DNA from: Sandaracinus amylolyticus
GTDB lineage: Bacteria > Myxococcota_A > Polyangia > Polyangiales > Sandaracinaceae
Length of the DNA stretch: 64,000 nt
Assembly (NCBI RefSeq): GCF_000737325.1
Contig: NZ_CP011125.1
Span: forward strand, 9,238,001-9,302,000
Reading direction: 5' to 3'
How positions within the stretch are numbered: the first letter of the stretch is position 1; every line of letters starts with the position of its first letter. Positions 1 to 64,000 of this stretch are shown one piece after another. Position numbers and translations under genes: made by a program. The notes below the pieces were generated by a model. That model saw nothing but the letters and a program-made list of their open reading frames with translations, ran no database searches and was not told the origin of the DNA.

Positions 1-1407
1 TCGTGCGCGCCCGCGGGCGGCGCCGACGCCGTCTATCGCATCCAGCTCCCCGCGCACACCGACCTCCACGTCGAGGCGCGCTCGGGGAACACGACGATCT
101 CGGTCGCGCTGCGGCCGCTCGACGAGTGCATCACCGGCCCCGATCTGCGCTGCAGCACGCGCGTCGGCCCCTCGTTCGTCGGGCGCAATCTCCCGCCCGG
201 CGACTACGCGATCATCGTGCGCACGCCGCTGCCCGCGCCGTTCACGCTCGTCGTCGACGTCGAGCCGCCCAGCGCCCCGGCGCAGAACGAGACGTGCAGC
301 GCGACCACCGATCGCCTCGAGAGCGGCGTGACCGTGAGCGGCCGCTTCGACGAGGTGGGCGACGACGTGCAGCCCGCGTGTCGCGAGGACGGCGGGCTCG
401 TCGCCGACGCGGTGTACCGCCTGCGGCTCGACGCGCCGAGCGACGTCGTGATCAGCGCGTCGACCGACGGGCTCACCGGCGTGTACCTCTCGCTCGTCGA
501 GGGCTGCGACGCGCTCACCGACTCGATCTCGTGCGTCGTCGATCGCGCCGCGATCGTGCGCCGCCGCGCGCTCCCCGCGGGCACCTACTTCGTGGTGGTC
601 GAGCCCGAGGATCCCACCGTGATCACGTACGAATTGGTCGCGCACGTCACGCCCGCGGCGCCCGCCGCGCCGGGCGATGCGTGCGGCAGCGCGATCGACG
701 TGCCGGTCGACGGACGCGTCGTGATCCCGGTCGCCTCGCTGCTGCAGGACGGAGGCACCTCGTGCGGCGGCGCGAGCGGCGCCGAGCGCGACGCGGTGCT
801 GCGCCTGACGCTCACCCAGCGACGCGACGTGACGGTGACCGCGACCACGACCACCGGGCACGCCTCGTACGTCGCGCTGCGCACCGAGTGCGACGACACG
901 TGGAGCGAGCTCGCGTGCCGCGCCCAGCCGCTCACCACCGAGGCGCTCGCCGCGGGCACCTACGCGATCGTCGTCACCACCGCCGCGACCAGCGGCGACC
1001 TCACGATCGACGTCGAGACGAGCGCGCCGAGCGAGTCGGTGCCCGGCGATCACTGCGAGGACGCGGTCGACGTCTCGGCGGGCGCGCGCATCGACGCGAC
1101 GTTCGCGGGCGCGGCCGACGACCTGCGCGCCGGCACCTGCGCGAGCTTCGGGCGCCCCGACGCGTTCTACCGGCTCTCGCTGGCGACCGAGCGGCGCGTC
1201 CTCGTGTTCGCGGAGAGCCTGGTCCCGGGCCTGGTCTCGGTGTCGCTGCACACCGGCGGCTGCGCGGGCCCCGAGCTCCTCTGCCGCACCGGCACCACCG
1301 CCGCGTTCGAGCGCGTGCTCCCGGCGGGCGAGCACTACCTCGCGGTCGAGGGCGACCAGACGACGCCGGGCGCGTACCGCCTCCGCGTGTTCGTCGAGGC
1401 CCCGTGA
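1..1407 (+). CDS. Secreted repeat protein with PPC-like modules (5' end outside window)
   Basis: The reading frame is open from the first base, so the start lies upstream; 468 residues are visible, ending at TGA. They form about four copies of a roughly 115-residue module. Each has a Cys-containing entry, a strand such as DAVYRL or DAFYRL, a central Cys pair, and an LPAGTY or LPAGEHY turn before a final hydrophobic strand. This pattern resembles the pre-peptidase C-terminal (PPC) beta-sandwich domains found in secreted bacterial proteins. No catalytic domain, membrane segment or sorting tail is seen in the visible part. The protein is probably exported and held by disulfides, but its role cannot be told without the missing N-terminus. 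Confidence 0.75.
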   Translation, partial: SCAPAGGADAVYRIQLPAHTDLHVEARSGNTTISVALRPLDECITGPDLRCSTRVGPSFVGRNLPPGDYAIIVRTPLPAPFTLVVDVEPPSAPAQNETCSATTDRLESGVTVSGRFDEVGDDVQPACREDGGLVADAVYRLRLDAPSDVVISASTDGLTGVYLSLVEGCDALTDSISCVVDRAAIVRRRALPAGTYFVVVEPEDPTVITYELVAHVTPAAPAAPGDACGSAIDVPVDGRVVIPVASLLQDGGTSCGGASGAERDAVLRLTLTQRRDVTVTATTTTGHASYVALRTECDDTWSELACRAQPLTTEALAAGTYAIVVTTAATSGDLTIDVETSAPSESVPGDHCEDAVDVSAGARIDATFAGAADDLRAGTCASFGRPDAFYRLSLATERRVLVFAESLVPGLVSVSLHTGGCAGPELLCRTGTTAAFERVLPAGEHYLAVEGDQTTPGAYRLRVFVEAP

Positions 1408-1409
1408 CT

Positions 1410-1460
1410 GTCGACCGGGAGTCGACACTGTCGACTCCTGGGTGTCGACTCCGTGTCGAC
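1410..1460. repeat. Cluster of five GTCGAC palindromes
   Basis: GTCGAC occurs at 1410, 1421, 1430, 1444 and 1455, all within 51 bases between two genes. The copies at 1421 and 1430 form a longer perfect inverted repeat (GGAGTCGACA at 1418-1427 and TGTCGACTCC at 1429-1438, one base between), and the last copy lies in GTGTCGACAC. It sits just after the stop of the repeat-protein gene and about 45 bases before the lipoprotein start, so it could be an operator cluster or a terminator-like hairpin. Confidence 0.6.
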
Positions 1461-1504
1461 ACCGGGAACGATCACCGCGCCCCGCCGTACGCTGGCCCAC
1501 CGGC

Positions 1505-2080
1505 GTGCGCCCCGCTCTCCTCACCACCGCGCTCGTGCTCGCGAGCTGCGCCTCCCATTCGCGTGTCGCGTGCACCATCCCGCCGGTGACGTGGCTGCCG
1601 GCCGCGGAGCCGCCGTCCGAGCCGCCGGCCGCGCCCGAGCCGACGCCTCCGCGCTGCCTCGGGGTCGAGCTGGCCGTCGACGTGATCGCGCCGGACGACT
1701 CGTCCCGCAGGCGCATCACGCTCCACTGCCGCGCCGACGAGGCGGTGCTCTCGGTCGTGAGCCACTGCCCCGACTGCGAATCCACTCCCTCCGAGCTCAC
1801 GCTCGACGTCGCGCAGGCGGACGCGCTCTGGGACGAGCTCGAGCCCGCGCTCGAGACCGCCGAGTGCCCCGACGACCCCGGCCGCGCGACGCTCGAGCTC
1901 CGCTCCCCCGCGCGCTCGCTGAGCTGCCACAGCGCGGACCTCCCACCCACCTGGCGCGCGCTGCGCGAGACACTCGAGCGCACGTTCCGCGCGGTGGTGG
2001 ACGCCCACCGCGACTGGTCGCCGTACTCCGCCGACTGCTGGCCGCACTCCGCCGACTGCTGGCCGGACTCCGCCGACTGA
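1505..2080 (+). CDS. Small lipoprotein with C-terminal tandem repeat
   Basis: A GTG start gives a short signal peptide with lipobox LASC at about residues 12-15, so the 191-residue product is probably lipid-anchored. A Pro/Ala/Glu-rich linker follows, then a Cys-containing domain (including HCPDC) with no family I recognise. The last 20 residues hold a tandem repeat (SADCWP-H/D, two and a half copies) encoded by near-identical 21-base units, a sign of recent slippage or duplication. Earlier in-frame starts exist but would spoil the signal peptide. It converges on the next gene with only 5 bases between stops. Confidence 0.65.
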   Translation: MRPALLTTALVLASCASHSRVACTIPPVTWLPAAEPPSEPPAAPEPTPPRCLGVELAVDVIAPDDSSRRRITLHCRADEAVLSVVSHCPDCESTPSELTLDVAQADALWDELEPALETAECPDDPGRATLELRSPARSLSCHSADLPPTWRALRETLERTFRAVVDAHRDWSPYSADCWPHSADCWPDSAD

Positions 2081-2085
2081 AGCGC

Positions 2086-2718
2086 TCAGGCTGGCGCGTC
2101 GAAGCGGTACGCGGTGCGCTCCGCCGACGGCCGCGCGCCGAGCTCGCGCGCGAACCGAACGAGCGACGGGTACGGCTCGAGCGGCAGCGTCGGGCGGAAC
2201 CCGAGGTGCTCGATCAGACAGAAGAGCGACACCTCGAAGACGCTGAGCGCGCGCTGGGCCTGCAGCGCGCTCAGCGCGGCCTCGAGGTGCTCGTCGAGCC
2301 AGCGCAGCGCGCCCTCGAACCCACCGCGCGCCTTCGTGAAGTACAGGTTGTCGGCGGGCAGCTTCGCGAGCCCGGTGCCGACCACGAGCTGCACCTGCGC
2401 CGACATGCAGTGCCACACCAGCTCCTGCGCGTTGCGCGAGACGTCGTCCCGGAGCTGCTCCGGCCACACCACGCGCTCGGTCGCCCCCGCCCGTTCCGCG
2501 AGCACGCGACACACGTTCTGCGCGCCGAACACCAGCCTGTCCTCGCAGCGCAGCGCCGGAACCTTCAGCGCCGGATGCCCACCGTACGCCTCGGCATCGA
2601 GCCGCGTCATGTCGTGCACCGGCACCAGCTCGAAGGGCACCTCGAGCTCGTGCGCGAAGATCAGACACATCCGCGTGAAGTGCGAGCTGCTCCGCCCGAC
2701 GATCTGCACGGTGCTCAT
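2086..2718 (-). CDS. Glutathione S-transferase-like protein
   Basis: The 210-residue product has the length and layout of the cytosolic GST superfamily. The N-terminal thioredoxin-fold part contains GRSSSHFTRM in place of the catalytic Ser/Cys region and KVPALRCEDRLVF, the conserved cis-Pro and substrate loop. An all-helical C-terminal domain follows (about residues 90-205). It probably conjugates glutathione or a related thiol to electrophiles in the cytoplasm. I chose the internal ATG because it begins directly at the first beta strand; upstream in-frame sequence is low-complexity Arg/Gly. Substrate unknown. Confidence 0.7.
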   Translation of the reverse strand: MSTVQIVGRSSSHFTRMCLIFAHELEVPFELVPVHDMTRLDAEAYGGHPALKVPALRCEDRLVFGAQNVCRVLAERAGATERVVWPEQLRDDVSRNAQELVWHCMSAQVQLVVGTGLAKLPADNLYFTKARGGFEGALRWLDEHLEAALSALQAQRALSVFEVSLFCLIEHLGFRPTLPLEPYPSLVRFARELGARPSAERTAYRFDAPA

Positions 2719-2860
2719 ACCGCGACGATCCCGCGCACCAGGCGCGCCCGACAGAGCCGCCCCGCCGCCCGGCGCGAGGCCAATCCAGCGCGCGGGTCGA
2801 GAGTGGCCACATGCGCGCACGCGACGAGCAGCGCGCACCACGCGTGCTTCGCCCGGCCGC

Positions 2861-4021
2861 TCACAGCGCGCGCTCGAGGATCGCGATCAGCTCCGCGCGC
2901 TCGAGCACGATCGGATTGCCCTTCGTGCTGCTCGCCTTCGCGGCTTTGTCCGCGATCGTCTCGACGTCGCTCGCGCGCATCCCGTACGTCGAGAGCGCCG
3001 GGATCGCGAGGTCGCGCGCGATGTCGTGGCCCCACGCGATCAGGTCTTCGATCTTCGCGTCCGCGCGCCCGCACACGATGCGCGCCGCCTCTTCGTAGCG
3101 CGCGAGCGAGGGGCTCTCCGGCGCGCGGGCCCGCAGCGCGGCCACGTTCGTCTCGATCACCAGCGGCAAGAGCCGCGCGCACACCGCGCCGTGCGGGCTC
3201 TCGAAGCTCCCGCCGATCGGCGCCGCGAACCCGTGCACCGCGCCGAGCTTCGCGTTCGCGAGCGCGATCCCGCCGAACACGCTGCAGAGCGCCATGTCGC
3301 GGCGCGCCTCGCGATCGTCGCCCTTCGCATACGCGCGACGCAGCGCGCCCGCGCCGAGCCGCATCCCCTCGCGACAGAACGGATCCGTCAGCGGGCTCGC
3401 CATCGACGACACGAAGGGCTCGAGGCACTGCGTGATCGCGTCGAGCCCGGTGCTCGCGGTCACCGCAGGCGGCACGCTCCACGTCAGCTCCGGGTCGACC
3501 AACGCGACGCGCGGCAGCATCGCGTCGCTGCGCAGGCTGACCTTCACGCGCTGGGTCGGATCGGCGAGCACCGCGTTCTTCGTCACCTCGGAGCCGGTGC
3601 CCGCGGTGGTCGGCGCCGCGACGAAGGGCAGCGGCGCGCGCGTCAGCGGCAGCCCGCGCCCGATCACCTCGAGGTAGTCGAGCGGATCGCCCTCGTTGGT
3701 CACCAGCGCCGCGATCGCCTTGCCCGCGTCGAGCACGCTCCCGCCGCCGATCGCGACCACGATCGAGCACCGCTCGCGACGCGCCAGCGCGGTGCCCTCG
3801 CGCGCGAGCTCGGTCGTCGGCTCGCCCGACACCGCGAAGGGCACCGCCGCGATGCCCGCGCCCTCGAGCGCCTGCCGCACGTGCGCGAAGCGCTCGACGC
3901 GCGCCCCCGTCACGAAGAGACAGCGCGCCTCGCCGCCCGCGAGCGACGAGACGATCGACGGCAGCTTCGCGATCGCTCCGTCGCCGAAGACGATGCGCCC
4001 CGCGGTCGCGAGCTCGAACAT
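2861..4021 (-). CDS. Iron-type alcohol dehydrogenase family protein (one metal ligand changed)
   Basis: A 386-residue group III dehydrogenase. The nucleotide site GGGSVLDAGK is at about 92-101, with PTTAGTGSEVT at 138-147. Metal ligands by family alignment are Asp194 (GLDAITQ), His263 (AVHGF) and His277 (SPHG), but the first His of the usual D-x3-H motif is Gln198. Some family branches tolerate this, so activity is possible but metal use may differ. The ATG start overlaps the stop of the preceding monooxygenase gene (ATGA), so the two are likely co-translated and act on a shared metabolite, perhaps a quinol or maleylacetate-like compound. That pathway is inference. Confidence 0.85.
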   Translation of the reverse strand: MFELATAGRIVFGDGAIAKLPSIVSSLAGGEARCLFVTGARVERFAHVRQALEGAGIAAVPFAVSGEPTTELAREGTALARRERCSIVVAIGGGSVLDAGKAIAALVTNEGDPLDYLEVIGRGLPLTRAPLPFVAAPTTAGTGSEVTKNAVLADPTQRVKVSLRSDAMLPRVALVDPELTWSVPPAVTASTGLDAITQCLEPFVSSMASPLTDPFCREGMRLGAGALRRAYAKGDDREARRDMALCSVFGGIALANAKLGAVHGFAAPIGGSFESPHGAVCARLLPLVIETNVAALRARAPESPSLARYEEAARIVCGRADAKIEDLIAWGHDIARDLAIPALSTYGMRASDVETIADKAAKASSTKGNPIVLERAELIAILERAL

Positions 4022-4353
4022 CACGACCTCGTGTACCCGCTCGTCGCCCACGCGGTCTGCTCGCGCGGGAACACGTCCGCGTACTTCACGCTGCGTCGCG
4101 GCTCCGCCATCATCGGCTCGACCGCGTCGCGCCACTTCGCGTAGTGCGCGGTCTGCTTGTGCTTCGCGGGATCGTCGTCGGTCCGATAGACCTCGACGAG
4201 CACGAAGCGATCACGCTCTCCGGCGTCGCGGATCAGATCGAAGCGCAGGATCCCCGGCTCCTGCAGCGACGCGCGCGCGTTGTCTTCGGTCGCCGCGACG
4301 AACGCGTCGACGTGCTCGGGCTTCACACGAACGTGGACGTGAACGATCAACAT
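4021..4353 (-). CDS. Antibiotic biosynthesis monooxygenase (ABM)-domain protein
   Basis: A 110-residue single-domain protein of the dimeric alpha/beta-barrel ABM/LsrG/YgiN type: an initial strand [14 protein letters not shown], a central [12 protein letters not shown] strand-helix, [12 protein letters not shown], and the helix with [14 protein letters not shown]. Such proteins act as cofactor-free quinol monooxygenases or as LsrG-type isomerases. It is first in a two-gene operon with the iron-type dehydrogenase; the stop TGA shares bases with the next ATG. A second in-frame ATG four codons upstream is possible. Confidence 0.85.
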
Positions 4354-4409
4354 GCCGCGGAGCATGGCACGCGATCGACTTCCACCGGAGCGGGCTCTAA
4401 GCTCTCGGA

Positions 4410-4625
4410 ATGCAGCGGGTGCGCGGCAGGGTCAGTCGAGGGCGCCTCCTCGTGGACGAGCCGATCGACCTCCCCGACGGATCGGAGATCGAGCTCGAGA
4501 TCGTCGAGAACGACGACGAGTGGTCTCCCGAGCTCGACGCAGAGCTGCTCGCGCGTGCCGAAGCTGCCGCGCGTGGTGAGGTCGTCACCGCGGCCGACGC
4601 GATCGCCCGCCTCCGCCGCCGCTGA
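4410..4625 (+). CDS. Antitoxin-like small protein
   Basis: 71 residues: an N-terminal beta-rich part ([16 protein letters not shown], then [13 protein letters not shown]) like an AbrB/DUF104-type or related beta-strand antitoxin start, followed by an acidic helix with [16 protein letters not shown]. Its stop overlaps the ATG of the toxin-like gene by one base (TGATG), the usual order and spacing of a type II toxin-antitoxin pair. It would neutralise the toxin by direct binding and may repress its own promoter. Exact family not certain. Confidence 0.7.
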
Positions 4626-4942
4626 TGCGCGAGGTCGTCCTCTCGGCCGACGCGCTGCGCGACGTCGAGGACGCCACGAGTTGGTGGGACGAGCACCGCC
4701 CCGACGCGCGTGGGCTCGTGGTCGACGAGCTCGCGGCAGCGCTCGACCACCTCGGTGAGCACGCGACCACGTTGCCAGTGTTCCAGCGCATCGGGAGCTC
4801 GTTCGTCGTGCGGCGCTACCTGCTGCCCCGAACACGAAGGCACATCTACTTCACCGTCGAGGCCGACCGCGTCCTCGTGCTCGCCGTGTGGGGCAGCGTT
4901 CGGGCGGTGCTCCCTCGACTTCGCGCGCGGACGCGCACGTGA
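4625..4942 (+). CDS. RelE/ParE-family toxin
   Basis: A 105-residue protein with the fold order of the RelE/ParE superfamily: strand VVLSADALRDVEDATSWWDEH, two helices, a central strand QRIGSSFVVRRYLL, HIYFTVEADRVLVLAVW, and a basic C-terminus. The two-helix WWDE region and lack of clear RelE catalytic residues favour a ParE-like toxin acting on gyrase over an mRNA interferase, but this is inference. Coupled to the upstream antitoxin-like gene. Confidence 0.8.
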   Translation: MREVVLSADALRDVEDATSWWDEHRPDARGLVVDELAAALDHLGEHATTLPVFQRIGSSFVVRRYLLPRTRRHIYFTVEADRVLVLAVWGSVRAVLPRLRARTRT

Positions 4943-4949
4943 GCGCGCG

Positions 4950-5666
4950 ATGAAGAGCGCGCGCGAGCTCGCCGCCGGCGTGCTGGACGACGTGAGCGCG
5001 CGCGAGCACGACGCGGCGCGCGGCACGTTCGATGGGCTCGACGTCGAGATCCGTCTCGTGGATCGCGGCGTCGGGTCGTCGCGTGATCCGTGGACCGAGA
5101 TCGTCGTGCTCGGACAAGCGGTGCGCGACGACCTGCACCTCGGCGTCATCGCGCAGACCGACCGCGACGCGAAGGACGTCGAGGAGGAGCAGCTCGGCAC
5201 CGATCTCGTGCTCGACGATCCGCAGTTCGATCCGGTGTTCCTGGTCGAGGCAGGCCCGGCCGACGTCGTGAAGTCGCTGCTCGACGCGCGGGTGCGCAAG
5301 CAGATGCTCGCGCTGAAGCCGCTCGGTCTGCACACGCGCCCCGAGGGGCTCGTGCTCGACAAGCCGAGCTGGCTCGAGGACCCGAAGGTGGTGCGCGCGC
5401 TGGTGATCCTCGCGGTCGCGATCACGCGGCGCGTCCCTCACGCGTTCGAGGCCCCGGATCGCGACGCGCGATCCCGCAGCGCGTACCGCGACGGCCCGAG
5501 CGCGACGTCGATGGGTCGCTCACGCCGCGACGAAGTCGCGGACGTGAAGGCGCGCAAGCAGCTGCGCGACGAGCGCAACGCCCAGCGCGGCTGTTACACG
5601 GTGATCGCGATCCTGGCGATCGTCGCGATCCTCAGCATGCTCTCGCTGATCTTCGCGCAGGAGTGA
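4950..5666 (+). CDS. Tail-anchored hypothetical protein
   Basis: 238 residues beginning MKSARELAAGVLDD; about 200 soluble residues rich in Asp and Val, a basic stretch, then one C-terminal hydrophobic segment (TVIAILAIVAILSMLSLIF) before the stop. The topology suggests a cytoplasmic domain held to the membrane by its tail. I do not recognise the soluble domain. It starts 7 bases after the toxin gene, so it may be read through from that operon. Confidence 0.6.
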   Translation: MKSARELAAGVLDDVSAREHDAARGTFDGLDVEIRLVDRGVGSSRDPWTEIVVLGQAVRDDLHLGVIAQTDRDAKDVEEEQLGTDLVLDDPQFDPVFLVEAGPADVVKSLLDARVRKQMLALKPLGLHTRPEGLVLDKPSWLEDPKVVRALVILAVAITRRVPHAFEAPDRDARSRSAYRDGPSATSMGRSRRDEVADVKARKQLRDERNAQRGCYTVIAILAIVAILSMLSLIFAQE

Positions 5667-5707
5667 GGAGTGGAACGAGTCCACATCGCGGCCGACCTGG
5701 TCGCGTC

Positions 5708-6184
5708 GTGACGTACCGCGACCATCGTCGCCGCTGGATGCCGGAGACAGAGGTCGTGCTCCGCGGTGCGGGCTGGTATCCCGGGCGTTCGGCGGACCTG
5801 ACGAGCTACGCGGGTTGCCTACGAGCCTGGGGACTGCCGTGGATCGACGTCGCGGCGCCGTTCCTGCGCGAGCTCGGCGGGCTGCGCATTCCGTGCGGAA
5901 GTGGCGTGCTCTCGATCGATCCGTGCGCGCTGCTGGCGTACGCGCAGTGCTGCGAGGACATCGATTGGATTCGCGCCTTCGGAGATCGCGTCGACGAACC
6001 GGTGATCGCGATCGGCAGCATCAGCCACGGACAGATCCTGCAGGGCTCGTCGGGTCGCGTGTACGCCCACTACGACGGTCTCGTCCTGCTCGCGGGCGCG
6101 ACGTCGGACGCCGCGATCGACGCGCTGGTGCGGGATGTCCCGCTGCCGCCCGCCGACGTGCTCCCCGCCCCCGACGACGAGTGA
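5708..6184 (+). CDS. SUKH-3 family immunity protein
   Basis: 158 residues matching the SUKH-3 layout: a short basic start, PETEVVLRGAGWYPGR near the N-terminus, AAPFLRELGGLRIP (the conserved hydrophobic-GG signature), then a mixed alpha/beta domain ending in SSGRVYAHYDGLVLLAG. SUKH proteins usually protect a cell against a polymorphic toxin delivered by neighbours. No toxin gene lies beside it, so it looks like an orphan immunity gene. The GTG start keeps the RW-PETE segment that the family conserves; an ATG ten codons later is an alternative. Confidence 0.8.
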   Translation: MTYRDHRRRWMPETEVVLRGAGWYPGRSADLTSYAGCLRAWGLPWIDVAAPFLRELGGLRIPCGSGVLSIDPCALLAYAQCCEDIDWIRAFGDRVDEPVIAIGSISHGQILQGSSGRVYAHYDGLVLLAGATSDAAIDALVRDVPLPPADVLPAPDDE

Positions 6185-6207
6185 GAGCGATCGTGCGAGA
6201 CTCGGCC

Positions 6208-6588
6208 GTGACCTCCCGACGCCGTTTCCTCGCGCTCGCTGCCGCCTCGGTCACCAGCTCTTGGTGCGCGATCGCGAGCGCTCAAGCGCCTGTGAGCGAA
6301 GCGCGCGCGATCGAGCTCGCGCGGACCGCGTGGCAAGCGCACTGGAGCGCGCTCCCCGGCGCGGACCGCAGCGCGACTCCGCGAGCGCGCCTGACGACGG
6401 GCGCGGAGCTCGCCCGCGAAGCGCGCGAGCACGGATGGGAGCACCTGCACGGCACCGAAGCCGACGTGACGCGCACGACGCGAGTCTGGTCGGTGATGTT
6501 CGCCGCGCGAATGACGGGCACCGCGGTGGTCGCAGTCGACGCGACACAGGAGCGAGTCGTCGCGGTGTATCGAATCCCCGAGGGCTGA
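6208..6588 (+). CDS. Tat-exported small protein
   Basis: 126 residues with a twin-arginine signal: SRRRFLALAAA at the N-terminus, followed by a hydrophobic stretch and ASA-QA as a likely cleavage site. The mature part of about 95 residues (EARAIELARTAWQAHW, then a strand-rich C-terminus ending RVVAVYRIPEG) has no motif I recognise; it could fold in the periplasm like a PepSY or cystatin-like domain. A GTG start is used; another in-frame GTG lies five codons upstream. Confidence 0.6.
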   Translation: MTSRRRFLALAAASVTSSWCAIASAQAPVSEARAIELARTAWQAHWSALPGADRSATPRARLTTGAELAREAREHGWEHLHGTEADVTRTTRVWSVMFAARMTGTAVVAVDATQERVVAVYRIPEG

Positions 6589-6663
6589 CGCACTGTCGCT
6601 CGCGATCCTTTAGGTTGTGGGCAACCGCGGCGTGGACGGGTCAGACTGGGCGAAGGAGGATCC

Positions 6664-7596
6664 GTGCCGGTTCATCGCGTCATCGCGCTCTCGAGCGCAG
6701 AGGGCTTTACGCGCGGTCTGGGGCGTGGCGCGAAGGAGCTCCTTCCCGCGCTCGACGATGTGACCGGGGGCGCGGTGCTGCTCCGGTTCGCTGGCCGGAG
6801 CGACAGCGCGCGACGTCGTTTTCGAGGGGCCGCAGAGCCGCGTCTCGTGGCGATCGAGCGCGGCGACATTGCACGGCTGCATTACGAGGCGCCGGCGCTC
6901 GGCGAGGCGCTTCCCGACCTATATCGGCAAACCACGCTGCTGCCGCTCTACCCCCCGCGGGAGTGGACCGCGTTCGAGCTCGTCGCCGAGTCACTCCGGG
7001 ACGTGCATGCGGCCAACGCTGACAGCGATCGCTTCGATCAGGCCTGGTTGCGTGACGTGCGAGCGCTGAAGACGGCGCTGAAGCATGGCGTACGACGTGT
7101 CGAGCTCGTCGACGTCGCGGAGACGCTGCGCCCGGGCGCCATCCTGGACGAAGACACGGTGCGAATCGCAGGCGAGCTCGCTTCCCGCATCCCGAAGCCC
7201 AGAGCGGCACGGATCGTCGGAAAGCTCGACATGATCCGCCATAGCACACCGTCGTTCGAGCTGGTGCTCGATGACGGATCGCGCGTGCGCGGCGTGTTGA
7301 CGGGGACCGAGACCGATTCGTTGCAGGCGCTCTTCGGCCACCGTGTCGTGATCGACGGTCGCGTTGTGTATCGCGCGTCGGGCCGACCGCTTCGCGTGGA
7401 AGCACGCTCCGTCAGCGACGGAACCGGCGAACCCGCTGTGTTCTCGCGCGTGCCCGGGCCGCGTCAGATCGCGAAGTCGAGCCGGGGGCGTTCTCAAACC
7501 GAACATACCGGCGTGAACGCGATATGGGGCCGCTGGCCGGGTGACGAGAGCGAGCAAGAGCTGCTCGCGCAGCTCGCGGAGCTGCGTCGGACGTGA
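6664..7596 (+). CDS. Large putative antitoxin partner of a PIN nuclease
   Basis: 310 residues, GTG start with a GGAGG site 5-10 bases upstream. Three parts can be seen: an alpha/beta N-terminal region (1-170) with no recognised family; a strand-rich segment (about 181-248) with IVGKLDMI, FELVLDDGSRVRG and GHRVVIDGRVVY, which looks like a small OB-type barrel; and a C-terminal helix with GRWPGDESEQELLAQL. The last motif resembles the WxGDE(S/T)-acidic tail common in short antitoxins paired with PIN toxins. Its stop overlaps the PIN gene's GTG start by four bases (GTGA), so the two are coupled. Base composition is visibly lower in GC than the neighbours. Confidence 0.65.
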   Translation: MPVHRVIALSSAEGFTRGLGRGAKELLPALDDVTGGAVLLRFAGRSDSARRRFRGAAEPRLVAIERGDIARLHYEAPALGEALPDLYRQTTLLPLYPPREWTAFELVAESLRDVHAANADSDRFDQAWLRDVRALKTALKHGVRRVELVDVAETLRPGAILDEDTVRIAGELASRIPKPRAARIVGKLDMIRHSTPSFELVLDDGSRVRGVLTGTETDSLQALFGHRVVIDGRVVYRASGRPLRVEARSVSDGTGEPAVFSRVPGPRQIAKSSRGRSQTEHTGVNAIWGRWPGDESEQELLAQLAELRRT

Positions 7597-8033
7597 GCTC
7601 TCGAGTATTCCTGCTCGACACTAGCATCCTCCTCCCGATCGCACGGGGCGGACCCATCGCGAGCCGGCTCGAGCGGAGCTACGGGCTGCGCGCGTCCGGT
7701 CCGACACCGCTCGTGAGTGTCGTCTCCGAGGCTGAGCTACGCGTGATGGCGGATCGGAACAGCTGGGGTCCGAGGAAGCGCGCCGAGATCGATCGGCTGT
7801 TCGATGAGCTCGTCGTGATCGATATCGGGAGTCCTGAGGTTATCGATCGATACGTCGCGCTCTCACGTGCGGCAGACCAGGCACGCGGAGGCGCGCGACA
7901 GCTCTCGCACAACGACTTGTGGATTGCAGCGTCTGCGGCGGCTACGAGTGCAACGCTGCTGACGGCGGATGCGGATTTCGACGTGTTCCCGGCCGAGCTC
8001 ATCAGTGTGCAGCGGATAGAACCGCTCAAATGA
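7593..8033 (+). CDS. PIN-domain ribonuclease (VapC-like toxin)
   Basis: 146 residues with the full PIN acidic set: Asp9 (LLDTSI), Glu46 (VSEAEL), Asp108 (NDLWIAA) and Asp126/Asp128 (TADADFD). PIN toxins cut RNA with Mg2+ or Mn2+ bound by these residues. Coupled to the 310-residue upstream gene, and followed by a strong terminator, so the pair forms a closed two-gene unit. The target RNA cannot be read from the sequence. Confidence 0.85.
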   Translation: MSSRVFLLDTSILLPIARGGPIASRLERSYGLRASGPTPLVSVVSEAELRVMADRNSWGPRKRAEIDRLFDELVVIDIGSPEVIDRYVALSRAADQARGGARQLSHNDLWIAASAAATSATLLTADADFDVFPAELISVQRIEPLK

Positions 8034-8082
8034 GGCCTGCGGAAGAGCCAGACGGGCTCCCGAATCCACGAACGCGATGAAC

Positions 8083-8121
8083 GAAAACGGAGCCCGCGGC
8101 TCTCGCCGCGGGCTCGTTTTC
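8083..8121. terminator. Bidirectional rho-independent terminator
   Basis: A perfect 11-base stem, GAGCCCGCGGC at 8090-8100 and GCCGCGGGCTC at 8105-8115, with a four-base loop. It is preceded by GAAAAC and followed by GTTTTC, so either strand ends in a U-rich tract. It lies between the convergent PIN gene and the next minus-strand gene and should stop transcription from both. Confidence 0.9.
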
Positions 8122-8140
8122 ATAACTCCCCTCGTCACTC

Positions 8141-8893
8141 TCACGCTGCCGGCGTCTCGGGCTTCTCCTCCTCCTCTCCGCCGTCTTCGTCACCCTCTCC
8201 GCCTTCGTCCTCGTCCTCTTCTTCCTCGAGGTCGGGCTCGATCACCGCGCCCGTGCTCGTCTGCAGGAAGCCCATCGCCTTCAGCAGGCGGCGCTCCTTC
8301 ACCGCGACTCGCGCGATCGCGCTCCACTGCAGGTACCACTCCCACATCTCGCGCTCGGCGGTCGCGTCGTCCTCGGGATCGCGCTCGGGCTCGAGCGCGG
8401 GCTCGATCTGCGCGACCTCTTCGAGCGTCCTCTTCACCGGCGCGATCACGTCGGGCGTGAGGCCGCGCTTCGCGAGCAGGTCCATCGCTGCCTTGCCCTC
8501 GCGACCGAGGCCGCCTTCGCTCTTCGGCTTCGTCAGCCGATCGAGGCGCTCGAGGAAGGTGCGCACGTTGATGACCGCGCCGGCGCCGGTCGTCTGCGTG
8601 ATGTTGCGGAAGAGCAGCTCGTGCGCCTCGGGGTGCTTGTGCTGCAGCGTCGCGATCGCAATCGGGAACCACTCGTTCTCGAACGCATCGACGTCGTCGA
8701 CGAGCTTGGGGCTCGCCGTGATGACGACATCGAGCCGACCGCGGCTGAGATTGCTGAGGAGGTTCCAGCCGAGCTTGAGCTCGTCGCCGTCGAACCCGTA
8801 GCGCGCGAGCGCGCTGGCGATGCTGCGGTTGCGCAGCGCGAGCAGGAAGACGAGCACGCGCCTCGCCTTCTGTCCGTAGGTGAGCCTGGCCAT
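8141..8893 (-). CDS. Conserved hypothetical protein with acidic tail
   Basis: 250 residues starting MARLTYGQKAR. Residues 1-200 are predominantly helical (LLALRNRSIASALARYGF, WNLLSNLSRGRLDVV, ERRLLKAMGFLQT), and the last 40 are almost all Glu/Asp/Gly. No catalytic motif or signal peptide is seen, so it is likely cytoplasmic. The start lies about 45 bases from the left end of the 21-bp mirror array, so that array occupies its upstream region. Function unknown. Confidence 0.7.
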   Translation of the reverse strand: MARLTYGQKARRVLVFLLALRNRSIASALARYGFDGDELKLGWNLLSNLSRGRLDVVITASPKLVDDVDAFENEWFPIAIATLQHKHPEAHELLFRNITQTTGAGAVINVRTFLERLDRLTKPKSEGGLGREGKAAMDLLAKRGLTPDVIAPVKRTLEEVAQIEPALEPERDPEDDATAEREMWEWYLQWSAIARVAVKERRLLKAMGFLQTSTGAVIEPDLEEEEDEDEGGEGDEDGGEEEEKPETPAA

Positions 8894-8938
8894 GTGCGAT
8901 CCGGTCCTTCCGATGTGCGAGGTGGGTCGTTCTCGGCG

Positions 8939-9410
8939 TCCCGCGGGAGAGCCTCGAGCTCCCTGGCTTCGCGCCGACGCTCCCCTCATCGCGCGACGCA
9001 ATCCCTCGTTGCGTGCGCCGTGCACGTTCGTGCGCCGGCGGTGTCCCTCGGCTCACACACCGAGTCCCTTCGACGGCCGACGAGCTCCCTCGGCGCGCGC
9101 GTCGGGTCCCTTCGCTCGCCGACGCGATCCCTTCGCTGGCCAGCGCGCTCCCCGCGCTCGCGCGCGCCGACCCTCGAGGGGATCGCGTGCTCGATCGTGG
9201 GGATCTCGGCACGGGCGGTGGGGATCGACGCGGTCCGGCAGGGGAGTCACGAGCAGGACGAGGGGATCGCGACTTCGACGCCGGGGATCCACGAGGACGG
9301 CGAGGGGATCGAGCGGACCGACGAGGGGATCGAGCACGCGCCGAAGGGGATCGAGGCGTCGGAGCAGGGGATCGAGGAGCGCGCCGAGGGGATCGAGCCG
9401 GCCGGACCGC
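8939..9410. repeat. Mirror-symmetric 21-bp phased repeat array
   Basis: On the right side the heptamer GGGGATC (one copy GGGGAGT) begins at 9178 and recurs every 21 bases to 9388, eleven copies separated by 14 variable bases. On the left side the complement TCCC begins at 8939, 8960, 8981, 9002, 9044, 9065, 9086, 9107, 9128 and 9149 (ACCC at 9170), again in 21-base phase with one decayed unit near 9023. The halves meet at the palindrome CCCTCGAGGG (9171-9180). Read outward from the centre, both strands stay open and would give heptapeptides of the EGIxxxx/RGTxxxx type, so a coding origin cannot be fully excluded. Confidence 0.85.
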
Positions 9411-9459
9411 GGGAGCTCCGACGCGATGGAGAACATCGCGAAGCCGAACCGGTCGATCG

Positions 9460-9813
9460 CTATCCGCGGAGGATGCTCGCCATCTTCTTTCCCTTGGCGA
9501 GCTCGTCGACGAGCTTGTCGAGGTAGCGGATCTTCTGCATCAGCGGGTCGGCGACGTCTTCCACGCGCACCCCGCACACGACGCCCTTGATGAGCGCCGC
9601 GTTCGGGTTCATTCGCGGCGCTTCGGCGAAGAACGTCTCGAGGTCGACCTTGCTCTCGATCGCGCGCTGGAGCTGCTCGCCGTGGTAGCCGGTCAGCCAG
9701 GCGATGACCTCGTCGACTTCGTCCTTCGTGCGGCCCTTCTTCTCGGCCTTCTGCACGTAGGGCGGATACACGCTCGCGAACGACGTCGTGAAGATTCGCG
9801 GCTTCTTGTCCAT
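9460..9813 (-). CDS. DUF2200 family protein
   Basis: 117 residues with the characteristic family sequence: [73 protein letters not shown] and a Lys-rich tail. Full-length for the family. A small cytoplasmic protein of unknown function, common in bacteria. The internal ATG is chosen because it opens directly on the conserved block. The gene lies downstream of a hexamer repeat tract and upstream of the mirror array, as an island between repeats. Confidence 0.9.
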
Positions 9814-9914
9814 GCGCGCCGTGATCATCGGCAGCGCGCGGGTCGGCATCAAGGGCCGAGGCGGCCGAGCTCCTCGCCGGGCCCCCTCGTGGCCTCATCG
9901 CCTCAGATCTCCGA

Positions 9915-10110
9915 GCGCGTCGGGATCAGCGTCAGCGTCGGCGTCGGCATCGGTGTCCGCGTCGGTGTCGGCATCAGCGTCGGCATCAGCGTCGGTGTCG
10001 GCGTCTGCGTCTGCGTCTGCGTCGGCATCTGCGCCAGCGTCAGCGTCGGAATCAGCGTCGGCGTCCACGTCGGAATCAGCCTGAGCGTCTGCGTCTGCCT
10101 CACCGACACA
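9915..10110 (+). repeat. Degenerate hexanucleotide tract A
   Basis: About 30 tandem copies of a six-base unit NGYRTC on this strand (AGCGTC, GGCGTC, GGTGTC, GGCATC, TGCGTC and variants), decaying towards 10110. It lies in the 657-base gap between the DUF2200 and ankyrin genes. Reading frames through it give only Ser/Ala/Val repeats and have no start signals, so I treat it as non-coding. Bases 10111-10470 hold no gene or motif I can support. Confidence 0.85.
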
Positions 10111-10470
10111 GCCAGAGCTCGTGTCTGCATGGGAGCCAGCGCCGCAATCGGGGTCAGCGCGTGGTCGGCGTCAGTGTTTCGAGCGCGCGTCGGAGTGCAA
10201 TCGATTCGCGCGGACACGAGCAGCGCGTCGACGCGCCGAACCGCATGCAGACGTGACGACGGGGCGTGCGCGCAACGATGGCTTCCTGTGTTCGCCCGGC
10301 GGTCAAGCTCCGCCGCGCGCAGGACCATCGCGTGGATTCTCGTCGCGCCGGCACATCGTTCCGGACCTCGTGCTCTCCAACGTACCGCCGTCGCATGCTA
10401 CGGGGCAGGGTAACATGCGCACCTACTTTCCTGCGGGGTCCTCGCGATCGTCTGCATTCGGGAGACGGTG

Positions 10471-11673
10471 ATGAGCTCTAGCTCTGTGGGGTCATCCGTT
10501 ACCGAGCTGATCGTGAGAGCGTGTGACTCGACGTGTCCGTGGGAGGCCACCGGAGACGACGTGGAGCGAGCAATCACAACGATTCGATCGGGTGCGATCT
10601 CGGCGGACGTACTCGATGACCTTCCCTGCGGTGACACTCAGCTCGTGGCGCTGGTGGGCGCATGCGAAATCCCCCGCACGCAGCTCGCGCTGGCGATGCT
10701 CGACGCAGGTGCGGATCCGAATCGTGTCTTTCGCTCTTCAGTGTCCATGACACGACGGCTCCTTGCCGACGAAGGCCAGACGCCTCTTCGCGCAGCGATC
10801 GCCTCTTCGCGAGATACGGGAGACCTGACGCTCATCGACGCTCTTCTTGCCAAGGGCGCAGATCCGAACGCTCCGGGGCATGCAGGTCTGACGCCTCTGC
10901 ATTTCGCCTGCGGGCGCGACGCGCGAATCGAGGTTGTCGAGCGTCTGCTCGCTGCGGGCGCCGACCCCACCATCGCTTCCGAGATGGGTGAGACCCCCAT
11001 CGACAATATGAACGCCGCCGTGATGGACCAGACGGTCCGCGCGGCGGTGCTCGACATGCTTCGCGAGGCGGCAGCTCGTCGTCCGAACGCTCGTGTCGCG
11101 CCGACGGTCGAGCTCAGATCCTCGCGAGGTCGAAATCGCGAGCTGTTTGGGGCTCGCGAGATCCGGAAGCTGTACTGGAGCTCCGATCTCGACTGGTGTG
11201 TTCTCGCCGTCCGTGCGGCGCCGGAGGACGTGGCCTCCGCGATCGAGCTCGCGGCGCGCGATGCGTCGAGCCCTCGCGGCGATGCAGGGCTCCCCGCGGC
11301 GCTCCATGTCTTGCAGATGCGCGGCTCGAGTTGCTCGCTCGCTCCGATCGAGCTGGGCGGAATCGTGCCGACCGGTGGCTGGCTGGACGACCTCGCCGCC
11401 GCGATCAGCCGACGAGCTGGTGCCCGGGTGATGGCGGTCTACCCGGCTTTGTCGCTCGAGTGGCAGCAAGGGCGCCTCATCGAATCGGTCGAAGCGCTCG
11501 ACTCCGATGGCGACGCATCCCGCACATCGCTCGAGTCGCTCGATCGCAAGCTCCACGACGCAGGCGTCGACATCCCAGCGATGGAGTTCGGCGAGCCAGC
11601 GCGCTCACGGCTCATCGTACGAGGGGTTCGTAAAGGCGATCTGAAGTCGACCACCGTCGAACTCTCGGCGTGA
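10471..11673 (+). CDS. Ankyrin-repeat protein
   Basis: 400 residues. Three to four ankyrin repeats lie at about residues 55-190, seen as LAMLDAGADPN, TPLRAAIASS, DALLAKGADPN, GLTPLHFACGRDARIEVVERLLAAGADP and GETPIDNM. The C-terminal half (about 200-400) is an alpha/beta region of no family I recognise. No signal peptide, so likely a cytoplasmic binding protein. ATG preferred over an overlapping GTG one codon earlier. The gene has less biased GC and codon use than its neighbours and is bracketed by hexamer tracts A and B, suggesting acquired DNA. Confidence 0.8.
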   Translation: MSSSSVGSSVTELIVRACDSTCPWEATGDDVERAITTIRSGAISADVLDDLPCGDTQLVALVGACEIPRTQLALAMLDAGADPNRVFRSSVSMTRRLLADEGQTPLRAAIASSRDTGDLTLIDALLAKGADPNAPGHAGLTPLHFACGRDARIEVVERLLAAGADPTIASEMGETPIDNMNAAVMDQTVRAAVLDMLREAAARRPNARVAPTVELRSSRGRNRELFGAREIRKLYWSSDLDWCVLAVRAAPEDVASAIELAARDASSPRGDAGLPAALHVLQMRGSSCSLAPIELGGIVPTGGWLDDLAAAISRRAGARVMAVYPALSLEWQQGRLIESVEALDSDGDASRTSLESLDRKLHDAGVDIPAMEFGEPARSRLIVRGVRKGDLKSTTVELSA

Positions 11674-11790
11674 GTCTTCGACACCGTCGAGACGGACGCC
11701 AATTGACGTGCGGGCGAGAGGCGCCGTGTACTGGCCACGAACTACGACGCGACGGGTTAACTAGGGCCTGCGTATGAACAACCGTCTCGG

Positions 11791-12187
11791 TCACGCGGCA
11801 ACGTTGCGCGGGCGAACGATGTAGTGCCAATCGTCGGAAGACGTCCGATTCGAGGTTGAGCGAGCGCATCTCCCTTTCGGAGACCCGCTGTCCGACCGAA
11901 TACCGCGCGGATCTAACTCGGCTCGCCGACGAGCCCTCCTCGGTTCGTCGTGTTGCCGATCGAGTTGATGACGGTCTCGTGGGTCCGGAGCGGCCTGGCG
12001 CACCAGTTGATGCTGATGAACGAGAGAGCCGATGCTCAACCTTGTTCGACTTGCTGGTGCCGGGCGGGAAATGGCTCACGCGGATCGCGATGCCGTGCTC
12101 GCCGGCAAGCCGATGAAGCTCACCTTCCACACTCGCGATCGGTAGCCGTTGCTCCCCCTGCGTCGGCCGTGAGAAGAGTTCCTTGGC
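11791..12187 (-). pseudogene. ISAzo13-type transposase remnant
   Basis: The minus strand shows, across three frames, the C-terminal part of an ISAzo13-family transposase. In order these are: LLTADAGG then SNGYRSRVWKV; AIRVSHFPPGTSKSNKVEHRL; SFISINWCARPL, THETVINSIGNTT and RGGLVGEPS followed by TAG; YSVGQRVSEREMRSLNLESD; and DDWHYIVRPRN before TGA at 11791. At least three frameshifts and one internal stop separate the pieces, and the N-terminal half is absent. It is a dead fragment. Its upstream end runs directly into hexamer tract B, so the missing part may have been replaced by the tract. Confidence 0.85.
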
Positions 12188-12192
12188 GCGCG

Positions 12193-12322
12193 GACGCTCA
12201 CGCCGACGCTGATGCCGACACAGACGCTGACGCCGACACAGACGCTGATGCCGACACAGACGCTGACGCCGACACAGACGCTGACACGGACGCTGACCCC
12301 GACCCCGACCCCGACACCGCCC
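12193..12322 (-). repeat. Degenerate hexanucleotide tract B, with 18-bp higher order
   Basis: Tandem hexamers of the same family as tract A but on the opposite strand (ACGCTG, ACGCCG, ATGCCG, ACACAG). Three-unit blocks of ACGCTG-AYGCCG-ACACAG recur four times, giving an 18-bp superimposed period, before the tract decays into ACCCCG units. It lies between the transposase remnant and the histidine kinase gene. Confidence 0.85.
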
Positions 12323-12390
12323 GCGCGCCCCCCGTCTCGTACTTTCGGCCGGTTCACGCGCGCCGCGTTCCCACTACGCTCTCTCTCGCA

Positions 12391-13518
12391 GTGCTCGATC
12401 TCGTCCGTTCGCTCCTCGCGGAGCCCGCGCTCGCGCGTCCTTCGCGCCCGTCGCGCGCCGATCGCGGGGTCGCGCTCCTCGTGCTCGCGCTCGCGCTCGC
12501 CGAGGGCCTGCTCCGCGATCACGTGCCCTCGCGCCCGATCGCGATCGCCATCGGCCTCGTCATCGCAGCCGCTCTCCTCTTCCGGGGCACGCACCCGTTC
12601 GGCGCGTTCGTCGCGGCGTTCGCTTCGGTGAACGCGGTGACCGCGCTCGAGCTCGCGCTCGGGGTCGCGCGGGCCGAGCTCCACACCGGCCTGGCCGTCT
12701 TGCTGCTGCCGTACTCGCTGTTCCGCGCCGCGTCGGGGCGACAGGCCGCGCTCGGGCTCGCGCTCATGGCGCTCGCCTACGCGCTCGGCGCGCTGCAGGG
12801 CGGCTTCCGCCATCCCGGCGATGCGATCGGCGGCGCGGTCGTGCTGCTCTTTCCGGCGGTGCTCGGCGCGTCGGTGCGGTTCCGCGATCACGCGCGGCTC
12901 CGCGAGCTCGATCACGCGCGGCTCCGCGAGCGCGAGCGGCTCGCGCGCGAGCTCCACGACACCGTCGCGCATCACGTCGCGGCGATCGCGATCCAGGCCC
13001 AAGCCGGGCGCGCCGTGCTCGCCACGCGCCCCGATGCGACCCGCGGTGCCCTCGCCGCGATCGAAGCGGAAGCCGCGCGCACGCTCGCCGAGCTGCGCGC
13101 GCTGGTGGGCGCGCTGCGCGACGACGACGGCGCCGCGCTCGGGCTCGCCGAGCTCGACGCGCTCGCCGCGCGCGCCGCGCTGCCGGTGACGATCGAGCGC
13201 GCAGGTGAGCTCGATGGGCTGCGCCCGCTCGTGCAGTCCGCGCTGTATCGCCTCGCGCAGGAGTCGATCACGAACGCGGTCCGTCACGCGCGCGGGGCGC
13301 GGCGCGTCGTGGTGCGCATCGAGGGCGAGCGCGACGTGGTGCGGCTCACCGTGCGCGACGACGGAGAGCGTGCGCGCACACGTGGGCCCTCGGGCTACGG
13401 TCTCGTCGGGATGGCGGAGCGCGCCGCGCTGCTCGGCGGCACGCTCGAGGCCGGTCCCGCAGACGAAGGAGGATGGTCGGTGCGAGCCGTTCTGCCCCGC
13501 GAAGGAGGCGCGCGATGA
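12391..13518 (+). CDS. NarL-type sensor histidine kinase
   Basis: 375 residues. About 130 N-terminal residues form four to six hydrophobic segments (for example AIAIGLVIAAALLF and GLAVLLLPYSLF), giving a membrane sensor with little periplasmic exposure. A HisKA_3 dimerisation helix follows with the phospho-acceptor His189 in ARELHDTVAHH, then a HATPase domain with an N box (QESITNAVRHA) and DDG and GYGLVGM boxes. The GTG start is the one fitting the first membrane segment. Its stop overlaps the start of the response regulator (ATGA), so they form a cognate pair. Confidence 0.9.
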   Translation: MLDLVRSLLAEPALARPSRPSRADRGVALLVLALALAEGLLRDHVPSRPIAIAIGLVIAAALLFRGTHPFGAFVAAFASVNAVTALELALGVARAELHTGLAVLLLPYSLFRAASGRQAALGLALMALAYALGALQGGFRHPGDAIGGAVVLLFPAVLGASVRFRDHARLRELDHARLRERERLARELHDTVAHHVAAIAIQAQAGRAVLATRPDATRGALAAIEAEAARTLAELRALVGALRDDDGAALGLAELDALAARAALPVTIERAGELDGLRPLVQSALYRLAQESITNAVRHARGARRVVVRIEGERDVVRLTVRDDGERARTRGPSGYGLVGMAERAALLGGTLEAGPADEGGWSVRAVLPREGGAR

Positions 13519-14180
13519 CGAAGCCGATCCGCGTGCTCGTCGCCGACGATCAGGATCTCGTGCGGACCGGGCTCCGCATGATCCTCGAGGCGCAGCCCGG
13601 CATCGTGGTGGTCGGCGAGGCGGGCGACGGCGTGCGCGCGGTGCGGCTCGCGCGCGAGCTGCGTCCCGACGTGTGTCTCTTCGACATCCGCATGCCGCAG
13701 ATGGACGGCATCGAGGCGACACGCCGGCTCGCCGGGCCCGGCGTGGACGATCCGCTCGCGGTCGTGGTGATCACGACGTTCGATCTCGACGAGCACGTGC
13801 ACGGCGCGCTGAAGGCGGGCGCGCGCGGGTTCTTGCTGAAGGACGCGGGGCCCGAGCTGCTCGTGCAGGCCATCCACGCCGCGGCGGCCGGCGATGCGTT
13901 GATCGCGCCGAGCATCACCGCGCGGCTGCTCGAGACGTTCGTCGCGCGCGGCGGAGGCCCTCCGCCCGCGTCGCCCGCGGAGCCGCTCACCGAGCGCGAG
14001 GAGGAGGTGCTGCGCACCCTCGCGCGCGGCCGCACCAACCTCGAGATCGCGAGCGAGCTCCACATCAGCCTGAGCACGGTGAAGAGCCACGTCGCGAGCC
14101 TCATGGGCAAGCTCGGCGCGCGCAACCGCGTGGAGATCGCGATGTGGGCCTACGAGACGCGACGCGTGCGGCCTCGTTGA
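13515..14180 (+). CDS. NarL/FixJ-family response regulator
   Basis: 221 residues. Receiver domain (1-120) with acidic pocket Asp11/Asp12, phospho-acceptor Asp57 (CLFDIRMPQMDG) and a Lys in FLLKDAG. LuxR-type HTH near the C-terminus (PLTEREEEVLRTLARG, NLEIASELHISLSTVKSHVA). It should bind DNA once phosphorylated by the coupled kinase. The membrane-dehydrogenase fusion gene starts 78 bases downstream and is a plausible target. Confidence 0.95.
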   Translation: MTKPIRVLVADDQDLVRTGLRMILEAQPGIVVVGEAGDGVRAVRLARELRPDVCLFDIRMPQMDGIEATRRLAGPGVDDPLAVVVITTFDLDEHVHGALKAGARGFLLKDAGPELLVQAIHAAAAGDALIAPSITARLLETFVARGGGPPPASPAEPLTEREEEVLRTLARGRTNLEIASELHISLSTVKSHVASLMGKLGARNRVEIAMWAYETRRVRPR

Positions 14181-14258
14181 CAGGTCGTACTTTCGGCCGA
14201 GGCGAAATGGCCGTTCGTCCGATGCTCGCGAGCGCGCGCGTGGACAGCATCCATCGCG

Positions 14259-15923
14259 ATGGCCCACTCCACCTCGCTCCCACTCGCCGCGCCGAGATCC
14301 GACTTCGGGATCCTCGCCGGACTGCTCGCGCTCGCCGCGGTGCCGACCCTCGCGGGCGTCGCTCGGCTGCTCGCGCTCGCGATCGGCGATCCGACGCTCG
14401 CCGAGAACGCGCGCTTCGCTGCCGATCCGATCCCCGCGATCGTGCACGTCGTGAGCGCGACGACGTTCAGCGTGCTCGGCGCGCTCCAGCTCGCGCCGGG
14501 GATGCGTCGCCGCGCGCTCGGGTGGCACCGTGCGGCGGGGCGCGTGCTCGCGCCGCTCGGGCTCGCCGCTGCGCTCTCGGGGCTGTGGATGACGCTCGTG
14601 TACCCGCCGGGGCCGCTCGATGGGTCGGCGCTCTTCGCGATGCGCCTCGTCGCCGGCACCGCGATGGCGGGCTTCGTGGTGGCGGGGCTGGTCGCGGTGC
14701 GGCGTCGCGACTTCGTCGCGCACGGCGCGTGGATGACGCGCGCGTACGCGATCGGGATCGGGGCGGGGACGCAGGCGCTCACGCACGTGCCGCTCGTGCT
14801 GGTCGACGGGCTCCAGAGCGAGGCGAGCCACGCCGCGGCGATGGGCGCGGGCTGGGCGATCAACGTCGTGGTCGCGGAGTGGGCGCTGCAGCGACGACGT
14901 CACGTCGGGCCGGTGATGCGCGCCGTGGTGTACGAGCGCTACGGAGGCCCCGAGGTGTTGCGCATCGCCGAGGTGCCGCGTCCGACGCCGGGGCCCGGAC
15001 AGGTGCTGGTGCGGGTGGCGTGCGCGTCGATCAACGCGGCCGACGCCCGCTTGATGCGCGCCGATCCGTTCCTCGCGCGGCTCGCGAACGGGCTCTTCCG
15101 ACCGCGCCGGCGGATCCTCGGCGTCGACGTCGCGGGCATCGTCGTGGCGGTGGGCCCGGGCGTGACGAAGCACGCGATCGGCGATGCGGTGATGGGCGAC
15201 ACGTTCCTCGACGGGCTCGGCGGGTTCGCGGAGCACGTGTGCGTGTCGGAGCGCTCGCTCGTCGGGGTGCCCGAGGGCCTGTCGTTCGCGGAGGCGGCCG
15301 CGGTGCCGCTCGCGTCGATCACCGCGATCTCCGCGCTCGCGCGGGCGCGGCTCGCGCCGGGCGCGTCGATCGAGATCTACGGGGCGGGCGGAGGGGTCGG
15401 AACGTTCCTCGTGCAGATCGCGAAGGCGCGCGGGCTGCGCGTCACCGCGGTGTGCGGGCCGAAGAGCGTCGAGCTGGTGCGCTCGCTCGGCGCCGATCGC
15501 GTGCTCGACCGCTCGGCGGGCGACGCCGACGACGAGCGCTACGACGCGGTGCTCGGCGTGAACGGCCATCGCCCGCTCGCCGCGCACCGGGCGCGCCTCG
15601 CGCCGCGCGGCACGTACGTGATGGTCGGCGGGGCGAACGCGCAGATCTTCGAGGCGCTGTTGCTCGGGTGGCGGCGGTTCCGGGGAGGCGAGCAGCGCAT
15701 CGAGGTGCTGACGCTCGACGAGGCGCCGCGCACCGCCGAGCTCGAGGAGGCGCGCGCGCTGCTCGCGACGGGCGCGCTCCGCCCGGTGATCGATCGCGTC
15801 TTCCCGCTCGCGGAGGCCGCGGACGCGATGCGCTACGTGGAGCGAGGGCACGTGCGCGGAAAGGTGGTGCTCGACGCGCGCAGCGATGAATTCGGCGGCG
15901 CTCATCCGTCTACGTCTTCATGA
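14259..15923 (+). CDS. Fusion of DUF2306-like membrane domain and zinc-free MDR oxidoreductase
   Basis: 554 residues joining two usually separate proteins. Residues 1-215 carry about six membrane segments with HVVSATTFSVLGALQL, GWHRAAGRVLAPLG and AHGAWMTRAYAIGIGAGTQ, which match the DUF2306 layout. Residues 220-545 are a quinone-reductase/MDR-type dehydrogenase: MRAVVYERYGGPEVL, the GVDVAGIV block, the NADPH loop GAGGGVGTFLVQIAKARG, and a C-terminal helix ending HVRGKVVL. The second part would face the cytoplasm and reduce a quinone or enone with NADPH. The join reads straight through with no stop or frame change. It is coupled (ATGA) to the next gene. Confidence 0.85.
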   Translation: MAHSTSLPLAAPRSDFGILAGLLALAAVPTLAGVARLLALAIGDPTLAENARFAADPIPAIVHVVSATTFSVLGALQLAPGMRRRALGWHRAAGRVLAPLGLAAALSGLWMTLVYPPGPLDGSALFAMRLVAGTAMAGFVVAGLVAVRRRDFVAHGAWMTRAYAIGIGAGTQALTHVPLVLVDGLQSEASHAAAMGAGWAINVVVAEWALQRRRHVGPVMRAVVYERYGGPEVLRIAEVPRPTPGPGQVLVRVACASINAADARLMRADPFLARLANGLFRPRRRILGVDVAGIVVAVGPGVTKHAIGDAVMGDTFLDGLGGFAEHVCVSERSLVGVPEGLSFAEAAAVPLASITAISALARARLAPGASIEIYGAGGGVGTFLVQIAKARGLRVTAVCGPKSVELVRSLGADRVLDRSAGDADDERYDAVLGVNGHRPLAAHRARLAPRGTYVMVGGANAQIFEALLLGWRRFRGGEQRIEVLTLDEAPRTAELEEARALLATGALRPVIDRVFPLAEAADAMRYVERGHVRGKVVLDARSDEFGGAHPSTSS

Positions 15924-16339
15924 AGAAGACCTATCGCGGCTCCTGTCATTGCGGCGCGGTGCGCTTCGAGGCCGACCTCGACCTCGCGAAGGGCACCATC
16001 CGCTGCAACTGCTCGCTCTGTCGCAAGGCGCGGAACTGGCTCGCGTTCGCGGTCGGGCCCGACTTCCGGCTGCTGGCGGGAGAGGACGCGCTCGTCGACT
16101 ACCGTCACACCCCGCCGGGCAAGTCGGAGCCGTTCCTGCACCTCACGTTCTGCCGTCACTGCGGCATCCGCGCGTTCGCGCGCGGCGGGTACCTGCCGGC
16201 CTTCGGGGACTCGTTCCACGCGGTGAACGTGACGTGCCTCGACGACGCATCGCACGAAGAGCTCGCGAGCGCGCCGATCCAGTGGCCCGACGGCGCGAAC
16301 GACGACTGGGACCACGAGTCGCCGCATCGGTACTTCTGA
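15920..16339 (+). CDS. GFA-family zinc protein
   Basis: 139 residues of the GFA/CENP-V family (glutathione-dependent formaldehyde-activating-like). Zinc ligands are seen in SCHCG near residue 10, CNCSLC near 31 and CRHCG near 78, with the conserved RAFARGG following. Family members act on S-hydroxymethyl-glutathione-like thiol adducts, though many have no proven activity. Its ATG overlaps the stop of the fusion dehydrogenase, suggesting joint expression, perhaps in aldehyde detoxification (inference). Confidence 0.9.
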   Translation: MKKTYRGSCHCGAVRFEADLDLAKGTIRCNCSLCRKARNWLAFAVGPDFRLLAGEDALVDYRHTPPGKSEPFLHLTFCRHCGIRAFARGGYLPAFGDSFHAVNVTCLDDASHEELASAPIQWPDGANDDWDHESPHRYF

Positions 16340-16364
16340 CGCGGACCGACCCCCACGCCGAGGA

Positions 16365-16390
16365 GGCGGCCGAGCGCTCGCCCGGCCGCC
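16365..16390. terminator. Possible hairpin terminator between convergent genes
   Basis: GGCGGCCG at 16365-16372 pairs with CGGCCGCC at 16383-16390 across a ten-base loop. There is no T-run after the stem on either strand, so it may only weakly stop transcription. Confidence 0.4.
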
Positions 16391-16398
16391 CGCGTGCT

Positions 16399-16716
16399 TC
16401 ATCGCGTCAGCTTCCACAGCGCCGCGCAGATCCGGTCGAGCTTCTGCATCAGCGCGGCATCGAGCCCATCGAGGTACCCGAGCGCCTCGGCGACGCGCAG
16501 CGCGACATCGACCTCACGCGCGCTGCCGAGCGCGGTTCGGAACCTCTGTCGCCCGTTCCCGTCGTGCGCGCTCGTTCCTTCCGCCGCGTTCAGCGCGACC
16601 GACGTGATCGCGCGCCGCAGCTGATCTGCGAGCGAGCGATCGTGCTTCGCGATCACCTTCGCGATCCGACCGACGTCACGACAGCACTCGATCGCGTTCT
16701 CCGTCAGCTTCAGCAT
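16399..16716 (-). CDS. Four-helix-bundle protein (S23/IVS-protein family)
   Basis: 105 residues, all helical: LTENAIECCRDVGRIAKVIAKHD, DQLRRAITSVALNAAEGTS with the conserved S-x3-N-x-AEG motif, then a helix with SAREVDVALRVAEALGY and a final helix. This matches the four-helix-bundle family first known from proteins encoded in 23S rRNA intervening sequences. No rRNA gene is nearby, so it is a free-standing member of unknown function. Confidence 0.85.
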   Translation of the reverse strand: MLKLTENAIECCRDVGRIAKVIAKHDRSLADQLRRAITSVALNAAEGTSAHDGNGRQRFRTALGSAREVDVALRVAEALGYLDGLDAALMQKLDRICAALWKLTR

Positions 16717-16933
16717 CGTCTTCCTCCGTTCGCGTCCCACTCGGGGCTCCGCCCACCGCCCGGCGCGCGCAGACCGGGTCAACGACGCGAAGCGCCCGCG
16801 CGGAGCCGCACGGAGCGCAGCGGAGGAGGCGAGCACGGGTGACCGCGAAGCGGTCATCGTTGAGGCGGTCGAGCACGACGGCATCCTCGAGAAGCCCGAG
16901 TGGAGCAATCCCGGCCTCCGGTCGAGACGGCAG

Positions 16934-17158
16934 GGCGTTGGCGTTGGCGTTGGCGTCAGTGTCAGCGTCAGCGTCAGTGTCGGCGTCCGCGTCAGCGTCA
17001 GTGTCAGTGTCAGTGTCAGTGTCGGCGTCCGCGTCAGTGTCGGCGTCAGTGTCGGCATCAGTGTCGGTGTCAGCGTCGGGTATCAGTGTCTGCGTCTGCG
17101 TCTGCGTCGGCGTCGGCGTCTGCAGACGCGTTCGCATCCGCGTCCGCCTCGGTGTCGC
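16934..17158 (+). repeat. Degenerate hexanucleotide tract C
   Basis: Begins GCGTTGGCGTTGGCG and continues as TCAGTG/TCAGCG/TCGGCG/TCTGCG hexamers for about 190 bases before decaying near 17158. Same unit family and strand as tract A. It faces tract D across about 120 bases of unique sequence, in inverted orientation. The gap upstream (16717-16933) holds a short TGACCGC-GAA-GCGGTCA hairpin near 16842 and no gene I can support. Confidence 0.85.
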
Positions 17159-17279
17159 GCGATCAGCAGCGCGTCGGGCCGGAGGTTGGTTCGGCGTCGG
17201 TCGTTCTGCGGAGCCCCGAGCAACGCAAACGGCGAGTCTCGCGCCCACGGCGTCCGGAGGACGGACGCGGAAGCAGAAC

Positions 17280-17522
17280 ACTGACGCAGAGCAGACGCTG
17301 AACGCCGACACGGACGCCGACACGGGCGCCGACGCCAACGCCAACGCCAACGCCGACGCCGTCGCCGTCACTGACGCAGACGCAGACGCAGACGCTGACG
17401 CAGACACCGACGCTGACGCAGACACCGACGCTGACGCAGACACCGACGCTGACGCAGACACCGACGCTGACGTAGACACCGACGCTGACGCAGACACCGA
17501 CGCAGACACCGACGCAGACAGT
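17280..17522 (-). repeat. Degenerate hexanucleotide tract D, with 18-bp higher order
   Basis: GACGCN/GACACC hexamers on this strand, the complement orientation of tract C. Between about 17385 and 17500 an 18-bp block GACACCGACGCTGACGCA repeats about five times with few changes, the freshest-looking part of all four tracts. The 3' end of the DUF4274 gene is encoded inside this tract. Confidence 0.85.
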
Positions 17523-17718
17523 AGAAGTAGAGCGCGGTCCCTTCGTCGCACAGCGGGTGCGCGAGCACGGCGTAGATCGGCAGGTTGCCGTCGTTGACGT
17601 CGTACTCGAGCGCGAAGCGGTGGAGCTGGACCGCGCTGTCGAGCGCGGCGATCGCCTCGCCGGCGGCCTGACCGGCGCTGAGGGCGCGATCGAGCGCGTC
17701 GCATTCGTCCTTCGTCAT
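17368..17718 (-). CDS. DUF4274-like protein with repeat-encoded C-terminus
   Basis: 116 residues. Residues 1-66 resemble a DUF4274 domain (LHRFALEYDVNDGNLPIYAV, then HPLCDEGTALYFY). From residue 67 onward the chain is CLRRCLRRCLRQ followed by repeated CLRQRR units, encoded by hexamer tract D. The normal domain end is therefore replaced. Either the tract expanded into the gene or the gene was cut by the tract, and the product may be non-functional. Intact start; no frameshift in the N-terminal part. Confidence 0.65.
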   Translation of the reverse strand: MTKDECDALDRALSAGQAAGEAIAALDSAVQLHRFALEYDVNDGNLPIYAVLAHPLCDEGTALYFYCLRRCLRRCLRQRRCLRQRRCLRQRRCLRQRRCLRQRRCLRQRLRLRLRQ

Positions 17719-17792
17719 CCCGCGCGTGTAGCGCCGCGCGCGCGCGCGGGGAGCTGATTCGCGCGGAGCCGTGCACGATTGCGCGCCAGCGG

Positions 17793-19004
17793 TCACGCGC
17801 GTGCGCGCGTCATCTGCTCGAGGCGGTCGACGATCACGTTGCCCGCATCGCTCGCGCGGAGCCGCTCGGACATCGCGCGGCGGGGCGCGTCGGGCAGCGC
17901 GAGCGCTTCCTCGATCGCGCGGACGAGGGTCTTCGCGGTGACCTTCGCCATGCTCGGCGCCTTCGGCGCGAGGCCGGCGCGCGCGAGGTGGTGCGCGTGG
18001 TGGAACTGGTCGAGCATCATCGGGAGCACGACCTGGGGCACGCCGGCGCGCAGCGCGGCCGCGGTGGTGCCCGAGCCGCCGTGGTGCACCGCGACCGCGA
18101 CGCGCGGGAACAGCTTCGCGTGCGGCGCATCGCGCACGACGTGGAGTTCTTCCGGCAACGCGCCGAGCTTCGCGGAGCCCGCCGCGACCAGCACGCGACG
18201 GCCGGTCGCGCGCGCGACGTCGTGGAGCACGGCCACGACGCGCTCGGGGTGACCGCCCGCCATGCTGCCGAACCCGACGTGGATCGGGGGCTCGCCCTTC
18301 GCGAGCCACGCGTCGAGCGCGGGATCGAGCGGCGCGGGATCGTCGAGGAACAGGAAGCCCGCGTAGGGATAGCGCCCGTTCCACGCGGGGTCGGGCGGGA
18401 GCAGCGTGTCGTCGGCCGCGATCACTGCGGGCACGTCGACGAAGAGGTGGCTCGTGAACGACGCGATCGGCGGGAGCGCGAGCGTCGCGCGCGCTTCGTT
18501 CACCGGCGCGCCCATGAGGCCGTTCTGGATGTGATCGCTGGTCCACCACAAGAGCGCGTTGAGCCACTGCGGCAAGCCGTAGAACGGCATCAGCGGCGGC
18601 GGGTGGAGGCGCGAGGGCGCGCACGACGTGGGCAAGAGCTCGAGCGCCGGGATGCCGAGCTTCTCCGCGACCGAAGGCGCCATCCACGCCATCGCGGTGC
18701 CGACGATCGCGTCGGCGCCGCGCGTGATGTCGAGCAGCGCGGGCGCTTGCTGGAGCAGCTGCTCGCGGAAGTACGACTTCATGCTCGCGAGCGAGCGCTC
18801 GAACGACGCGCCCTTCTCGGCCATGAGCGCCTGGAGATCTTCGCCGAGCGCGCGGTGCTCGACGCCGAACGAGCGCACCCACGGCGCGAACGAGTCGGGG
18901 CACGCGACGATCGCGTGGTGCCCGCGCCGCGTGAGCGCCTGCGCGAGCGCGAGCATGGGCTGGACGTCCCCTCGAGTGCCGACGGTCGCGAGCACGACGC
19001 GCAT
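17793..19004 (-). CDS. GT1-family (UGT-type) glycosyltransferase
   Basis: 403 residues with the MGT/sterol-glucosyltransferase layout: an N-terminal Rossmann fold beginning MRVVLATVGTRGDVQP (the typical GTRGDVQP start), and a C-terminal nucleotide-sugar domain with HVGFGSMAGG and VHHGGSGTTAAALRAGVPQVVLP, the UGT donor-binding signature, plus DQFHHAHHLARAGLAPK. It transfers a sugar from a nucleotide donor to a lipid or small acceptor at the cytoplasmic face. Full-length. The sigma-factor gene ends 16 bases upstream, so it may be part of that transcript. Confidence 0.9.
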   Translation of the reverse strand: MRVVLATVGTRGDVQPMLALAQALTRRGHHAIVACPDSFAPWVRSFGVEHRALGEDLQALMAEKGASFERSLASMKSYFREQLLQQAPALLDITRGADAIVGTAMAWMAPSVAEKLGIPALELLPTSCAPSRLHPPPLMPFYGLPQWLNALLWWTSDHIQNGLMGAPVNEARATLALPPIASFTSHLFVDVPAVIAADDTLLPPDPAWNGRYPYAGFLFLDDPAPLDPALDAWLAKGEPPIHVGFGSMAGGHPERVVAVLHDVARATGRRVLVAAGSAKLGALPEELHVVRDAPHAKLFPRVAVAVHHGGSGTTAAALRAGVPQVVLPMMLDQFHHAHHLARAGLAPKAPSMAKVTAKTLVRAIEEALALPDAPRRAMSERLRASDAGNVIVDRLEQMTRARA

Positions 19005-19020
19005 GCGAGCGAGGGTACGC

Positions 19021-20271
19021 TCAATCGCCGAGCTTCGACGCGCGGTCGAGCAGCATCGCCTTGTCGCGGGCGTTCTTCGCGAGGAACGCTGCGCGCTCGA
19101 GCTCGGCGCGCGCTTCGCGCGCTCGTCCCAGCTTGATCAGCAGGTCGGCGCGCACCGCGTAGAGCAGGTGGTAGTCGCGCAGGACGCTCTCTTCCTGGAG
19201 CGCGTCGACGAGCTCGAGCGCTTGCTCTGGGCCGAACGCCATGCCGACGGCGACCGCGCGGTTGAGCTCGACCACCGGCGAGCCGGTGATCTGTGCGAGC
19301 GCATCGTAGAGCGCGACGATGCGGGCCCAGTCGGTCTCTCGCGCGGTGCGCGCCCGCGCGTGGCACGCGGCGATCGCGGCCTGGATCGTGTACGGGCCGA
19401 GCGGGCGCTGCAGCGACTCGGCGCGCGCGAGCGCCTCGAGGCCGCGACGGATGAGCAGCGGGCTCCAGCGCGCGCGATCCTGCTCGAGCAGGAGCACCGG
19501 GTCGCCCTTCGCATCGACGCGCGCATCGGCGCGCGACGCCGAGAGCTCCATCAGCGCGACCAGGCCGTGCACCTCGGGCTCGTTCGGCACCAGCGCCGCG
19601 AGGATGCGCCCGAGGCGCAGCGCGTCCTCGCAGAGCTGCGGTCGCATGAGATCGTCGCCCGACGTCGCGAGATAGCCCTCGTTGAACACGAGGTAGACGA
19701 CCTCGAGCACCGACTCGAGCCGCTCCGCGAGCTCCGCGCCGCGTGGGACCTCGAAGGGCACGCGCGCCTCGGCGAGCGTGCGCTTCGCGCGCGTGATGCG
19801 CTGCGCGACGGTGGGCTCGGCGACCAGGAACGCGCGCGCGATCTCCTCGGTCGTGAGGCCCGCGACGAGGCGCAGCGTGAGCGCGACGCGCGCCTCGGTG
19901 GAGAGCACCGGATGACACGCGATGAGCACGAGGCGCAGCACGTCGTCGCCGACGTCCTCGTCGATCGCGGTCTCGAGGTCCGGCGCGTCGCGCTCGTCGA
20001 GCTCGCGACCGATCTCCTCGTGCTTGCGCGCGAGCATCTTGCGGCGGCGCAGCTCGTCGAGCGCGCGGTTCTTCGCGGTCGTGACGAGCCACGCGCTCGG
20101 GTTGTCGGGGATGCCGTGCTCGGGCCAGCGCTCGAGCGCCGCGAGGAGCGCCTCCTGCGCGAGCTCCTCGGCGAGCGCGACGTCGCGCGTCATGCGGAGG
20201 AGCGCGCCGACGATGCGTGGAGACTCGATCCTCCACACCGCGTCGATGGTTCGTCCCACGTCGTTCTTCAT
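19021..20271 (-). CDS. ECF42-type RNA polymerase sigma factor
   Basis: 416 residues. Sigma-2 region near the N-terminus (MTRDVALAEELAQEALLAALERWP, NPSAWLVTTAKNRALDELRR), sigma-4 region with LTTEEIARAFLVAEPTVAQRITRAK, then a long C-terminal TPR-like extension (about 190-416, with YLVFNEGY and GPYTIQAAIAACHA). This extension marks the ECF42 group, which in known genomes is paired with DGPF/YciI proteins; two such genes lie upstream here. No anti-sigma factor is seen; the extension is thought to replace it. Confidence 0.9.
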   Translation of the reverse strand: MKNDVGRTIDAVWRIESPRIVGALLRMTRDVALAEELAQEALLAALERWPEHGIPDNPSAWLVTTAKNRALDELRRRKMLARKHEEIGRELDERDAPDLETAIDEDVGDDVLRLVLIACHPVLSTEARVALTLRLVAGLTTEEIARAFLVAEPTVAQRITRAKRTLAEARVPFEVPRGAELAERLESVLEVVYLVFNEGYLATSGDDLMRPQLCEDALRLGRILAALVPNEPEVHGLVALMELSASRADARVDAKGDPVLLLEQDRARWSPLLIRRGLEALARAESLQRPLGPYTIQAAIAACHARARTARETDWARIVALYDALAQITGSPVVELNRAVAVGMAFGPEQALELVDALQEESVLRDYHLLYAVRADLLIKLGRAREARAELERAAFLAKNARDKAMLLDRASKLGD

Positions 20272-20278
20272 CTGCGCC

Positions 20279-21211
20279 TCAGGCCGCGAACTCCGCGACG
20301 TGCCCCGCGACGTCCTGCACGATGTCGGTCGCGGGGTGACCGGTGATCGTCTCCACGTCGGACGTGGCGCGATCGTAGCGGTTCGCGGCGTGGAGGCGCG
20401 CCATCACCTCGATGTGGTGTCGCAGGTGCTCCGGCAGGTTGCGCGGCCCGAGCTCGTGATCGCGCCACTGCTCGAACGGCACGTCGACGTAGGTCACCGG
20501 GCGGTGCAGCGCCGCGGCGTACTGCGCGGCGATCGTGCGCATGTCCTGCGATCGCGGCCCGGTGAGCTCGTACGTGCGACCGATGTGCGGCGCGGGGTCG
20601 CGCAGGATCACCGCGACCGCGTCGACCACGTCGCGCGCGGCGACGGGCGAGGTGCGTCCCGCGCCGAACGGGAGACGGATCGTGCCGTCGCGCCGGATCG
20701 ACTCGGCGGCCCACGAGAGGAAGAACGGGTTCTCGAACAGCACCGTCGGGCGGATCTCGACGACCGGGAGCCCCGACCACGCGAGCACCTGCTCCGCGAG
20801 CCAGTGCAGCCGCTGCTGGGGCGAGTCGGTCTGGTCGGTGAGGCTCATCTGCGAGACCGTCATCTGCGAGATGTTCACCAGCACCTCGAGGTCGCCCTGC
20901 GCGCGCGCCACCGCGGCGACCGCGGTGGTCGCGGCGAGGTATTGCTCGGACACGCTCATGCCGAAGTACACGCGACGGCAGCCCGCGAGGGCGCGCGCCA
21001 CGTCCTCGGTGCGCGTGAGATCGCCGAGCACGACCTCGGCGCCGGTCGCGCGCAGCGCGTCGGCGCGCGCGTCCTCGCGATGGACGAGCGCGCGCACTGC
21101 GAGGCCGCTCTCGCGCAGGCGCTCCACCAGCATGCGGCCCATCGCGCCGACCCGTCCCGCGGCTCCGGTGACCAGGATCGGCGCTGCCGCGCTCGGCGCT
21201 TCGGGTGCCAT
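20279..21211 (-). CDS. NmrA-like NAD(P)-binding reductase
   Basis: 310 residues. Glycine-rich nucleotide loop TGAAGRVGAMGR near the N-terminus, GDLTRTEDVARALAG, and a C-terminal region without the SDR Tyr-x3-Lys pair, as in atypical SDR/NmrA proteins. ATG chosen because GGGAGG lies 8 bases upstream; an earlier in-frame ATG lacks this. It sits between the sigma-factor gene (7 bases downstream) and the YciI genes, so it is part of the ECF42 cluster and may be a target or effector. Confidence 0.85.
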   Translation of the reverse strand: MAPEAPSAAAPILVTGAAGRVGAMGRMLVERLRESGLAVRALVHREDARADALRATGAEVVLGDLTRTEDVARALAGCRRVYFGMSVSEQYLAATTAVAAVARAQGDLEVLVNISQMTVSQMSLTDQTDSPQQRLHWLAEQVLAWSGLPVVEIRPTVLFENPFFLSWAAESIRRDGTIRLPFGAGRTSPVAARDVVDAVAVILRDPAPHIGRTYELTGPRSQDMRTIAAQYAAALHRPVTYVDVPFEQWRDHELGPRNLPEHLRHHIEVMARLHAANRYDRATSDVETITGHPATDIVQDVAGHVAEFAA

Positions 21212-21286
21212 CGGTGCGACCTCCCGAGGGGACGTCGGTGCGCAGGCGCCCGGTGTCAACGCTGACGCCGGGCGCGCGATCGCGCG

Positions 21287-21691
21287 TCACCGCGCCGTGA
21301 GATCCGGCTTGAGCACCTCGCGCACGTCCGCCGGGTACTCCGACCACTCCTGCACCTGCCGCACCTCGATCATCTCGTCGTCACTCGCGGGGCAACGGCG
21401 GGCCCACTCGATCGCCTCGTCGCGCGAGCGCACCTGGATGAGCCAGTAGCCGCCGACCACCTCCTTCGCCTCGGCGAACGGCCCGTCGACCACCTTCGGC
21501 TTGCCGCCGCGGAACGAGACGCGCGCGCCCATCGACGGCGGATGCAGCCCATCGAGCGCGAGCAGCACGCCCGCCTGCTGCAGCGACTCGTTGTACTTCG
21601 CCATCGCCGTGACGCGCTCGACGTCGTCGGGGATCGTGCCCGGGGGCGCGGCCTCGTAGCCCTTCGGGATCATCAGCAGCATGAAGCGCAT
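21287..21691 (-). CDS. YciI/DGPF-domain protein (first copy)
   Basis: 134 residues: MRFMLLMIPKG start, a helix with YNESLQQAGVLLALDGLHPP, the signature DGPFAEAKEVVGGYWLIQV, and EAIEWARRCP. A ferredoxin-like fold usually forming dimers; a conserved His/Asp pair hints at hydrolytic or isomerase activity. DGPF proteins are the standard partners of ECF42 sigma factors. Confidence 0.9.
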   Translation of the reverse strand: MRFMLLMIPKGYEAAPPGTIPDDVERVTAMAKYNESLQQAGVLLALDGLHPPSMGARVSFRGGKPKVVDGPFAEAKEVVGGYWLIQVRSRDEAIEWARRCPASDDEMIEVRQVQEWSEYPADVREVLKPDLTAR

Positions 21692-21698
21692 GGCCCGC

Positions 21699-22142
21699 TC
21701 ACTTCTTCGCGGCGCGGGCCTCGAGCTCGGCGCGCATGCGGTCCTCGCGCGCGCGCTCCTCCGCCGTGAATTCCGCGCCGAAGTCCTCGGCCTCGAAGAT
21801 CGGGCGGATCTCGATCGTCGACTCCTCGGTCTCGCCCTCGGGCATCGGCACGCGGCGCACCCAGTCGACCGCCTCCTGCATCGACGCGACCTTCCAGATC
21901 CAGAAGCCCGCGATGAGCTCCTTGGTCTCCGCGAAGGGCCCGTCGACGACGGTCTTCTTGCCGCTCGGCGAGCAGACGACGCGCTTGCCCTTCGAGCTCG
22001 GGTGCAGGCCCTCGCCCCCGAGGAGGACGCCCGCCTTCAGCAGGTCCTCGTTGAACTTGCCCATCTCGGTGATGAGCTTCTCGCTCGGCATCTGACCCGT
22101 CTCCGACGCCTTGTTCGCCTTGATGATCACGAGAACGCGCAT
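21699..22142 (-). CDS. YciI/DGPF-domain protein (second copy)
   Basis: 147 residues: MRVLVIIKANK, FNEDLLKAGVLLGGEGLHPS, DGPFAETKELIAGFWIWKV, EAVDWVRRVPMPE, then a charged helical tail (AEERAREDRMRAELEARAAKK) absent from the first copy. First gene of the cluster; the next gene starts 7 bases after its stop. A GGAAGA site precedes the ATG. Confidence 0.9.
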   Translation of the reverse strand: MRVLVIIKANKASETGQMPSEKLITEMGKFNEDLLKAGVLLGGEGLHPSSKGKRVVCSPSGKKTVVDGPFAETKELIAGFWIWKVASMQEAVDWVRRVPMPEGETEESTIEIRPIFEAEDFGAEFTAEERAREDRMRAELEARAAKK

Positions 22143-22160
22143 GTCTTCTTCCTCCGCATC

Positions 22161-22179
22161 GGCAGGCCCCGAGCCTGCC
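22161..22179. promoter_or_regulatory. Inverted repeat in divergent intergenic region
   Basis: GGCAGGC (22161-22167) and GCCTGCC (22173-22179) with five bases between, 19 bases upstream of the YciI cluster start and 126 bases upstream of the divergent M23 lipoprotein. Placement suggests a possible operator or 5' leader hairpin. The rest of the gap contains a run of eight T near 22230 and a GGAGGAGG ribosome site before the plus-strand gene. Confidence 0.4.
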
Positions 22180-22304
22180 CTTCGATGGAACGACGAACCA
22201 GCGGCGCGCGAATCGACATCGCTCGCGATTTTTTTTCGCGAAGCATCCGTAAGTGCCCGCCGCGGCGCGCGGGTGGTACGCGGTCGAACCGGAGGAGGCA
22301 TCTC

Positions 22305-24551
22305 ATGGGCAGAGTCTCGAGCGCGCTCGCCGTCGTCCTGGTGCTGGGCGCGTGCACCAACGCGCCAGAGGTGGAAGTCGCGACCGAGGCGGTCCGATGC
22401 AACCCGGTCGTCACCGTGTATCCCGTGCGCGGCCGTCACAACCACGGCTACGACCGGAACGCCGGGAATTCGAGCCTCTGGACCTGCGACGACGCCTACT
22501 CCAACGAGGACTTCATCGCGGGCGATCACATCGGCAACGACATCTGGGCGGCCGAGGGCACGCCCGTCGTCGCGTCGAGCGCGGGGCGCCTGACCCTCGT
22601 CGGGTTCTCGAGCTACTCGGGCAACAAGGTCACGGTCGTCGACGACTGCGGCTGGTACCACTTCTACTGCCACCTGCAGCGCATCGCGCCGGGGATCCGC
22701 GACGGAGTGCGGGTCACCGCGGGCCAGGTGATCGGCTACGTGGGCCGCACCGGCAGCGCGTCGAACGGCGTGGTGCACCTGCACTACTCGATCTATCCCG
22801 ACGGCGACTACGACCGCGGCGTCGATCCGTGGCGCTACACGCACCCGGTCGAGCGCAACGTGTGCGGCGCGAGCTGCACGCCGGGCGCCGAGGTGTGCAA
22901 CGGGCGCGATGACGACTGCGACGGCAACAGCGACGAGGACGACGTGTGCGACGTCGCGCTGCTGCAGGAGCAGCCGCACGCCTACGCGCCGCCGAGCTCG
23001 ACGGACGTGAACGCCGACGGACGCGCCGACGTGTGCGCGCGCGGCGCGTCCGGCGTGCGCTGCTGGACCGCGCGTGACGGCGGATGGAACGAGGCGGTGC
23101 TCGCCGCGCCGTGGAGCGACGCGAACGGCTGGGGCGACGTGACGAACTACGCGACGATCCGCATGGGCGACGTGAACGCCGACGGACGCGCCGATCTCTG
23201 CGGGCGCGCGAACGATGACGTGTGGTGCGCGGTCGCGACCGCCGACGGGTTCACCGCGCCCGCGGTGTGGCGCCCCGCGATCTCCGACGCGAACGGGTGG
23301 AACCAGGCGCGCTTCTACACGACGCTGCGCCTGGCCGACGTGAACGGCGACCGCCGCGAGGATCTCTGCGCGCGCGACAGCCAGGGCTTCGGGTGCTGGC
23401 TCTCGGACGGGACGCGCTTCGATCGCCGCATCGACGGGCCGCGCTGGTCGGACGCGTCGGGCTGGGGCGCGCCGCGGTTCTACGGCACGGTGCGGATGGG
23501 CGACGTGAACGGCGATCGGCGCAGCGACGTGTGCGCGCGCAGCTCGGCGGGCATCGAGTGCTGGCTCGCCGACGGCGAGGGCTTCCCGACGCGCGTCGCG
23601 GGGCCGGCGTGGAGCGACGAGAGCGGCTGGGGCGCGGTGCAGTACTGGAGCACGCTGCGCCTCGCGGACGTGAACGGCGACGGGCGCGCCGACGTGTGCG
23701 CGCGCAGCTCGACGGATCTGCGCTGCGTGCTCGCGAGCGAGAGCGGCTTCGGCGAGACGGTGATCGTCGCGCCGCTGTCGAACGGCAGCGGATGGAGCGA
23801 CCGCGCGAACTACGCGACGCTGCGCGTGGGCGACGTGAACGGCGACGGCGCCGACGATCTGTGCGCGCGCGCGAACGCGCAGGTGCACTGCTGGACGTGG
23901 GATGGCGACGGTTTCGTCGGGCACGCCGGTCCTGCGTGGGACGAGGCGAACGGATGGAGCGCGGCGCACTACTACGACACGATCCAGCTCGCCGACGTGA
24001 GCGGTGACGGGCTCGACGACATCTGCGCGCGCGCGGCGGTCGGATGGATTTGCCAGCCCTCGGCGGGCGACTCGTTCGGCGCGGTGATCGAACTCGGCGA
24101 CATGGGCAACGAGCAGGGTTGGACCGACGCGCGTTACTGGACGACGATCCTCTCGAGCAGCCGCACCTGCCGCGCCGAGATGGAGGCGTGCAACGGGCGC
24201 GACGACGACTGCGACGGCGAGGTCGACGAGCACGCGGTGGACGAGATCTGCAACGGCGTGGACGACGACTGCGACGGCGAGGTGGACGAGAGCGCGAGCG
24301 ACGAGGTGTGCAACGGGCGCGACGACGACTGCGACGGCGAGGCCGACGACGGGCTCTCGTGCACGGGCGTCGAGAGCGACGGCGGCGTGGGCACGACGCC
24401 GCGGACCGACGGCGGAACGGGCGGCGGACGCGTGCGGGTCGACGGCGGCTGCGCGGTGTCGTCGGGCGGGGTGTCGTCGGGGCCGAGCGCGAGCGCGTGG
24501 TGGCTGGTCGCGGCGATGATCGCGGTGGCGGCGCGCCGTCGCCGTCGGTAG
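22305..24551 (+). CDS. M23 peptidase-FG-GAP propeller lipoprotein with MopE repeats
   Basis: 748 residues. Lipobox LGAC (Cys17). Residues 40-185 are an M23 (LytM-like) domain with the zinc ligands visible: His75 and Asp79 in HIGND, His123 in CHL and His160 in HLH. Residues about 195-205 and 620-690 carry MopE-type CNGxDDDCDG repeats. Between them are about nine FG-GAP/VCBS-like repeats (DVNADGRADVC, DVNGDRRSDVC) forming a Ca-binding propeller. The tail has a Gly/Asp linker, a Cys, a hydrophobic segment (WWLVAAMIAVAA) and RRRRR, much like a MYXO-CTERM sorting signal. It probably cuts or binds peptidoglycan at the cell surface. GGAGGAGG precedes the ATG. Confidence 0.9.
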   Translation: MGRVSSALAVVLVLGACTNAPEVEVATEAVRCNPVVTVYPVRGRHNHGYDRNAGNSSLWTCDDAYSNEDFIAGDHIGNDIWAAEGTPVVASSAGRLTLVGFSSYSGNKVTVVDDCGWYHFYCHLQRIAPGIRDGVRVTAGQVIGYVGRTGSASNGVVHLHYSIYPDGDYDRGVDPWRYTHPVERNVCGASCTPGAEVCNGRDDDCDGNSDEDDVCDVALLQEQPHAYAPPSSTDVNADGRADVCARGASGVRCWTARDGGWNEAVLAAPWSDANGWGDVTNYATIRMGDVNADGRADLCGRANDDVWCAVATADGFTAPAVWRPAISDANGWNQARFYTTLRLADVNGDRREDLCARDSQGFGCWLSDGTRFDRRIDGPRWSDASGWGAPRFYGTVRMGDVNGDRRSDVCARSSAGIECWLADGEGFPTRVAGPAWSDESGWGAVQYWSTLRLADVNGDGRADVCARSSTDLRCVLASESGFGETVIVAPLSNGSGWSDRANYATLRVGDVNGDGADDLCARANAQVHCWTWDGDGFVGHAGPAWDEANGWSAAHYYDTIQLADVSGDGLDDICARAAVGWICQPSAGDSFGAVIELGDMGNEQGWTDARYWTTILSSSRTCRAEMEACNGRDDDCDGEVDEHAVDEICNGVDDDCDGEVDESASDEVCNGRDDDCDGEADDGLSCTGVESDGGVGTTPRTDGGTGGGRVRVDGGCAVSSGGVSSGPSASAWWLVAAMIAVAARRRRR

Positions 24552-24632
24552 CCGGTAGCGTGCGCGTCGCGTGCACGACCACGTCGCGATCGTGGTCGTG
24601 CACGCGCGCCGCACGCAGACGGGATCCCTCGA

Positions 24633-25712
24633 TCACCAGCCGCGCGCCCACTCGGACGACGGCGGCATGGCGCGGCTCTCGGCGCGGGGCGGCTCGGCGG
24701 GAGACGACGTGAACAGGCTCAGCCCGAGGCTCCTCGAGAGCTCGCGCGCGACGAGCTGTCCTCGGATGCTGTTGCCCGCGCCGTCGAGCAGCGGCGAGAA
24801 CGAGCCGAGCGCGCCCTTGCCCGGCGCGACCGCGACGATGCCGCCGGCGATCCCGCTCTTGCCGGGGATGCCGACCTCGTAGAGCCAGTCGCCGGACGTC
24901 TCGTACATTCCCGCGGTCGTCATCACCGCGAGCGCGTACGCGCAGCTCTCCACCGAGACGACGCGCTCGCGCGTCTTCGGCTGCACGCCGCCGTCGGCGA
25001 GCGTCGCGCCCATGAGCGCGAGATCTTCGGCGGTCACCTGCACGCACGACTGACGCGTGTAGAGCTCGGTCGCCTCGGTCGGATGCATCCCGAGCCGGCC
25101 GAGCCCGTGGAGCAGCCACGCCATGCCGTGGTTGCGGTGGTGCGTCTGCATCGCGGACGCGTACACGTCCTCGTCGAGCGCGAGCGGATGTCCGGCGAAG
25201 CGCGCGAGGCCTTCGCTCAGGTGCGCCCACTTCGCTTCGAGGCTCTCGCCCGGCAGATGGCTCGCGGCCGCGAGCGCGCCCGAGTTGACCATCGGGTTGG
25301 TGCGCCCCTCGTCGCCGAAGTCGATCGCAGCCGCGGAGTTGAAGGGCATGCCCGTCGCGTTCGCGCCGATCAGGCGCCGGCACGCGGCAGGACCGAGCGC
25401 CTCGCAGAGCAGCGCGAACGTGAAGGGCTTGGCGACGCTCATGATCGTGAACGGGTGCCGTGCGTCGCCGATCGAGACGAGGCTCCCGTCGATGCCCGCC
25501 AAGCTGACGCCGAAGAGCTCGGGTGAGACGCGCGCGAGCGCCGGATAGACCTCCGAGCACGCGCCCTCGGTGTGGACGCGCGCGTGCTCGAACGCGGCCT
25601 GCACGCGGCGCTGCACGTCGGCAGGAGGCGGCAGGTGTCCCGTGGAGACGTAGAGGCTCTCGTCGGTGAGATCGGTGGGAGCGGGCGGCATCGAGTCGCC
25701 AGATGGGCGCAT
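24633..25712 (-). CDS. glsA: Glutaminase (serine-dependent)
   Basis: 359 residues of the beta-lactamase-like glutaminase family. Family motifs: SVAKPFTFALLCEALG (the Ser-x2-Lys site), FNSAAAIDF, TNPMVNSGALAA, YASAMQTHHRN, and GDWLYEVGIPGKSGIAGGIVAV. It converts glutamine to glutamate and ammonia in the cytoplasm. About 40 residues longer than usual at the ends. ATG at 25712 used; an ATG seven codons later fits equally well. Confidence 0.92.
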   Translation of the reverse strand: MRPSGDSMPPAPTDLTDESLYVSTGHLPPPADVQRRVQAAFEHARVHTEGACSEVYPALARVSPELFGVSLAGIDGSLVSIGDARHPFTIMSVAKPFTFALLCEALGPAACRRLIGANATGMPFNSAAAIDFGDEGRTNPMVNSGALAAASHLPGESLEAKWAHLSEGLARFAGHPLALDEDVYASAMQTHHRNHGMAWLLHGLGRLGMHPTEATELYTRQSCVQVTAEDLALMGATLADGGVQPKTRERVVSVESCAYALAVMTTAGMYETSGDWLYEVGIPGKSGIAGGIVAVAPGKGALGSFSPLLDGAGNSIRGQLVARELSRSLGLSLFTSSPAEPPRAESRAMPPSSEWARGW

Positions 25713-25783
25713 CCCGAGCAGCAGCAACGGCGCGCTCTCCGTCGCACCGCGCCACGTCGGCGCGCCCTCTACGCGACGTCGGG

Positions 25784-27415
25784 TCACGAGCGGCGCGCGA
25801 GCAAGTAGGTCGGCTCGGAGAACGTGGTGTCCTCGACGGCGTAGACGATCTGCCGGCCTTCCTTCTCGCCCACGCACACGCCGTCCTCGGCGAGCGAGCG
25901 CAGCGCCTGCTGCACCGCCCGGAGCGAGAGCCCGACGCGCTTCGCGGCATCGCTCGCGGTCACGCGACCGTCGTGCGCGAGCACGCGCAGCACCGCGTCG
26001 TGGATCGGCGCGGCGCAGCGCGGATCGGGCACCGCGATCGCGGCGCGCAGGCGCAGCGCGATGACGCCCTGGCCGCGCACGATCTCGCCCGCGCCCTCGA
26101 GGTACAGCCGGGCGCGGGTGACGAGCACCTCGAACACGCCGCGATGCGCGATCGCGTCGTAGGGCATCTCGTAGGTGCGCGCGAAGCACTCGGGGTCGGT
26201 CAGCCCCTCGGGGCCCGCGCACGCGAGCACCGCGACGAGCGTCTCGACGCGGCCACGACGCCGCAGCGTCTTGCGCAGGTGCACGCGGGGATGCCGCGCG
26301 ACGAGCGCGCCCGCGGCCCCGAGCACGCGGCGCGGCGCCGCATCGGGCGCGGCGAGGACGATCGCCTCGGCCGCGTCGCGCGACTCGGCGTCGATGCGCA
26401 TGCAGAGGCCGTGGATCGAAGCCGGCGCGGCGATCGTCGCGCCGCTGCACCACGCGGCGAGCTCGGGCTCTTCGGCGCGCGCGTCGACACGCGCGTCGAG
26501 CGCGACGAGGACGTGGCGTGCCTCGCGCGCGGCGAACGCGATCGGGCCCACCGCGTCGAAGAGCGCATGCGCGGCGCGCTCGAGCGCGGGCTCGTCGCCG
26601 GCGGTCGCGGCGCGGAGCACGGACGCGAGCGCCGCTGCGCCGCGCTCCGCGCAGGTCGCGTCGGGCGCGGGGCGAAGCCCCTCGAGGGCCTCGGTGTCGC
26701 CCGCGAGCAGGCGCTCCCAGCGCACCCACGGACGGCAGGGCTCGGCGACGAACCGATCGAGCGCTCCGAGGATGCGCAGCGCGAGGTGCGGATGGCGCGC
26801 GCTCCGGCGCGCCCGCGCGAGCACGAGGTGCGCGAGGTGCTCGTGCGCGGGGAGCGCCTCGGTGCGCGCCATGCGCGAGGCGCGTCGGGCGTGCGCGAGC
26901 ATCGACGTGACGTCGCCGCGGCTCTCGGCGCGGAGCGCGCGCAGGGTGCCCGCATCGATCACCACCGGCGCGCTGCCGGCCTCGCGCGCGAGGCGCTCGA
27001 TCGTCGCGAGCGATGCGTCGTCGTCTTCGAGATCGCCGCGCAGCCACGCCGACCAGGCGTGCCCGAGCGCGAGCCAGAGGCGCGGCTCGGACGCGTCGGG
27101 CAGATCGTGGGCGAGCGCGGCGTGGAGCGACGTGATCGCGTCGAGCTCTCGGCGCGCGAAGCCGAGCACGGCACGGCGCGCGAGGTGGGCGCACGCGAGC
27201 GCGGCGATGGCGCGCGCATCGAGCGGCGTTGTGCGATGTCGCGCGATCTCGTCGACGGAGGGCGCCTCGAACGCGTCGGGATCGAGCAGCGCGCCCGCGG
27301 CCCGGAGCGCGAGCGACCACGCGTGATCGATCGCGGTGCGCGCAGGCTGCGAGACGACGAGCGCGGCCTCGTCGAGCGCGCCTCGGATCATCGCGGCGTA
27401 CGCGCGCTCGCTCAT
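25784..27415 (-). CDS. Helical-repeat protein with C-terminal winged-helix (putative regulator)
   Basis: 543 residues. The first 400 are helical pairs resembling TPR units (HAALAHDLPDASEPRLWLA, HLAHLVLARARRSARH), and the C-terminus has a winged HTH: GRVTASDAAKRVGLSLRAVQQALRSLAEDGVCV, then a short wing. Likely a DNA-binding protein with a helical sensing domain. The ATG overlaps the stop of the upstream PEGA-like gene (ATGA), and that gene overlaps the kinase gene, so all three form one operon. A kinase-regulated transcription factor is a reasonable guess. Confidence 0.7.
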   Translation of the reverse strand: MSERAYAAMIRGALDEAALVVSQPARTAIDHAWSLALRAAGALLDPDAFEAPSVDEIARHRTTPLDARAIAALACAHLARRAVLGFARRELDAITSLHAALAHDLPDASEPRLWLALGHAWSAWLRGDLEDDDASLATIERLAREAGSAPVVIDAGTLRALRAESRGDVTSMLAHARRASRMARTEALPAHEHLAHLVLARARRSARHPHLALRILGALDRFVAEPCRPWVRWERLLAGDTEALEGLRPAPDATCAERGAAALASVLRAATAGDEPALERAAHALFDAVGPIAFAAREARHVLVALDARVDARAEEPELAAWCSGATIAAPASIHGLCMRIDAESRDAAEAIVLAAPDAAPRRVLGAAGALVARHPRVHLRKTLRRRGRVETLVAVLACAGPEGLTDPECFARTYEMPYDAIAHRGVFEVLVTRARLYLEGAGEIVRGQGVIALRLRAAIAVPDPRCAAPIHDAVLRVLAHDGRVTASDAAKRVGLSLRAVQQALRSLAEDGVCVGEKEGRQIVYAVEDTTFSEPTYLLARRS

Positions 27416-28365
27416 CGGAACGTCCCCTCGAGCGCGAGCGAGGTGCCGCCCCAGCGGATCGCGATCGGCCGATCGTCGTGCTCGAGATCGATCACGACGA
27501 TCGTGACGAGCGCGGCGATCGACAGGCCGGCGAGGACGAACCCCGCGATGCTCGCGCCGAGCGCCGCGTCGCGCTCCACGAGCACCGCCTCGCACCCCGT
27601 CGCCGGAAGACCGAGCGTGCAGACCTCGTCGTAGGCACGCTGCCGCTCGTCCACCGCGAAGACGAAGCCGATGCCCGTCGCGAGCGAGGCTGCGCCGAGC
27701 GCGGCCGACGCCACGTACCACGCGCTGAAATCCGGCGTCGCGTCGGGCTCGACCTCGACGCGAGGCGACACGAGCCGCACGAGCGCGGGCGCCTCGCCCA
27801 CCACCAGCGTCGCGCTCGCGCTCGCGAGCACGTCGCCCTCGGCATCGTGGGCCTCGAAGCGATGCGCTCCGGGCGGCAGGCGCACCGCGGTGCTGCGCGG
27901 CAGCGGGCCGAAGTCGAGCCCGTCGACGACCAGCCGCGCGCTGCCGCGATCGAGCTCGACGATCGCCTCGCCGGGCTGGAGGTTCGCCTCGATGCGACGG
28001 CGCCGCCGACCGTCGAGCGACGAGAGCGGATGCACGCGCAAGAACGCGTCGTAGCTCTGTGCCGAGCGCAGCGGCTCGCCCATCAACATCAACGCCGCGC
28101 CTCGCTCGGCGAGCGCAGCGGGATCGCCGAGCGCGCACTGGCGATCGAAGCGCGCGAGCGCGGACTCGGCGATCACGCGCACGCGCGCGCCGCGACGGCG
28201 CGCCTCCGCGATCGCGTCCTGGAGCAGCGCGGTGCCCTCCGTGAGCGCGACGCGCGCGCCGCGAGGATCGTCGCCGTCGCACTCGGGCAACGGCTGCGCC
28301 GCGAGCCGCGATGGTGCCCATGCCGCGGCGAGCGCGAGCAGCAACGTGATCGTCAGTCGAGGCAC
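27412..28365 (-). CDS. Secreted PEGA-like protein with two membrane segments
   Basis: 317 residues, GTG start. N-terminal signal peptide (TITLLLALAAAWAPSRLAA), a helical segment with a TPR-like pattern (ALMLMGEPLRSAQSYDAFLRVHP), then a PEGA-like beta region (LVVDGLDFGPLPRSTAVRLPPGAHRFEA). Two hydrophobic stretches follow near 215-235 and 265-290. PEGA domains often sit beside Ser/Thr kinases in myxobacteria. It overlaps the end of the kinase gene by 13 bases. Confidence 0.75.
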   Translation of the reverse strand: MPRLTITLLLALAAAWAPSRLAAQPLPECDGDDPRGARVALTEGTALLQDAIAEARRRGARVRVIAESALARFDRQCALGDPAALAERGAALMLMGEPLRSAQSYDAFLRVHPLSSLDGRRRRRIEANLQPGEAIVELDRGSARLVVDGLDFGPLPRSTAVRLPPGAHRFEAHDAEGDVLASASATLVVGEAPALVRLVSPRVEVEPDATPDFSAWYVASAALGAASLATGIGFVFAVDERQRAYDEVCTLGLPATGCEAVLVERDAALGASIAGFVLAGLSIAALVTIVVIDLEHDDRPIAIRWGGTSLALEGTFR

Positions 28366-29561
28366 GGGATGCCGGTCGCGGCGCCGCAGTCGGCGTCGGA
28401 AGGCGCGCGATCGCGACGCGCACGGGCACGACGTCGCGCGGGCCGCGGCGCGGGATCCGCCTGCAGCGTGGTGCTCGCCGCCGGCGCGACGACGGGCTCG
28501 GCGGGCGGCGCGGGCTCGACGTTCGGCGCCGTCGCGGGCGCGGCCGCCGCGCGCGGCGGCGGAGGCAGCGGCGTGACCGTGATCACCGGAGGCTCGGCGC
28601 GATCGGTCACCACGAGCGCCGCGATCCCACCGAACGCGGCGAGCGCCGCGACGATCGCCGCGCCGACGAGCGCGCGCCGTCGTGCCGGCGCCGCGCGGCG
28701 GTGCACCGAGGTCGGAGGCTCGGACACGCCCGAGCGCGCCGCCTCCGCGAACGCGCGCGCGAACGCGAGCGTCGTCGGAAAGCGCCGCTCGCGGTCGTGC
28801 TGCAGCGCGCGCTCGATCACGCGCTCGAGCGCCGGTCCGACGTACGCGATCGTGCTCGGCGGCGCGTACGGATCGCCGCGCAGGAGCTTCGCGAGCGCGC
28901 TGCGCGAGTCGTCGGACTCGTAGGGGCGCGCGCCGGTGAGCATCTGGTACGCGATCACGCCGAGCGCGTACTGATCGGCGCGCGCGTCGATGTCGCGCCG
29001 TCCCTCGGCCTGCTCGATCGCCATGTAGAACGGCGAGCCGATCACCATCCCGGTGTGGGTGTGCTCGTCGTCCTCGACGTCGCGCGTGGTGCCGAGGTCG
29101 ATGACCTTCGGCGTCTCGCCCGCGTCGGTGCGCGCGAGGAACACGTTGCCCGGCTTGAGGTCGCGGTGGACCAGGCCGCGATCGTTCAGCAGCTGCACCG
29201 CCTCGGCGATCGGCACCAGGATCGCCGCCGCCTCGGACGGCGTGACGCGCACCACGCGCCGCAGCCGCGACGCGAGCGTCTCGCCCTCGAGCAGCTCCAT
29301 CGGCAGGTAGATCGTGCCGCCGTCGATGCCGGGCTCGTGGGTCTCGACCAGGTTCGGATGCTGGAGCTGCGACGCGATCGTCGCCTCGCGCACGAAGCGA
29401 TCGACGAAGTCGGGATCACGCCCGAGCTCGGGGCGCACGACCTTGAGCGCGCGCAGCTGCCCGGTGACGCGGTTGCGCGCACGGTAGACGACGCCCATGC
29501 CGCCCGACGCGATCTCCGCTTCGATGACGTAAGGTCCGAGGGTGTCGCCCGGGGCTGTCAC
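28353..29561 (-). CDS. Transmembrane Ser/Thr protein kinase
   Basis: 402 residues, GTG start. Kinase domain 10-270: P-loop ASGGMGVVYRARN, Lys40 in RALKVV, HRDLKPGN (catalytic Asp134), and a DLG (155-157) in place of DFG. The activation segment ends YMAIEQ instead of APE. One membrane segment near 288-310 (ALVGAAIVAALAAFGGIAALVV), then a Pro/Ala-rich and Arg-rich tail with two Cys. DLG occurs in some active bacterial kinases. First gene of the operon with the PEGA-like and HTH proteins. Confidence 0.9.
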   Translation of the reverse strand: MTAPGDTLGPYVIEAEIASGGMGVVYRARNRVTGQLRALKVVRPELGRDPDFVDRFVREATIASQLQHPNLVETHEPGIDGGTIYLPMELLEGETLASRLRRVVRVTPSEAAAILVPIAEAVQLLNDRGLVHRDLKPGNVFLARTDAGETPKVIDLGTTRDVEDDEHTHTGMVIGSPFYMAIEQAEGRRDIDARADQYALGVIAYQMLTGARPYESDDSRSALAKLLRGDPYAPPSTIAYVGPALERVIERALQHDRERRFPTTLAFARAFAEAARSGVSEPPTSVHRRAAPARRRALVGAAIVAALAAFGGIAALVVTDRAEPPVITVTPLPPPPRAAAAPATAPNVEPAPPAEPVVAPAASTTLQADPAPRPARRRARARRDRAPSDADCGAATGIPCLD

Positions 29562-29602
29562 GTCGCGGTCTATGGTACTCCAGGGGTGATCGCCGAGCGA
29601 CG

Positions 29603-30022
29603 ATGCGACGATCGACGACAGCGCTGCTCGCTTCGCTGCTGCTCGCGGCCTGCACCACGCCGCGGCTCCTGCCGTTCGACGCGGGCGACGACATGGACGC
29701 GAGCGACGGCGCGCTCGACGCGCCGCCCGACGCGTGGATGTGCGTCGAGGCCACGAGCGCGTGCGCGAGCGAGTCGGAGTGCTGCGGCGATCTGGCGTGC
29801 GCGACCACCGCGACGTCGGGCCCCGAGCGCACCGTGTGCTGCGGGCTCGCGACCGAGCCCTGCTCGTTCATCGACGGCGAGGACTGCTGCGGCCGGCTGA
29901 TCTGCGCGACCACGACGACGTCCGGGACGCGCAAGGTGTGCTGCGCGGAGTCGGGCCAGGCGTGCACGACGTCGACCGGCTGCTGCGGCACGAGCGTGTG
30001 TCGATCAGGCGTGTGCAGCTAG
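29603..30022 (+). CDS. Cys-rich lipoprotein with three CC modules
   Basis: 139 residues. Lipobox LAAC near residue 16, an Asp/Ala linker (DAGDDMDASDGALDAPPDA), then three modules each with a CC pair and a following Cys (SECCGDLAC, EDCCGRLIC, TGCCGTSVC). The spacing suggests small disulfide-knotted domains outside the membrane. It diverges from the kinase gene (41-base gap) and its 3' end overlaps the convergent modC gene by 18 bases. Confidence 0.8.
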   Translation: MRRSTTALLASLLLAACTTPRLLPFDAGDDMDASDGALDAPPDAWMCVEATSACASESECCGDLACATTATSGPERTVCCGLATEPCSFIDGEDCCGRLICATTTTSGTRKVCCAESGQACTTSTGCCGTSVCRSGVCS

Positions 30023-30718
30023 CTCGCGGACGAACGGCGTGGCGGGCGCCGCGACGAGCTCGTCCCACGTGCCCTGCTGCACGACGCGCCCCGCCTCCAT
30101 CACCGCGATGCGCTGGCCCAGCGCGCGCGCCTCCGCGGCATCGTGCGTGACCACGATGCTCGGGATCGCGAGCGCACCCAGCGTGGTCGCCAGGAAGTCG
30201 CGCACCTCGCGGCGCGCGCGCGCGTCGAGCGCGGCGAGCGGCTCGTCCAGGAGCAACGCGCGCGGCGAGATCGAGAGAGCGCGCGCGAGCGCGACGCGCT
30301 GGCGCTCACCGCCCGAGAGCGTGCTCGGCCTCCGCGATGCGAGGTGCTCGATCTGCAGATCGCGCAGCACCTCGTCGATCCGGCGCGCGCGCTCGGCACG
30401 TGCCAGCGCGCTCGACACCGCGAGTTCCACGTTCCCGCGCACGTCGAGGTGCGGAAAGAGCGCGTGATCCTGGGGCGCGTACCCGAGCCGGCGCGCCTCG
30501 ACCGGCGCGTTCACCGACGCGCTCGTGTCGAGGAGCACCACGCCGTTCACCTCGATGCGCCCGCGCGTGACCGGCAGCACGCCGAGCAGCAACGAGAGCA
30601 GCGTCGTCTTGCCCGCACCGTTGGGCCCGACGATCGCGAGCACGCCGGGCCCGGTGTCGAGCTCGACGTCGATCGCCAGCCGCCCCACCTGCGCCTCGAT
30701 GCGGGCGCGCAGGCTCAC
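30005..30718 (-). CDS. modC: Molybdate ABC transporter ATPase
   Basis: 237 residues: Walker A GPNGAGKTTLL, Q-loop YAPQDHALFPHL, signature LSGGERQRVALARAL, Walker B ALLLDEPLAALD, and switch His in VVTHDAAEA. It lacks the C-terminal MOP domain of classical ModC (about 350 residues), so it is a short form. GTG start overlaps the modB stop by four bases. Confidence 0.85.
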   Translation of the reverse strand: MSLRARIEAQVGRLAIDVELDTGPGVLAIVGPNGAGKTTLLSLLLGVLPVTRGRIEVNGVVLLDTSASVNAPVEARRLGYAPQDHALFPHLDVRGNVELAVSSALARAERARRIDEVLRDLQIEHLASRRPSTLSGGERQRVALARALSISPRALLLDEPLAALDARARREVRDFLATTLGALAIPSIVVTHDAAEARALGQRIAVMEAGRVVQQGTWDELVAAPATPFVRELAAHA

Positions 30719-31476
30719 GTCGCTCTCCGCAGCAGCGCGCGCATCGCGACGAAGAGCGCCGCCGCGACCGCGACGAGCACGATCGACATCGCCTGCGCCG
30801 CGCGCAGATCCGACTCCATCGCGGTGTAGATCGCGAGCGGCATCGTCTGGGTCACGCCCTCGAGGTTGCCCGCGAACATCAGCGTCGCGCCGAATTCTCC
30901 GAGCGCGCGCGCCCACGACATCGCGGCGCCGGCGAGCAGCCCCGGCGCGGCGAGCGGCAGCGAGATCCGCAGCAGCACGCGGAGCGGCGACGCGCCGAAG
31001 GTGCGCGCGACGACGATCAGCCGCTCGTCCACCCGGCGGAACGCGCCGAGCGCGGCCTGCACGAAGAACGGCGCGGCCACGAACACCTCGGCCATCACCA
31101 CCGCGAGCGTCGTGAACGCGGGCGATCCCGTCCACGCGCCGACGAGCCCCCGGCGCCCGAACGCGAGCAGCAGCGCGACCCCGGCGACCGCAGGAGGCAC
31201 GACGATCGGGAGCTGCACGATCGTCTCCACCACGCGCGCGACCGGACCGCGCGCGCTGCGCAGCGACCACGCGAGCGGGATCCCGAGCACGACGACGATG
31301 CCGAGGCTCGCGAGCGTGGTGAGCAAGCTGAGGCGCAGCGCGGGCACGACGAGCGGGCTCGCGAGGCCCGCCGCGAGATCGGTGGTGGTCACGACGAGCG
31401 CGACGAGCGGCACCACGAGGAAGATCGCGAGCACGCCGCCGAGCGCCGCGACGAGGATCGACTGCGCGCGCGTCAT
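30715..31476 (-). CDS. modB: Molybdate ABC transporter permease
   Basis: 253 residues with five to six membrane segments (LVAALGGVLAIFLVVPLVAL at the start) and the cytoplasmic EAA loop near residue 190-215 (SWARALGEFGATLMFAG, the usual RALGEFG of ModB/CysT permeases). Start ATG overlaps the modA stop (ATGA). Confidence 0.9.
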   Translation of the reverse strand: MTRAQSILVAALGGVLAIFLVVPLVALVVTTTDLAAGLASPLVVPALRLSLLTTLASLGIVVVLGIPLAWSLRSARGPVARVVETIVQLPIVVPPAVAGVALLLAFGRRGLVGAWTGSPAFTTLAVVMAEVFVAAPFFVQAALGAFRRVDERLIVVARTFGASPLRVLLRISLPLAAPGLLAGAAMSWARALGEFGATLMFAGNLEGVTQTMPLAIYTAMESDLRAAQAMSIVLVAVAAALFVAMRALLRRAT

Positions 31477-32204
31477 GGCGCGAAGCCGTGCTCGGCGAGC
31501 ACGCGCCGTCCGCGCTCGGAGCGCACGAGCTCGACGAATTCGCGCGCCAGCGCGGGGTGCGCGGCGTTCGTCGTGATCGCGATCGGGTACTCCGCGACGA
31601 CGTTGCGCTCGGGCGGGATGCTCACCACGCGCACCTCGTCGCCCGCGGAGCGCGCGTCGGTGCGGTACACGATGCCGGCGTCTGCCTCGCCGAGGCGCAC
31701 CTTCGCGAGCACCGCGCGCACGTCGAGCTCGTGCGACACGATCCGCGCCTCGATGCGCGCCCGGAGCTCCGCGGGCAGGCGCTCGAGGATGCGCCGGGTG
31801 TAGCGACCGATCGGCACGCTCTCCGCGCCGATCACGATGCGCGTGGCCGCGGGCAGATCCTCGAGCGCGCGCACCGGCACGTCGGGCGCGACGACGATCA
31901 CCGGCTCGTTGTGCGCGAACACCACGGGCGACGCGACGAGCCCGGCGCGCACCAGCTCGTCGACGTGCTGCACGTCGGCGGACGCGAGAACGTCGGCGGG
32001 CGCGCCCTGCTCGATCTGCGCGCGGAGCTGCTGCGTGCCCGCGAGCTGGAAGGTGAGCTCGACGTCCGGATGCGCACGCTCGAATTCGTCGCCGATCTCC
32101 GCGAACGTGTCGCGCAGCGAGGACGCCGCGAATACGACGAGCCGATCCTCGCGTGGCGGATCGCTGCACGCCGCGAGCAGCAGCACGAGCGCGAGCGCTC
32201 TCAC
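31473..32204 (-). CDS. modA: Molybdate-binding lipoprotein
   Basis: 243 residues. Lipobox LAAC (Cys13). Substrate-binding fold: LVVFAASSLRDTFAEIG (the ModA Ala-Ala-Ser oxyanion loop), ADVLASADVQHVDEL, AGIVYRTDA and TTNAAHPALAREFVEL. Binds molybdate or tungstate outside the membrane and hands it to ModB. GTG start overlaps the stop of the regulator gene (GTGA). Confidence 0.92.
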   Translation of the reverse strand: MRALALVLLLAACSDPPREDRLVVFAASSLRDTFAEIGDEFERAHPDVELTFQLAGTQQLRAQIEQGAPADVLASADVQHVDELVRAGLVASPVVFAHNEPVIVVAPDVPVRALEDLPAATRIVIGAESVPIGRYTRRILERLPAELRARIEARIVSHELDVRAVLAKVRLGEADAGIVYRTDARSAGDEVRVVSIPPERNVVAEYPIAITTNAAHPALAREFVELVRSERGRRVLAEHGFAP

Positions 32205-33262
32205 GCCGCGCTCACTTCCGCGACGCGCGTGCCGCTCGCGCTCACGTCGTAGCCCAGCGACGCGAGCTCGCGGCGCGAGGGCCCCGCCGTCATCACGTCG
32301 AAGAAGCGCTCGACCCGCGCGTCCGCGAGCAGCGCGCGCGGCACCACGAGGTCGTACCGCTCCTCGGCGAGCGCGACGAAGTCGAGCCCGTACGCGATCG
32401 CCGCGTCACGCGTCGCGATGCCCGCGTCCGCCGCGCCGAGCGAGACCGCGTGCGCGACCTCGAGGTGCCCGCTCGCCTGGATGGTCGAGGGCGCGCATCC
32501 CGCGTCGCGCAGCGCGCGATCGAGCAGGCGCCGCGCGCCCGAGCCCGGCTCGCGGGTGACGACGCGGATGCCCCGGCGGCCGAGATCGCCCGGCCCGCGG
32601 ATCGTGTTCGCGCGCGCGGGCGCGATCACCAGCCCCGCCTCCCAGCGCGCGAGCGTGATCAGCACGAAGCGCCCCGCGCCCGCGTGACGGCGCACGTCGG
32701 GCACGTTCGCCTCGCCGGTGCGCGCGTCGACGAGGTGCACGCCCGCGAGGTGCGCGCGGCGCGACGCCAGCGCCTCGAGCGCGCGCGTGCTCGAGGCCGG
32801 GATCCACACGACGCGCGCCGATCGCGCGGCGAGCACGCCGAGCGCGGGGGCGCAGCCCATGACGATCAGGTTCTCCGCGCTCTCCGCGATCGGACGCACC
32901 GCCTCGACCGTGGCCCTGCCCTTCACCGGCATGCCCGCGATCCCGTCGGCCGCGCGCACCGCGCCGCCGTGCAGCGGGTACGAGACCCAGCGTCCGCCGA
33001 TCTTCGCGAGCGCGACCCGGCCCGGGCGCGTCGCGCCCCAGGGCTCGGCGGAGATCGTCTCCTCGCTCGGCGCGGCGCCGAAGAGCTCCTCGACGGTCGT
33101 GTCGAGCGCGCGCGACAGCCGCAGCGCGACGTCCACACCCGGCACGGCGCGTCCCGCTTCGATCGCGCCGATGCTCTGCCGCGTGAGGCTCGCGGCCGAC
33201 GCGAGCGCGACCTGGGAGAGCCCGCGTGCCTCGCGCAGCGCGCGCAGTCGGTTCGGAGGCAT
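32201..33262 (-). CDS. HTH-substrate-binding-domain regulator of the mod operon
   Basis: 353 residues in two parts: an XRE-type HTH at 1-60 (RLRALREARGLSQVALASAA, TRQSIGAIEAGRAVPGVDVAL) and a PBP type II-like domain at about 90-350 (IVMGCAPALGVLAARS, REPGSGARRLLDRALRDAGC, VAHAVSLGAADAGIATRDAA). The second half resembles the PBP-like domains of molybdate-related regulators rather than ModE. It likely senses oxyanion or cofactor directly. First gene of the mod operon, sharing bases with modA. AAGGAG lies 8 bases before the ATG. Confidence 0.85.
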   Translation of the reverse strand: MPPNRLRALREARGLSQVALASAASLTRQSIGAIEAGRAVPGVDVALRLSRALDTTVEELFGAAPSEETISAEPWGATRPGRVALAKIGGRWVSYPLHGGAVRAADGIAGMPVKGRATVEAVRPIAESAENLIVMGCAPALGVLAARSARVVWIPASSTRALEALASRRAHLAGVHLVDARTGEANVPDVRRHAGAGRFVLITLARWEAGLVIAPARANTIRGPGDLGRRGIRVVTREPGSGARRLLDRALRDAGCAPSTIQASGHLEVAHAVSLGAADAGIATRDAAIAYGLDFVALAEERYDLVVPRALLADARVERFFDVMTAGPSRRELASLGYDVSASGTRVAEVSAA

Positions 33263-33303
33263 GACAAGCGCTCCTTGCAGGGTGCAGCGTGTGCTTGTCA
33301 AGC
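33262..33303 (-). promoter_or_regulatory. Operator/promoter of the mod operon
   Basis: An inverted repeat TGACAAGC (33262-33269) and GCTTGTCA (33293-33300) spans the start codon region. The distal arm is itself part of an 11-base palindrome GCTTGTCAAGC and contains a perfect -35 box TTGACA on the minus strand; the -10 is weak. The layout suits autorepression by the HTH regulator. Confidence 0.6.
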
Positions 33304-33380
33304 ATGACGCGCGCCTCGGCACGTCGCGGTTTTTTCGCCGCGCTCCCTATCCTCGCGGCCTTCTCGTTCGTCCTCCGGGC

Positions 33381-33980
33381 ATGACGACCGAAACCCAGGC
33401 AGGCCGGCGGCTCTACGTCTCGATGTGCGTGTCGCTCGACGGCTTCATCGACGGCCCGAACGGCGAGATCGATTGGTTCCACGACGGCGATCCGCAGTTC
33501 GAGCAGTACTGCGACGAGATGATCGACTCGGTCGGGCTCGCGATCTTCGGCCGACGCTCGTACGAGATCATGCTGAGCTACTGGCCCGAGGCCGAGCGCC
33601 ACCCGCGCTCGCCGCACGAGCGCGCGTTCGCGCGCAAGATGAACGCGCTGCCGAAGGTCGTGCTCTCGCGCACCCTCGAGCGCGCCGAGTGGCAGAACAC
33701 GCGCGTCGTGCGCGATCGCGTGGGCGAGACGATCCGCGAGCTCAAGCAGCAGCCGGGCGAGCCGATCGTCGCGTGGGCGGGCGCGGAGCTCGTCGCGACG
33801 CTGAGCGCGCTCGACCTCGTCGACGAGTACCGGCTGATCGTGCACCCGGTGGTGCTCGGCGGCGGCACGCCGATGTGGAAGGACGTCGTGCAGCGACGAG
33901 CGCTGAGGCTCGTGCGCACGACGCAGCTCGGCCAGCAGCTCGTCCTGCTGTGTTACGAGCCCGAGCGCCGATCCGCGTGA
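33381..33980 (+). CDS. Dihydrofolate reductase/RibD-like protein
   Basis: 199 residues: YVSMCVSLDGFIDGPNGEID start, AIFGRRSYEIMLSYWP, KVVLSRTLERAEW, and the C-terminal LVDEYRLIVHPVVLGGGTPMW. This is the RibD C-terminal/DHFR-fold family that uses NADPH on unknown substrates. It overlaps the convergent esterase gene by 28 bases. Confidence 0.9.
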   Translation: MTTETQAGRRLYVSMCVSLDGFIDGPNGEIDWFHDGDPQFEQYCDEMIDSVGLAIFGRRSYEIMLSYWPEAERHPRSPHERAFARKMNALPKVVLSRTLERAEWQNTRVVRDRVGETIRELKQQPGEPIVAWAGAELVATLSALDLVDEYRLIVHPVVLGGGTPMWKDVVQRRALRLVRTTQLGQQLVLLCYEPERRSA

Positions 33981-34930
33981 GCGCTCGTGCCGAGCGCCTC
34001 GCGCAGGACGTCGATCGCCTGGGCGGTCGCGGCCTTCGCGGCCTGGGTGTCGCGCAGCGGGTTCAGCATCATGAAGTCGTGGCAGATGCCGTCGTAGCGC
34101 ACGGTCGTCACCGAGACGCCCGCCTCGCGCAGCTTCGCCGCGTACGCCTCGCCCTCGTCGCGCAGCACGTCGGCCTCGTCGACGATCAGGAACGCCGGGG
34201 GCAGGCCCTTCAGGTCCTCGGCGGTCGCGCGCAGCGGCGACGCGGTGATCTCGGATCGCCTCGCGACGTCGGGCGCGTAGGCATCCCAGAACCACGCCAT
34301 CGCCCTCGCGGTGAGGAACGGGCCGTTCGCGAACTGCGCGTAGCTCGGCGTGCTCATGCCGGCGTCGGTGACCGGGTAGTACATCGAGTGGTGCACGAAG
34401 CGGACGTCGCCGCGCTTCTTCGCGAGCAGCGCCACGGCGGCGGTCATGTTGCCGCCCACCGAGTCGCCCGCGATCGCCATGCGTCCGGGGTCGAGCCCGA
34501 TGCCCTCGCCGTCGCGCACGATCCAGCGCGCGGTCGCGTAGACCTGCTCGATCGCGACGGGATAGTGCGCCTCGGGCGACGGCGTGTACTCGACGAACAC
34601 CACCGCCGCGCCGACGCCGACCGCGAGCTCGCGCACCAGGCGATCGTGGGTGCGCGCGTTGCCCAGCACCCAGCCGCCGCCGTGCACGTAGAGCACGACG
34701 GGGAGCGAGCCGGTCGCGCCCTTCGGTCTCACGACGCGCACCCGCACGTCGCCGACGTCGGCGGGGACGGTGACCCAGGTCTCGTCGATCGCGGGCAGAT
34801 CCATCGGGCCCGACTGCAGGCCGTCGAGCACCTTGCGCGCGTCGGCGGGGGAGAGCTCGTAGAGGAACGGCGGCTTCGACGTGGCCTTGGCGAGGTCGCG
34901 CGCGGCCGGTTCGAGGACGACATCAGGCAT
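33953..34930 (-). CDS. Alpha/beta hydrolase of the HSL (acetyl-esterase) family
   Basis: 325 residues. Oxyanion motif HGGGW (83-87), nucleophile Ser157 in GDSVGG, acidic residue in IVDEADVLRDEG, and His in GICHDFM. Probably hydrolyses short acyl esters in the cytoplasm; no signal peptide. ATG with a GAG-type site upstream. Confidence 0.92.
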   Translation of the reverse strand: MPDVVLEPAARDLAKATSKPPFLYELSPADARKVLDGLQSGPMDLPAIDETWVTVPADVGDVRVRVVRPKGATGSLPVVLYVHGGGWVLGNARTHDRLVRELAVGVGAAVVFVEYTPSPEAHYPVAIEQVYATARWIVRDGEGIGLDPGRMAIAGDSVGGNMTAAVALLAKKRGDVRFVHHSMYYPVTDAGMSTPSYAQFANGPFLTARAMAWFWDAYAPDVARRSEITASPLRATAEDLKGLPPAFLIVDEADVLRDEGEAYAAKLREAGVSVTTVRYDGICHDFMMLNPLRDTQAAKAATAQAIDVLREALGTSAHADRRSGS

Positions 34931-35087
34931 CTCACTGCTCCGTTCGCGAATCAGCGGTGAGTTCGGTCCGCAACCAGGGCACGCAAGCGCCGAGCGTCGG
35001 CGGAATCGGCGACCATGAAAAAAAGCGCCGAGGCGTGTCGTATCAAGCGCCGATCGTTCGTCGTCTCGGCAAGGAAGCGAGGACGCG

Positions 35088-35705
35088 ATGGGCAAGCTGA
35101 CGGTGACGACGTTCGTGACGCTCGACGGTGTGATGCAGGGGCCCGGTGGGCCCGACGAGGATCGGCGCGACGGGTTCACCCACGGCGGGTGGGTCGTTCC
35201 GTACTTCGACGACGCGCTGGGCGCGTTCGTCGTCGACGTCTTCTCGCGCGTCGACGCGTTCCTGCTCGGGCGCTTCACCTACGACACGTTCGCCGCGCAC
35301 TGGCCGCGGGTCACCGATCCGAACGATCCCATCGCGGCGAAGCTGAACGCGCTGCCGAAGCACGTCGCATCGCGATCGATGCGCGAGGCCTCGTGGAACG
35401 CGTCGAGCGTGATCCAGGGCGACGTCGTCGAGGCGGTCGCGGCGCTGAAGAAGCAGTACGCGCGCGAGCTGCAGGTGCACGGCAGCGCGGGGCTGCTGCA
35501 GACGCTGCTGCGCTCCGATCTGGTGGACGAGCTGAACGTGATGCAGTTCCCGATCGTGCTCGGGACCGGCAAGCGGCTGTTCGAGCCGAGCGTCGCGCCG
35601 AGCGCGCTCTCGCTCGCGCGCTCGAGCACGAGCACCACCGGCGTGGTGATGAGCGTGTACCGGCGCGTCGGGAAGCCGTCGTACGGGTCGTTCGCGCTCG
35701 AGTGA
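35088..35705 (+). CDS. Second DHFR/RibD-like protein
   Basis: 205 residues: LTVTTFVTLDGVMQGPGGP, AFLLGRFTYDTFAAHWP, LPKHVASRSMREASW, and LVDELNVMQFPIVLGTGKRLF. Same fold as the gene 1.1 kb upstream but from a different subgroup. Probable NADPH-dependent reductase of unknown substrate. Confidence 0.9.
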   Translation: MGKLTVTTFVTLDGVMQGPGGPDEDRRDGFTHGGWVVPYFDDALGAFVVDVFSRVDAFLLGRFTYDTFAAHWPRVTDPNDPIAAKLNALPKHVASRSMREASWNASSVIQGDVVEAVAALKKQYARELQVHGSAGLLQTLLRSDLVDELNVMQFPIVLGTGKRLFEPSVAPSALSLARSSTSTTGVVMSVYRRVGKPSYGSFALE

Positions 35706-35708
35706 GCG

Positions 35709-37352
35709 TCACAGCCCGGCGAACGTGGCGGCCTCACGCGGTGAGATCACCGCGCCGTCGAGCGACATCGTGGCGGCACGAAGGCGGAGGCGTCCACCGG
35801 CGCCTCCGCCGCCTCCCGCGTTGTCGAGGCTGCCCGTCGCCGCGCGCCCTGCGACACCGCCGACCGCGCCGGTCGCACCGCCGGCCCCGCCCGATGCGCC
35901 TTCGCCGCTGCCCGTGCCGCCGCGCGCGGCGCGCGAGGCCGTCTGACCGGGCTCTCCGTCGGCGCCGCGGCGCGACACGTCGGCGCCCGCGCCGCCTCCG
36001 CCGCCGTTCGCGACGAGCACGCCGTGCACCTCGAGCGTGCGCGCCTCGAGCAGGATCGCGCCGCCCGCGCCGCCCCCGCCGGCGCCGTCGTCGAGCGCGC
36101 CGCCACGCCCGCCGCCGCCCGCGCAGTCGATCACGCCGCCGGCCGCGATCACGATGCGCTCCGCGACGATCTGGACCGCACCGCCGCCGCCGCCGCCCTC
36201 ACCGGGTGCGTCGGAGCCACCGCCGGCCGCGCCTCCGCTGCCCCCGAGCAGCGGCGAGAGATCGTCCTCGCCGCAGCGCGCGCCTCCTGCCGGTCCGCGG
36301 GTGTCGTCGTGGTCGCCGCCGGCACCGCCGGGCGCGGCGAAGCCGCCGCCGCCGCCGCCGACGTCGGTCGACGTGCCGGCGCCCGCAGCGCCGCCGCCCG
36401 GGCCGCGGCCCGCGCGCGACGACGAGGTCCCGCCTGCGAACCCGCCCGGGCCGGGCTCGTCGCCATCGGCATCGGCGTCGAGACGCCCTTCGATCCGCGC
36501 TTCGTCGCGCACCGCGAGCACCAGCGCCGCGCTGCCGACGACGCGCAGCTCCGCGCCCGCCTCGACGAGCAGCGATCGCAGCGAGACGATCGTGAGATCG
36601 GGCGCGCCGCCGAGCTGCGGGAGCACCGAGATCACGACGCCCGAGGGCCTGCGGTTCGATCCGTCGGAGAGGCGCTCGATCGTGCCGTCGTCGGTGTCGA
36701 GCACGACGACGTCGTCGGACGCGCGCACCACGAGATCACCGCTGCCGATCGACACGAGCGGCGGCGGGATGTTCGACGGCACGAGCTCGTCGTCGGGGGC
36801 CGGGCCCGCGTCGGGCGCGCCTGCGTCGGCGGGCGGCGCGCCACCGTCGAGCGCGGCGATCCCCGCGTCGGCCTCGTCGAGCGGCCCCGCGTCGAGCTCG
36901 ACGAGCCCGGCGTCGTCGATCGCGATCGGACCTCCGCCGCAGACCCCGGCGCGACAGCTCGTCGCGTCGCACGTCGACTGCGAGACGCGCTCCGCGACGA
37001 CGACCACGACGTGCGCATCGTCGGCGGGCAGCACGACCTGCGTGCATCCCTCGGCGTACACCGCGCACGACGCGTCGGTGATGCGCACGCGGAAGCCGTA
37101 CGTGCCCGGCGCGAGCGGCGCGATGGGCGCGCCCTGATCGCGCACGTCGAACTCGTCCTCGTGGAGCACGCTCCCGCGACAGCTCCCGGACGCCACCGTC
37201 ACCGACGCGCGCACCGCGCGCTGCGCGAGCGCGTCGCTCGCGAAGACGATCTCGAACGTGGCGCGGCGCGGCGACGCACAACCGAGCACACCGGCCACCG
37301 CGAGCGTCGCGAGCACGGTGCGGCGGATCGATGGCTCGAGAGGCTGGCGCAT
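35709..37352 (-). CDS. Gly-rich lipoprotein
   Basis: 547 residues. Lipobox LGCAS near residue 24, a small Cys-bearing domain (about 30-150) with a PEGA-like SVTVASGSC and APGTYGFRVRITDASC, an Asp/Ala linker, a strand-rich part with IVSLRSLLVEAGAELRVVGSA, and from about 310 a long Gly/Ala-rich stretch (GGGGGG, GGAGGA) broken by IVAERIVIAAGGVIDCAGGG repeats. The latter part looks like a beta-solenoid rather than disordered sequence. Surface role likely. It diverges from the next gene. Confidence 0.75.
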   Translation of the reverse strand: MRQPLEPSIRRTVLATLAVAGVLGCASPRRATFEIVFASDALAQRAVRASVTVASGSCRGSVLHEDEFDVRDQGAPIAPLAPGTYGFRVRITDASCAVYAEGCTQVVLPADDAHVVVVVAERVSQSTCDATSCRAGVCGGGPIAIDDAGLVELDAGPLDEADAGIAALDGGAPPADAGAPDAGPAPDDELVPSNIPPPLVSIGSGDLVVRASDDVVVLDTDDGTIERLSDGSNRRPSGVVISVLPQLGGAPDLTIVSLRSLLVEAGAELRVVGSAALVLAVRDEARIEGRLDADADGDEPGPGGFAGGTSSSRAGRGPGGGAAGAGTSTDVGGGGGGFAAPGGAGGDHDDTRGPAGGARCGEDDLSPLLGGSGGAAGGGSDAPGEGGGGGGAVQIVAERIVIAAGGVIDCAGGGGRGGALDDGAGGGGAGGAILLEARTLEVHGVLVANGGGGGAGADVSRRGADGEPGQTASRAARGGTGSGEGASGGAGGATGAVGGVAGRAATGSLDNAGGGGGAGGRLRLRAATMSLDGAVISPREAATFAGL

Positions 37353-37415
37353 CGCTCGGCGAGCGCTGCAGCGCGCATGCCTCGGCACGAGCGTCGCTAC
37401 GTGCGTCACGGGGCG

Positions 37416-38315
37416 ATGACACAAGCCACTTCGATCACTGGCGAAAGCGCGCACGATCCGGGGCGCACGACGCGCGCGACGAGGCGCGACGGATCGCGGT
37501 CGGCTCCCGCGTGGAGCGCGCTCGGCTCCGCGTCGCTCGTGGTCGTGACGGCGCTCGTGTGCGACGCGTCGAGCGCTTCGGCGCAGGCGTGGGAGCACGA
37601 GGCGATCGCGATCGCGCGCGCGGGTCGCGCGAGCGAGGCGATCGAGCGCCTCGAGCGCGCGGAGGCCGAGGAGGTGCGCGCGCGCAGCGAGCTGGTGGCG
37701 CTCCACGCGCTGCGCGCCGAGCTCCGCGACGCGCTCGGCGCGCACGACGCGGCGCGCATCGATCTGCGGAGGCTCGCCGCGCTCGACCCGACGCGTGATC
37801 TCCCGTCGAGCGCGACGCTCGAGCTGCGGCGCGCGCTCGACGAGGAGCGGGCGGCGCTGGGAGGCGCGCTCGCGGTCGACGTCGACGTGCAGCGCGGCGC
37901 CGGGCGCGCGGTCGTGCGCGTCCACGCGCGTCACGCGCCGAGCGGTCTCGTGCAGGCCGTCCGGGTGAGCGTGCGCAGCGCGCGCGACGGGCGCTGGCAG
38001 GTGCTCCACGGCGACGAGGTCGACATCCCGATCGAGTCGATCGACGCGCTCGATCTCGCGATCGAGCTGCTCGGACCGCGCGGCATCGTGCTCGCGACGC
38101 GCGGCACGACCGCGCTCCCGGAGCACTTCGCGGGCACGACCGCCGGCGAGATCGCGGCGCGCGAGGAACGAAGCGGCGACGACACGCTGGTGTGGGTCGT
38201 CGGCGTGTCGGTCGGCGTGCTGGTGGTGACGGCCGCAGTGCTCGGGCTCGTCTCGACGGTCGGCTCGCAGGAGAGCGATCACACCGCGGTCGACGGGCCC
38301 GTCGTGCGCTTCTGA
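37416..38315 (+). CDS. Secreted protein with C-terminal membrane segment
   Basis: 299 residues: signal-like segment (LGSASLVVVTALVCDASSASA, about 35-55), a helical TPR-like domain (AIAIARAGRASEAIERLERAEAEE), a beta region, and one membrane helix near 265-285 (VWVVGVSVGVLVVTAAVLGL). Resembles the other PEGA/TPR envelope proteins here. No known family. Ends overlap the convergent gene by 37 bases. Confidence 0.65.
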   Translation: MTQATSITGESAHDPGRTTRATRRDGSRSAPAWSALGSASLVVVTALVCDASSASAQAWEHEAIAIARAGRASEAIERLERAEAEEVRARSELVALHALRAELRDALGAHDAARIDLRRLAALDPTRDLPSSATLELRRALDEERAALGGALAVDVDVQRGAGRAVVRVHARHAPSGLVQAVRVSVRSARDGRWQVLHGDEVDIPIESIDALDLAIELLGPRGIVLATRGTTALPEHFAGTTAGEIAAREERSGDDTLVWVVGVSVGVLVVTAAVLGLVSTVGSQESDHTAVDGPVVRF

Positions 38316-38995
38316 TCGAGCGCGTTCAAGCGCCCCTGCAGCGTCGCGATCTCGCCGATGAACGGAACGTCGCGGATCTCGCGACCCTCGACCATCCCGC
38401 GCTGGCCGACGGCACGCTCGTGATCGCGCGCCGCGATCGCCTTCACGAAGAAGTCGCGCAGCAGCGGCGCGACCCGCGCCGCGTCGTGCTCGAACGGCGC
38501 GCCCGCGCGCCACGACTCGGCCCACGCGCGGAAGGGCTCGCGCGCGAGCTCTCCGACGAGCGTGGGTGCGGCGAGCTCGCGCTCGATCTCGGCGACGAGC
38601 CCGCTCGCCTCGACGAACTGGGCGAGGCGCTCGCGCTCTTCGCTCGATCGCACGCGGTGCGCGCCCGCGATCTCGACGGGCGCGGCGCGCAGCTCGACGA
38701 GCTCGCCCGAGCGCATCCACATCGAGAGCACGCCGCGCGCGTGGTCCACCGCGACGATCGCGCCGGGCGCGAGCGCGACCTCGCGCAGCCGGCGCAGCGC
38801 GCGACGCCGCAGCACGACGAGGAACGCGGCGAGCCCGACGAGCAGCACCACGAGCGATCCGAGCGCCCACGCGCGCCAGTGATCGATCGCGATCGTGATC
38901 GCGACGACGATGCCCGCGAAGAGCGCCTGCACGACGTGGTCGCGCCAGGTGCGCGCGATGTCGCGGTCGAACGCGGCCCGGAGGTCGTGGTGCAC
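38279..38995 (-). CDS. Hypothetical membrane protein
   Basis: 238 residues from a GTG start. Two hydrophobic segments near 24-42 and 46-60 (VVQALFAGIVVAITIAI, LGSLVVLLVGLAAFLVVL) followed by a soluble domain of about 170 residues with VDHARGVLSMWMRSGELVEL. I do not recognise the family. Upstream in-frame extension is possible but Arg-rich. Confidence 0.55.
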   Translation of the reverse strand: MHHDLRAAFDRDIARTWRDHVVQALFAGIVVAITIAIDHWRAWALGSLVVLLVGLAAFLVVLRRRALRRLREVALAPGAIVAVDHARGVLSMWMRSGELVELRAAPVEIAGAHRVRSSEERERLAQFVEASGLVAEIERELAAPTLVGELAREPFRAWAESWRAGAPFEHDAARVAPLLRDFFVKAIAARDHERAVGQRGMVEGREIRDVPFIGEIATLQGRLNALDQKRTTGPSTAV

Positions 38996-39063
38996 GGCGC
39001 GAGGATACGGCCGTTGCGGTCTCCTCCTCCCGGCTCCACAAGCGGCGCCCACAGGAGGATCGG

Positions 39064-40104
39064 ATGGAGCACAGACGGCTCGGCGGCTCGGGGCTCAACG
39101 TACCGGTGCTGACGCTCGGCACCGGCACCTTCGGCGGCACGAACGAGTTCTTCCGCGGCTTCGGCCAGAGCGACGTGGCCGAGGCGACGCGTCTCGTCGA
39201 CGTGTGCCTCGACGCAGGCCTCACGATGTTCGACACCGCCGACGTGTACTCGGGCGGCGCGTCCGAGGAGATCCTCGGCCAGGCGATCCGCGGCCGGCGC
39301 GATCGCGTGCTGATCTCGACGAAGGCGACGTTCCGCAACGGCCCGGGCCCGAACGACGTGGGCTCGTCGCGCCATCACCTCGTGCGCACCGTCGAGGCCT
39401 CGCTGCGCCGCCTCGGCACCGACTACGTGGACCTCTTCCAGCTCCACGGCTTCGACGCGCTCACGCCGATCGAGGAGACGCTCGCGACGCTCGACGATCT
39501 CGTGCGCGCCGGGAAGATCCGCTACGTCGGCTGCTCGAACTTCTCGGGCTGGCACCTGATGAAGTCGCTCGCGCTCGCCGAGCGCCACGGCTAGGCGCGC
39601 TACGTCGCGCACCAGGCGTTCTACTCGCTCGTCGCGCGCGACTTCGAGTGGGAGCTCATGCCGCTCGCGCTCGATCAGCAGGTCGGCACCGTCGTGTGGA
39701 GCCCGCTTGGTTGGGCGCGCCTCACCGGCAAGATCCGCCGCGATCAGCCGCTGCCCGAGGTGAGCCGGCTGCGCAACGAAGCGTCGCGCGCAGGCGGACC
39801 GCAGATCCCGGAGGAGCACCTCTACCGCGTCGTCGACGGGCTCGACGAGGTCGCGCGCGAGACCGGCAAGACGGTGCCGCAGATCGCGCTGCGGTGGCTC
39901 CTGCAGCGCCCGACGGTGTCCACGATCGTCATCGGTGCGCGCGACGAGGCACAGCTGCGACAGAACCTCGGCGCGCTCGGGTGGACGCTGACCGACGCGC
40001 AGATGGCGAAGCTCGATGCCGCGAGCGCGGTGCCGCGTCCCTACCCGTACTGGCACCAGGAGCAGTTCGCCGAGCGCAACCCGCTGCCCGCACCGCGCGG
40101 CTGA
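39064..40104 (+). pseudogene. Aldo/keto reductase gene with in-frame amber stop
   Basis: Both halves lie in the same frame. The first (39064-39594) has the AKR catalytic set: Asp/Tyr in FDTADVYSGG, Lys in LISTKAT and His in LFQLHGF. It ends at TAG (39592-39594) after AERHG. Codons continue without change as ARYVAHQAFYSLVARDFEWE and onward to TGA at 40104, including WSPLGWARLTGKI and the NADPH-binding TIVIGARDEAQLRQNLGAL. A single base change would restore a sense codon (Tyr or Gln). The intact flanks suggest a recent nonsense mutation or a sequencing error, not long decay. Confidence 0.85.
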
Positions 40105-40200
40105 CGCACACGCTGCGCACCGCGCGCAAACGCTGCGCAGCGCTTCGCGCGAGATCGCGAAGACGCTGCGCGGCACGCGCGATGCTGAGCCGCGTCGCGC

Positions 40201-40899
40201 ATGACCGACGCGTCCTTCACACCGGTGCCGCTCGCGCGATGGACGATCGCGTGCACGCTCGGCGAGCTGCTCGGGTTCGGCGTGGGCGGCGCGCTCGGCG
40301 CCAGCGCGTTCATCGCGATCCCGGACCCCACCACGCTGCCGCTCGCGGCGATGCTCGTGCTCGCGTGCGTCATCGCGGGCCTGATCGAGGGCGCGGTGCT
40401 CGGCGGGATGCAGTGGCTCGCGCTGCGCACGACGTATCGCTCGCTCCCGGCGCGCGCGTGGATCGCGACGACGGCACTCGCGGGCGCGACCGGGTGGTTG
40501 CTCGGCTCGCTCCCGCCGACGCTGGTCTCGCTGCTCGGCGCGCCGACCACGGGCGACGCGCCCGCGTGGGATCCCGATCTCGTGACGACGGTGCTCGTCT
40601 CGGCGGCGCTCGGCGCGGTCCTCGGCGCCATGTTCGGCGCGTTCCAGTGGCTCGCGCTCCGCCGTCACGCGTCGGGCGCCGCGCGGTGGATCGCAGGCAA
40701 CGCATGCGCGTGGGCGCTCGCGCTCCCGTGGAGCTACGTCGCCGGCGGGATGGCGTCGGCCGCGACCCGCCCCGACGTGATGATCGCGATCGTCGCGGGC
40801 ACCGGCGTGATGATGGGCGCGACCGTCGCGCTCGTGAGCGGGCTCTTCTTGCGCCGCATCGCGCCCCGCACGCGCGAGCGATCTCTTCAGGTCGGTTAG
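40201..40899 (+). CDS. Multi-pass membrane protein
   Basis: 232 residues with about six Gly/Ala-rich hydrophobic segments, including two repeated units around GAVLGGMQWLALR and GAMFGAFQWLALRRH. Internal repeat suggests a duplicated three-helix unit. No transporter motif recognised. It lies downstream of the broken AKR gene and upstream of the hemerythrin gene. Confidence 0.65.
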   Translation: MTDASFTPVPLARWTIACTLGELLGFGVGGALGASAFIAIPDPTTLPLAAMLVLACVIAGLIEGAVLGGMQWLALRTTYRSLPARAWIATTALAGATGWLLGSLPPTLVSLLGAPTTGDAPAWDPDLVTTVLVSAALGAVLGAMFGAFQWLALRRHASGAARWIAGNACAWALALPWSYVAGGMASAATRPDVMIAIVAGTGVMMGATVALVSGLFLRRIAPRTRERSLQVG

Positions 40900-40988
40900 G
40901 GAGATCGTAGGAAACGGGTCCGTCGTCGCCTGCCCAATCACCCTCGTCCCGCACGAAGAAGACCGCGGGCGAGGAGACCGAGAAGGCC

Positions 40989-41699
40989 ATGACGACGACG
41001 ACTTCCCACCAGCGCCCGAGCTTCTACCGCGAGGTCCACAAGGGCGTTCGCGCGATGCTGGCCTCGCTGGTGGAGCGCGCCGGCCGCACCGACTTCGGCG
41101 ACGCGGGGAACATCACGCGGCTGCGCAACGAGACCACCGAGATCTTCGCGCTGCTGGAGTCGCACGCGCACCACGAGGACGAGCACGTCGGACCGCTCCT
41201 GCGCAGCTACGCGCCCGTCACCGCGGCCGAGCTCGACGCGGCCCACGTGGAGCACCACGAGCGCATGCGCCTGATGGTCTCGACGCTGGTCGCGGCCGAG
41301 CGCGGTGGCCCGCGCGCCGCCGATCTCGGGCACGAGTTCGTCGTCGCGCTCTCGCGCTTCGCGGGCGAGCTCGCGCTGCACATGGCGGACGAGGAGGAGC
41401 TCGCGATGCCCGCGCTGTGGGCCGCGCTCGACGACGCGCGGATCGACGCGGTCCACCAGGCGCTCGTGCGGTCGATCCCGCCCCAGACGGCGTTCGCGTT
41501 CTACCGCTGGATGCTGCCCGCGGTGAGCGCGCCGGAGCGGCTATACATGCTCGCGGCGATGCGCGCGGGCGCGCCTCCGCAGGTGTTCGACGCCGTCGTG
41601 GCGCTCGCAGCGCGGGTGCTGAGCGCCGAGGACTTCGCCGCCCTCGCGCCGGTCCTCGGGGTCGCGAAGCCCGCCGGTCGCGTGTCCCACGCAGCGTGA
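40989..41699 (+). CDS. Hemerythrin-like di-iron protein
   Basis: 236 residues. Candidate iron ligands: His17 (EVHKGV), His59 and Glu63 (SHAHHEDEH), His90 (VEHHE) and His131/Glu135 (LHMADEE). This is the HHE/hemerythrin spacing. It probably binds O2 or senses redox in the cytoplasm. A C-terminal 70-residue extension is helical and unassigned. Confidence 0.85.
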   Translation: MTTTTSHQRPSFYREVHKGVRAMLASLVERAGRTDFGDAGNITRLRNETTEIFALLESHAHHEDEHVGPLLRSYAPVTAAELDAAHVEHHERMRLMVSTLVAAERGGPRAADLGHEFVVALSRFAGELALHMADEEELAMPALWAALDDARIDAVHQALVRSIPPQTAFAFYRWMLPAVSAPERLYMLAAMRAGAPPQVFDAVVALAARVLSAEDFAALAPVLGVAKPAGRVSHAA

Positions 41700-41746
41700 G
41701 CGATCGCGTTTGACACGCCGCGTCATGCGCGCGACGTTGTCCGACC

Positions 41747-43291
41747 GTGCCTCACAAGTCCGTTCTCAGCGCTCACTGCTCGTCGTTTTTCGGCCTCTTC
41801 GCGGTCGTCTCGTCGTTGCTGACGGTGAGCGGCTGTGCGCGCGGCGGCGCCGATGGACGGGACGCGCGCCCAGCTCAATCCCTCGACGCCGGCCCCGCGA
41901 TCGACGCGGCGAACGACGCGGGAATGGGCGACGACGCGGCCCCCGCGCCGATCGACGCCGCGACAATCGACCCCGACGACGCGGGGGATCTCGATGCGTC
42001 CTCGAGCATCGCCGACGCCTCGACGAGCGACGCCGGCACGGTCGATCGCTGCGCGAGCGTCGACTGCGCCGGCCTCGACGGCCCGTGCGTGGTCGGCGTC
42101 TGCGACCCGCTGAGCGGCGCGTGCCGCGCCCAGCCGCGCGCGAGCGGGACCGGCTGCGACGACGGCGATCGCTGCACCACCGGCGACGCGTGCAGCGCGG
42201 GCACCTGCGCCGGCACCGCGCTCGACTGCACGTCGATGGACGGGCTCTGCGCGCGCGGCACGTGCAACGCCGCGACCGGCGCGTGCGTCGCGACGCCCGT
42301 CGCGGACGGCACGTCGTGCGATCCCGACGCGACGGACTGCGTGACCCAGACGTGCCGCGCCGGCACTTGCGGCGCCGTCGTCGCGAGCGACTGCACGGCG
42401 TGCGGCGGCGGCGTGTGCGCCGCGGGCACGTGCGGCGCGGCGCCCTCGGCGCTGCACTACGGCTTCGAGGCCGGGCTGCCGAGCGGATGGACCGTCGGCG
42501 GCGCGGGCGGCTGGGTGATCGACGGCTCGCGCGTGCTCTCGGGCGCGATGGCCGCGCACAGCGGAGCGACGGGGAACGGCGCGACCTCGTCGATGCGCGC
42601 GAGCTTCACGGTGCGCGAGCGCTCGCTCGTCACGTTCCGCCTCTCGACGTCGAGCGAGCGCAGCTACGACTGGCTCGAGGTCGCGGTCGACGGCGTCGAC
42701 CAGTGGGGCTGGTCCGGCGAGACCGCGTGGATGCAGGCCGCGGTCGTGATCCCCGCGGGGACGCACGTCGTCGAGTGGCGCTACGCGAAGGACTCGAGCG
42801 GCGCGCAGGGCAGCGATCGCGTGTGGATCGACGACGTGCGCGTCGAGCACCTCCAGCCGAGCGCGGACTTCGAGAGCGGCGTGATGCCGAGCGCGTTCAC
42901 GACCTCGAGCACGACCGGCTGGGTCGTCGACGGCAGCAGCGTGCACGCGGGCGCGTTCGCGGCGCGCAGCGCGGCGATCGGGAACGACGGCGCGTCGACG
43001 CTCTCGCGCCTCGTGTCGCTCGGGGCCGCGGGCGAGCTCTCGTTCTGGGTGCGCACCTCGACCGAGCGCGACTACGACGTCCTCGAGCTCTTCGTCGACG
43101 GCACCGCGCGCGGCGAGTGGTCGGGCGAGACCGCGTGGACGCGCGTCAGCGTCGCGCTGAGCGCGGGCGAGCACCTGATCGAGTGGCGCTACTCGAAGGA
43201 CGGCAGCGACGTCGCGGGCATGGACCGCGTGTGGATCGACGACGTCGCGACCGGCGAGGCCGCGGGCAGCGGCGCGATCTGCGGGCCCTGA
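41747..43291 (+). CDS. Lipoprotein with two jelly-roll domains
   Basis: 514 residues, GTG start. Signal peptide with lipobox VSGC near 27-30, an Asp/Ala-rich linker, a Cys-rich region (about 100-235, with CDDGDRCTTGDAC and CSAGTC units), then two related ~130-residue beta domains, each with FEAGLPSGWT or FESGVMPSAFT, YDWLEVAVDG or YDVLELFVDG, and VWIDDV. These resemble MAM/concanavalin-like domains. Outer surface binding role likely. Its TGA and the opposing gene's TGA share the palindrome TGATCA at 43289-43294. Confidence 0.85.
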   Translation: MPHKSVLSAHCSSFFGLFAVVSSLLTVSGCARGGADGRDARPAQSLDAGPAIDAANDAGMGDDAAPAPIDAATIDPDDAGDLDASSSIADASTSDAGTVDRCASVDCAGLDGPCVVGVCDPLSGACRAQPRASGTGCDDGDRCTTGDACSAGTCAGTALDCTSMDGLCARGTCNAATGACVATPVADGTSCDPDATDCVTQTCRAGTCGAVVASDCTACGGGVCAAGTCGAAPSALHYGFEAGLPSGWTVGGAGGWVIDGSRVLSGAMAAHSGATGNGATSSMRASFTVRERSLVTFRLSTSSERSYDWLEVAVDGVDQWGWSGETAWMQAAVVIPAGTHVVEWRYAKDSSGAQGSDRVWIDDVRVEHLQPSADFESGVMPSAFTTSSTTGWVVDGSSVHAGAFAARSAAIGNDGASTLSRLVSLGAAGELSFWVRTSTERDYDVLELFVDGTARGEWSGETAWTRVSVALSAGEHLIEWRYSKDGSDVAGMDRVWIDDVATGEAAGSGAICGP

Positions 43292-44980
43292 TCAGATGCG
43301 CTGCGCGAGCTCCTCGCGGACGCGATCGCGCGTCCGATCGAGCTGCTCGCGCGTCGCGCCGAGGCGATCGAGCAGGACCTCCGCCATCGCCAGCGCGACC
43401 TCGGCCTCCGCGGTGACCACCACGTCGGCGCCCGCGGCGCGCGCCGCGCTCGCCTCCGAGAGGTACGGCGCGCGCGCGATCACGCGGAGGTCCGGGCTCA
43501 GATCGCGCGCCGCGCGGATCACGGCGTCCGCCGGCGTGCCCACCGCCGCGAACACCAGGGCGCGCGCCGTCCGCACGCCCGCCTGCTCCAGCACTTCCTT
43601 CTGCGCCGCGTCGCCGTAGATCGCGCGCACGCCCTGCTCGCGCAGCGCGCGCACCGTCTCGACGTTCAGCTCGAGCACCGTCGCCGCCACGCCGTTCTCG
43701 CGGAGCAGATGCACGAGCGTCTCTCCGACCGGGCCGTAGCCGACGACGATCACCGGGTGCTCCGCCGGCTCGGGCGGGGGCCCACCGGGGGCGGCGTCGG
43801 TGTCGGGCCAGCGCGCGGCGAGCCACGGAAGTACCCGGAAGATCAGCGGATTCAGCGCGATGGTGAGGATCGAGGTCGCGACCAGCACCTGCATCGCGTT
43901 GGGCGGTAGCAGACCGAGCTCGCCGCCGAGCACCGCCACGATGAACGAGAACTCGCCGATCTGCGCGAGCGCGAGCCCGACCGTCAGCGCGGTGCGCCGC
44001 GGCCTGCGCAGCGCGCGCACCACGACGAACGCAGCGACCGGCTTGGCGATCAGCACGATCGCGAGCGTGGCGAGGATCGGCAGCGCGTTCATCGCGAGCT
44101 CGCCCGGGTCGAGCAGCATCCCGACCGAGACGAAGAAGAGCACCGCGAACGCGTCGCGCATCGGCAGCGCCTCCGATGCCGCGCTGGTGCTGAACTCCGA
44201 CTGCCCGACGACCATCCCGGCGAGGAACGCGCCGAGCGCCATCGACGCGCCGAAGAGCACCATCGAGCCGACCGCGATCCCGAGCGCGATCGCGAGCACC
44301 GTGAGCGTGAAGAGCTCGCGCGAGCGAGTGCGCGCGACGCGACCGAGGAACCACGGCAGCGCGCGCCGTCCGACGACGATCGTGAACACGACGAGCGCCG
44401 CGAGCTTCACGACCGCCACGACGAGCGCCCACAGGACACCCCCGACGCTCTGTGCCTCGCCCGAGCCGAGCACCGGCATCAGCACGAGCACGACGACGGT
44501 GAACAGATCCTCGACGATCAGCCACCCGACCGCGACGTGCCCCGCCGGGGTGTGGAGCGCGTCGTTGTCCGAGAGCACGCGCGTGAGCACGACGGTGCTC
44601 GCGACGGAGATCGCCACCCCGAACACCAGTCCCGCGGCGATGCTCCACCCGAACGCGACCGCGACCACCACGCCGAGCGCCGTCGCCACCGCGATCTGCA
44701 CCGCCGCGCCGGGGATCGCGACGGCGCGCACGGCGAGCAGATCGCGCGCGTGGAAGTGCAGCCCGACGCCGAACATCAGGAGCACGACGCCGAGCTCCGC
44801 GAGCTGCTCGGCGATGTGGCTGTCCGCGACGAAGCCCGGCGTGAACGGGCCGATCGCGACACCGGCGAGGAGATAGCCGACGATCGGCGAGATCCCGAGG
44901 CGCTGCGCACCGAGGCCCGCGAAGAGCGCGGCGACGAGGCCACCGGTGATCGTGAAGACGAGAGGGAGCTCGTGAGGCAT
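43292..44980 (-). CDS. Kef-type cation:proton antiporter with TrkA-N domain
   Basis: 562 residues. About 12 membrane segments with ISPIVGYLLAGVAIGPF and the SVASTVVLTRVL and VGWLIVEDLFTVVVLVL motifs of CPA2 antiporters. A cytoplasmic NAD-binding domain begins near 412 (VIVVGYGPVGETLVHLL). Likely K+ efflux in exchange for H+, gated by the nucleotide-binding domain. ATG chosen at the first membrane segment. Confidence 0.92.
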   Translation of the reverse strand: MPHELPLVFTITGGLVAALFAGLGAQRLGISPIVGYLLAGVAIGPFTPGFVADSHIAEQLAELGVVLLMFGVGLHFHARDLLAVRAVAIPGAAVQIAVATALGVVVAVAFGWSIAAGLVFGVAISVASTVVLTRVLSDNDALHTPAGHVAVGWLIVEDLFTVVVLVLMPVLGSGEAQSVGGVLWALVVAVVKLAALVVFTIVVGRRALPWFLGRVARTRSRELFTLTVLAIALGIAVGSMVLFGASMALGAFLAGMVVGQSEFSTSAASEALPMRDAFAVLFFVSVGMLLDPGELAMNALPILATLAIVLIAKPVAAFVVVRALRRPRRTALTVGLALAQIGEFSFIVAVLGGELGLLPPNAMQVLVATSILTIALNPLIFRVLPWLAARWPDTDAAPGGPPPEPAEHPVIVVGYGPVGETLVHLLRENGVAATVLELNVETVRALREQGVRAIYGDAAQKEVLEQAGVRTARALVFAAVGTPADAVIRAARDLSPDLRVIARAPYLSEASAARAAGADVVVTAEAEVALAMAEVLLDRLGATREQLDRTRDRVREELAQRI

Positions 44981-45148
44981 GCGTCGGGCGCTCGTGCGCA
45001 GATAGGGCGCACGAGCGGTGGAGACAAGCGCGAACACCTCCCGCGACGCATCGGTAATTCCGATGGGTGCTCCGCGTTTCTCCGCCGTGGACGGACGGCG
45101 TCCGGGCCCCAGATCCCATCACGCGCCGGTCGCGGAGAGGAGCTGGTG

Positions 45149-45283
45149 GTGCCCGACGCGCAGTCTTCGTTCGTCGTCCGAGTCGTGTTCCTGCTGGCGA
45201 TCGCGGTCGCGGGCGCCGGCGTGCTGCGGGTCTGCGCGCCGAGCTCGCCGAGCGCGAGCGCGGTCGAGACCGGCGCCGAGTGA
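45149..45283 (+). CDS. Small single-pass membrane peptide
   Basis: 44 residues from GTG (another GTG one codon earlier): a short N-terminus, one hydrophobic helix (VVRVVFLLAIAVAGAGVL) and a Ser/Ala-rich end. A strong GGAGAGGAG lies just upstream. It diverges from the antiporter gene. Function unknown; may be a small accessory subunit. Confidence 0.45.
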   Translation: MPDAQSSFVVRVVFLLAIAVAGAGVLRVCAPSSPSASAVETGAE

Positions 45284-45290
45284 CCCGCGC

Positions 45291-45755
45291 TCAGCTCATC
45301 GCGTTGCGCGCGGCGCGCTGCGCCATGACGATCGCGCGGCGCGCGTAGCCCGCGTGCTCGGCGAGCTCGTGGTCGTCGTAGAGCGTCGCGAGGTCGTCGG
45401 CGCACGACTCGGCCGCGTGCGCGGCGGCGACACGCAGCTCGGGCTCGGCGCGGCGATCGACGGCGAGGCCGAGCAGGCGCGTGAGCGCATCGGAGAGCGC
45501 GCGCTCCGCCGCGGCGTGCGAGCCCGCTGCGCGCTCCAGCGAGGCGAGACGATGCGCGGCGAGCGCGAACGCGCGCACCGCGGCGCGCGCCGCGGCGACC
45601 GGACGGCGCGCGTCGACGACCTCGAGCAGGCCCGACAGCGCGCGCTTCGCGCGGTTGGCCTCGACGAGGCGCGCGCGCGCGAGGTGCTCGACGAGCGGCA
45701 TCGAGCACGGGTGCTCGGCGAACGCGGGGAACGAGGGCAGGAGCTCGGTGCGCAT
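45291..45755 (-). CDS. Helical hypothetical protein (Fur-controlled pair, second gene)
   Basis: 154 residues, almost all helix (RAVRAFALAAHRLASLERAAG, ALSDALTRLLGLAVDRR, SCADDLATLYDDHELAEHAGYARRAIVMAQ). No signal peptide or catalytic motif seen. It follows the next gene by 4 bases and is probably its partner; the shared promoter carries a Fur-like box. Confidence 0.6.
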   Translation of the reverse strand: MRTELLPSFPAFAEHPCSMPLVEHLARARLVEANRAKRALSGLLEVVDARRPVAAARAAVRAFALAAHRLASLERAAGSHAAAERALSDALTRLLGLAVDRRAEPELRVAAAHAAESCADDLATLYDDHELAEHAGYARRAIVMAQRAARNAMS

Positions 45756-45759
45756 GGGC

Positions 45760-46041
45760 TCACTCCGCGGCGTCGGCGAAGGTGTCGTCGCCCTCGACGT
45801 CGTGAGCGCGACGGGCGTGGGTGAGCAGCGCGGCGAACGCGACGTCGTCCGCGCTCGTGCGCGGCGCGGCGGCGACCCGTGCGAGCGCAGCCGTCGCGAG
45901 CGCGCGTGCGGCGTGCCGCATGCCGAGCGACTGGGCCTCGTCGGCGAGCTCGATCAGCGCGCGGGCGCACCGACGCGCCGAGTCGGGGCGGGCCGAGTCG
46001 GGGCGGGGAGCGGAGCGATCGGGCGTACGCGGATCGGACAA
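45760..46041 (-). CDS. Helical hypothetical protein (Fur-controlled pair, first gene)
   Basis: 93 residues from a TTG start with GAAGGAGG upstream. Pro/Arg-rich first 25 residues, then helices ARALIELADEAQSLGMRHAARALATAALARV and FAALLTHARRAHDVEG. Similar in helical style to the downstream gene, suggesting a related pair. Unknown function. Confidence 0.55.
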   Translation of the reverse strand: MSDPRTPDRSAPRPDSARPDSARRCARALIELADEAQSLGMRHAARALATAALARVAAAPRTSADDVAFAALLTHARRAHDVEGDDTFADAAE

Positions 46042-46082
46042 GGCGGCCTCCTTCCCTCGGACGGGTCGGAAGCTGCGCTAGT

Positions 46083-46097
46083 TGAGAACGATTGTCA
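46083..46097. promoter_or_regulatory. Fur-box-like operator
   Basis: TGAGAACGATTGTCA matches the 7-1-7 Fur inverted repeat TGATAATGATTATCA at 12 of 15 positions. On the minus strand it overlaps TTGACA as a -35 for the gene starting at 46041. Suggests iron-dependent repression of the 45291-46041 pair. Confidence 0.6.
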
Positions 46098-46136
46098 ATC
46101 GCAGAGCCGCGACGACCCGCCCGATTCACCAACGAA

Positions 46137-46170
46137 AACGGGCGCAGACGAGGTCTGCGCCCGTTCGCGG
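46137..46170 (-). terminator. Rho-independent terminator of the helicase gene
   Basis: AACGGGCGCAGAC (46137-46149) pairs with GTCTGCGCCCGTT (46153-46165) across a three-base loop, a 13-base stem. On the minus strand the stem is followed by TTCGTT after the terminal TT, giving a U-rich end. Placed directly after the helicase stop at 46191. Confidence 0.8.
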
Positions 46171-46190
46171 GTCGTTGAAACTGGGTGGGC

Positions 46191-47681
46191 TCAGCGCGTC
46201 GGAGCGCCCTGCGCCTCGGGCCGCGGCCCACCGGGCCGGCGCCCGCGACCGCCACGGCGACGCTTGCGACGCCGCCCGCCGTCACCCGGCTGCGCCGCCG
46301 AGCCACCCTCCGCGGCAGCGCTCCGCTCGCCCGCCGGCTTGCGCTCGACGATCGGGCCTTCGCTCTTGCCGCGCGACACACGCTCGACGATCGGACCGCG
46401 CCCGCCGCCGCCCGGTCCGCGCGAAGGTCCGCCTCCGCGCGCGTGCTGCGGCCGTCCACCGCCGCCACCGCCGCTCGGACGCTGGGCGGGGCGCGGGCCC
46501 GCACCGCCCCCGCCGCGACGCGCGAGATCGGTCATCGGCGGCAGCGGCTCGCTCGGCGGGTACGCGTGCTGCTCGACGCGCGGCACGTGCTTGCCGATCA
46601 GCCGCTCGATGTCGACGAGGTACGGGCGCTCCTCGCTCTCGCAGAACGAGATCGCGATGCCCGCCGCGCCCGCGCGCCCGGTGCGACCGATGCGGTGCAC
46701 GTACGTCTCGGGGATGTTCGGCAGGTCGTAGTTGATCACGTGGGTGATCCCCTCGACGTCGATGCCGCGCGCCGCGATGTCGGTCGCGACCAGCAAGCGC
46801 AGCTCGCCGGTGCGGAAGCCGGTCATCGCGCGCTCTCGCGCGTTCTGCGACTTGTTGCCGTGGATCGCGGCGGCCTTGAGCCCCGCCTTCTCGAGCTGCT
46901 GCACGACCTTGTTGGCGCCGTGCTTCGTGCGCGTGAAGACGAGCGTGTGCTCGATCGCCGGATCCTTCTTCAGCAGGTCGACGAGCAGGCGCGGCTTGTT
47001 GCCCTTGTCGACGAAGTACACGTGCTGATCGATGCGCTCCGCGGTCGACGAGACCGGCGTCACCGCGACGCTCACCGGATCACGCAGCAGCGAGTCTGCA
47101 AGCGCGCGGATGTCGGGCGGCATCGTCGCCGAGAAGAAGAGCGTCTGGCGCTCGCGCGGGAGCTTCGCGATCACGCGCTTCACGTCGGGCAGGAAGCCCA
47201 TGTCGAGCATGCGATCGGCCTCGTCGAGCACGAAGATCTCGACGTCGGCGAGCTTCACGTGGCCCTGGTTCATCAGGTCGAGCAGGCGGCCCGGCGTGGC
47301 GATCAGCGCGTCGACTCCGTCGCGGAGCTCGGCGATCTGCGGCTTCTCGTTGACGCCACCGAAGATCACGGTGTGCCAGAGGTCGAGGCCCTTGCCGTAC
47401 GTCGTGAACGAGTCGCCGATCTGGATCGCGAGCTCGCGCGTGGGCGTGAGGACGAGGGCACGGAGCTTGGGCTCGTCGCCCGCGCTCGCGTCGAGGCGCT
47501 GCAGGAGGGGCAGCGCGAACGCTGCGGTCTTGCCGGTGCCGGTCTGCGCGCATCCGAGGACGTCGCGGCCGGCGATGGCGGGAGGAATGGCCTCGCGCTG
47601 GATCGGAGTCGGCGTCTCGTAGCCGGTCTGTTCGATCGCGCGGAGGAGGGGGGCCGAGAGGCCCAGGTCACGAAACTGCAC
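46191..47681 (-). CDS. rhlE: DEAD-box RNA helicase (RhlE-like) with RGG-rich tail
   Basis: 496 residues. Q motif ([14 protein letters not shown]), Walker [22 protein letters not shown] box [13 protein letters not shown], and [10 protein letters not shown]. The C-terminal 110 residues are Gly/Arg-rich (GGGGG, RGG-like) then [10 protein letters not shown], a typical RNA-binding tail. The GTG at 47681 opens on [10 protein letters not shown], the usual RhlE start; an in-frame GTG 22 codons earlier would overlap the cupin gene. Confidence 0.92.
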
Positions 47682-47728
47682 GCGCCTAGGTCGCACGGAT
47701 CGGCGGGATTGCAAGCGGGATCTCGCGA

Positions 47729-48214
47729 TCAGCGCGTCCAGTGACACTCGGGGCGCGTGCGCGCGAAGTGTGCGTCGTACTCAAGATCTTCGGCGTAGAA
47801 CGCGCGTTCTTCGGGGTTGCGCTCGCCGACGATCACGAGCGTGCACTCCGTGTCGCCGCGGTTCACGAAGGTGTGCGCGATGCCGGTGCCGGGCGGGAAC
47901 GCGACGAAGTGGCCCTCGCGCAGCGTGATCTCGCGGGCCTCGCGGCCGGGCTCGATCACGCGCACGTGGCAGGTGCCGGAGACGACGTAGATCAGCTCTT
48001 CTTCGCGCAGGTGGGCGTGGGTGAAGCTGGTGCGCCGTCCCGGGAGCAGGCGCTCGACCGAGAAGCCCACGCGCGTCGAGCCCGCAGCGCGTCCGAGGTC
48101 GCGATAGAGCGAGAGCTTCTCCGCGTCGAAGGGCGCGGGATACGTGCCCTCGACCTCCGGCACGTCGTCGCGGTGCACGACGTACGAGGGGAGCGCGTCG
48201 TCACGATCGGCCAT
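47729..48214 (-). CDS. Cupin-domain protein
   Basis: 161 residues. Two cupin motifs: [17 protein letters not shown] (His-x-His, Glu-Glu) and [13 protein letters not shown] with the second His. A small beta-barrel metalloprotein; substrate unknown. It lies just upstream of the helicase on the same strand (47-base gap). Confidence 0.85.
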
Positions 48215-48250
48215 GCGCGCGATGTGCACGCACGATGCGGCGCCCGCAAG

Positions 48251-48739
48251 TCAGGCCGCGACGCGGGTGCGCGGACCGATCGCGCCGCGGACGCGGTCGA
48301 GCACGCGGCGCTGCTGCGACGGATCGAGCGCGCCGGTGCAGCGCAGCAGCGCGCGTCCTTCGCGATCGATCACGAGCACGTTGCTCTCGCCGCGCACGAA
48401 CGAGAACGGCGCCGCGGTCATCGCGCCCTGCCAGTCGAAGAGGATCTCCACGCCGATGGTGCGGGCGATCGCGGCGATCGCGGCGCGCACGACGTTGCGC
48501 GCAGGCGCGAAGTCGAACGCGTTGACGTCGCCGATCGCGACGATCGAGAGCTCGCGGCCGAGCTCGCGATCCTGCGCGATCGCGCTGAGCGCGTCCTTGA
48601 GCGCGCGGTTGTCACCCAGGTGATCGCGGTCCTCCCAGAAGACCACGACGACGCGCCCGCGGTGCTCCGAGAGGCGGCGGCGCCCGCCGGAGGACGACTC
48701 GAGCTCGATGTCGAGCGAGGAGATGTCGCAATTCGGCAT
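48251..48739 (-). CDS. Thioredoxin-fold protein lacking catalytic cysteines
   Basis: 162 residues with a TlpA/AhpC-like core (RRLSEHRGRVVVVFWEDRDH, then VAIGDVNAFDF, GVEILFDWQGAMTA and SNVLVIDREGRALLRCTG). The position of the CxxC or CxxxxC motif is occupied by WEDRD, so it has no thiol-disulfide activity. It may bind a partner or peptide instead. ATG at 48739 has AAGGTG 6 bases upstream; a GTG three codons earlier is possible. Confidence 0.7.
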   Translation of the reverse strand: MPNCDISSLDIELESSSGGRRRLSEHRGRVVVVFWEDRDHLGDNRALKDALSAIAQDRELGRELSIVAIGDVNAFDFAPARNVVRAAIAAIARTIGVEILFDWQGAMTAAPFSFVRGESNVLVIDREGRALLRCTGALDPSQQRRVLDRVRGAIGPRTRVAA

Positions 48740-49088
48740 GATAGACACCTTGGGTCACGGAAAAACATGGACAAGACCTGGACAGCTTGGAGCGCACGCC
48801 GAGCCGGGCGCCGCCCCCGTGCATCGGAGGCACGACCGGGGCGCGACGTGACAGCGCGTGTGATGGGGCGGGTTGCGAACCACGTGCCGCGACCGCCCGC
48901 GGAGATCGCGGGCTGCGCGTGGCGGCAGCGAGATCGTGGAGCGCGCCGGGCTCCCTCTTCCGCCGATGGGGAGCGCGCACCCCGTCGGGCTGCGGCCTGT
49001 TTGTCGTCGATCGCCGCGGAAAGAACAAGCCTCGATCTTTCCCCGCGATTGGCCACCTTCACCGGCCCTTTTCGACCGAGGAGGTGTC
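48740..49088. other. Divergent intergenic region, no gene seen
   Basis: 349 bases between the minus-strand thioredoxin-fold gene and the plus-strand ATP-grasp gene. Contains a short direct repeat (GGACAAGACC, then TGGACAG) near 48772-48784 and a GAGGAGGTG ribosome site before 49089. Both genes' promoters must lie here; I could not identify boxes. Confidence 0.6.
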
Positions 49089-49955
49089 ATGTCGAGACTC
49101 GCGATCTTGTTCGCCCGTCCGCGCGCCGAGCAGGAGATCGAAGACGACTTCGAGGCCGAGGCGCTCGCGGCGGAAGAGCTCGGGATCGAGGCCCACGAGA
49201 TCGATCTCGATCTCGTCGTCGACGGTGACGCGGAGCGCGCCTGCGCGCGGCTGCCGCGCGGGCGCGACTGGCTCCTGCGATCGTGGATGTTGAAGGAGGA
49301 CGAGTACGAGTCGCTCGAGGAGGGCGTCGACGCGCGGCGCGGGCGGCTGATCACCGACGCGCGCTCCTATGCGCGCGCGACGTATCTGCCCGAGTGGTAT
49401 CCGGAGCTCGAGGACGTCACGCCGGCGTCGCGGTGGATCGAGGGCGCGGATCTCGACGAGGCGTGGGACGCGGCGCGCGCGCTCGGCGACGGGCCGTGGA
49501 TCGTGAAGGACCACGTGAAGTCGGTGAAGGAGCAGTGGCTGGACGCGTGCTTCGTGCCCGAGGGCGCGGAGCGCGCGCGCTTCGACGCGGTGTGCAGCGC
49601 GATGATCGAGGCGCGTGGCGATCGCTTCGAGCGCGGCATCGTGGTGCGACGCTTCGTGCGGCTGCGCGAGCTCGGATATCGGATGCCCGAGCGCGCGGTG
49701 AGCGACGAGCACCGGCTCTTCTTCTTCGAGGGCGCGCTGATCGCGCACGCGCCCTATCACGACGTCGAGGTCGTGCCGCTCGACGTCGGCCCGCTGCGCG
49801 CGCTCGCGAAGCGCGTCGACTCGCCGTTCTTCACGATCGACGTCGCGCGCACGAGCGACGGCGGATGGACGGTGATCGAGGTGAACGACGGCGGGGTGTC
49901 GTGGCTGCCCGCGCAGCTCGATCCGCGCGCGCTCTACGAGCGCATCGCCGCCTGA
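49089..49955 (+). CDS. ATP-grasp-like protein
   Basis: 288 residues. N-terminal domain MSRLAILFARPRAEQEIEDDF, then an ATP-grasp-type core: GDGPWIVKDHVKSVKEQW (nucleotide lysine region), ERGIVVRRFVRLREL, and VNDGGVSWLPAQ near the end with acidic metal ligands in WTVIEVNDGG. Likely ligates a carboxylate to an amine using ATP; substrate unknown. GAGGAGG precedes the ATG. Confidence 0.75.
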   Translation: MSRLAILFARPRAEQEIEDDFEAEALAAEELGIEAHEIDLDLVVDGDAERACARLPRGRDWLLRSWMLKEDEYESLEEGVDARRGRLITDARSYARATYLPEWYPELEDVTPASRWIEGADLDEAWDAARALGDGPWIVKDHVKSVKEQWLDACFVPEGAERARFDAVCSAMIEARGDRFERGIVVRRFVRLRELGYRMPERAVSDEHRLFFFEGALIAHAPYHDVEVVPLDVGPLRALAKRVDSPFFTIDVARTSDGGWTVIEVNDGGVSWLPAQLDPRALYERIAA

Positions 49956-49997
49956 TGCGCGCGAGCGTCGCTCGCGTGCCATCCTCGCGCTCCGGTG

Positions 49998-50492
49998 ATG
50001 ACGAAGCTTCCCGACAAGAGCGCGGTGAGAGAGGCACTGCGAGCGGCGCTCGCGAGCACGCTCGCGATGCTCGCGCACGCCGCGAAGGACGCGGCCGAGG
50101 GCGCGACGCACGAGGAGAATCGCTCCGAGGGCGACAAGGACATGCGGGCGACCGAGCAGAGCTACATCGCGCGCGGACAGGCGATGCGCGCGGAGGAGAT
50201 CGCGGAGGAGATCGCGCGCCTCGACGCGACACCGGTGCGCGCCTTCCGCGACGACGAGGCGATCGCGGCGGGCGCGCTGGTGCGCGTGTCGATCGACGGC
50301 GAGGACGAGCGCGTGCTCTACGTCGTGCCGTGGGGCGGCGGCACCGAGCTCGACGTCGGCGGCACGCGCGTCACCGTGATCACGCCGGTCTCGCCGGTCG
50401 GCCGCGCGCTCTGCGGGCGCTCCGCGGGCGACGACTTCGAGCTGACGCAGCGGGGCGCGGTGCGCGAGTGGGTGATCGAGGACGTTCGCTGA
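49998..50492 (+). CDS. GreA/GreB C-terminal-domain-like protein
   Basis: 164 residues. A long N-terminal helical hairpin (ALRAALASTLAMLAHAAKDAAEGATHEENR) as in Gre factors, then a strand-rich FKBP-like domain (ALVRVSIDGEDERVLYVVPWGGGTELDVGG, TPVSPVGRALCGRSAGDDFEL). Classical GreA has catalytic acidic residues at the coiled-coil tip; here EENRSEGDKDM is near the tip. It may bind the RNA polymerase secondary channel. ATG preferred over an overlapping GTG. Confidence 0.8.
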   Translation: MTKLPDKSAVREALRAALASTLAMLAHAAKDAAEGATHEENRSEGDKDMRATEQSYIARGQAMRAEEIAEEIARLDATPVRAFRDDEAIAAGALVRVSIDGEDERVLYVVPWGGGTELDVGGTRVTVITPVSPVGRALCGRSAGDDFELTQRGAVREWVIEDVR

Positions 50493-50525
50493 TCGGAGCG
50501 GCGCGCGGGGACTACGTGCGGGCAC

Positions 50526-51380
50526 ATGCCCACTCGAGTCGGCGATGTCCTCGGGCGCGCGGGCGGTCTCGTCCTGGCGCCGCTCACTGCCACGATCAGT
50601 GCGGTGCGCCGTGCGCGGATGTTCCATCCGCGTGGCATCGCGCTACGCGCCGACGTGCGGCCGCGCGCTCGCCTCGCGCCGTGGGACACGATCGCGGAGC
50701 GGCTCCGTGGGCCGGCGCTGGTGCGGCTCTCGAGCGCGTGGTGGAAGCACGGTGAGATCAAGGACGTGCTCGGCATCGCGATCCGCTTCACGCGCAGCGA
50801 GCGGATCAGCCCGCGGCCGGGCCCCGGGGATCAGGATCTCCTGTTCGCGACGATCCGTCGGCCGTGGACGATGCCCTTCGCGCCGCTCACGACGCGCGTG
50901 CACGACTTCTTCGCGAACGAGTACTTCGCGGTCTCGCCGTTCGAGGTGCACGGCGCGGGCACGGTCGAGTGGCGCCTCGTGCCGGACGGCGCGATCGACG
51001 AGGGCGCGACGCGCGAGGAGAAGCTGGCGATCGCGATCGCGCGCGGCCATGCGCGGTTCGTGCTCGAGGCGCGGCCGTATCGGCGGCTGATCGATCTGGG
51101 GCGCCACCGTCATTGGCATCCGGTCGCCGACGTGGTGCTGCTCGAGCGCGTGACGATCGAGGACGAGATGCTGCGCTTCGATCCGTTCCGCGCAGGGCGC
51201 GGGATCCGTCCCGCGGGGTTCGTGCAGTCGCTGCGGCGCGCGACCTACGCCGCGAGCCAGTGGGCGCGCGCGCGCGCGACCGGTGTCGACGAGCACGGGG
51301 ACGCCGCGCACGTGGTCGTCGATCTCGAGAAGGAGCGCGCGCGCCGCCACCTCGAGGGACACCGTCACGCGCGTGCGTGA
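50526..51380 (+). CDS. Catalase-like-fold protein (uncertain)
   Basis: 284 residues with segments common to small catalase-related proteins: FHPRGIALRADV, GPALVRLSSAWWKHGEIKDVLGIAIRF, GPGDQDLLFATIRRPWTMPFAPL, and HDFFANEYFAVSPFEV. The order recalls the heme-binding barrel of the catalase superfamily, but no clear proximal Tyr motif is visible, so heme binding is not shown. Its stop overlaps the convergent fusion gene by 16 bases. Confidence 0.55.
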   Translation: MPTRVGDVLGRAGGLVLAPLTATISAVRRARMFHPRGIALRADVRPRARLAPWDTIAERLRGPALVRLSSAWWKHGEIKDVLGIAIRFTRSERISPRPGPGDQDLLFATIRRPWTMPFAPLTTRVHDFFANEYFAVSPFEVHGAGTVEWRLVPDGAIDEGATREEKLAIAIARGHARFVLEARPYRRLIDLGRHRHWHPVADVVLLERVTIEDEMLRFDPFRAGRGIRPAGFVQSLRRATYAASQWARARATGVDEHGDAAHVVVDLEKERARRHLEGHRHARA

Positions 51381-53278
51381 GCGAGATGCTCGAGCAGCAC
51401 GCGCGCGGCGTCGCGCGCCTGCTCGCGCAGCTCCGGCACCGCGGTCGACTCCCAGAGATCCGGCTTGCGCAGCGTGCCGATCACGACGAGATCGCCGCGC
51501 GCCCGATCGCCCTCGCGCGCGCGGCCGTGCTCGTCGGTGCGAACGCCGAGGCCGAGCCCGTCGAGCTCGAGGTGCTCCGCGCGGATCAGCGCGCCGAGGC
51601 CGGGCGCGCCGGCGAGACGCGCGCCCGAGCCTGGGCCGGTGCAGTTGACGATCCACGCGGTGCGCAGCGAGTGCGGATCGACCGCGCCGCGCGCACGCAC
51701 GTCGAGCGTGACGCCCTCGTCGTCGGCGCGCGCCGCGAGCACGCGCCCCGCGAGCGTGCGGAACACGCCGCGCGACTCGAGCTCGTGGAGGATCGCGGCG
51801 ACGGGCGGCGCGACGCGGTGCCGGCGCACCTCCCAGTACGCGCGCGCGTGACGCAGCAGGCGCGCGGCCTCGCGCTCCGGGAGCGCACGCCAGGTGCGCG
51901 CGGTGTGCGGCCGCAGCCCGTCGATCACCGCGCGCCAGTCGTCGGCGCGCGCGATCGCCGCGCGCAGCTCGCGCACCAGCGTGCGCGCGGTCGGGCCACG
52001 GTCGATCAGCGGATCGAGCCACTCGCTCGGATCGATCGCGCGCACCGGCACGCTCGCGTGCGACGCCGGCGCGAGCCCGCGGCGCGAGATCGCGACGACC
52101 GGAGCCTCGCGCAGCGAGCGCGTGATCGTGAGGAGCACGTCGATCGCGGTGAGGCCGGTGCCGAGCAGCACGACCGGCTCGTCGGGCGCGATCGCGGAGA
52201 GCGCGAGCGAGGCCCAGGGATCTTCGATGTAGCGCGAGCGCGAGCCCGACCAGCGATCGCCGATCGGGCACTCCGGCGGGCGATGCCCCGTCGCGACGAC
52301 GATCGCGTCGGCGTCGATCGGCGCGCCGCCGTCGAGCTCGAGGCGCCACCGGTCGGCGTCGCGACGCACGTCGTGCACCTCGGCGCGCACGATCTCCGCC
52401 GTGACGTCCTGCGCGGACTCCGCGGCGACCTCGAAGAACGTGTCGCGCACGTACTCGCCGTAGAGGCGGCGCGGCAGGAAGTCGGTGGGCGCGACCGCGG
52501 GATCGCGGCGTCGCGCCCACGCGAGGAAGTGCTCGCGGCGATCGGGCCAGGCGCTCATGTTCGACGCCGGGACGTTCAGGAGGTGTCGCCCGTCGGCGGT
52601 CCGATACGCCGCGCCTTCGCCGAACGCGGCCTGGCGATCGACGATCACGACGTGGAGCGCGCGGTCCGACTGGCTCGCGAGCCGCACGAGGTGCGCGGCC
52701 GCGAGCGTGCCCGAGAACCCGCCGCCGATCAGCGCGACCACCGGTGCGCGCGCGGCGCGGCGGCGCGAGAAGATCGGCAGCGCGCGTGCCTCGCTCGGTC
52801 GCGCCGCGAAGCGCCGCAGCTCGGGCAGCGGAGGTGCGTAGACGTGCAGCGTGACCAGCAGCGAGCCGTCGCTCGCGTCGTTCGAGAGCGCGTGCACCTC
52901 GGTCGTGGTGTCGACCGCGACCTCGCCCTCGCGGAGCTCGCCGCGCGCGCACGGATCGACGAGCCCGTCGGGCGCCGGCGCGTACCGCGTCTCGTGCACA
53001 CCGCCGCGCATCACGCGCAGCGCGCACAGCGATCCCGCGTGGTCGTGAGGCGCGCTCCGTTGCCCGGGGCGCCACGTCATCACGAGCATCTCGAACGCGT
53101 CGGTGCGCGCGATGCGGCGGCGCGTGTACCCGTGCTCGCCCGGCGACACGAACGGCGCGACGTCGTCCCACTCCAGCTCCGCGCCCGCGAGCAGCGCCAT
53201 CGCGTCCTCGCGTCGGACCTGCGCGCCGAGGGCCTCGAAGCGCGCGATCAGCTCGCGCAGGCGAGATCGTTCGGACAT
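51365..53278 (-). CDS. Fusion of cysteine dioxygenase-like cupin and FAD/NAD(P)-binding protein
   Basis: 637 residues. Residues 1-150 are a cysteine dioxygenase-type cupin: His78 and His80 in PHDHAGS, Cys85, and His129 in EVHALSN as third ligand. Residues 178-637 are an FAD-NAD(P)-binding domain: ALIGGGFSGTLAAAHL, LNVPASNMSAWPDR, VVLLGTGLTAIDVLLTI and WIVNCTGPGS. One reading frame, no stop between. It may oxidise a thiol and then transfer electrons or move the product to the flavin; this is inference. Confidence 0.85.
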   Translation of the reverse strand: MSERSRLRELIARFEALGAQVRREDAMALLAGAELEWDDVAPFVSPGEHGYTRRRIARTDAFEMLVMTWRPGQRSAPHDHAGSLCALRVMRGGVHETRYAPAPDGLVDPCARGELREGEVAVDTTTEVHALSNDASDGSLLVTLHVYAPPLPELRRFAARPSEARALPIFSRRRAARAPVVALIGGGFSGTLAAAHLVRLASQSDRALHVVIVDRQAAFGEGAAYRTADGRHLLNVPASNMSAWPDRREHFLAWARRRDPAVAPTDFLPRRLYGEYVRDTFFEVAAESAQDVTAEIVRAEVHDVRRDADRWRLELDGGAPIDADAIVVATGHRPPECPIGDRWSGSRSRYIEDPWASLALSAIAPDEPVVLLGTGLTAIDVLLTITRSLREAPVVAISRRGLAPASHASVPVRAIDPSEWLDPLIDRGPTARTLVRELRAAIARADDWRAVIDGLRPHTARTWRALPEREAARLLRHARAYWEVRRHRVAPPVAAILHELESRGVFRTLAGRVLAARADDEGVTLDVRARGAVDPHSLRTAWIVNCTGPGSGARLAGAPGLGALIRAEHLELDGLGLGVRTDEHGRAREGDRARGDLVVIGTLRKPDLWESTAVPELREQARDAARVLLEHLAHARA

Positions 53279-53443
53279 CGACACGCGGCGCAGCATGCCG
53301 TGTGCCCGATCGCCCGTGCGTCTCGATGCGCGTGCCCGCCGCGTGGAGCGGGCGCGAACGCACGCAGCCCGCGACCCGTGATGGGTCGGCCATCACCGGT
53401 GATGGGCACCACCCGAGACCGTGCCCGTGATACGTGTCCGCGC

Positions 53444-55603
53444 ATGCGTTCCGCGCTCCTTCGCTTCTCGCCGCTCGTCATCGCCTTCTCGCTGCTCGCG
53501 TGCGATCCACGCGACAACGCGCCCGCCGACGCGGGCACCGACGCGGTCCGCGACTACCGCGCCGAGCCGTTCGAGCCGACCGACGCGACGCGCGCGTACT
53601 GCGGCGACGCCGACGACGACGCGATCGAGGCGCGCATCACCGAGATCCTCTCGACGCTCACCGTCGACGAGAAGGTCGCGCTGATGCACGGGAGCGGATA
53701 CTCGTCGAGCGACCGCGCGTGGCGCGTGCCGGGCAACGAGCGCGTCGGCGTGCCCGGCTTCCGCATGCTCGACGGGCCGCGCGGCCTGAGCCGCTTCACG
53801 CGCGTGCCTGCGACCGCGTTCCCGGTGGCGATGATGCGCGGCGCGACCTGGGATCCCGCGCTCGAGCGCGACGTGGGCGCGGCGATCGCGCGCGAGGTGC
53901 GCTCGATCGGCGTCGACGTGCTGCTCGCGCCGACGATCAACGTGCTGCGACATCCGCGCTGGGGCCGCGCGCAGGAGACGTACGGCGAGGACTCGCACCA
54001 CATGGGCGAGCTCGGGGTGGCGTTCGTGCAGGGCGCGCAGGCAGAAGGCGTGATCGCGAGCGCGAAGCATTTCGCGGCGAACAGCATCGAGAACACGCGG
54101 CACGAGGTCGACGTGGTGATCGACGAGCGCACGCTGCGCGAGGTGTACCTGCCGCACTTCCGGCGCGTGGTGATCGACGGGCGCGTCGGATCGGTGATGA
54201 GCGCGTACAACCGCGTGAACGGGCTCTATTGCGATCAACAGTCGCACTTGCTGACTGACATCCTCCGCGGAGAGTGGCAGTTCGCGGGGTTCGTCGAGTC
54301 CGACTGGGTGCTCGGCACCCACGGTGACGTGGACTCGCTGCGCGCCGGGCTCGACGTCGAGATGCCGTTCGGTCCGAATTTCCGGCGCCTCCCGGCGGCG
54401 ATCACGAGCGGCGCGCTGGACGAGCGCGAGCTCGACGCGTCGCTCCGGCGCGTGCTGCGCGCGCAGCTCTGCTTCGGGCTCGACGAGCGGCAGCGGCCCG
54501 TCGACGAGCCATCGGTGCGCGGGAGCGCGGAGCACCTCGCGCTGGCGCGCGAGGTCGCCCGGCGCGGGATCGTGCTGCTGCGCAACGACGGCGGGGCGCT
54601 CCCGATCGCGCCGGGCGCGACGTCGATCGCGCTGCTGGGGCGCAACGCAGACGCGGAGAACATCGGCGATCTCGGCTCGAGCAGCGTGATCCCGCAGGGC
54701 GTGGTGACCGCGCTCGAAGGGCTCGGAGAGCGCGACGGCGTGACGGTCACGCACGTGCCGGGCACCACGCTCGACGCCGCGGGCGAGGCCACCGTGCGGG
54801 CCGCGGACGTCGTGGTGATCGTGACCGGGCTCGACTCCGACGACGAAGGCGAGGCCGACATCGCGGCGGGCGATCGCGAGAGCCTCGCGCTGCGCGCCGA
54901 AGAGGTCGCGCTGATCCGCGCGGTCGCGGCGCTCCACGATCGCGTGGTGGTCGTGCTCGAGGGCGGCTCGGCGATCACCACGGGCGAGTGGGACGGCGAC
55001 ATCGAGGCGCTCGTGCTCGCGTTCTATCCCGGCAGCGAAGGCGGGCGCGCGATCGCCGACGTGCTCTTCGGCGACGTGTCGCCCTCGGGGCGACTGCCGT
55101 TCTCGATTCCCGCGCAGGAGTCCGATCTACCGGAGTTCGACAACGTCTCTCACACGGTGGACTACGGATATCTGCACGGATATCGACACCTCGCCGCGAA
55201 CGAGACGCCGGCGCGCTATCCGTTCGGCTTCGGGCTCTCGTACTCGACGTTCACGCTGTCGGAGCTGGCGCTCTCGTCCGAGCGCACGACCGCGACCGGC
55301 ACGATCACGGCGACGGTGCGCGTGACCAACACCGGCACGGTGCGAGCGCGCGAGACCGTGCAGGCGTACGTCGGTGCGCGAGGCTCGAGCGTGACGCGCG
55401 CGCCCTACGATCTGCGCGCGTTCGCGCAGGTCCAGCTCGATCCCGGCACGAGCGAGACGGTGACGCTCGCGGTGCGCGCGGAGGATCTCGCGTACTGGAA
55501 CGAGACGTCGTCGCGCATGGAGGTCGAGGCGATCGAGTACGAGCTGCGGGTCGGCACGCACGCCGAGGACGCGCGGCTGACCGCGACGTTCCGCGTCGAA
55601 TGA
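53444..55603 (+). CDS. GH3 beta-glucosidase lipoprotein
   Basis: 719 residues. Lipobox LLAC (Cys20). GH3 N-terminal barrel with DEKVALMHG, GPRGLSRF, APTINVLRHPRWGRAQETYGED and KHFAANSIE, and nucleophile Asp287 in FVESDWVLG. C-terminal GH3 domain (about 370-560) with RRGIVLLRNDGG and a Fn3-like domain at the end (about 610-715). A surface-bound glucosidase or glucan-degrading enzyme. ATG preceded by a short gap with no clear ribosome site. Confidence 0.93.
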   Translation: MRSALLRFSPLVIAFSLLACDPRDNAPADAGTDAVRDYRAEPFEPTDATRAYCGDADDDAIEARITEILSTLTVDEKVALMHGSGYSSSDRAWRVPGNERVGVPGFRMLDGPRGLSRFTRVPATAFPVAMMRGATWDPALERDVGAAIAREVRSIGVDVLLAPTINVLRHPRWGRAQETYGEDSHHMGELGVAFVQGAQAEGVIASAKHFAANSIENTRHEVDVVIDERTLREVYLPHFRRVVIDGRVGSVMSAYNRVNGLYCDQQSHLLTDILRGEWQFAGFVESDWVLGTHGDVDSLRAGLDVEMPFGPNFRRLPAAITSGALDERELDASLRRVLRAQLCFGLDERQRPVDEPSVRGSAEHLALAREVARRGIVLLRNDGGALPIAPGATSIALLGRNADAENIGDLGSSSVIPQGVVTALEGLGERDGVTVTHVPGTTLDAAGEATVRAADVVVIVTGLDSDDEGEADIAAGDRESLALRAEEVALIRAVAALHDRVVVVLEGGSAITTGEWDGDIEALVLAFYPGSEGGRAIADVLFGDVSPSGRLPFSIPAQESDLPEFDNVSHTVDYGYLHGYRHLAANETPARYPFGFGLSYSTFTLSELALSSERTTATGTITATVRVTNTGTVRARETVQAYVGARGSSVTRAPYDLRAFAQVQLDPGTSETVTLAVRAEDLAYWNETSSRMEVEAIEYELRVGTHAEDARLTATFRVE

Positions 55604-55648
55604 TGTCGGGGTGCGCCCCGACACCTCGTGCCCGATCGCGCGTCCAGG

Positions 55649-55888
55649 ATGGAATTCGTGGACGTACGACACCCCGTCTCGCAGCGGCTCAGCAAGTGGG
55701 GACTGGTGCACGGCTGGCTGGTCGCGCACGGCGCGCGCCGGATCGCGATGCGCGCGACCGCCACGGGGTTCCTCGTCAGCGCCGAGGACCCCGTGCTCGG
55801 GGAGCACGCCGAGGCGGTGGGGATCGACGAAGATCCGTCGTCCGCCGCGTGGCGCGCCATCACGCGCCTCAACGGGACGCCACGCTGA
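55649..55888 (+). CDS. Small hypothetical protein
   Basis: 79 residues: MEFVDVRHPVSQRLSKWGLVHGWLVAHGARRIAMRATATG and so on, ending LNGTPR. No family recognised. A GTG seven codons earlier is possible. It overlaps the convergent YchJ-like gene by 20 bases. Confidence 0.5.
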   Translation: MEFVDVRHPVSQRLSKWGLVHGWLVAHGARRIAMRATATGFLVSAEDPVLGEHAEAVGIDEDPSSAAWRAITRLNGTPR

Positions 55889-56345
55889 ACGTCGCGATGC
55901 GGAGCGCGTCGAGATCGCCGGCTGCGCGCTTCGGCATCGAGCGCCCACCGACGTAGCGCCATCCGCCATCGTCGACCGCGAAGCTCGAGAGCTCGACGAA
56001 CGACGCGTCGCGACCGGCGACCGCGACGTCGACCGCGAACAGCACGCGCGCGATGCCGTCCGCGTCGGGCCCGTCGCGATCGAGGATGCGCAGCCCGCGA
56101 TACCGCGCGCGCTTCACGTGCTTCTCGAGCGACGCGACGAAGTCACGCTCGGGGCGCGCACGATCCTCGTGGTCGCGATGCAGCGTCCGATAGAGGAAGC
56201 GAGGCTCGCCGAGGGCGAACGCGGCGTAGCGCGCGCGCATGAGGCGCTCGGCGTCCGGAGGCTCGGCGCCCGCGTGGAACGGCGCGCAGCACATCGCGTA
56301 CGTCGCGTTGCTGCCACACGGGCACGCATCGTCGGGTCGTCGCAC
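55869..56345 (-). CDS. YchJ-family (UPF0225) SEC-C protein
   Basis: 158 residues from GTG. N-terminal zinc-binding SEC-C-like motif DDACPCGSNATYAMCCAPFH, then an NTF2-like domain with RARYAAFALGEPRFLYRT, VASLEKHVKRARYRGLRIL and SFVELSSFAVDDGGWRYV. Typical YchJ length. Cytoplasmic, of unknown activity. Confidence 0.9.
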   Translation of the reverse strand: MRRPDDACPCGSNATYAMCCAPFHAGAEPPDAERLMRARYAAFALGEPRFLYRTLHRDHEDRARPERDFVASLEKHVKRARYRGLRILDRDGPDADGIARVLFAVDVAVAGRDASFVELSSFAVDDGGWRYVGGRSMPKRAAGDLDALRIATFSVASR

Positions 56346-56560
56346 GGCCGCGGAGCGTAGCCGAACGCCACGCTCGCTGGCGAAATGCCACGATTCGGCG
56401 TCAGAATGCGGCCTGTTGGCATTGGCGCGCCGTGTGCTCAGATCCAAGCTCGAAGCGAAACGCCACACCGATCGACCGCCAAACCGCCGGGCACGGCAAG
56501 CGGGGCGATCGGCGTGGAAGCGCCGAGGTGCGCTTCCGCGCGGCAGGAGGTCCAGTGCGG

Positions 56561-57676
56561 ATGTCCACCGGTCCCATCACCGCAATCCGTTCTCCCAGCA
56601 TCGACTCGATCGTCCGCGACGATCGCGAGGCGCTGATCGCGCGCTGGCGCGAGCGGGTGCTCGACGACGTGCGCATCCCGAGCGCCCAGTCGATGCCTCC
56701 CGCCGCATGGCTCGACGACGTGCCGGTGCTGCTCGACGTCATCCTGCGCGCGCTCGAGCTCGCGACCGACGACGTCGACGCGCTGATGCGCGAGACGTGG
56801 CTGCGCGAGGCCGCCCATGCGCACGCACAGTCGCGCATCTCGCACGGCTACGCGGTCGACGAGGCGCTCCGCGAGCTCTCGCACCTGCGGCTCGCGATCT
56901 TCGATCGCCTGATCGAGCGCGGCGAGACCACGGAGCTGCGCGCGCTCACGATCGTCGAGCACGTGCTCGCGGAGGCGATCGCGACCGCGGCGACGGAGAT
57001 GGAGCGCCTCACCCGCGACGGAGATCGCGACGCGCACGATCGCCGCATCGGCATCGTGTCGCACGACCTGCGCAACCCGCTCCACGCGATGCGCAGCGGC
57101 GCCGAGCTGCTGCTCGCCCACGGCGTGCTGGGCAAGCCCGAGCGCGCGATCGCCGAGCGGATCCGGCGCTCGGCGCAGACGATGGCGCAGCTGATCGGCG
57201 ATCTGCTCGACGACGCGCGCGTCGCGGTCGGCATGACGATCCCGATCGTCGCGCGCCCGATGGACCTCGCGCCGTGCCTCGGCGGCGCCGTCGACGAGAT
57301 CCGCGCGTCGGCACCGGGGCGTGCGATCGAGCTGCGCACCGAGGGTGATCTGCGCGGCGAATGGGACGGCGCGCGCCTCGCGCAGGCGATCGGAAACCTG
57401 CTCTCGAACGCGCTCCGCCACGGCGACGCGCGCCAACCGGTGCGGGTCACCGCGCGCGGCGAGCCGACGGAGGTCTACGTCGAGGTCTGGAACGCCGGCC
57501 CGCCGATCCCGGCGGAAGAGCTCGCACGCGCGCTCCGTGGCCAGGCGTCGGCCCACGGGCTCGGTCTCTCGATCGCGCGCGAGATCGCGCGCGCGCACGG
57601 CTCCGAGCTCCGCATCGACTCGGATGCGACGCGCGGGACGTCCGTGTGCTTCCGCCTGCCACGCGATGCGGTGTGA
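56561..57676 (+). CDS. Sensor histidine kinase
   Basis: 371 residues. N-terminal helical domain (20-140) resembling the RsbRD N-terminal domain (DDREALIARWRERVLDD, SRISHGYAVDEALRELSHLR), then a HisKA helix with His168 in SHDLRNPLHAM, and a HATPase domain with N box (GNLLSNALRHG) and GLGLSIA. No membrane segment. AGGAGG lies 10 bases upstream of the ATG (an in-frame GTG between them is possible). Confidence 0.9.
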   Translation: MSTGPITAIRSPSIDSIVRDDREALIARWRERVLDDVRIPSAQSMPPAAWLDDVPVLLDVILRALELATDDVDALMRETWLREAAHAHAQSRISHGYAVDEALRELSHLRLAIFDRLIERGETTELRALTIVEHVLAEAIATAATEMERLTRDGDRDAHDRRIGIVSHDLRNPLHAMRSGAELLLAHGVLGKPERAIAERIRRSAQTMAQLIGDLLDDARVAVGMTIPIVARPMDLAPCLGGAVDEIRASAPGRAIELRTEGDLRGEWDGARLAQAIGNLLSNALRHGDARQPVRVTARGEPTEVYVEVWNAGPPIPAEELARALRGQASAHGLGLSIAREIARAHGSELRIDSDATRGTSVCFRLPRDAV

Positions 57677-57695
57677 CGGTCGCGGCGCGTGACGG

Positions 57696-58070
57696 TCACA
57701 GCAGGTGCGCGAGCTCGCGCACGACGATCTCGGGATCGATCGGCTTCGGGAAGAAGCCGACGTACCCGGCGTCCGCGATGCGCCCCGATCGCTCGAGGCG
57801 CAGGTCACCCGAGAGCGCGAACGCGGGCACGCCCGCGAGCGTCGGCGTGTCGCGCAGCGCCCGCAGGAACGCGAGGCCGTCGAGCCCCGGCATGTGCACG
57901 TTGCTGACGACGACGTCGGGTCGCTCGCCGCCCGCGAGCTCGAGCGCCTCGCTGCCCGTGCGCGCCTGCGCCACCGACGCCCCTTCGTACTCGAGGTAGA
58001 GCGCGAGGATCTCGCGGCCGTCGTCGTGATCGTCGACGAGGAGCACCTTGAGCGTGTCGAGACGCGGCAT
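57696..58070 (-). CDS. Single-domain receiver protein with Asp-to-Asn acceptor
   Basis: 124 residues. Receiver fold with Asp13/Asp14 (LLVDDHDD), a Lys in FFPKP, but the phospho-acceptor position in the SNVHMPGLDG motif is Asn57 rather than Asp. Such pseudo-receivers cannot be phosphorylated in the usual way and may signal by binding. It lies 19 bases from the end of the convergent histidine kinase gene. Confidence 0.85.
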   Translation of the reverse strand: MPRLDTLKVLLVDDHDDGREILALYLEYEGASVAQARTGSEALELAGGERPDVVVSNVHMPGLDGLAFLRALRDTPTLAGVPAFALSGDLRLERSGRIADAGYVGFFPKPIDPEIVVRELAHLL

Positions 58071-58102
58071 GTGCGACGAGGATACCAGAGCACCTCGTCG
58101 CG

Positions 58103-59095
58103 TCACGCGCGACGCCACGCGCCGGGTGTGGTCCCGGTCCATCGGCGGAACGCACGCGTGAACGTCGTGGCGTCTCGGTAACCGAGCGCGAACGCGATCG
58201 CACCGACGCTCCGGGCCGGATCTTCGACGAGCGCGAGCGCACGTTGCCGGCGTGTTTCGTCGAGCAGCGCGGCGACGCTGGTGCCCTCCACGGCGAGGCG
58301 GCGATGGAGCGTGCGCGACGACGTGCCCAGCGTGCGCGCGAGAGCGTCGGCCGAGGGCTCGCCGCTCGCGAGCGCGGCCGCGATCTCGCGGCGCACGCGA
58401 TCCGCGATCCGATCGTCGTCGCCGAGCTCCGCCTCGAGCGCGCCCGCGCGGCGCACGAGGTAGTCGCGCAGCGCGGGGTCGGCGCGCACGTTGGGCCGCG
58501 CGAGGATCGACGCGTCGAGCACGAGCTCGTTCACCGCGGCGCCGAACGCGAGGTCGCGGGTGCCGAACAGCGCGAGGTGCGCTGCGATCGACGGGGGCGC
58601 GGGATGCTGGAACGCGACGCGACGCGCGTCGATGCGGGCGCCGACGAGCGCGCGCAGCGTGGTGATCGTCGCGGCGGCCTGGCACTCCGCGGGATGACGG
58701 AGCCGCGCGAAGCGCGCGGGCAGCGGCTGCACGACGTGCGCTTCGTCGTGCTCCACGTGCAGTCTCGGCACCGCATCCTCGAGCACGAGCCGACGAAAGC
58801 GCTCGAGCACGGACCACGCGTCGCCGACCGTCTCGGCGCGCGACATCGCGTGGCCGACCACGCCGAGCGCCGCTGTCCCGAGGCGCTCGCCGAGCTCGAG
58901 GCCCACGTCTCCGCCGAGCGCGGCGATCTCCTCCCAGAGGCGCGCGTGCACGGCGAACGGGATGCGCGCGTCGGGATCGCTCAGCGCGCTCGCGTCGATG
59001 CCGGCGCGCGCGCGGACCGCACGCTCGTCGCGCCCGAGGCGCGCGAGCGTCGCGAGCAGGGTCGCAGGCAGCGCAGCGAGGACGGTCGCGGGCAC
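58103..59095 (-). CDS. AraC-family regulator
   Basis: 330 residues from GTG. N-terminal Arabinose_bd/OruR-type domain (DARIPFAVHARLWEEIAAL, then FQHPAPPSIAAHLALFG), and a C-terminal AraC HTH pair (SADALARTLGTSSRTLHRRLAVEGT, SVGAIAFALGYRDATTFTRAFRRWTG). It diverges from the PhlG-like gene 115 bases away and likely controls it, aided by two direct repeats between them. Confidence 0.9.
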   Translation of the reverse strand: MPATVLAALPATLLATLARLGRDERAVRARAGIDASALSDPDARIPFAVHARLWEEIAALGGDVGLELGERLGTAALGVVGHAMSRAETVGDAWSVLERFRRLVLEDAVPRLHVEHDEAHVVQPLPARFARLRHPAECQAAATITTLRALVGARIDARRVAFQHPAPPSIAAHLALFGTRDLAFGAAVNELVLDASILARPNVRADPALRDYLVRRAGALEAELGDDDRIADRVRREIAAALASGEPSADALARTLGTSSRTLHRRLAVEGTSVAALLDETRRQRALALVEDPARSVGAIAFALGYRDATTFTRAFRRWTGTTPGAWRRA

Positions 59096-59122
59096 GGACG
59101 CCAGCTTCGCACGGCGAGCGAT

Positions 59123-59162
59123 GACCGAGATCGATCGATGGCGACCGAGGTCGATCGATTGG
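59123..59162. promoter_or_regulatory. Tandem 20-bp direct repeats (AraC operator candidate)
   Basis: GACCGAGATCGATCGATGGC at 59123-59142 is followed directly by GACCGAGGTCGATCGATTGG at 59143-59162, 17 of 20 positions identical. Direct repeats one 20-bp step apart put both on the same DNA face, as AraC-type dimers need. It lies between the divergent AraC and PhlG-like genes. Confidence 0.65.
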
Positions 59163-59210
59163 CGGCGACGGACGGGGCGCGCGCTCGGGAGCGCGCGCAT
59201 CGTGATCGGC

Positions 59211-59849
59211 ATGACGCGACCGCTTCCCGACCCGATCGTGGTGCCCTGGACGATGAAGCCGCTCGAGTCCGCGCCGGTGGCGCGCCTCGACCATCTCGAC
59301 GACGGCCGCATGCACCTCTCGATCGTGCACGACGTGCTCCACGGCGTGACGCCCGAGATGCTGCGCTGGTGGTTCCGCAACATGCACGGGGCGATGGAGA
59401 TCGAGGGCCGCGCGTACCCGCGCTACCGCGTGTGGCACCCGCTCGATCACGTCGAGCACGAGTACGTGCGCAACCCGCCGGGTGGCGCGGGGCCGGGCTC
59501 GATCTTCCACATCCACGAGGTGCTCGGGCGCAACCCCGCGTGGCGCGTCGACGTGCTCACCGACGTGACGCGGCTCGACGTCGGTGGCTTCGCGCACCGG
59601 CCGCGCCTGCACGGCATCCGAGGCCTGGTGCGCATGGACTACGCGTTCGAGCGCGTCGCGGGAGGCACGCGCTACGTGAACTCGATGACGATCGGAGCGC
59701 CGGTGCCGCCCGCGCTGCGCGGAGTGAACGCAGCGCTGCTGCGCGTGGGGTTCCCCGAGGAGAAGGGGCGCGCCTGGCTGAAGCACAACGTCGAGGAGGT
59801 GGGGAACTTCGAGTTCTTCCTCCCTGCGCTCTACGCGGCGCAGAAATGA
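59211..59849 (+). CDS. DAPG-hydrolase-like (PhlG-type) protein
   Basis: 212 residues with the PhlG-family pattern: TPEMLRWWFRNMHG, YPRYRVWHPLDHVEHEYV, GSIFHIHEV, and a late NVEEVGNFEFFLPALY. His residues in WHPLDHVEH and FHIHE and late Glu/His pairs are likely metal ligands. PhlG cuts a C-C bond in acylated phloroglucinols; the substrate here is not known. ATG used; a GTG three codons earlier is possible. The stop sits in a GAAATGAG/CTCATTTC hairpin (59843-59863). Confidence 0.8.
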   Translation: MTRPLPDPIVVPWTMKPLESAPVARLDHLDDGRMHLSIVHDVLHGVTPEMLRWWFRNMHGAMEIEGRAYPRYRVWHPLDHVEHEYVRNPPGGAGPGSIFHIHEVLGRNPAWRVDVLTDVTRLDVGGFAHRPRLHGIRGLVRMDYAFERVAGGTRYVNSMTIGAPVPPALRGVNAALLRVGFPEEKGRAWLKHNVEEVGNFEFFLPALYAAQK

Positions 59850-59984
59850 GCCCGACTCATTTCCGAGCCGCCGAGGAGAGCAGGCGCGGGAGCAAGAACA
59901 CGGAGAGTGTCCTTTGATTCTGCGAGCTGCGCGTGCCGTGCTCTCCGAGGAGCGAGCGAGAGCGGTCGACGTGGTCTTCTCTCC

Positions 59985-61421
59985 TCAGACGCGCGATTCG
60001 TCGCGACACGCCGCGAGCGCCTCCGCGACCGCGCTCGCGTCGGGCAGGCGATCGGTGGGCTCGATCGCGAGGCAGCGCGCGAGCACCGCACGCGCGTCGT
60101 CGGGCACGTCGGGAAGCGCGCGCACGAGCGTCGGGTCGTCCATCAGCGCGCGCATCGAGACCGCGCCGTCCACGTCGAGCGGTGAGCGACCGGTGAGCGC
60201 GTGGAACAGCACCGCGCCGAGCGCGAACACGTCGGCGCGCGCGTCGAGGCTCGCACCCTGGCGCTGCTCGGGCGCCATGTAGCGCGGAGACCCGGCGATG
60301 CGCGCCGCGCGCGTGCTCTCGATGCGCGGCTCGGACCCCGCGCCGATGCGCAGCGCGAGCCCGAAGTCGATCAGCTTCACGCGATCGGGATCGGCGGGCG
60401 ACGAGCTGAGCATCACGTTCTCGGGCTTCACGTCGCGGTGCACGATGCCCGCGGCGTGGGCCTCGGCGAGCGCGCGCGCGATCTGTCGTCCGACGTACAG
60501 CACGCGCGCGATCGACATGGGTCCTTCGCGCTCGACCACCTCGGCGAGCGTGCTGCCCGCGACGTGCTCCATCGCGCAGTAGAGGCGACCGTCCTCGGTG
60601 CGCCCGCGGTCGACGAGCCGCACCGTGCCGGGGTGCGAGAGCGACGCGAGGATGTCGATCTCGTTCGCGAGGCGCGCGCCCGCATCCCCGCGCGCGAGCT
60701 TGAGCGCGACGGGCCGGCCGAGCCCGGGGTGCTGCGCGAGCCACACCTCGCCCATGCCGCCCCCGCCGAGGCGCTCACGCAGTCGATAACGTCCCACGCG
60801 CTGCGCCTCGAGCGCGCGGCGCCGCAGCGCCCACAACGACTCGCCGCCGTACACCAGGAACGCGCCGCTCAGCGCCGCGAACCCGAGCGAGAGCGCGAGC
60901 GGCACCCACGCGCCGGGATCGTCGTAGTACGCGGCGTTGCGGTGCGTCAGCACCTCGGTGACCACGAACGCGATCGGGTACGCGAGCCAGGTCGCGCCGA
61001 GCGAGACGAGCCCCGCGCGCCACGGGCGCGGCACCGTGATGCCCTGCGCGAGCAGCGTGCACGAGAGGAAGATCGGCGTGGGCCCGCCCGGTCCGTGGTT
61101 CAGCGCGGCGAGCCCCACCGACGTACCGACGAAGAGCAGCGACTCGTAGACGCGGAGCTGCGCCGGCGTCGGGCGCAGGAAGAACCCGACGTAGCCGGCG
61201 AGCTGGATCGACGTCGCGAGCACGCGCGCGATCGTGAACTCGGTGTACGAGAGCCCGAACGTCTCGGTGACGACGACGTCGTTGGGGATGCCCACGACGT
61301 TCCACAAGAGGAGCCCGAGGCCGAGCACGCGCTGCAGGCGCGCGACGTTCGCGTCGTGCGCGCGCGCGTCGGGCGCGATCGCGTCGCTCGTCTGCACCGG
61401 ACCGAGCGTCTCAGCCCGCAT
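59985..61421 (-). CDS. Transmembrane Ser/Thr protein kinase (tandem copy 1)
   Basis: 478 residues. N-terminal half has about five membrane segments (for example QRVLGLGLLLWNVVGI, ALSLGFAALSGAFLVYG). Kinase domain from 211: GGGGMGEVWLAQH, Lys241, HRDVKPEN (328-330), DFG (352-354) and APEQ (383-386), all intact. The N-terminus overlaps the previous kinase's stop by 11 bases. Sensing through the membrane domain is likely. Confidence 0.92.
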   Translation of the reverse strand: MRAETLGPVQTSDAIAPDARAHDANVARLQRVLGLGLLLWNVVGIPNDVVVTETFGLSYTEFTIARVLATSIQLAGYVGFFLRPTPAQLRVYESLLFVGTSVGLAALNHGPGGPTPIFLSCTLLAQGITVPRPWRAGLVSLGATWLAYPIAFVVTEVLTHRNAAYYDDPGAWVPLALSLGFAALSGAFLVYGGESLWALRRRALEAQRVGRYRLRERLGGGGMGEVWLAQHPGLGRPVALKLARGDAGARLANEIDILASLSHPGTVRLVDRGRTEDGRLYCAMEHVAGSTLAEVVEREGPMSIARVLYVGRQIARALAEAHAAGIVHRDVKPENVMLSSSPADPDRVKLIDFGLALRIGAGSEPRIESTRAARIAGSPRYMAPEQRQGASLDARADVFALGAVLFHALTGRSPLDVDGAVSMRALMDDPTLVRALPDVPDDARAVLARCLAIEPTDRLPDASAVAEALAACRDESRV

Positions 61422-62970
61422 CGGCGATCCTCGTGGGCACGTCGTCGCTCGGCGGATGGCTGCGCGGTCGCGCGGTGATCGGTCGCGGACGATGGCGCGA
61501 CGCGAGCCCGGTCTCGGCGAGCGCCCGCGCGAGCTCGCCCGCGTCGGCGAAGCGCGCCGCGCGATCGCCGTCGAGGCAGCGCGTGACGAGGGCCTCGAGC
61601 GCGATCGGCACGTCGGCGCGGCGCGACGAGAGCGGCAGGATCGTCCCTGCCGCGTGGGCCGCGACGATCGCGAAGATCGTCGGCTCTTCGACCGGCGCGG
61701 CGCCCGCGATCGCGAAGTAGAGCACCGCGCCGAGCGCGTAGACGTCGGCGCGCGCATCGACGGGCTCGCCGAGCGCCTGCTCGAGCGACATGAAGCGCGG
61801 CGTGCCGACGAGCGCTCCGTCCGCCGTGAGCGCGCCGTCGGCGGCGAGGCTCTTCGCGATGCCGAAGTCGAGCACCTTCACGACGTCGTGCTCGCCGCCC
61901 TGCGACGTGACGAAGAGGTTCTCGGGCTTCACGTCGCGGTGCACGAGCCCGCGCGCGTGCGCCTCGGCGAGCGCACGCGCCGCCTGCAGCACGAGGTACG
62001 TCGCGCGCTCGGGCGAGAGCGGCCCCTCGCGCCGCACCAGCTCCGCGATCGTGCCGCCCTCGAGCAGCTCCATCGTGTAGTAGAGGTGCCCGTCGTCGGT
62101 CGTGCCGCAGTCGAGCACGCGCACCGTGCTCGGGTGCTCGAGCACCGCCGTCGCGCGCACCTCGCGCACGAAGCGCGCGCGCAGCGACTCGTCCGCGCGG
62201 TCACGCAGGATCTTGAGCGCCACCGCCCGCCCGAGCCCGGGATGGAACGCGCGGAACACGGTGCCCATCCCGCCCTCGCCGAGCTTCTCCTCGAGGCGAT
62301 AGCGACGTCGCTCGCGCGCGACGAGCACCTCGCGGCGGATGTGCCACTGCACGTGCATCCCCGAGCCCGCGAGCAGCGCGCCGACGAGCTGCGCGATCGC
62401 GCTCTCCTGGAAGTCGGCGGCGAGGCGCGGGTCGTCCCATTGCGCCGCGAGCGAGCCCGCGAAGCGCGAGGCCACGAGCAGCGTGATCGGCCACGCGAGC
62501 GTCGTCGCGACGAGCCACGGCCACGACCGACGCGCCGGCAGCGGCAGCGCGATCGCGAACGCGGTGAGCACGCACAGCACGCCGTGCGCGAACGGGCTCG
62601 TGATCCCGCCGTGCGCGATGCTCACGAGACCGCTCGCGATCGCCGGCACGACCACGCCGGTCGCGAGCACCGCGCGCTGCGCGCGATCGTCGAACGTGGC
62701 GCGCTGCGCGATGCGGAGCGCGACGACGATCCCCATCCACCCGGCGAGCTGCGGCGCCACGAAGCTCGCGAGCGACGCGCTCTCGCCCAGCGCGATCGGG
62801 AGGTAGACGAGCGCGACGATCGGCCAGAGGATCGCCGACGCCGCGAGCACCTCGCGCAGGCGGGTCACGTCGAGCGCGCGCTCTTCCGCGCGCACCGCGG
62901 CCTCGCTCTCGCCGTCGAGCGCGCCCGCGGTCGCGAGCCCTTCCGAGCCGCGCGCGTCGCTCCGGGTCAT
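61411..62970 (-). CDS. Transmembrane Ser/Thr protein kinase (tandem copy 2)
   Basis: 519 residues. N-terminal region with about six membrane segments (ASAILWPIVALVYLPIAL, ALRIAQRATFDD, WPWLVATTLAWPITLLVA). Kinase domain from about 221: GEGGMGTVFRAFH, Lys253, HRDVKPEN (344-346), DFG (368-370), with SLEQ in place of APEQ. First gene of the tandem pair; overlapping ends suggest one transcript. Confidence 0.92.
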   Translation of the reverse strand: MTRSDARGSEGLATAGALDGESEAAVRAEERALDVTRLREVLAASAILWPIVALVYLPIALGESASLASFVAPQLAGWMGIVVALRIAQRATFDDRAQRAVLATGVVVPAIASGLVSIAHGGITSPFAHGVLCVLTAFAIALPLPARRSWPWLVATTLAWPITLLVASRFAGSLAAQWDDPRLAADFQESAIAQLVGALLAGSGMHVQWHIRREVLVARERRRYRLEEKLGEGGMGTVFRAFHPGLGRAVALKILRDRADESLRARFVREVRATAVLEHPSTVRVLDCGTTDDGHLYYTMELLEGGTIAELVRREGPLSPERATYLVLQAARALAEAHARGLVHRDVKPENLFVTSQGGEHDVVKVLDFGIAKSLAADGALTADGALVGTPRFMSLEQALGEPVDARADVYALGAVLYFAIAGAAPVEEPTIFAIVAAHAAGTILPLSSRRADVPIALEALVTRCLDGDRAARFADAGELARALAETGLASRHRPRPITARPRSHPPSDDVPTRIADAG

Positions 62971-63149
62971 CTCGCGTGCATCTTACGCGAGTTTCCGCAG
63001 CAGCCGACGAATCCTCTGTGACGGCTCACTGGACGCGCGCATCGGCTCGCCCGCCGGTCCTCCCGTCCGCGCGCTTCGCGCGCTCCCGTCCGGGACCGAC
63101 GGGACGAGCACTCCAGCAAGTATCGCCGCGCGCGATAGAGTGCGCGCCG

Positions 63150-64000
63150 ATGACGAACGCGAAGGCCGCCGAGGCCGAGCTCACGTGGCGCGCGGTGCTC
63201 ACCGGTGCGGTGCTCGGCGGGGTGCTCTCGCTCTGCAACATCTACAGCGGGCTGCGCATCGGCTGGGGCTTCAACATGTCGATCACCGCGGCCCTGCTCG
63301 GCTGGGGCTTCTGGCGCGTGGTCGGCGGCGCGACGCGCGCACCGGCGTTCACGAAGCTCGAGAACAACCTCAACCAGACGGGCGCGAGCGCGGGCGCGTC
63401 GATCTCGTCCGCGGGCCTCGTCTCCGCGATCCCCGCGATGACGATGCTCACCGGGCGCGAGCTCTCGTACCCGGAGCTCGCGTGCTGGCTCTTCGTGATC
63501 GGCATGGTCGGCGTGACCGTCGGCATCGCGCTGCGACGTCAGATGATCGAGGTCGACAAGCTGCCCTTCGCAAACGGGATCGCGTCCGCGGAGACGCTCG
63601 ACAAGATGTACGCAGCGGGCGCGGACGCGGCGCGCAAGGTGCGCGCGCTCGTGGGCGCGGGCGCGCTCGCGGCGCTCACCAAGACGGTGCTGCACTTCGC
63701 GCACGTCGCGAGCGTCGCGGTGCCGGGCTCGCTCGCGGTCGGCGCGCGTCGCGCGAGCATGATGAACCTGACGGTCGCGATCGATCCGTCGCCGCTGATG
63801 ATCGCGGTCGGCGCGCTCGGCAGCGTGCGCACCGGGATCACGATGCTCTGCGGCGGGCTCTTCTCGTGGCTCGTGCTCGGCCCCTGGGTGATCGCGAACG
63901 GATGGGCCCAGGCGGGCGCCGACGATCCGACGCAGTCGTGGTTCGGCCCGATGGTGCGCTGGCTGCTGTGGCCCGGCGTGTCGATGATGGTCACGTCGTC
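63150..64000 (+). CDS. OPT-family transporter (3' end outside window)
   Basis: 283 residues visible from ATG: LTWRAVLTGAVLGGVLSLCNIYSGLRIGWGFNMS, the characteristic start of the oligopeptide/OPT family, followed by LNQTGASAGASISSAGL, PSPLMIAVGALGSVRTG and further membrane segments. Likely moves peptides or metal-chelates across the inner membrane. It diverges from the kinase pair; the 179-base gap has a GCGCGC-TTC-GCGCGC hairpin near 63076 flanked by TCCCGTCCG copies. Confidence 0.9.
   Translation, partial: MTNAKAAEAELTWRAVLTGAVLGGVLSLCNIYSGLRIGWGFNMSITAALLGWGFWRVVGGATRAPAFTKLENNLNQTGASAGASISSAGLVSAIPAMTMLTGRELSYPELACWLFVIGMVGVTVGIALRRQMIEVDKLPFANGIASAETLDKMYAAGADAARKVRALVGAGALAALTKTVLHFAHVASVAVPGSLAVGARRASMMNLTVAIDPSPLMIAVGALGSVRTGITMLCGGLFSWLVLGPWVIANGWAQAGADDPTQSWFGPMVRWLLWPGVSMMVTS

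Follow-up and report, generated by a model that had tools for sequence, protein, structure and literature searches.

Architecture of the mirrored array

Which kind of element is formed by two opposed series of G-rich heptamers, repeated every 21 bp in front of a gene for an uncharacterised protein of 250 residues in Sandaracinus amylolyticus? We analyzed this locus in a stretch of 64,000 nucleotides (the window) and compared it with the remaining genome and with related bacteria. The array measures about 470 bp and is intergenic, as had been proposed in the initial annotation: It adjoins the start of the 250-aa gene at 8893 (P0002, 8141–8893, minus strand) and extends almost to the stop of a DUF2200 gene at 9460 (9460–9828, minus strand), which ends just past the right arm and is retained as a neighbor in a second Sandaracinus species.

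The left arm (8939–9168, minus strand) consists of 11 units of 21 bp read outward with the core CGA(A/G)GGGA, which is kept in 10 of them. The right arm (9178–9408, plus strand) again comprises 11 outward-reading units of 21 bp, with the core GGGGATCG(AG). The axis is marked by the palindromic dyad GACCCTCGAGGGGATC (9169–9184), the counterpart of a GATCCCC-N(0-4)-GGGGATC pattern at the axes of sister arrays and of Polyangium arrays. On the plus strand to the right of the axis the heptamer GGGGATC(G) starts at 9178, 9199, 9220, 9262, 9283, 9304, 9325, 9346, 9367 and 9388. The one variant unit reads GGGGAGT at 9241, which leaves 10 of 11 exact heptamers and GGGGA in all 11. To the left, where the minus strand carries (C)GAGGGA or GAAGGGA (CGAGGGA or CGAAGGGA for the conserved part read outward), TCCC recurs in 21-base steps from 8939 to 9149 and is missing only at 9023. 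Altogether the core is kept in 21 of 22 consecutive units between 8939 and 9408. Of the earlier description as about 22 units in exact register the single phase stands, but one unit has lost its core.

Within 8901–9460 all 11 GGGGA and all 10 TCCC occurrences fall into one 21-bp phase each, compared to 3 (GGGGA) and 4 (TCCC) in the best of 2000 dinucleotide shuffles, which confirms the mirrored phasing about a palindrome noted before. Self-match at lag 21 is 0.479 versus 0.302 ± 0.020 in shuffled sequences (z = 8.6) and reaches 0.515 at lag 42; all remaining lags are at background level. The spacers are not conserved, left and right units of equal rank do not match each other (93 vs 88 ± 6), and neither arm contains an indel. 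A plain GC-skew V test proved too insensitive for a mirror layout because the spacers compensate.

The inverted layout permits some pairing and the G-runs of the proximal arm are directed toward the gene. Both would suit an element acting as RNA, either a long hairpin or a GGGGA-repeat leader read by an RNA-binding protein. Folding of a Polyangium array is indeed somewhat better than that of its shuffles (z = -2.4), but the window array is no more stable than shuffled sequence (z = -1.0), and the lack of matching between units of equal rank speaks against paired arms. A covariance-model search of 91 kb of array loci against Rfam returned nothing at gathering score, and near the window array gave chance-level matches only, located off the array. 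Considering furthermore that arms are unequal in other arrays and that some arrays lie between convergent genes, we regard an RNA-level role as very improbable.

Related arrays in Sandaracinus

The initial annotation had suggested a search for further copies, and these were found in the same genome as well as in relatives, and they retain both axis and phase. In the S. amylolyticus genome (10,327,335 bp) GGGGATC-N14-GGGGATC occurs 22 times, while the reversed control gave no match. The matches cluster in the window, at 1.7443–1.7448 Mb (L021) and at 6.7735–6.7739 Mb (L023), apart from one isolated pair. The mirror layout is common to all three loci. L021 has two or more one-base slips in its phase, which is incompatible with translation into a repeat protein.

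Mirrored arrays with units of 21 or 42 bp also occupy the orthologous intergenic regions of the second Sandaracinus species (G008), one located between the DUF2200 and the 250-aa gene (L224) and another between genes for an FAD amine oxidase and a membrane protein (L210). At the window locus the flanking genes of both species are 88–90% identical on DNA level. The array regions share 60–63% identity, compared to about 47% for shuffled sequence. The design of the Sandaracinus arrays was retained and the letters were turned over.

The S. amylolyticus genome holds additional, apparently intergenic arrays with periods of 41–43 bp, close to four helical turns, at about 5 per 400 kb and several with palindromic units. 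They were seen near 1.027 Mb (L237, ~6.8–7.1 kb), 1.047 Mb (L238, ~7.4–7.6 kb), 1.167 Mb (L244, ~6.7–7.0 kb), 5.156 Mb (L253, ~15.7–16.0 kb) and 5.166 Mb (L254, ~5.9–6.3 kb).

Linkage of the arrays to the P0002 gene family

The main point beyond the initial annotation is the linkage of the array to the gene family of the neighboring 250-aa protein. Like arrays in G007, G005, Polyangium and G014 led to the very gene that adjoins the window array. When P0002 was used as query, homologs were detected in 38 of 144 Polyangiales genomes, in several of them within ~300 bp of arrays found earlier by DNA pattern alone. A blind search for the GGGGA-21 DNA pattern and the protein search converged on the same places in G014 (C1227, C734) and G115 (C99).

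Upstream of close homologs a self-match of at least 0.60 at lag 20–22 or 41–43 was reached in 13 of 17 cases (7 of 10 if counted by genus), whereas this was the case for only 1.74% of random 900-bp windows (n = 1720, taken from G000 and G007) and for none of the 17 gene bodies. For this count a tandem pair (L343) was represented by its first copy and a divergent pair (L339) by one of its two members. The nominal binomial probability against the random windows is 3e-20, a value that overstates the evidence as the homologs are related. Among lags 14–45 only 21, 42 and 43 are prominent in these upstream regions. In a second set of homologs, which included other orders, 6 of 23 copies reached 0.60 (p = 2e-6); these six contain two near-identical loci of period 22 from G232, a member of another order of the class, and one AT-rich locus that may be coding (L407). 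In G006 two divergent family members share one mirrored array between them (L339, G006:C413), and two of the three paralogs in the S. amylolyticus genome possess a mirrored array. Upstream of the third paralog (L361) and of several distant homologs no array was detectable. Since upstream arrays are linked to homologs across Polyangiales and in another order, this gene family possesses a conserved cis-element: a central dyad with outward half-sites every 21–22 bp, located upstream of members of one family across the class.

Some arrays remain outside this explanation, namely one-directional GGGGA arrays of 21 bp period in genomes such as G130, for which the protein search detected no P0002 homolog. 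Two loci of G130 (L291, L292) carry long one-directional 21-bp arrays of the unit GGGGATCGACGATCGTCGAAC and share a flank. GTDB contigs and IMG/VR were scanned for three successive GGGATC-N15 units, which yielded mostly short-period or single-locus repeats; the sole related array recognised belongs to Polyangium sp. 6x1. No P0002-family gene was detected in the loci from these scans, and no viral homologs of P0002 were found.

A period of 21 bp corresponds to seven codons and the window arms are free of indels, which would suit two outward-reading heptapeptide-repeat genes, an option raised in the initial annotation. Against this stand the single-base phase shifts in sister array L021, the periods of 22, 41 and 43 bp upstream of homologs and the absence of a GC3 coding signature at the array loci, and we give this option practically no credence. 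These indels and periods disfavor coding, and the folding value of the window array disfavors paired-arm RNA. A coding minisatellite, for which an open frame preserved from unit to unit and a period divisible by three would be expected, was rejected as well on account of the one-base shifts of L021, periods 22 and 43 and the missing GC3 signature.

Axis and unit motifs across genera

Using runs of at least four G or C as markers, we found that a C-run/G-run palindrome recurs at the axis. In Sandaracinus and in Polyangium, a genus of another family, it often takes the form GATCCCC-N(0-4)-GGGGATC (L021, L023, L312, L313, L315, L317, L320, L322, L323, L328), with near forms in the window and at L334–L337. 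The axes of two paralogs of the own genus read TCGGTCCCCCGGGGACCG (L360) and TCGGTCCCCCAGGGACCG (L362). The enrichment seen in an order-wide search for the dyad pattern was not counted as evidence because the reversed control contains the rare CTAG. Unequal arms are frequent, e.g. about 10 versus 2–3 units in Polyangium, and since arms can be this unequal, strict mirror symmetry is not required.

The unit motif differs by genus: GGGGATCG in Sandaracinus, GGGGGAnnATCGCCGGGAGC in G007, GATGAACCCGAGGGTCCCGGC in G005 and, in Polyangium, GGGGGATCACTTCCGGGAGCA mixed with GTGAAGTCGGATAC units. In 11 of 13 comparisons, arrays that are not linked to a family gene resemble the gene-linked array of the same genome more closely than every sampled random segment did; L314 (p = 0.02) and L021 (p = 0.08) did not reach this level. 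A motif that changes between genera and is common within a genome is the trace to be expected of a trans-acting binder whose specificity changes. When the upstream regions of five Polyangium species were aligned, invariance recurred with a 21-bp period (autocorrelation 0.41, with a further peak at 41–43), and columns of G/C-runs were invariant in 55 of 82 cases versus 67 of 172 elsewhere (p = 3e-5).

These data also bear on the possibility that the array is a neutral minisatellite, created by slippage and inverted duplication. Tandem repeats of 21 bp are common in these genomes, some of them coding and homogeneous. In the arrays studied here, in contrast, core and phase stayed while the spacers diverged, the motif was conserved under turnover, and the same gene family follows downstream across orders. 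A neutral origin accordingly has an even slimmer chance than a role as RNA.

Several further observations concern the surroundings and composition of arrays. Arrays away from the family gene often appear to be located just before genes with a signal-peptide or lipoprotein start (L023, L225, L223, L232, L313, L317, L320, L321). Upstream of the family gene in Polyangium (L311, L319, L333–L337) two classes of units, GCTCC and GTATCC, occur in an order that is kept between species, GTATCC being spaced by ~84 bp. In G007:C65 the mirrored array is directly followed by a second tandem array with a period of 25 bp and ~26 copies, located between convergent genes (L226, 5585–6229). A large variety of homogeneous tandem repeats of 21 bp is present in G003 (L212–L221), several of them built around GAAGGCTTC and some apparently coding. 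Being mostly homogeneous and in several cases apparently coding, these minisatellites were set apart from the element described here.

The P0002 protein and a proposed mode of action

P0002 belongs to an uncharacterised family, is predicted to be all-helical and has an acidic tail; the conserved core of the family ends with WYxEWSxIARxxIxxRxxLxxLGF. A single-sequence AlphaFold model is likewise all-helical, with a pLDDT of 38 that is too poor for a fold search. Searches of Pfam, PHROGs, PADLOC and PDB with P0002 gave nothing usable. It matched no PADLOC model of anti-phage defence, for which single family members showed isolated weak matches. The NCBIfam family PQLLE (NF052641), for which we found no describing paper, matches 22 of 29 alignment members weakly (best 7e-8); P0002 itself scores 28.6 bits, far below the curated cut-off of 80 bits.

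Half-sites 21–22 bp apart are separated by two helical turns, and all of them thus lie on one face of the DNA. Our preferred reading, which we hold to be somewhat probable, is an iteron-like operator array bound cooperatively by the protein of the neighboring family, which would serve autoregulation and the control of a few other loci. Both the identity of the binder and the autoregulation are deduced from sequence. The family protein would recognise the array motif, with a dimer sitting on the central dyad and more subunits joining in register along both arms, every two turns. The outcome may be a nucleoprotein filament or a wrapped complex that would repress the protein's own gene or adjust its expression. 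In addition, the protein could act on the handful of other genes preceded by arrays. A cooperative protein-binding array is the best supported of the three options raised in the initial annotation, although binding itself is to be taken as putative.

Alternatively, a different protein such as a nucleoid-associated protein or global regulator of the lineage could bind the arrays, the 250-aa family being merely its most constant target. No DNA-binding domain was recognised in 29 members of the P0002 family (Pfam, NCBIfam, PHROGs, PDB), arrays exist in some genomes without a detected homolog, and the GCTCC and GTATCC units of Polyangium could mean two binders. Yet the linkage to P0002-type genes persists in several taxonomic families and in two or more orders despite the change of motif, which fits a cognate binder better than a shared global regulator, and one array is common to divergent paralogs. 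We consider a different binder unlikely; it nevertheless ranks first among the alternatives, followed by a mobile repeat of the REPIN/RAYT kind, an RNA element, a neutral satellite and, last, a coding repeat.

More tentatively, the P0002 family may represent an undescribed kind of chromosomal DNA-binding proteins, common across the bacterial class, that nucleate on a dyad, polymerise outward in both directions on half-sites two helical turns apart, co-evolve in specificity with their motif from lineage to lineage and control their own gene and a few others, several of which encode secreted or lipoproteins. A large, multicopy and uncharacterised family of myxobacteria and relatives is now linked to a precise cis-element, which makes its function testable. 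The anatomy of a dyad with two opposed phased arms is unlike ordinary operators and satellite DNA, and the change of motif between genera combined with sharing within genomes provides a natural series in which the co-evolution of protein and DNA can be studied.

Comparison with known repeat systems

Iterons have a length of about 17–22 bp. The RepE protein of the F plasmid binds the oriS iterons as well as an inverted-repeat operator before its own gene (PMC13028717). Similarly, the arrays place direct repeats upstream of the gene of the proposed binder together with an inverted repeat as the putative autoregulatory operator; RepE-type proteins also bind iterons elsewhere, and extra arrays are present at other loci. 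Unlike iterons, which form a single direct array, arrays of the window type are chromosomal, have two opposed arms, contain 10–22 units and occur several times per genome. No match to a Rep-family initiator was obtained for 29 family members in Pfam, NCBIfam, PHROGs and PDB, and neither a replication gene nor origin features were found.

In type II partition systems ParR recognises parC, as in R1, in pSK41 (20-bp repeats) and in C. perfringens (17-bp repeats) (PMC9426499). Here as well direct-repeat arrays lie beside a gene and vary in sequence and spacing between families. Recognition is specific to the cognate pair, for which the genus-specific motif of the arrays would be the counterpart. 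In contrast to parC, the arrays are chromosomal and multi-locus. No ParM-type NTPase is encoded beside the gene, whose neighbors in the window are the DUF2200 gene and a PIN-like ORF, and profile searches of the family gave no match to ParR or ribbon-helix-helix proteins. A partition or segregation site, another option of the initial annotation, is unsupported, given the lack of an adjacent ParM/ParA-type partner and the presence of several arrays per chromosome upstream of ordinary genes. As the initiator and partition features looked for were not found, we assign the array to neither system; the nearest working analogy appears to be iteron/Rep autoregulation and, in part, ParR/parC arrays.

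RAYT genes are associated with repeats that are also dispersed extragenically and whose motif is gene-specific (PMC3116915). The arrays resemble this arrangement, and the encoded protein might spread and homogenise them as RAYT transposases do with REPINs, making the array a mobile or selfish repeat without regulatory role. The occurrence of the gene and dispersed related arrays in one genome, the rapid turnover of units and the multiple gene copies in some genomes are consistent with this. In contrast to the short hairpin doublets of REPINs, however, the arrays are long, phased and few per genome, their positions are constant between species, and conservation in orthologous arrays is concentrated on the motif. 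Furthermore, no match to a transposase, including the REP-associated tyrosine (HUH) type, was obtained in Pfam, PHROGs and NCBIfam. We therefore judge a mobile repeat improbable.

Two minor features were noted elsewhere in the window. The PIN-domain-like ORF (7593–8033, plus strand) is VapC-like by eye and convergent with the 250-aa gene. Degenerate repeats of the GCGTCG type with periods of 6, 12, 18 or 24 bp are located near gene ends at 9917–10102, 12189–12315, 16947–17128 and 17264–17519.
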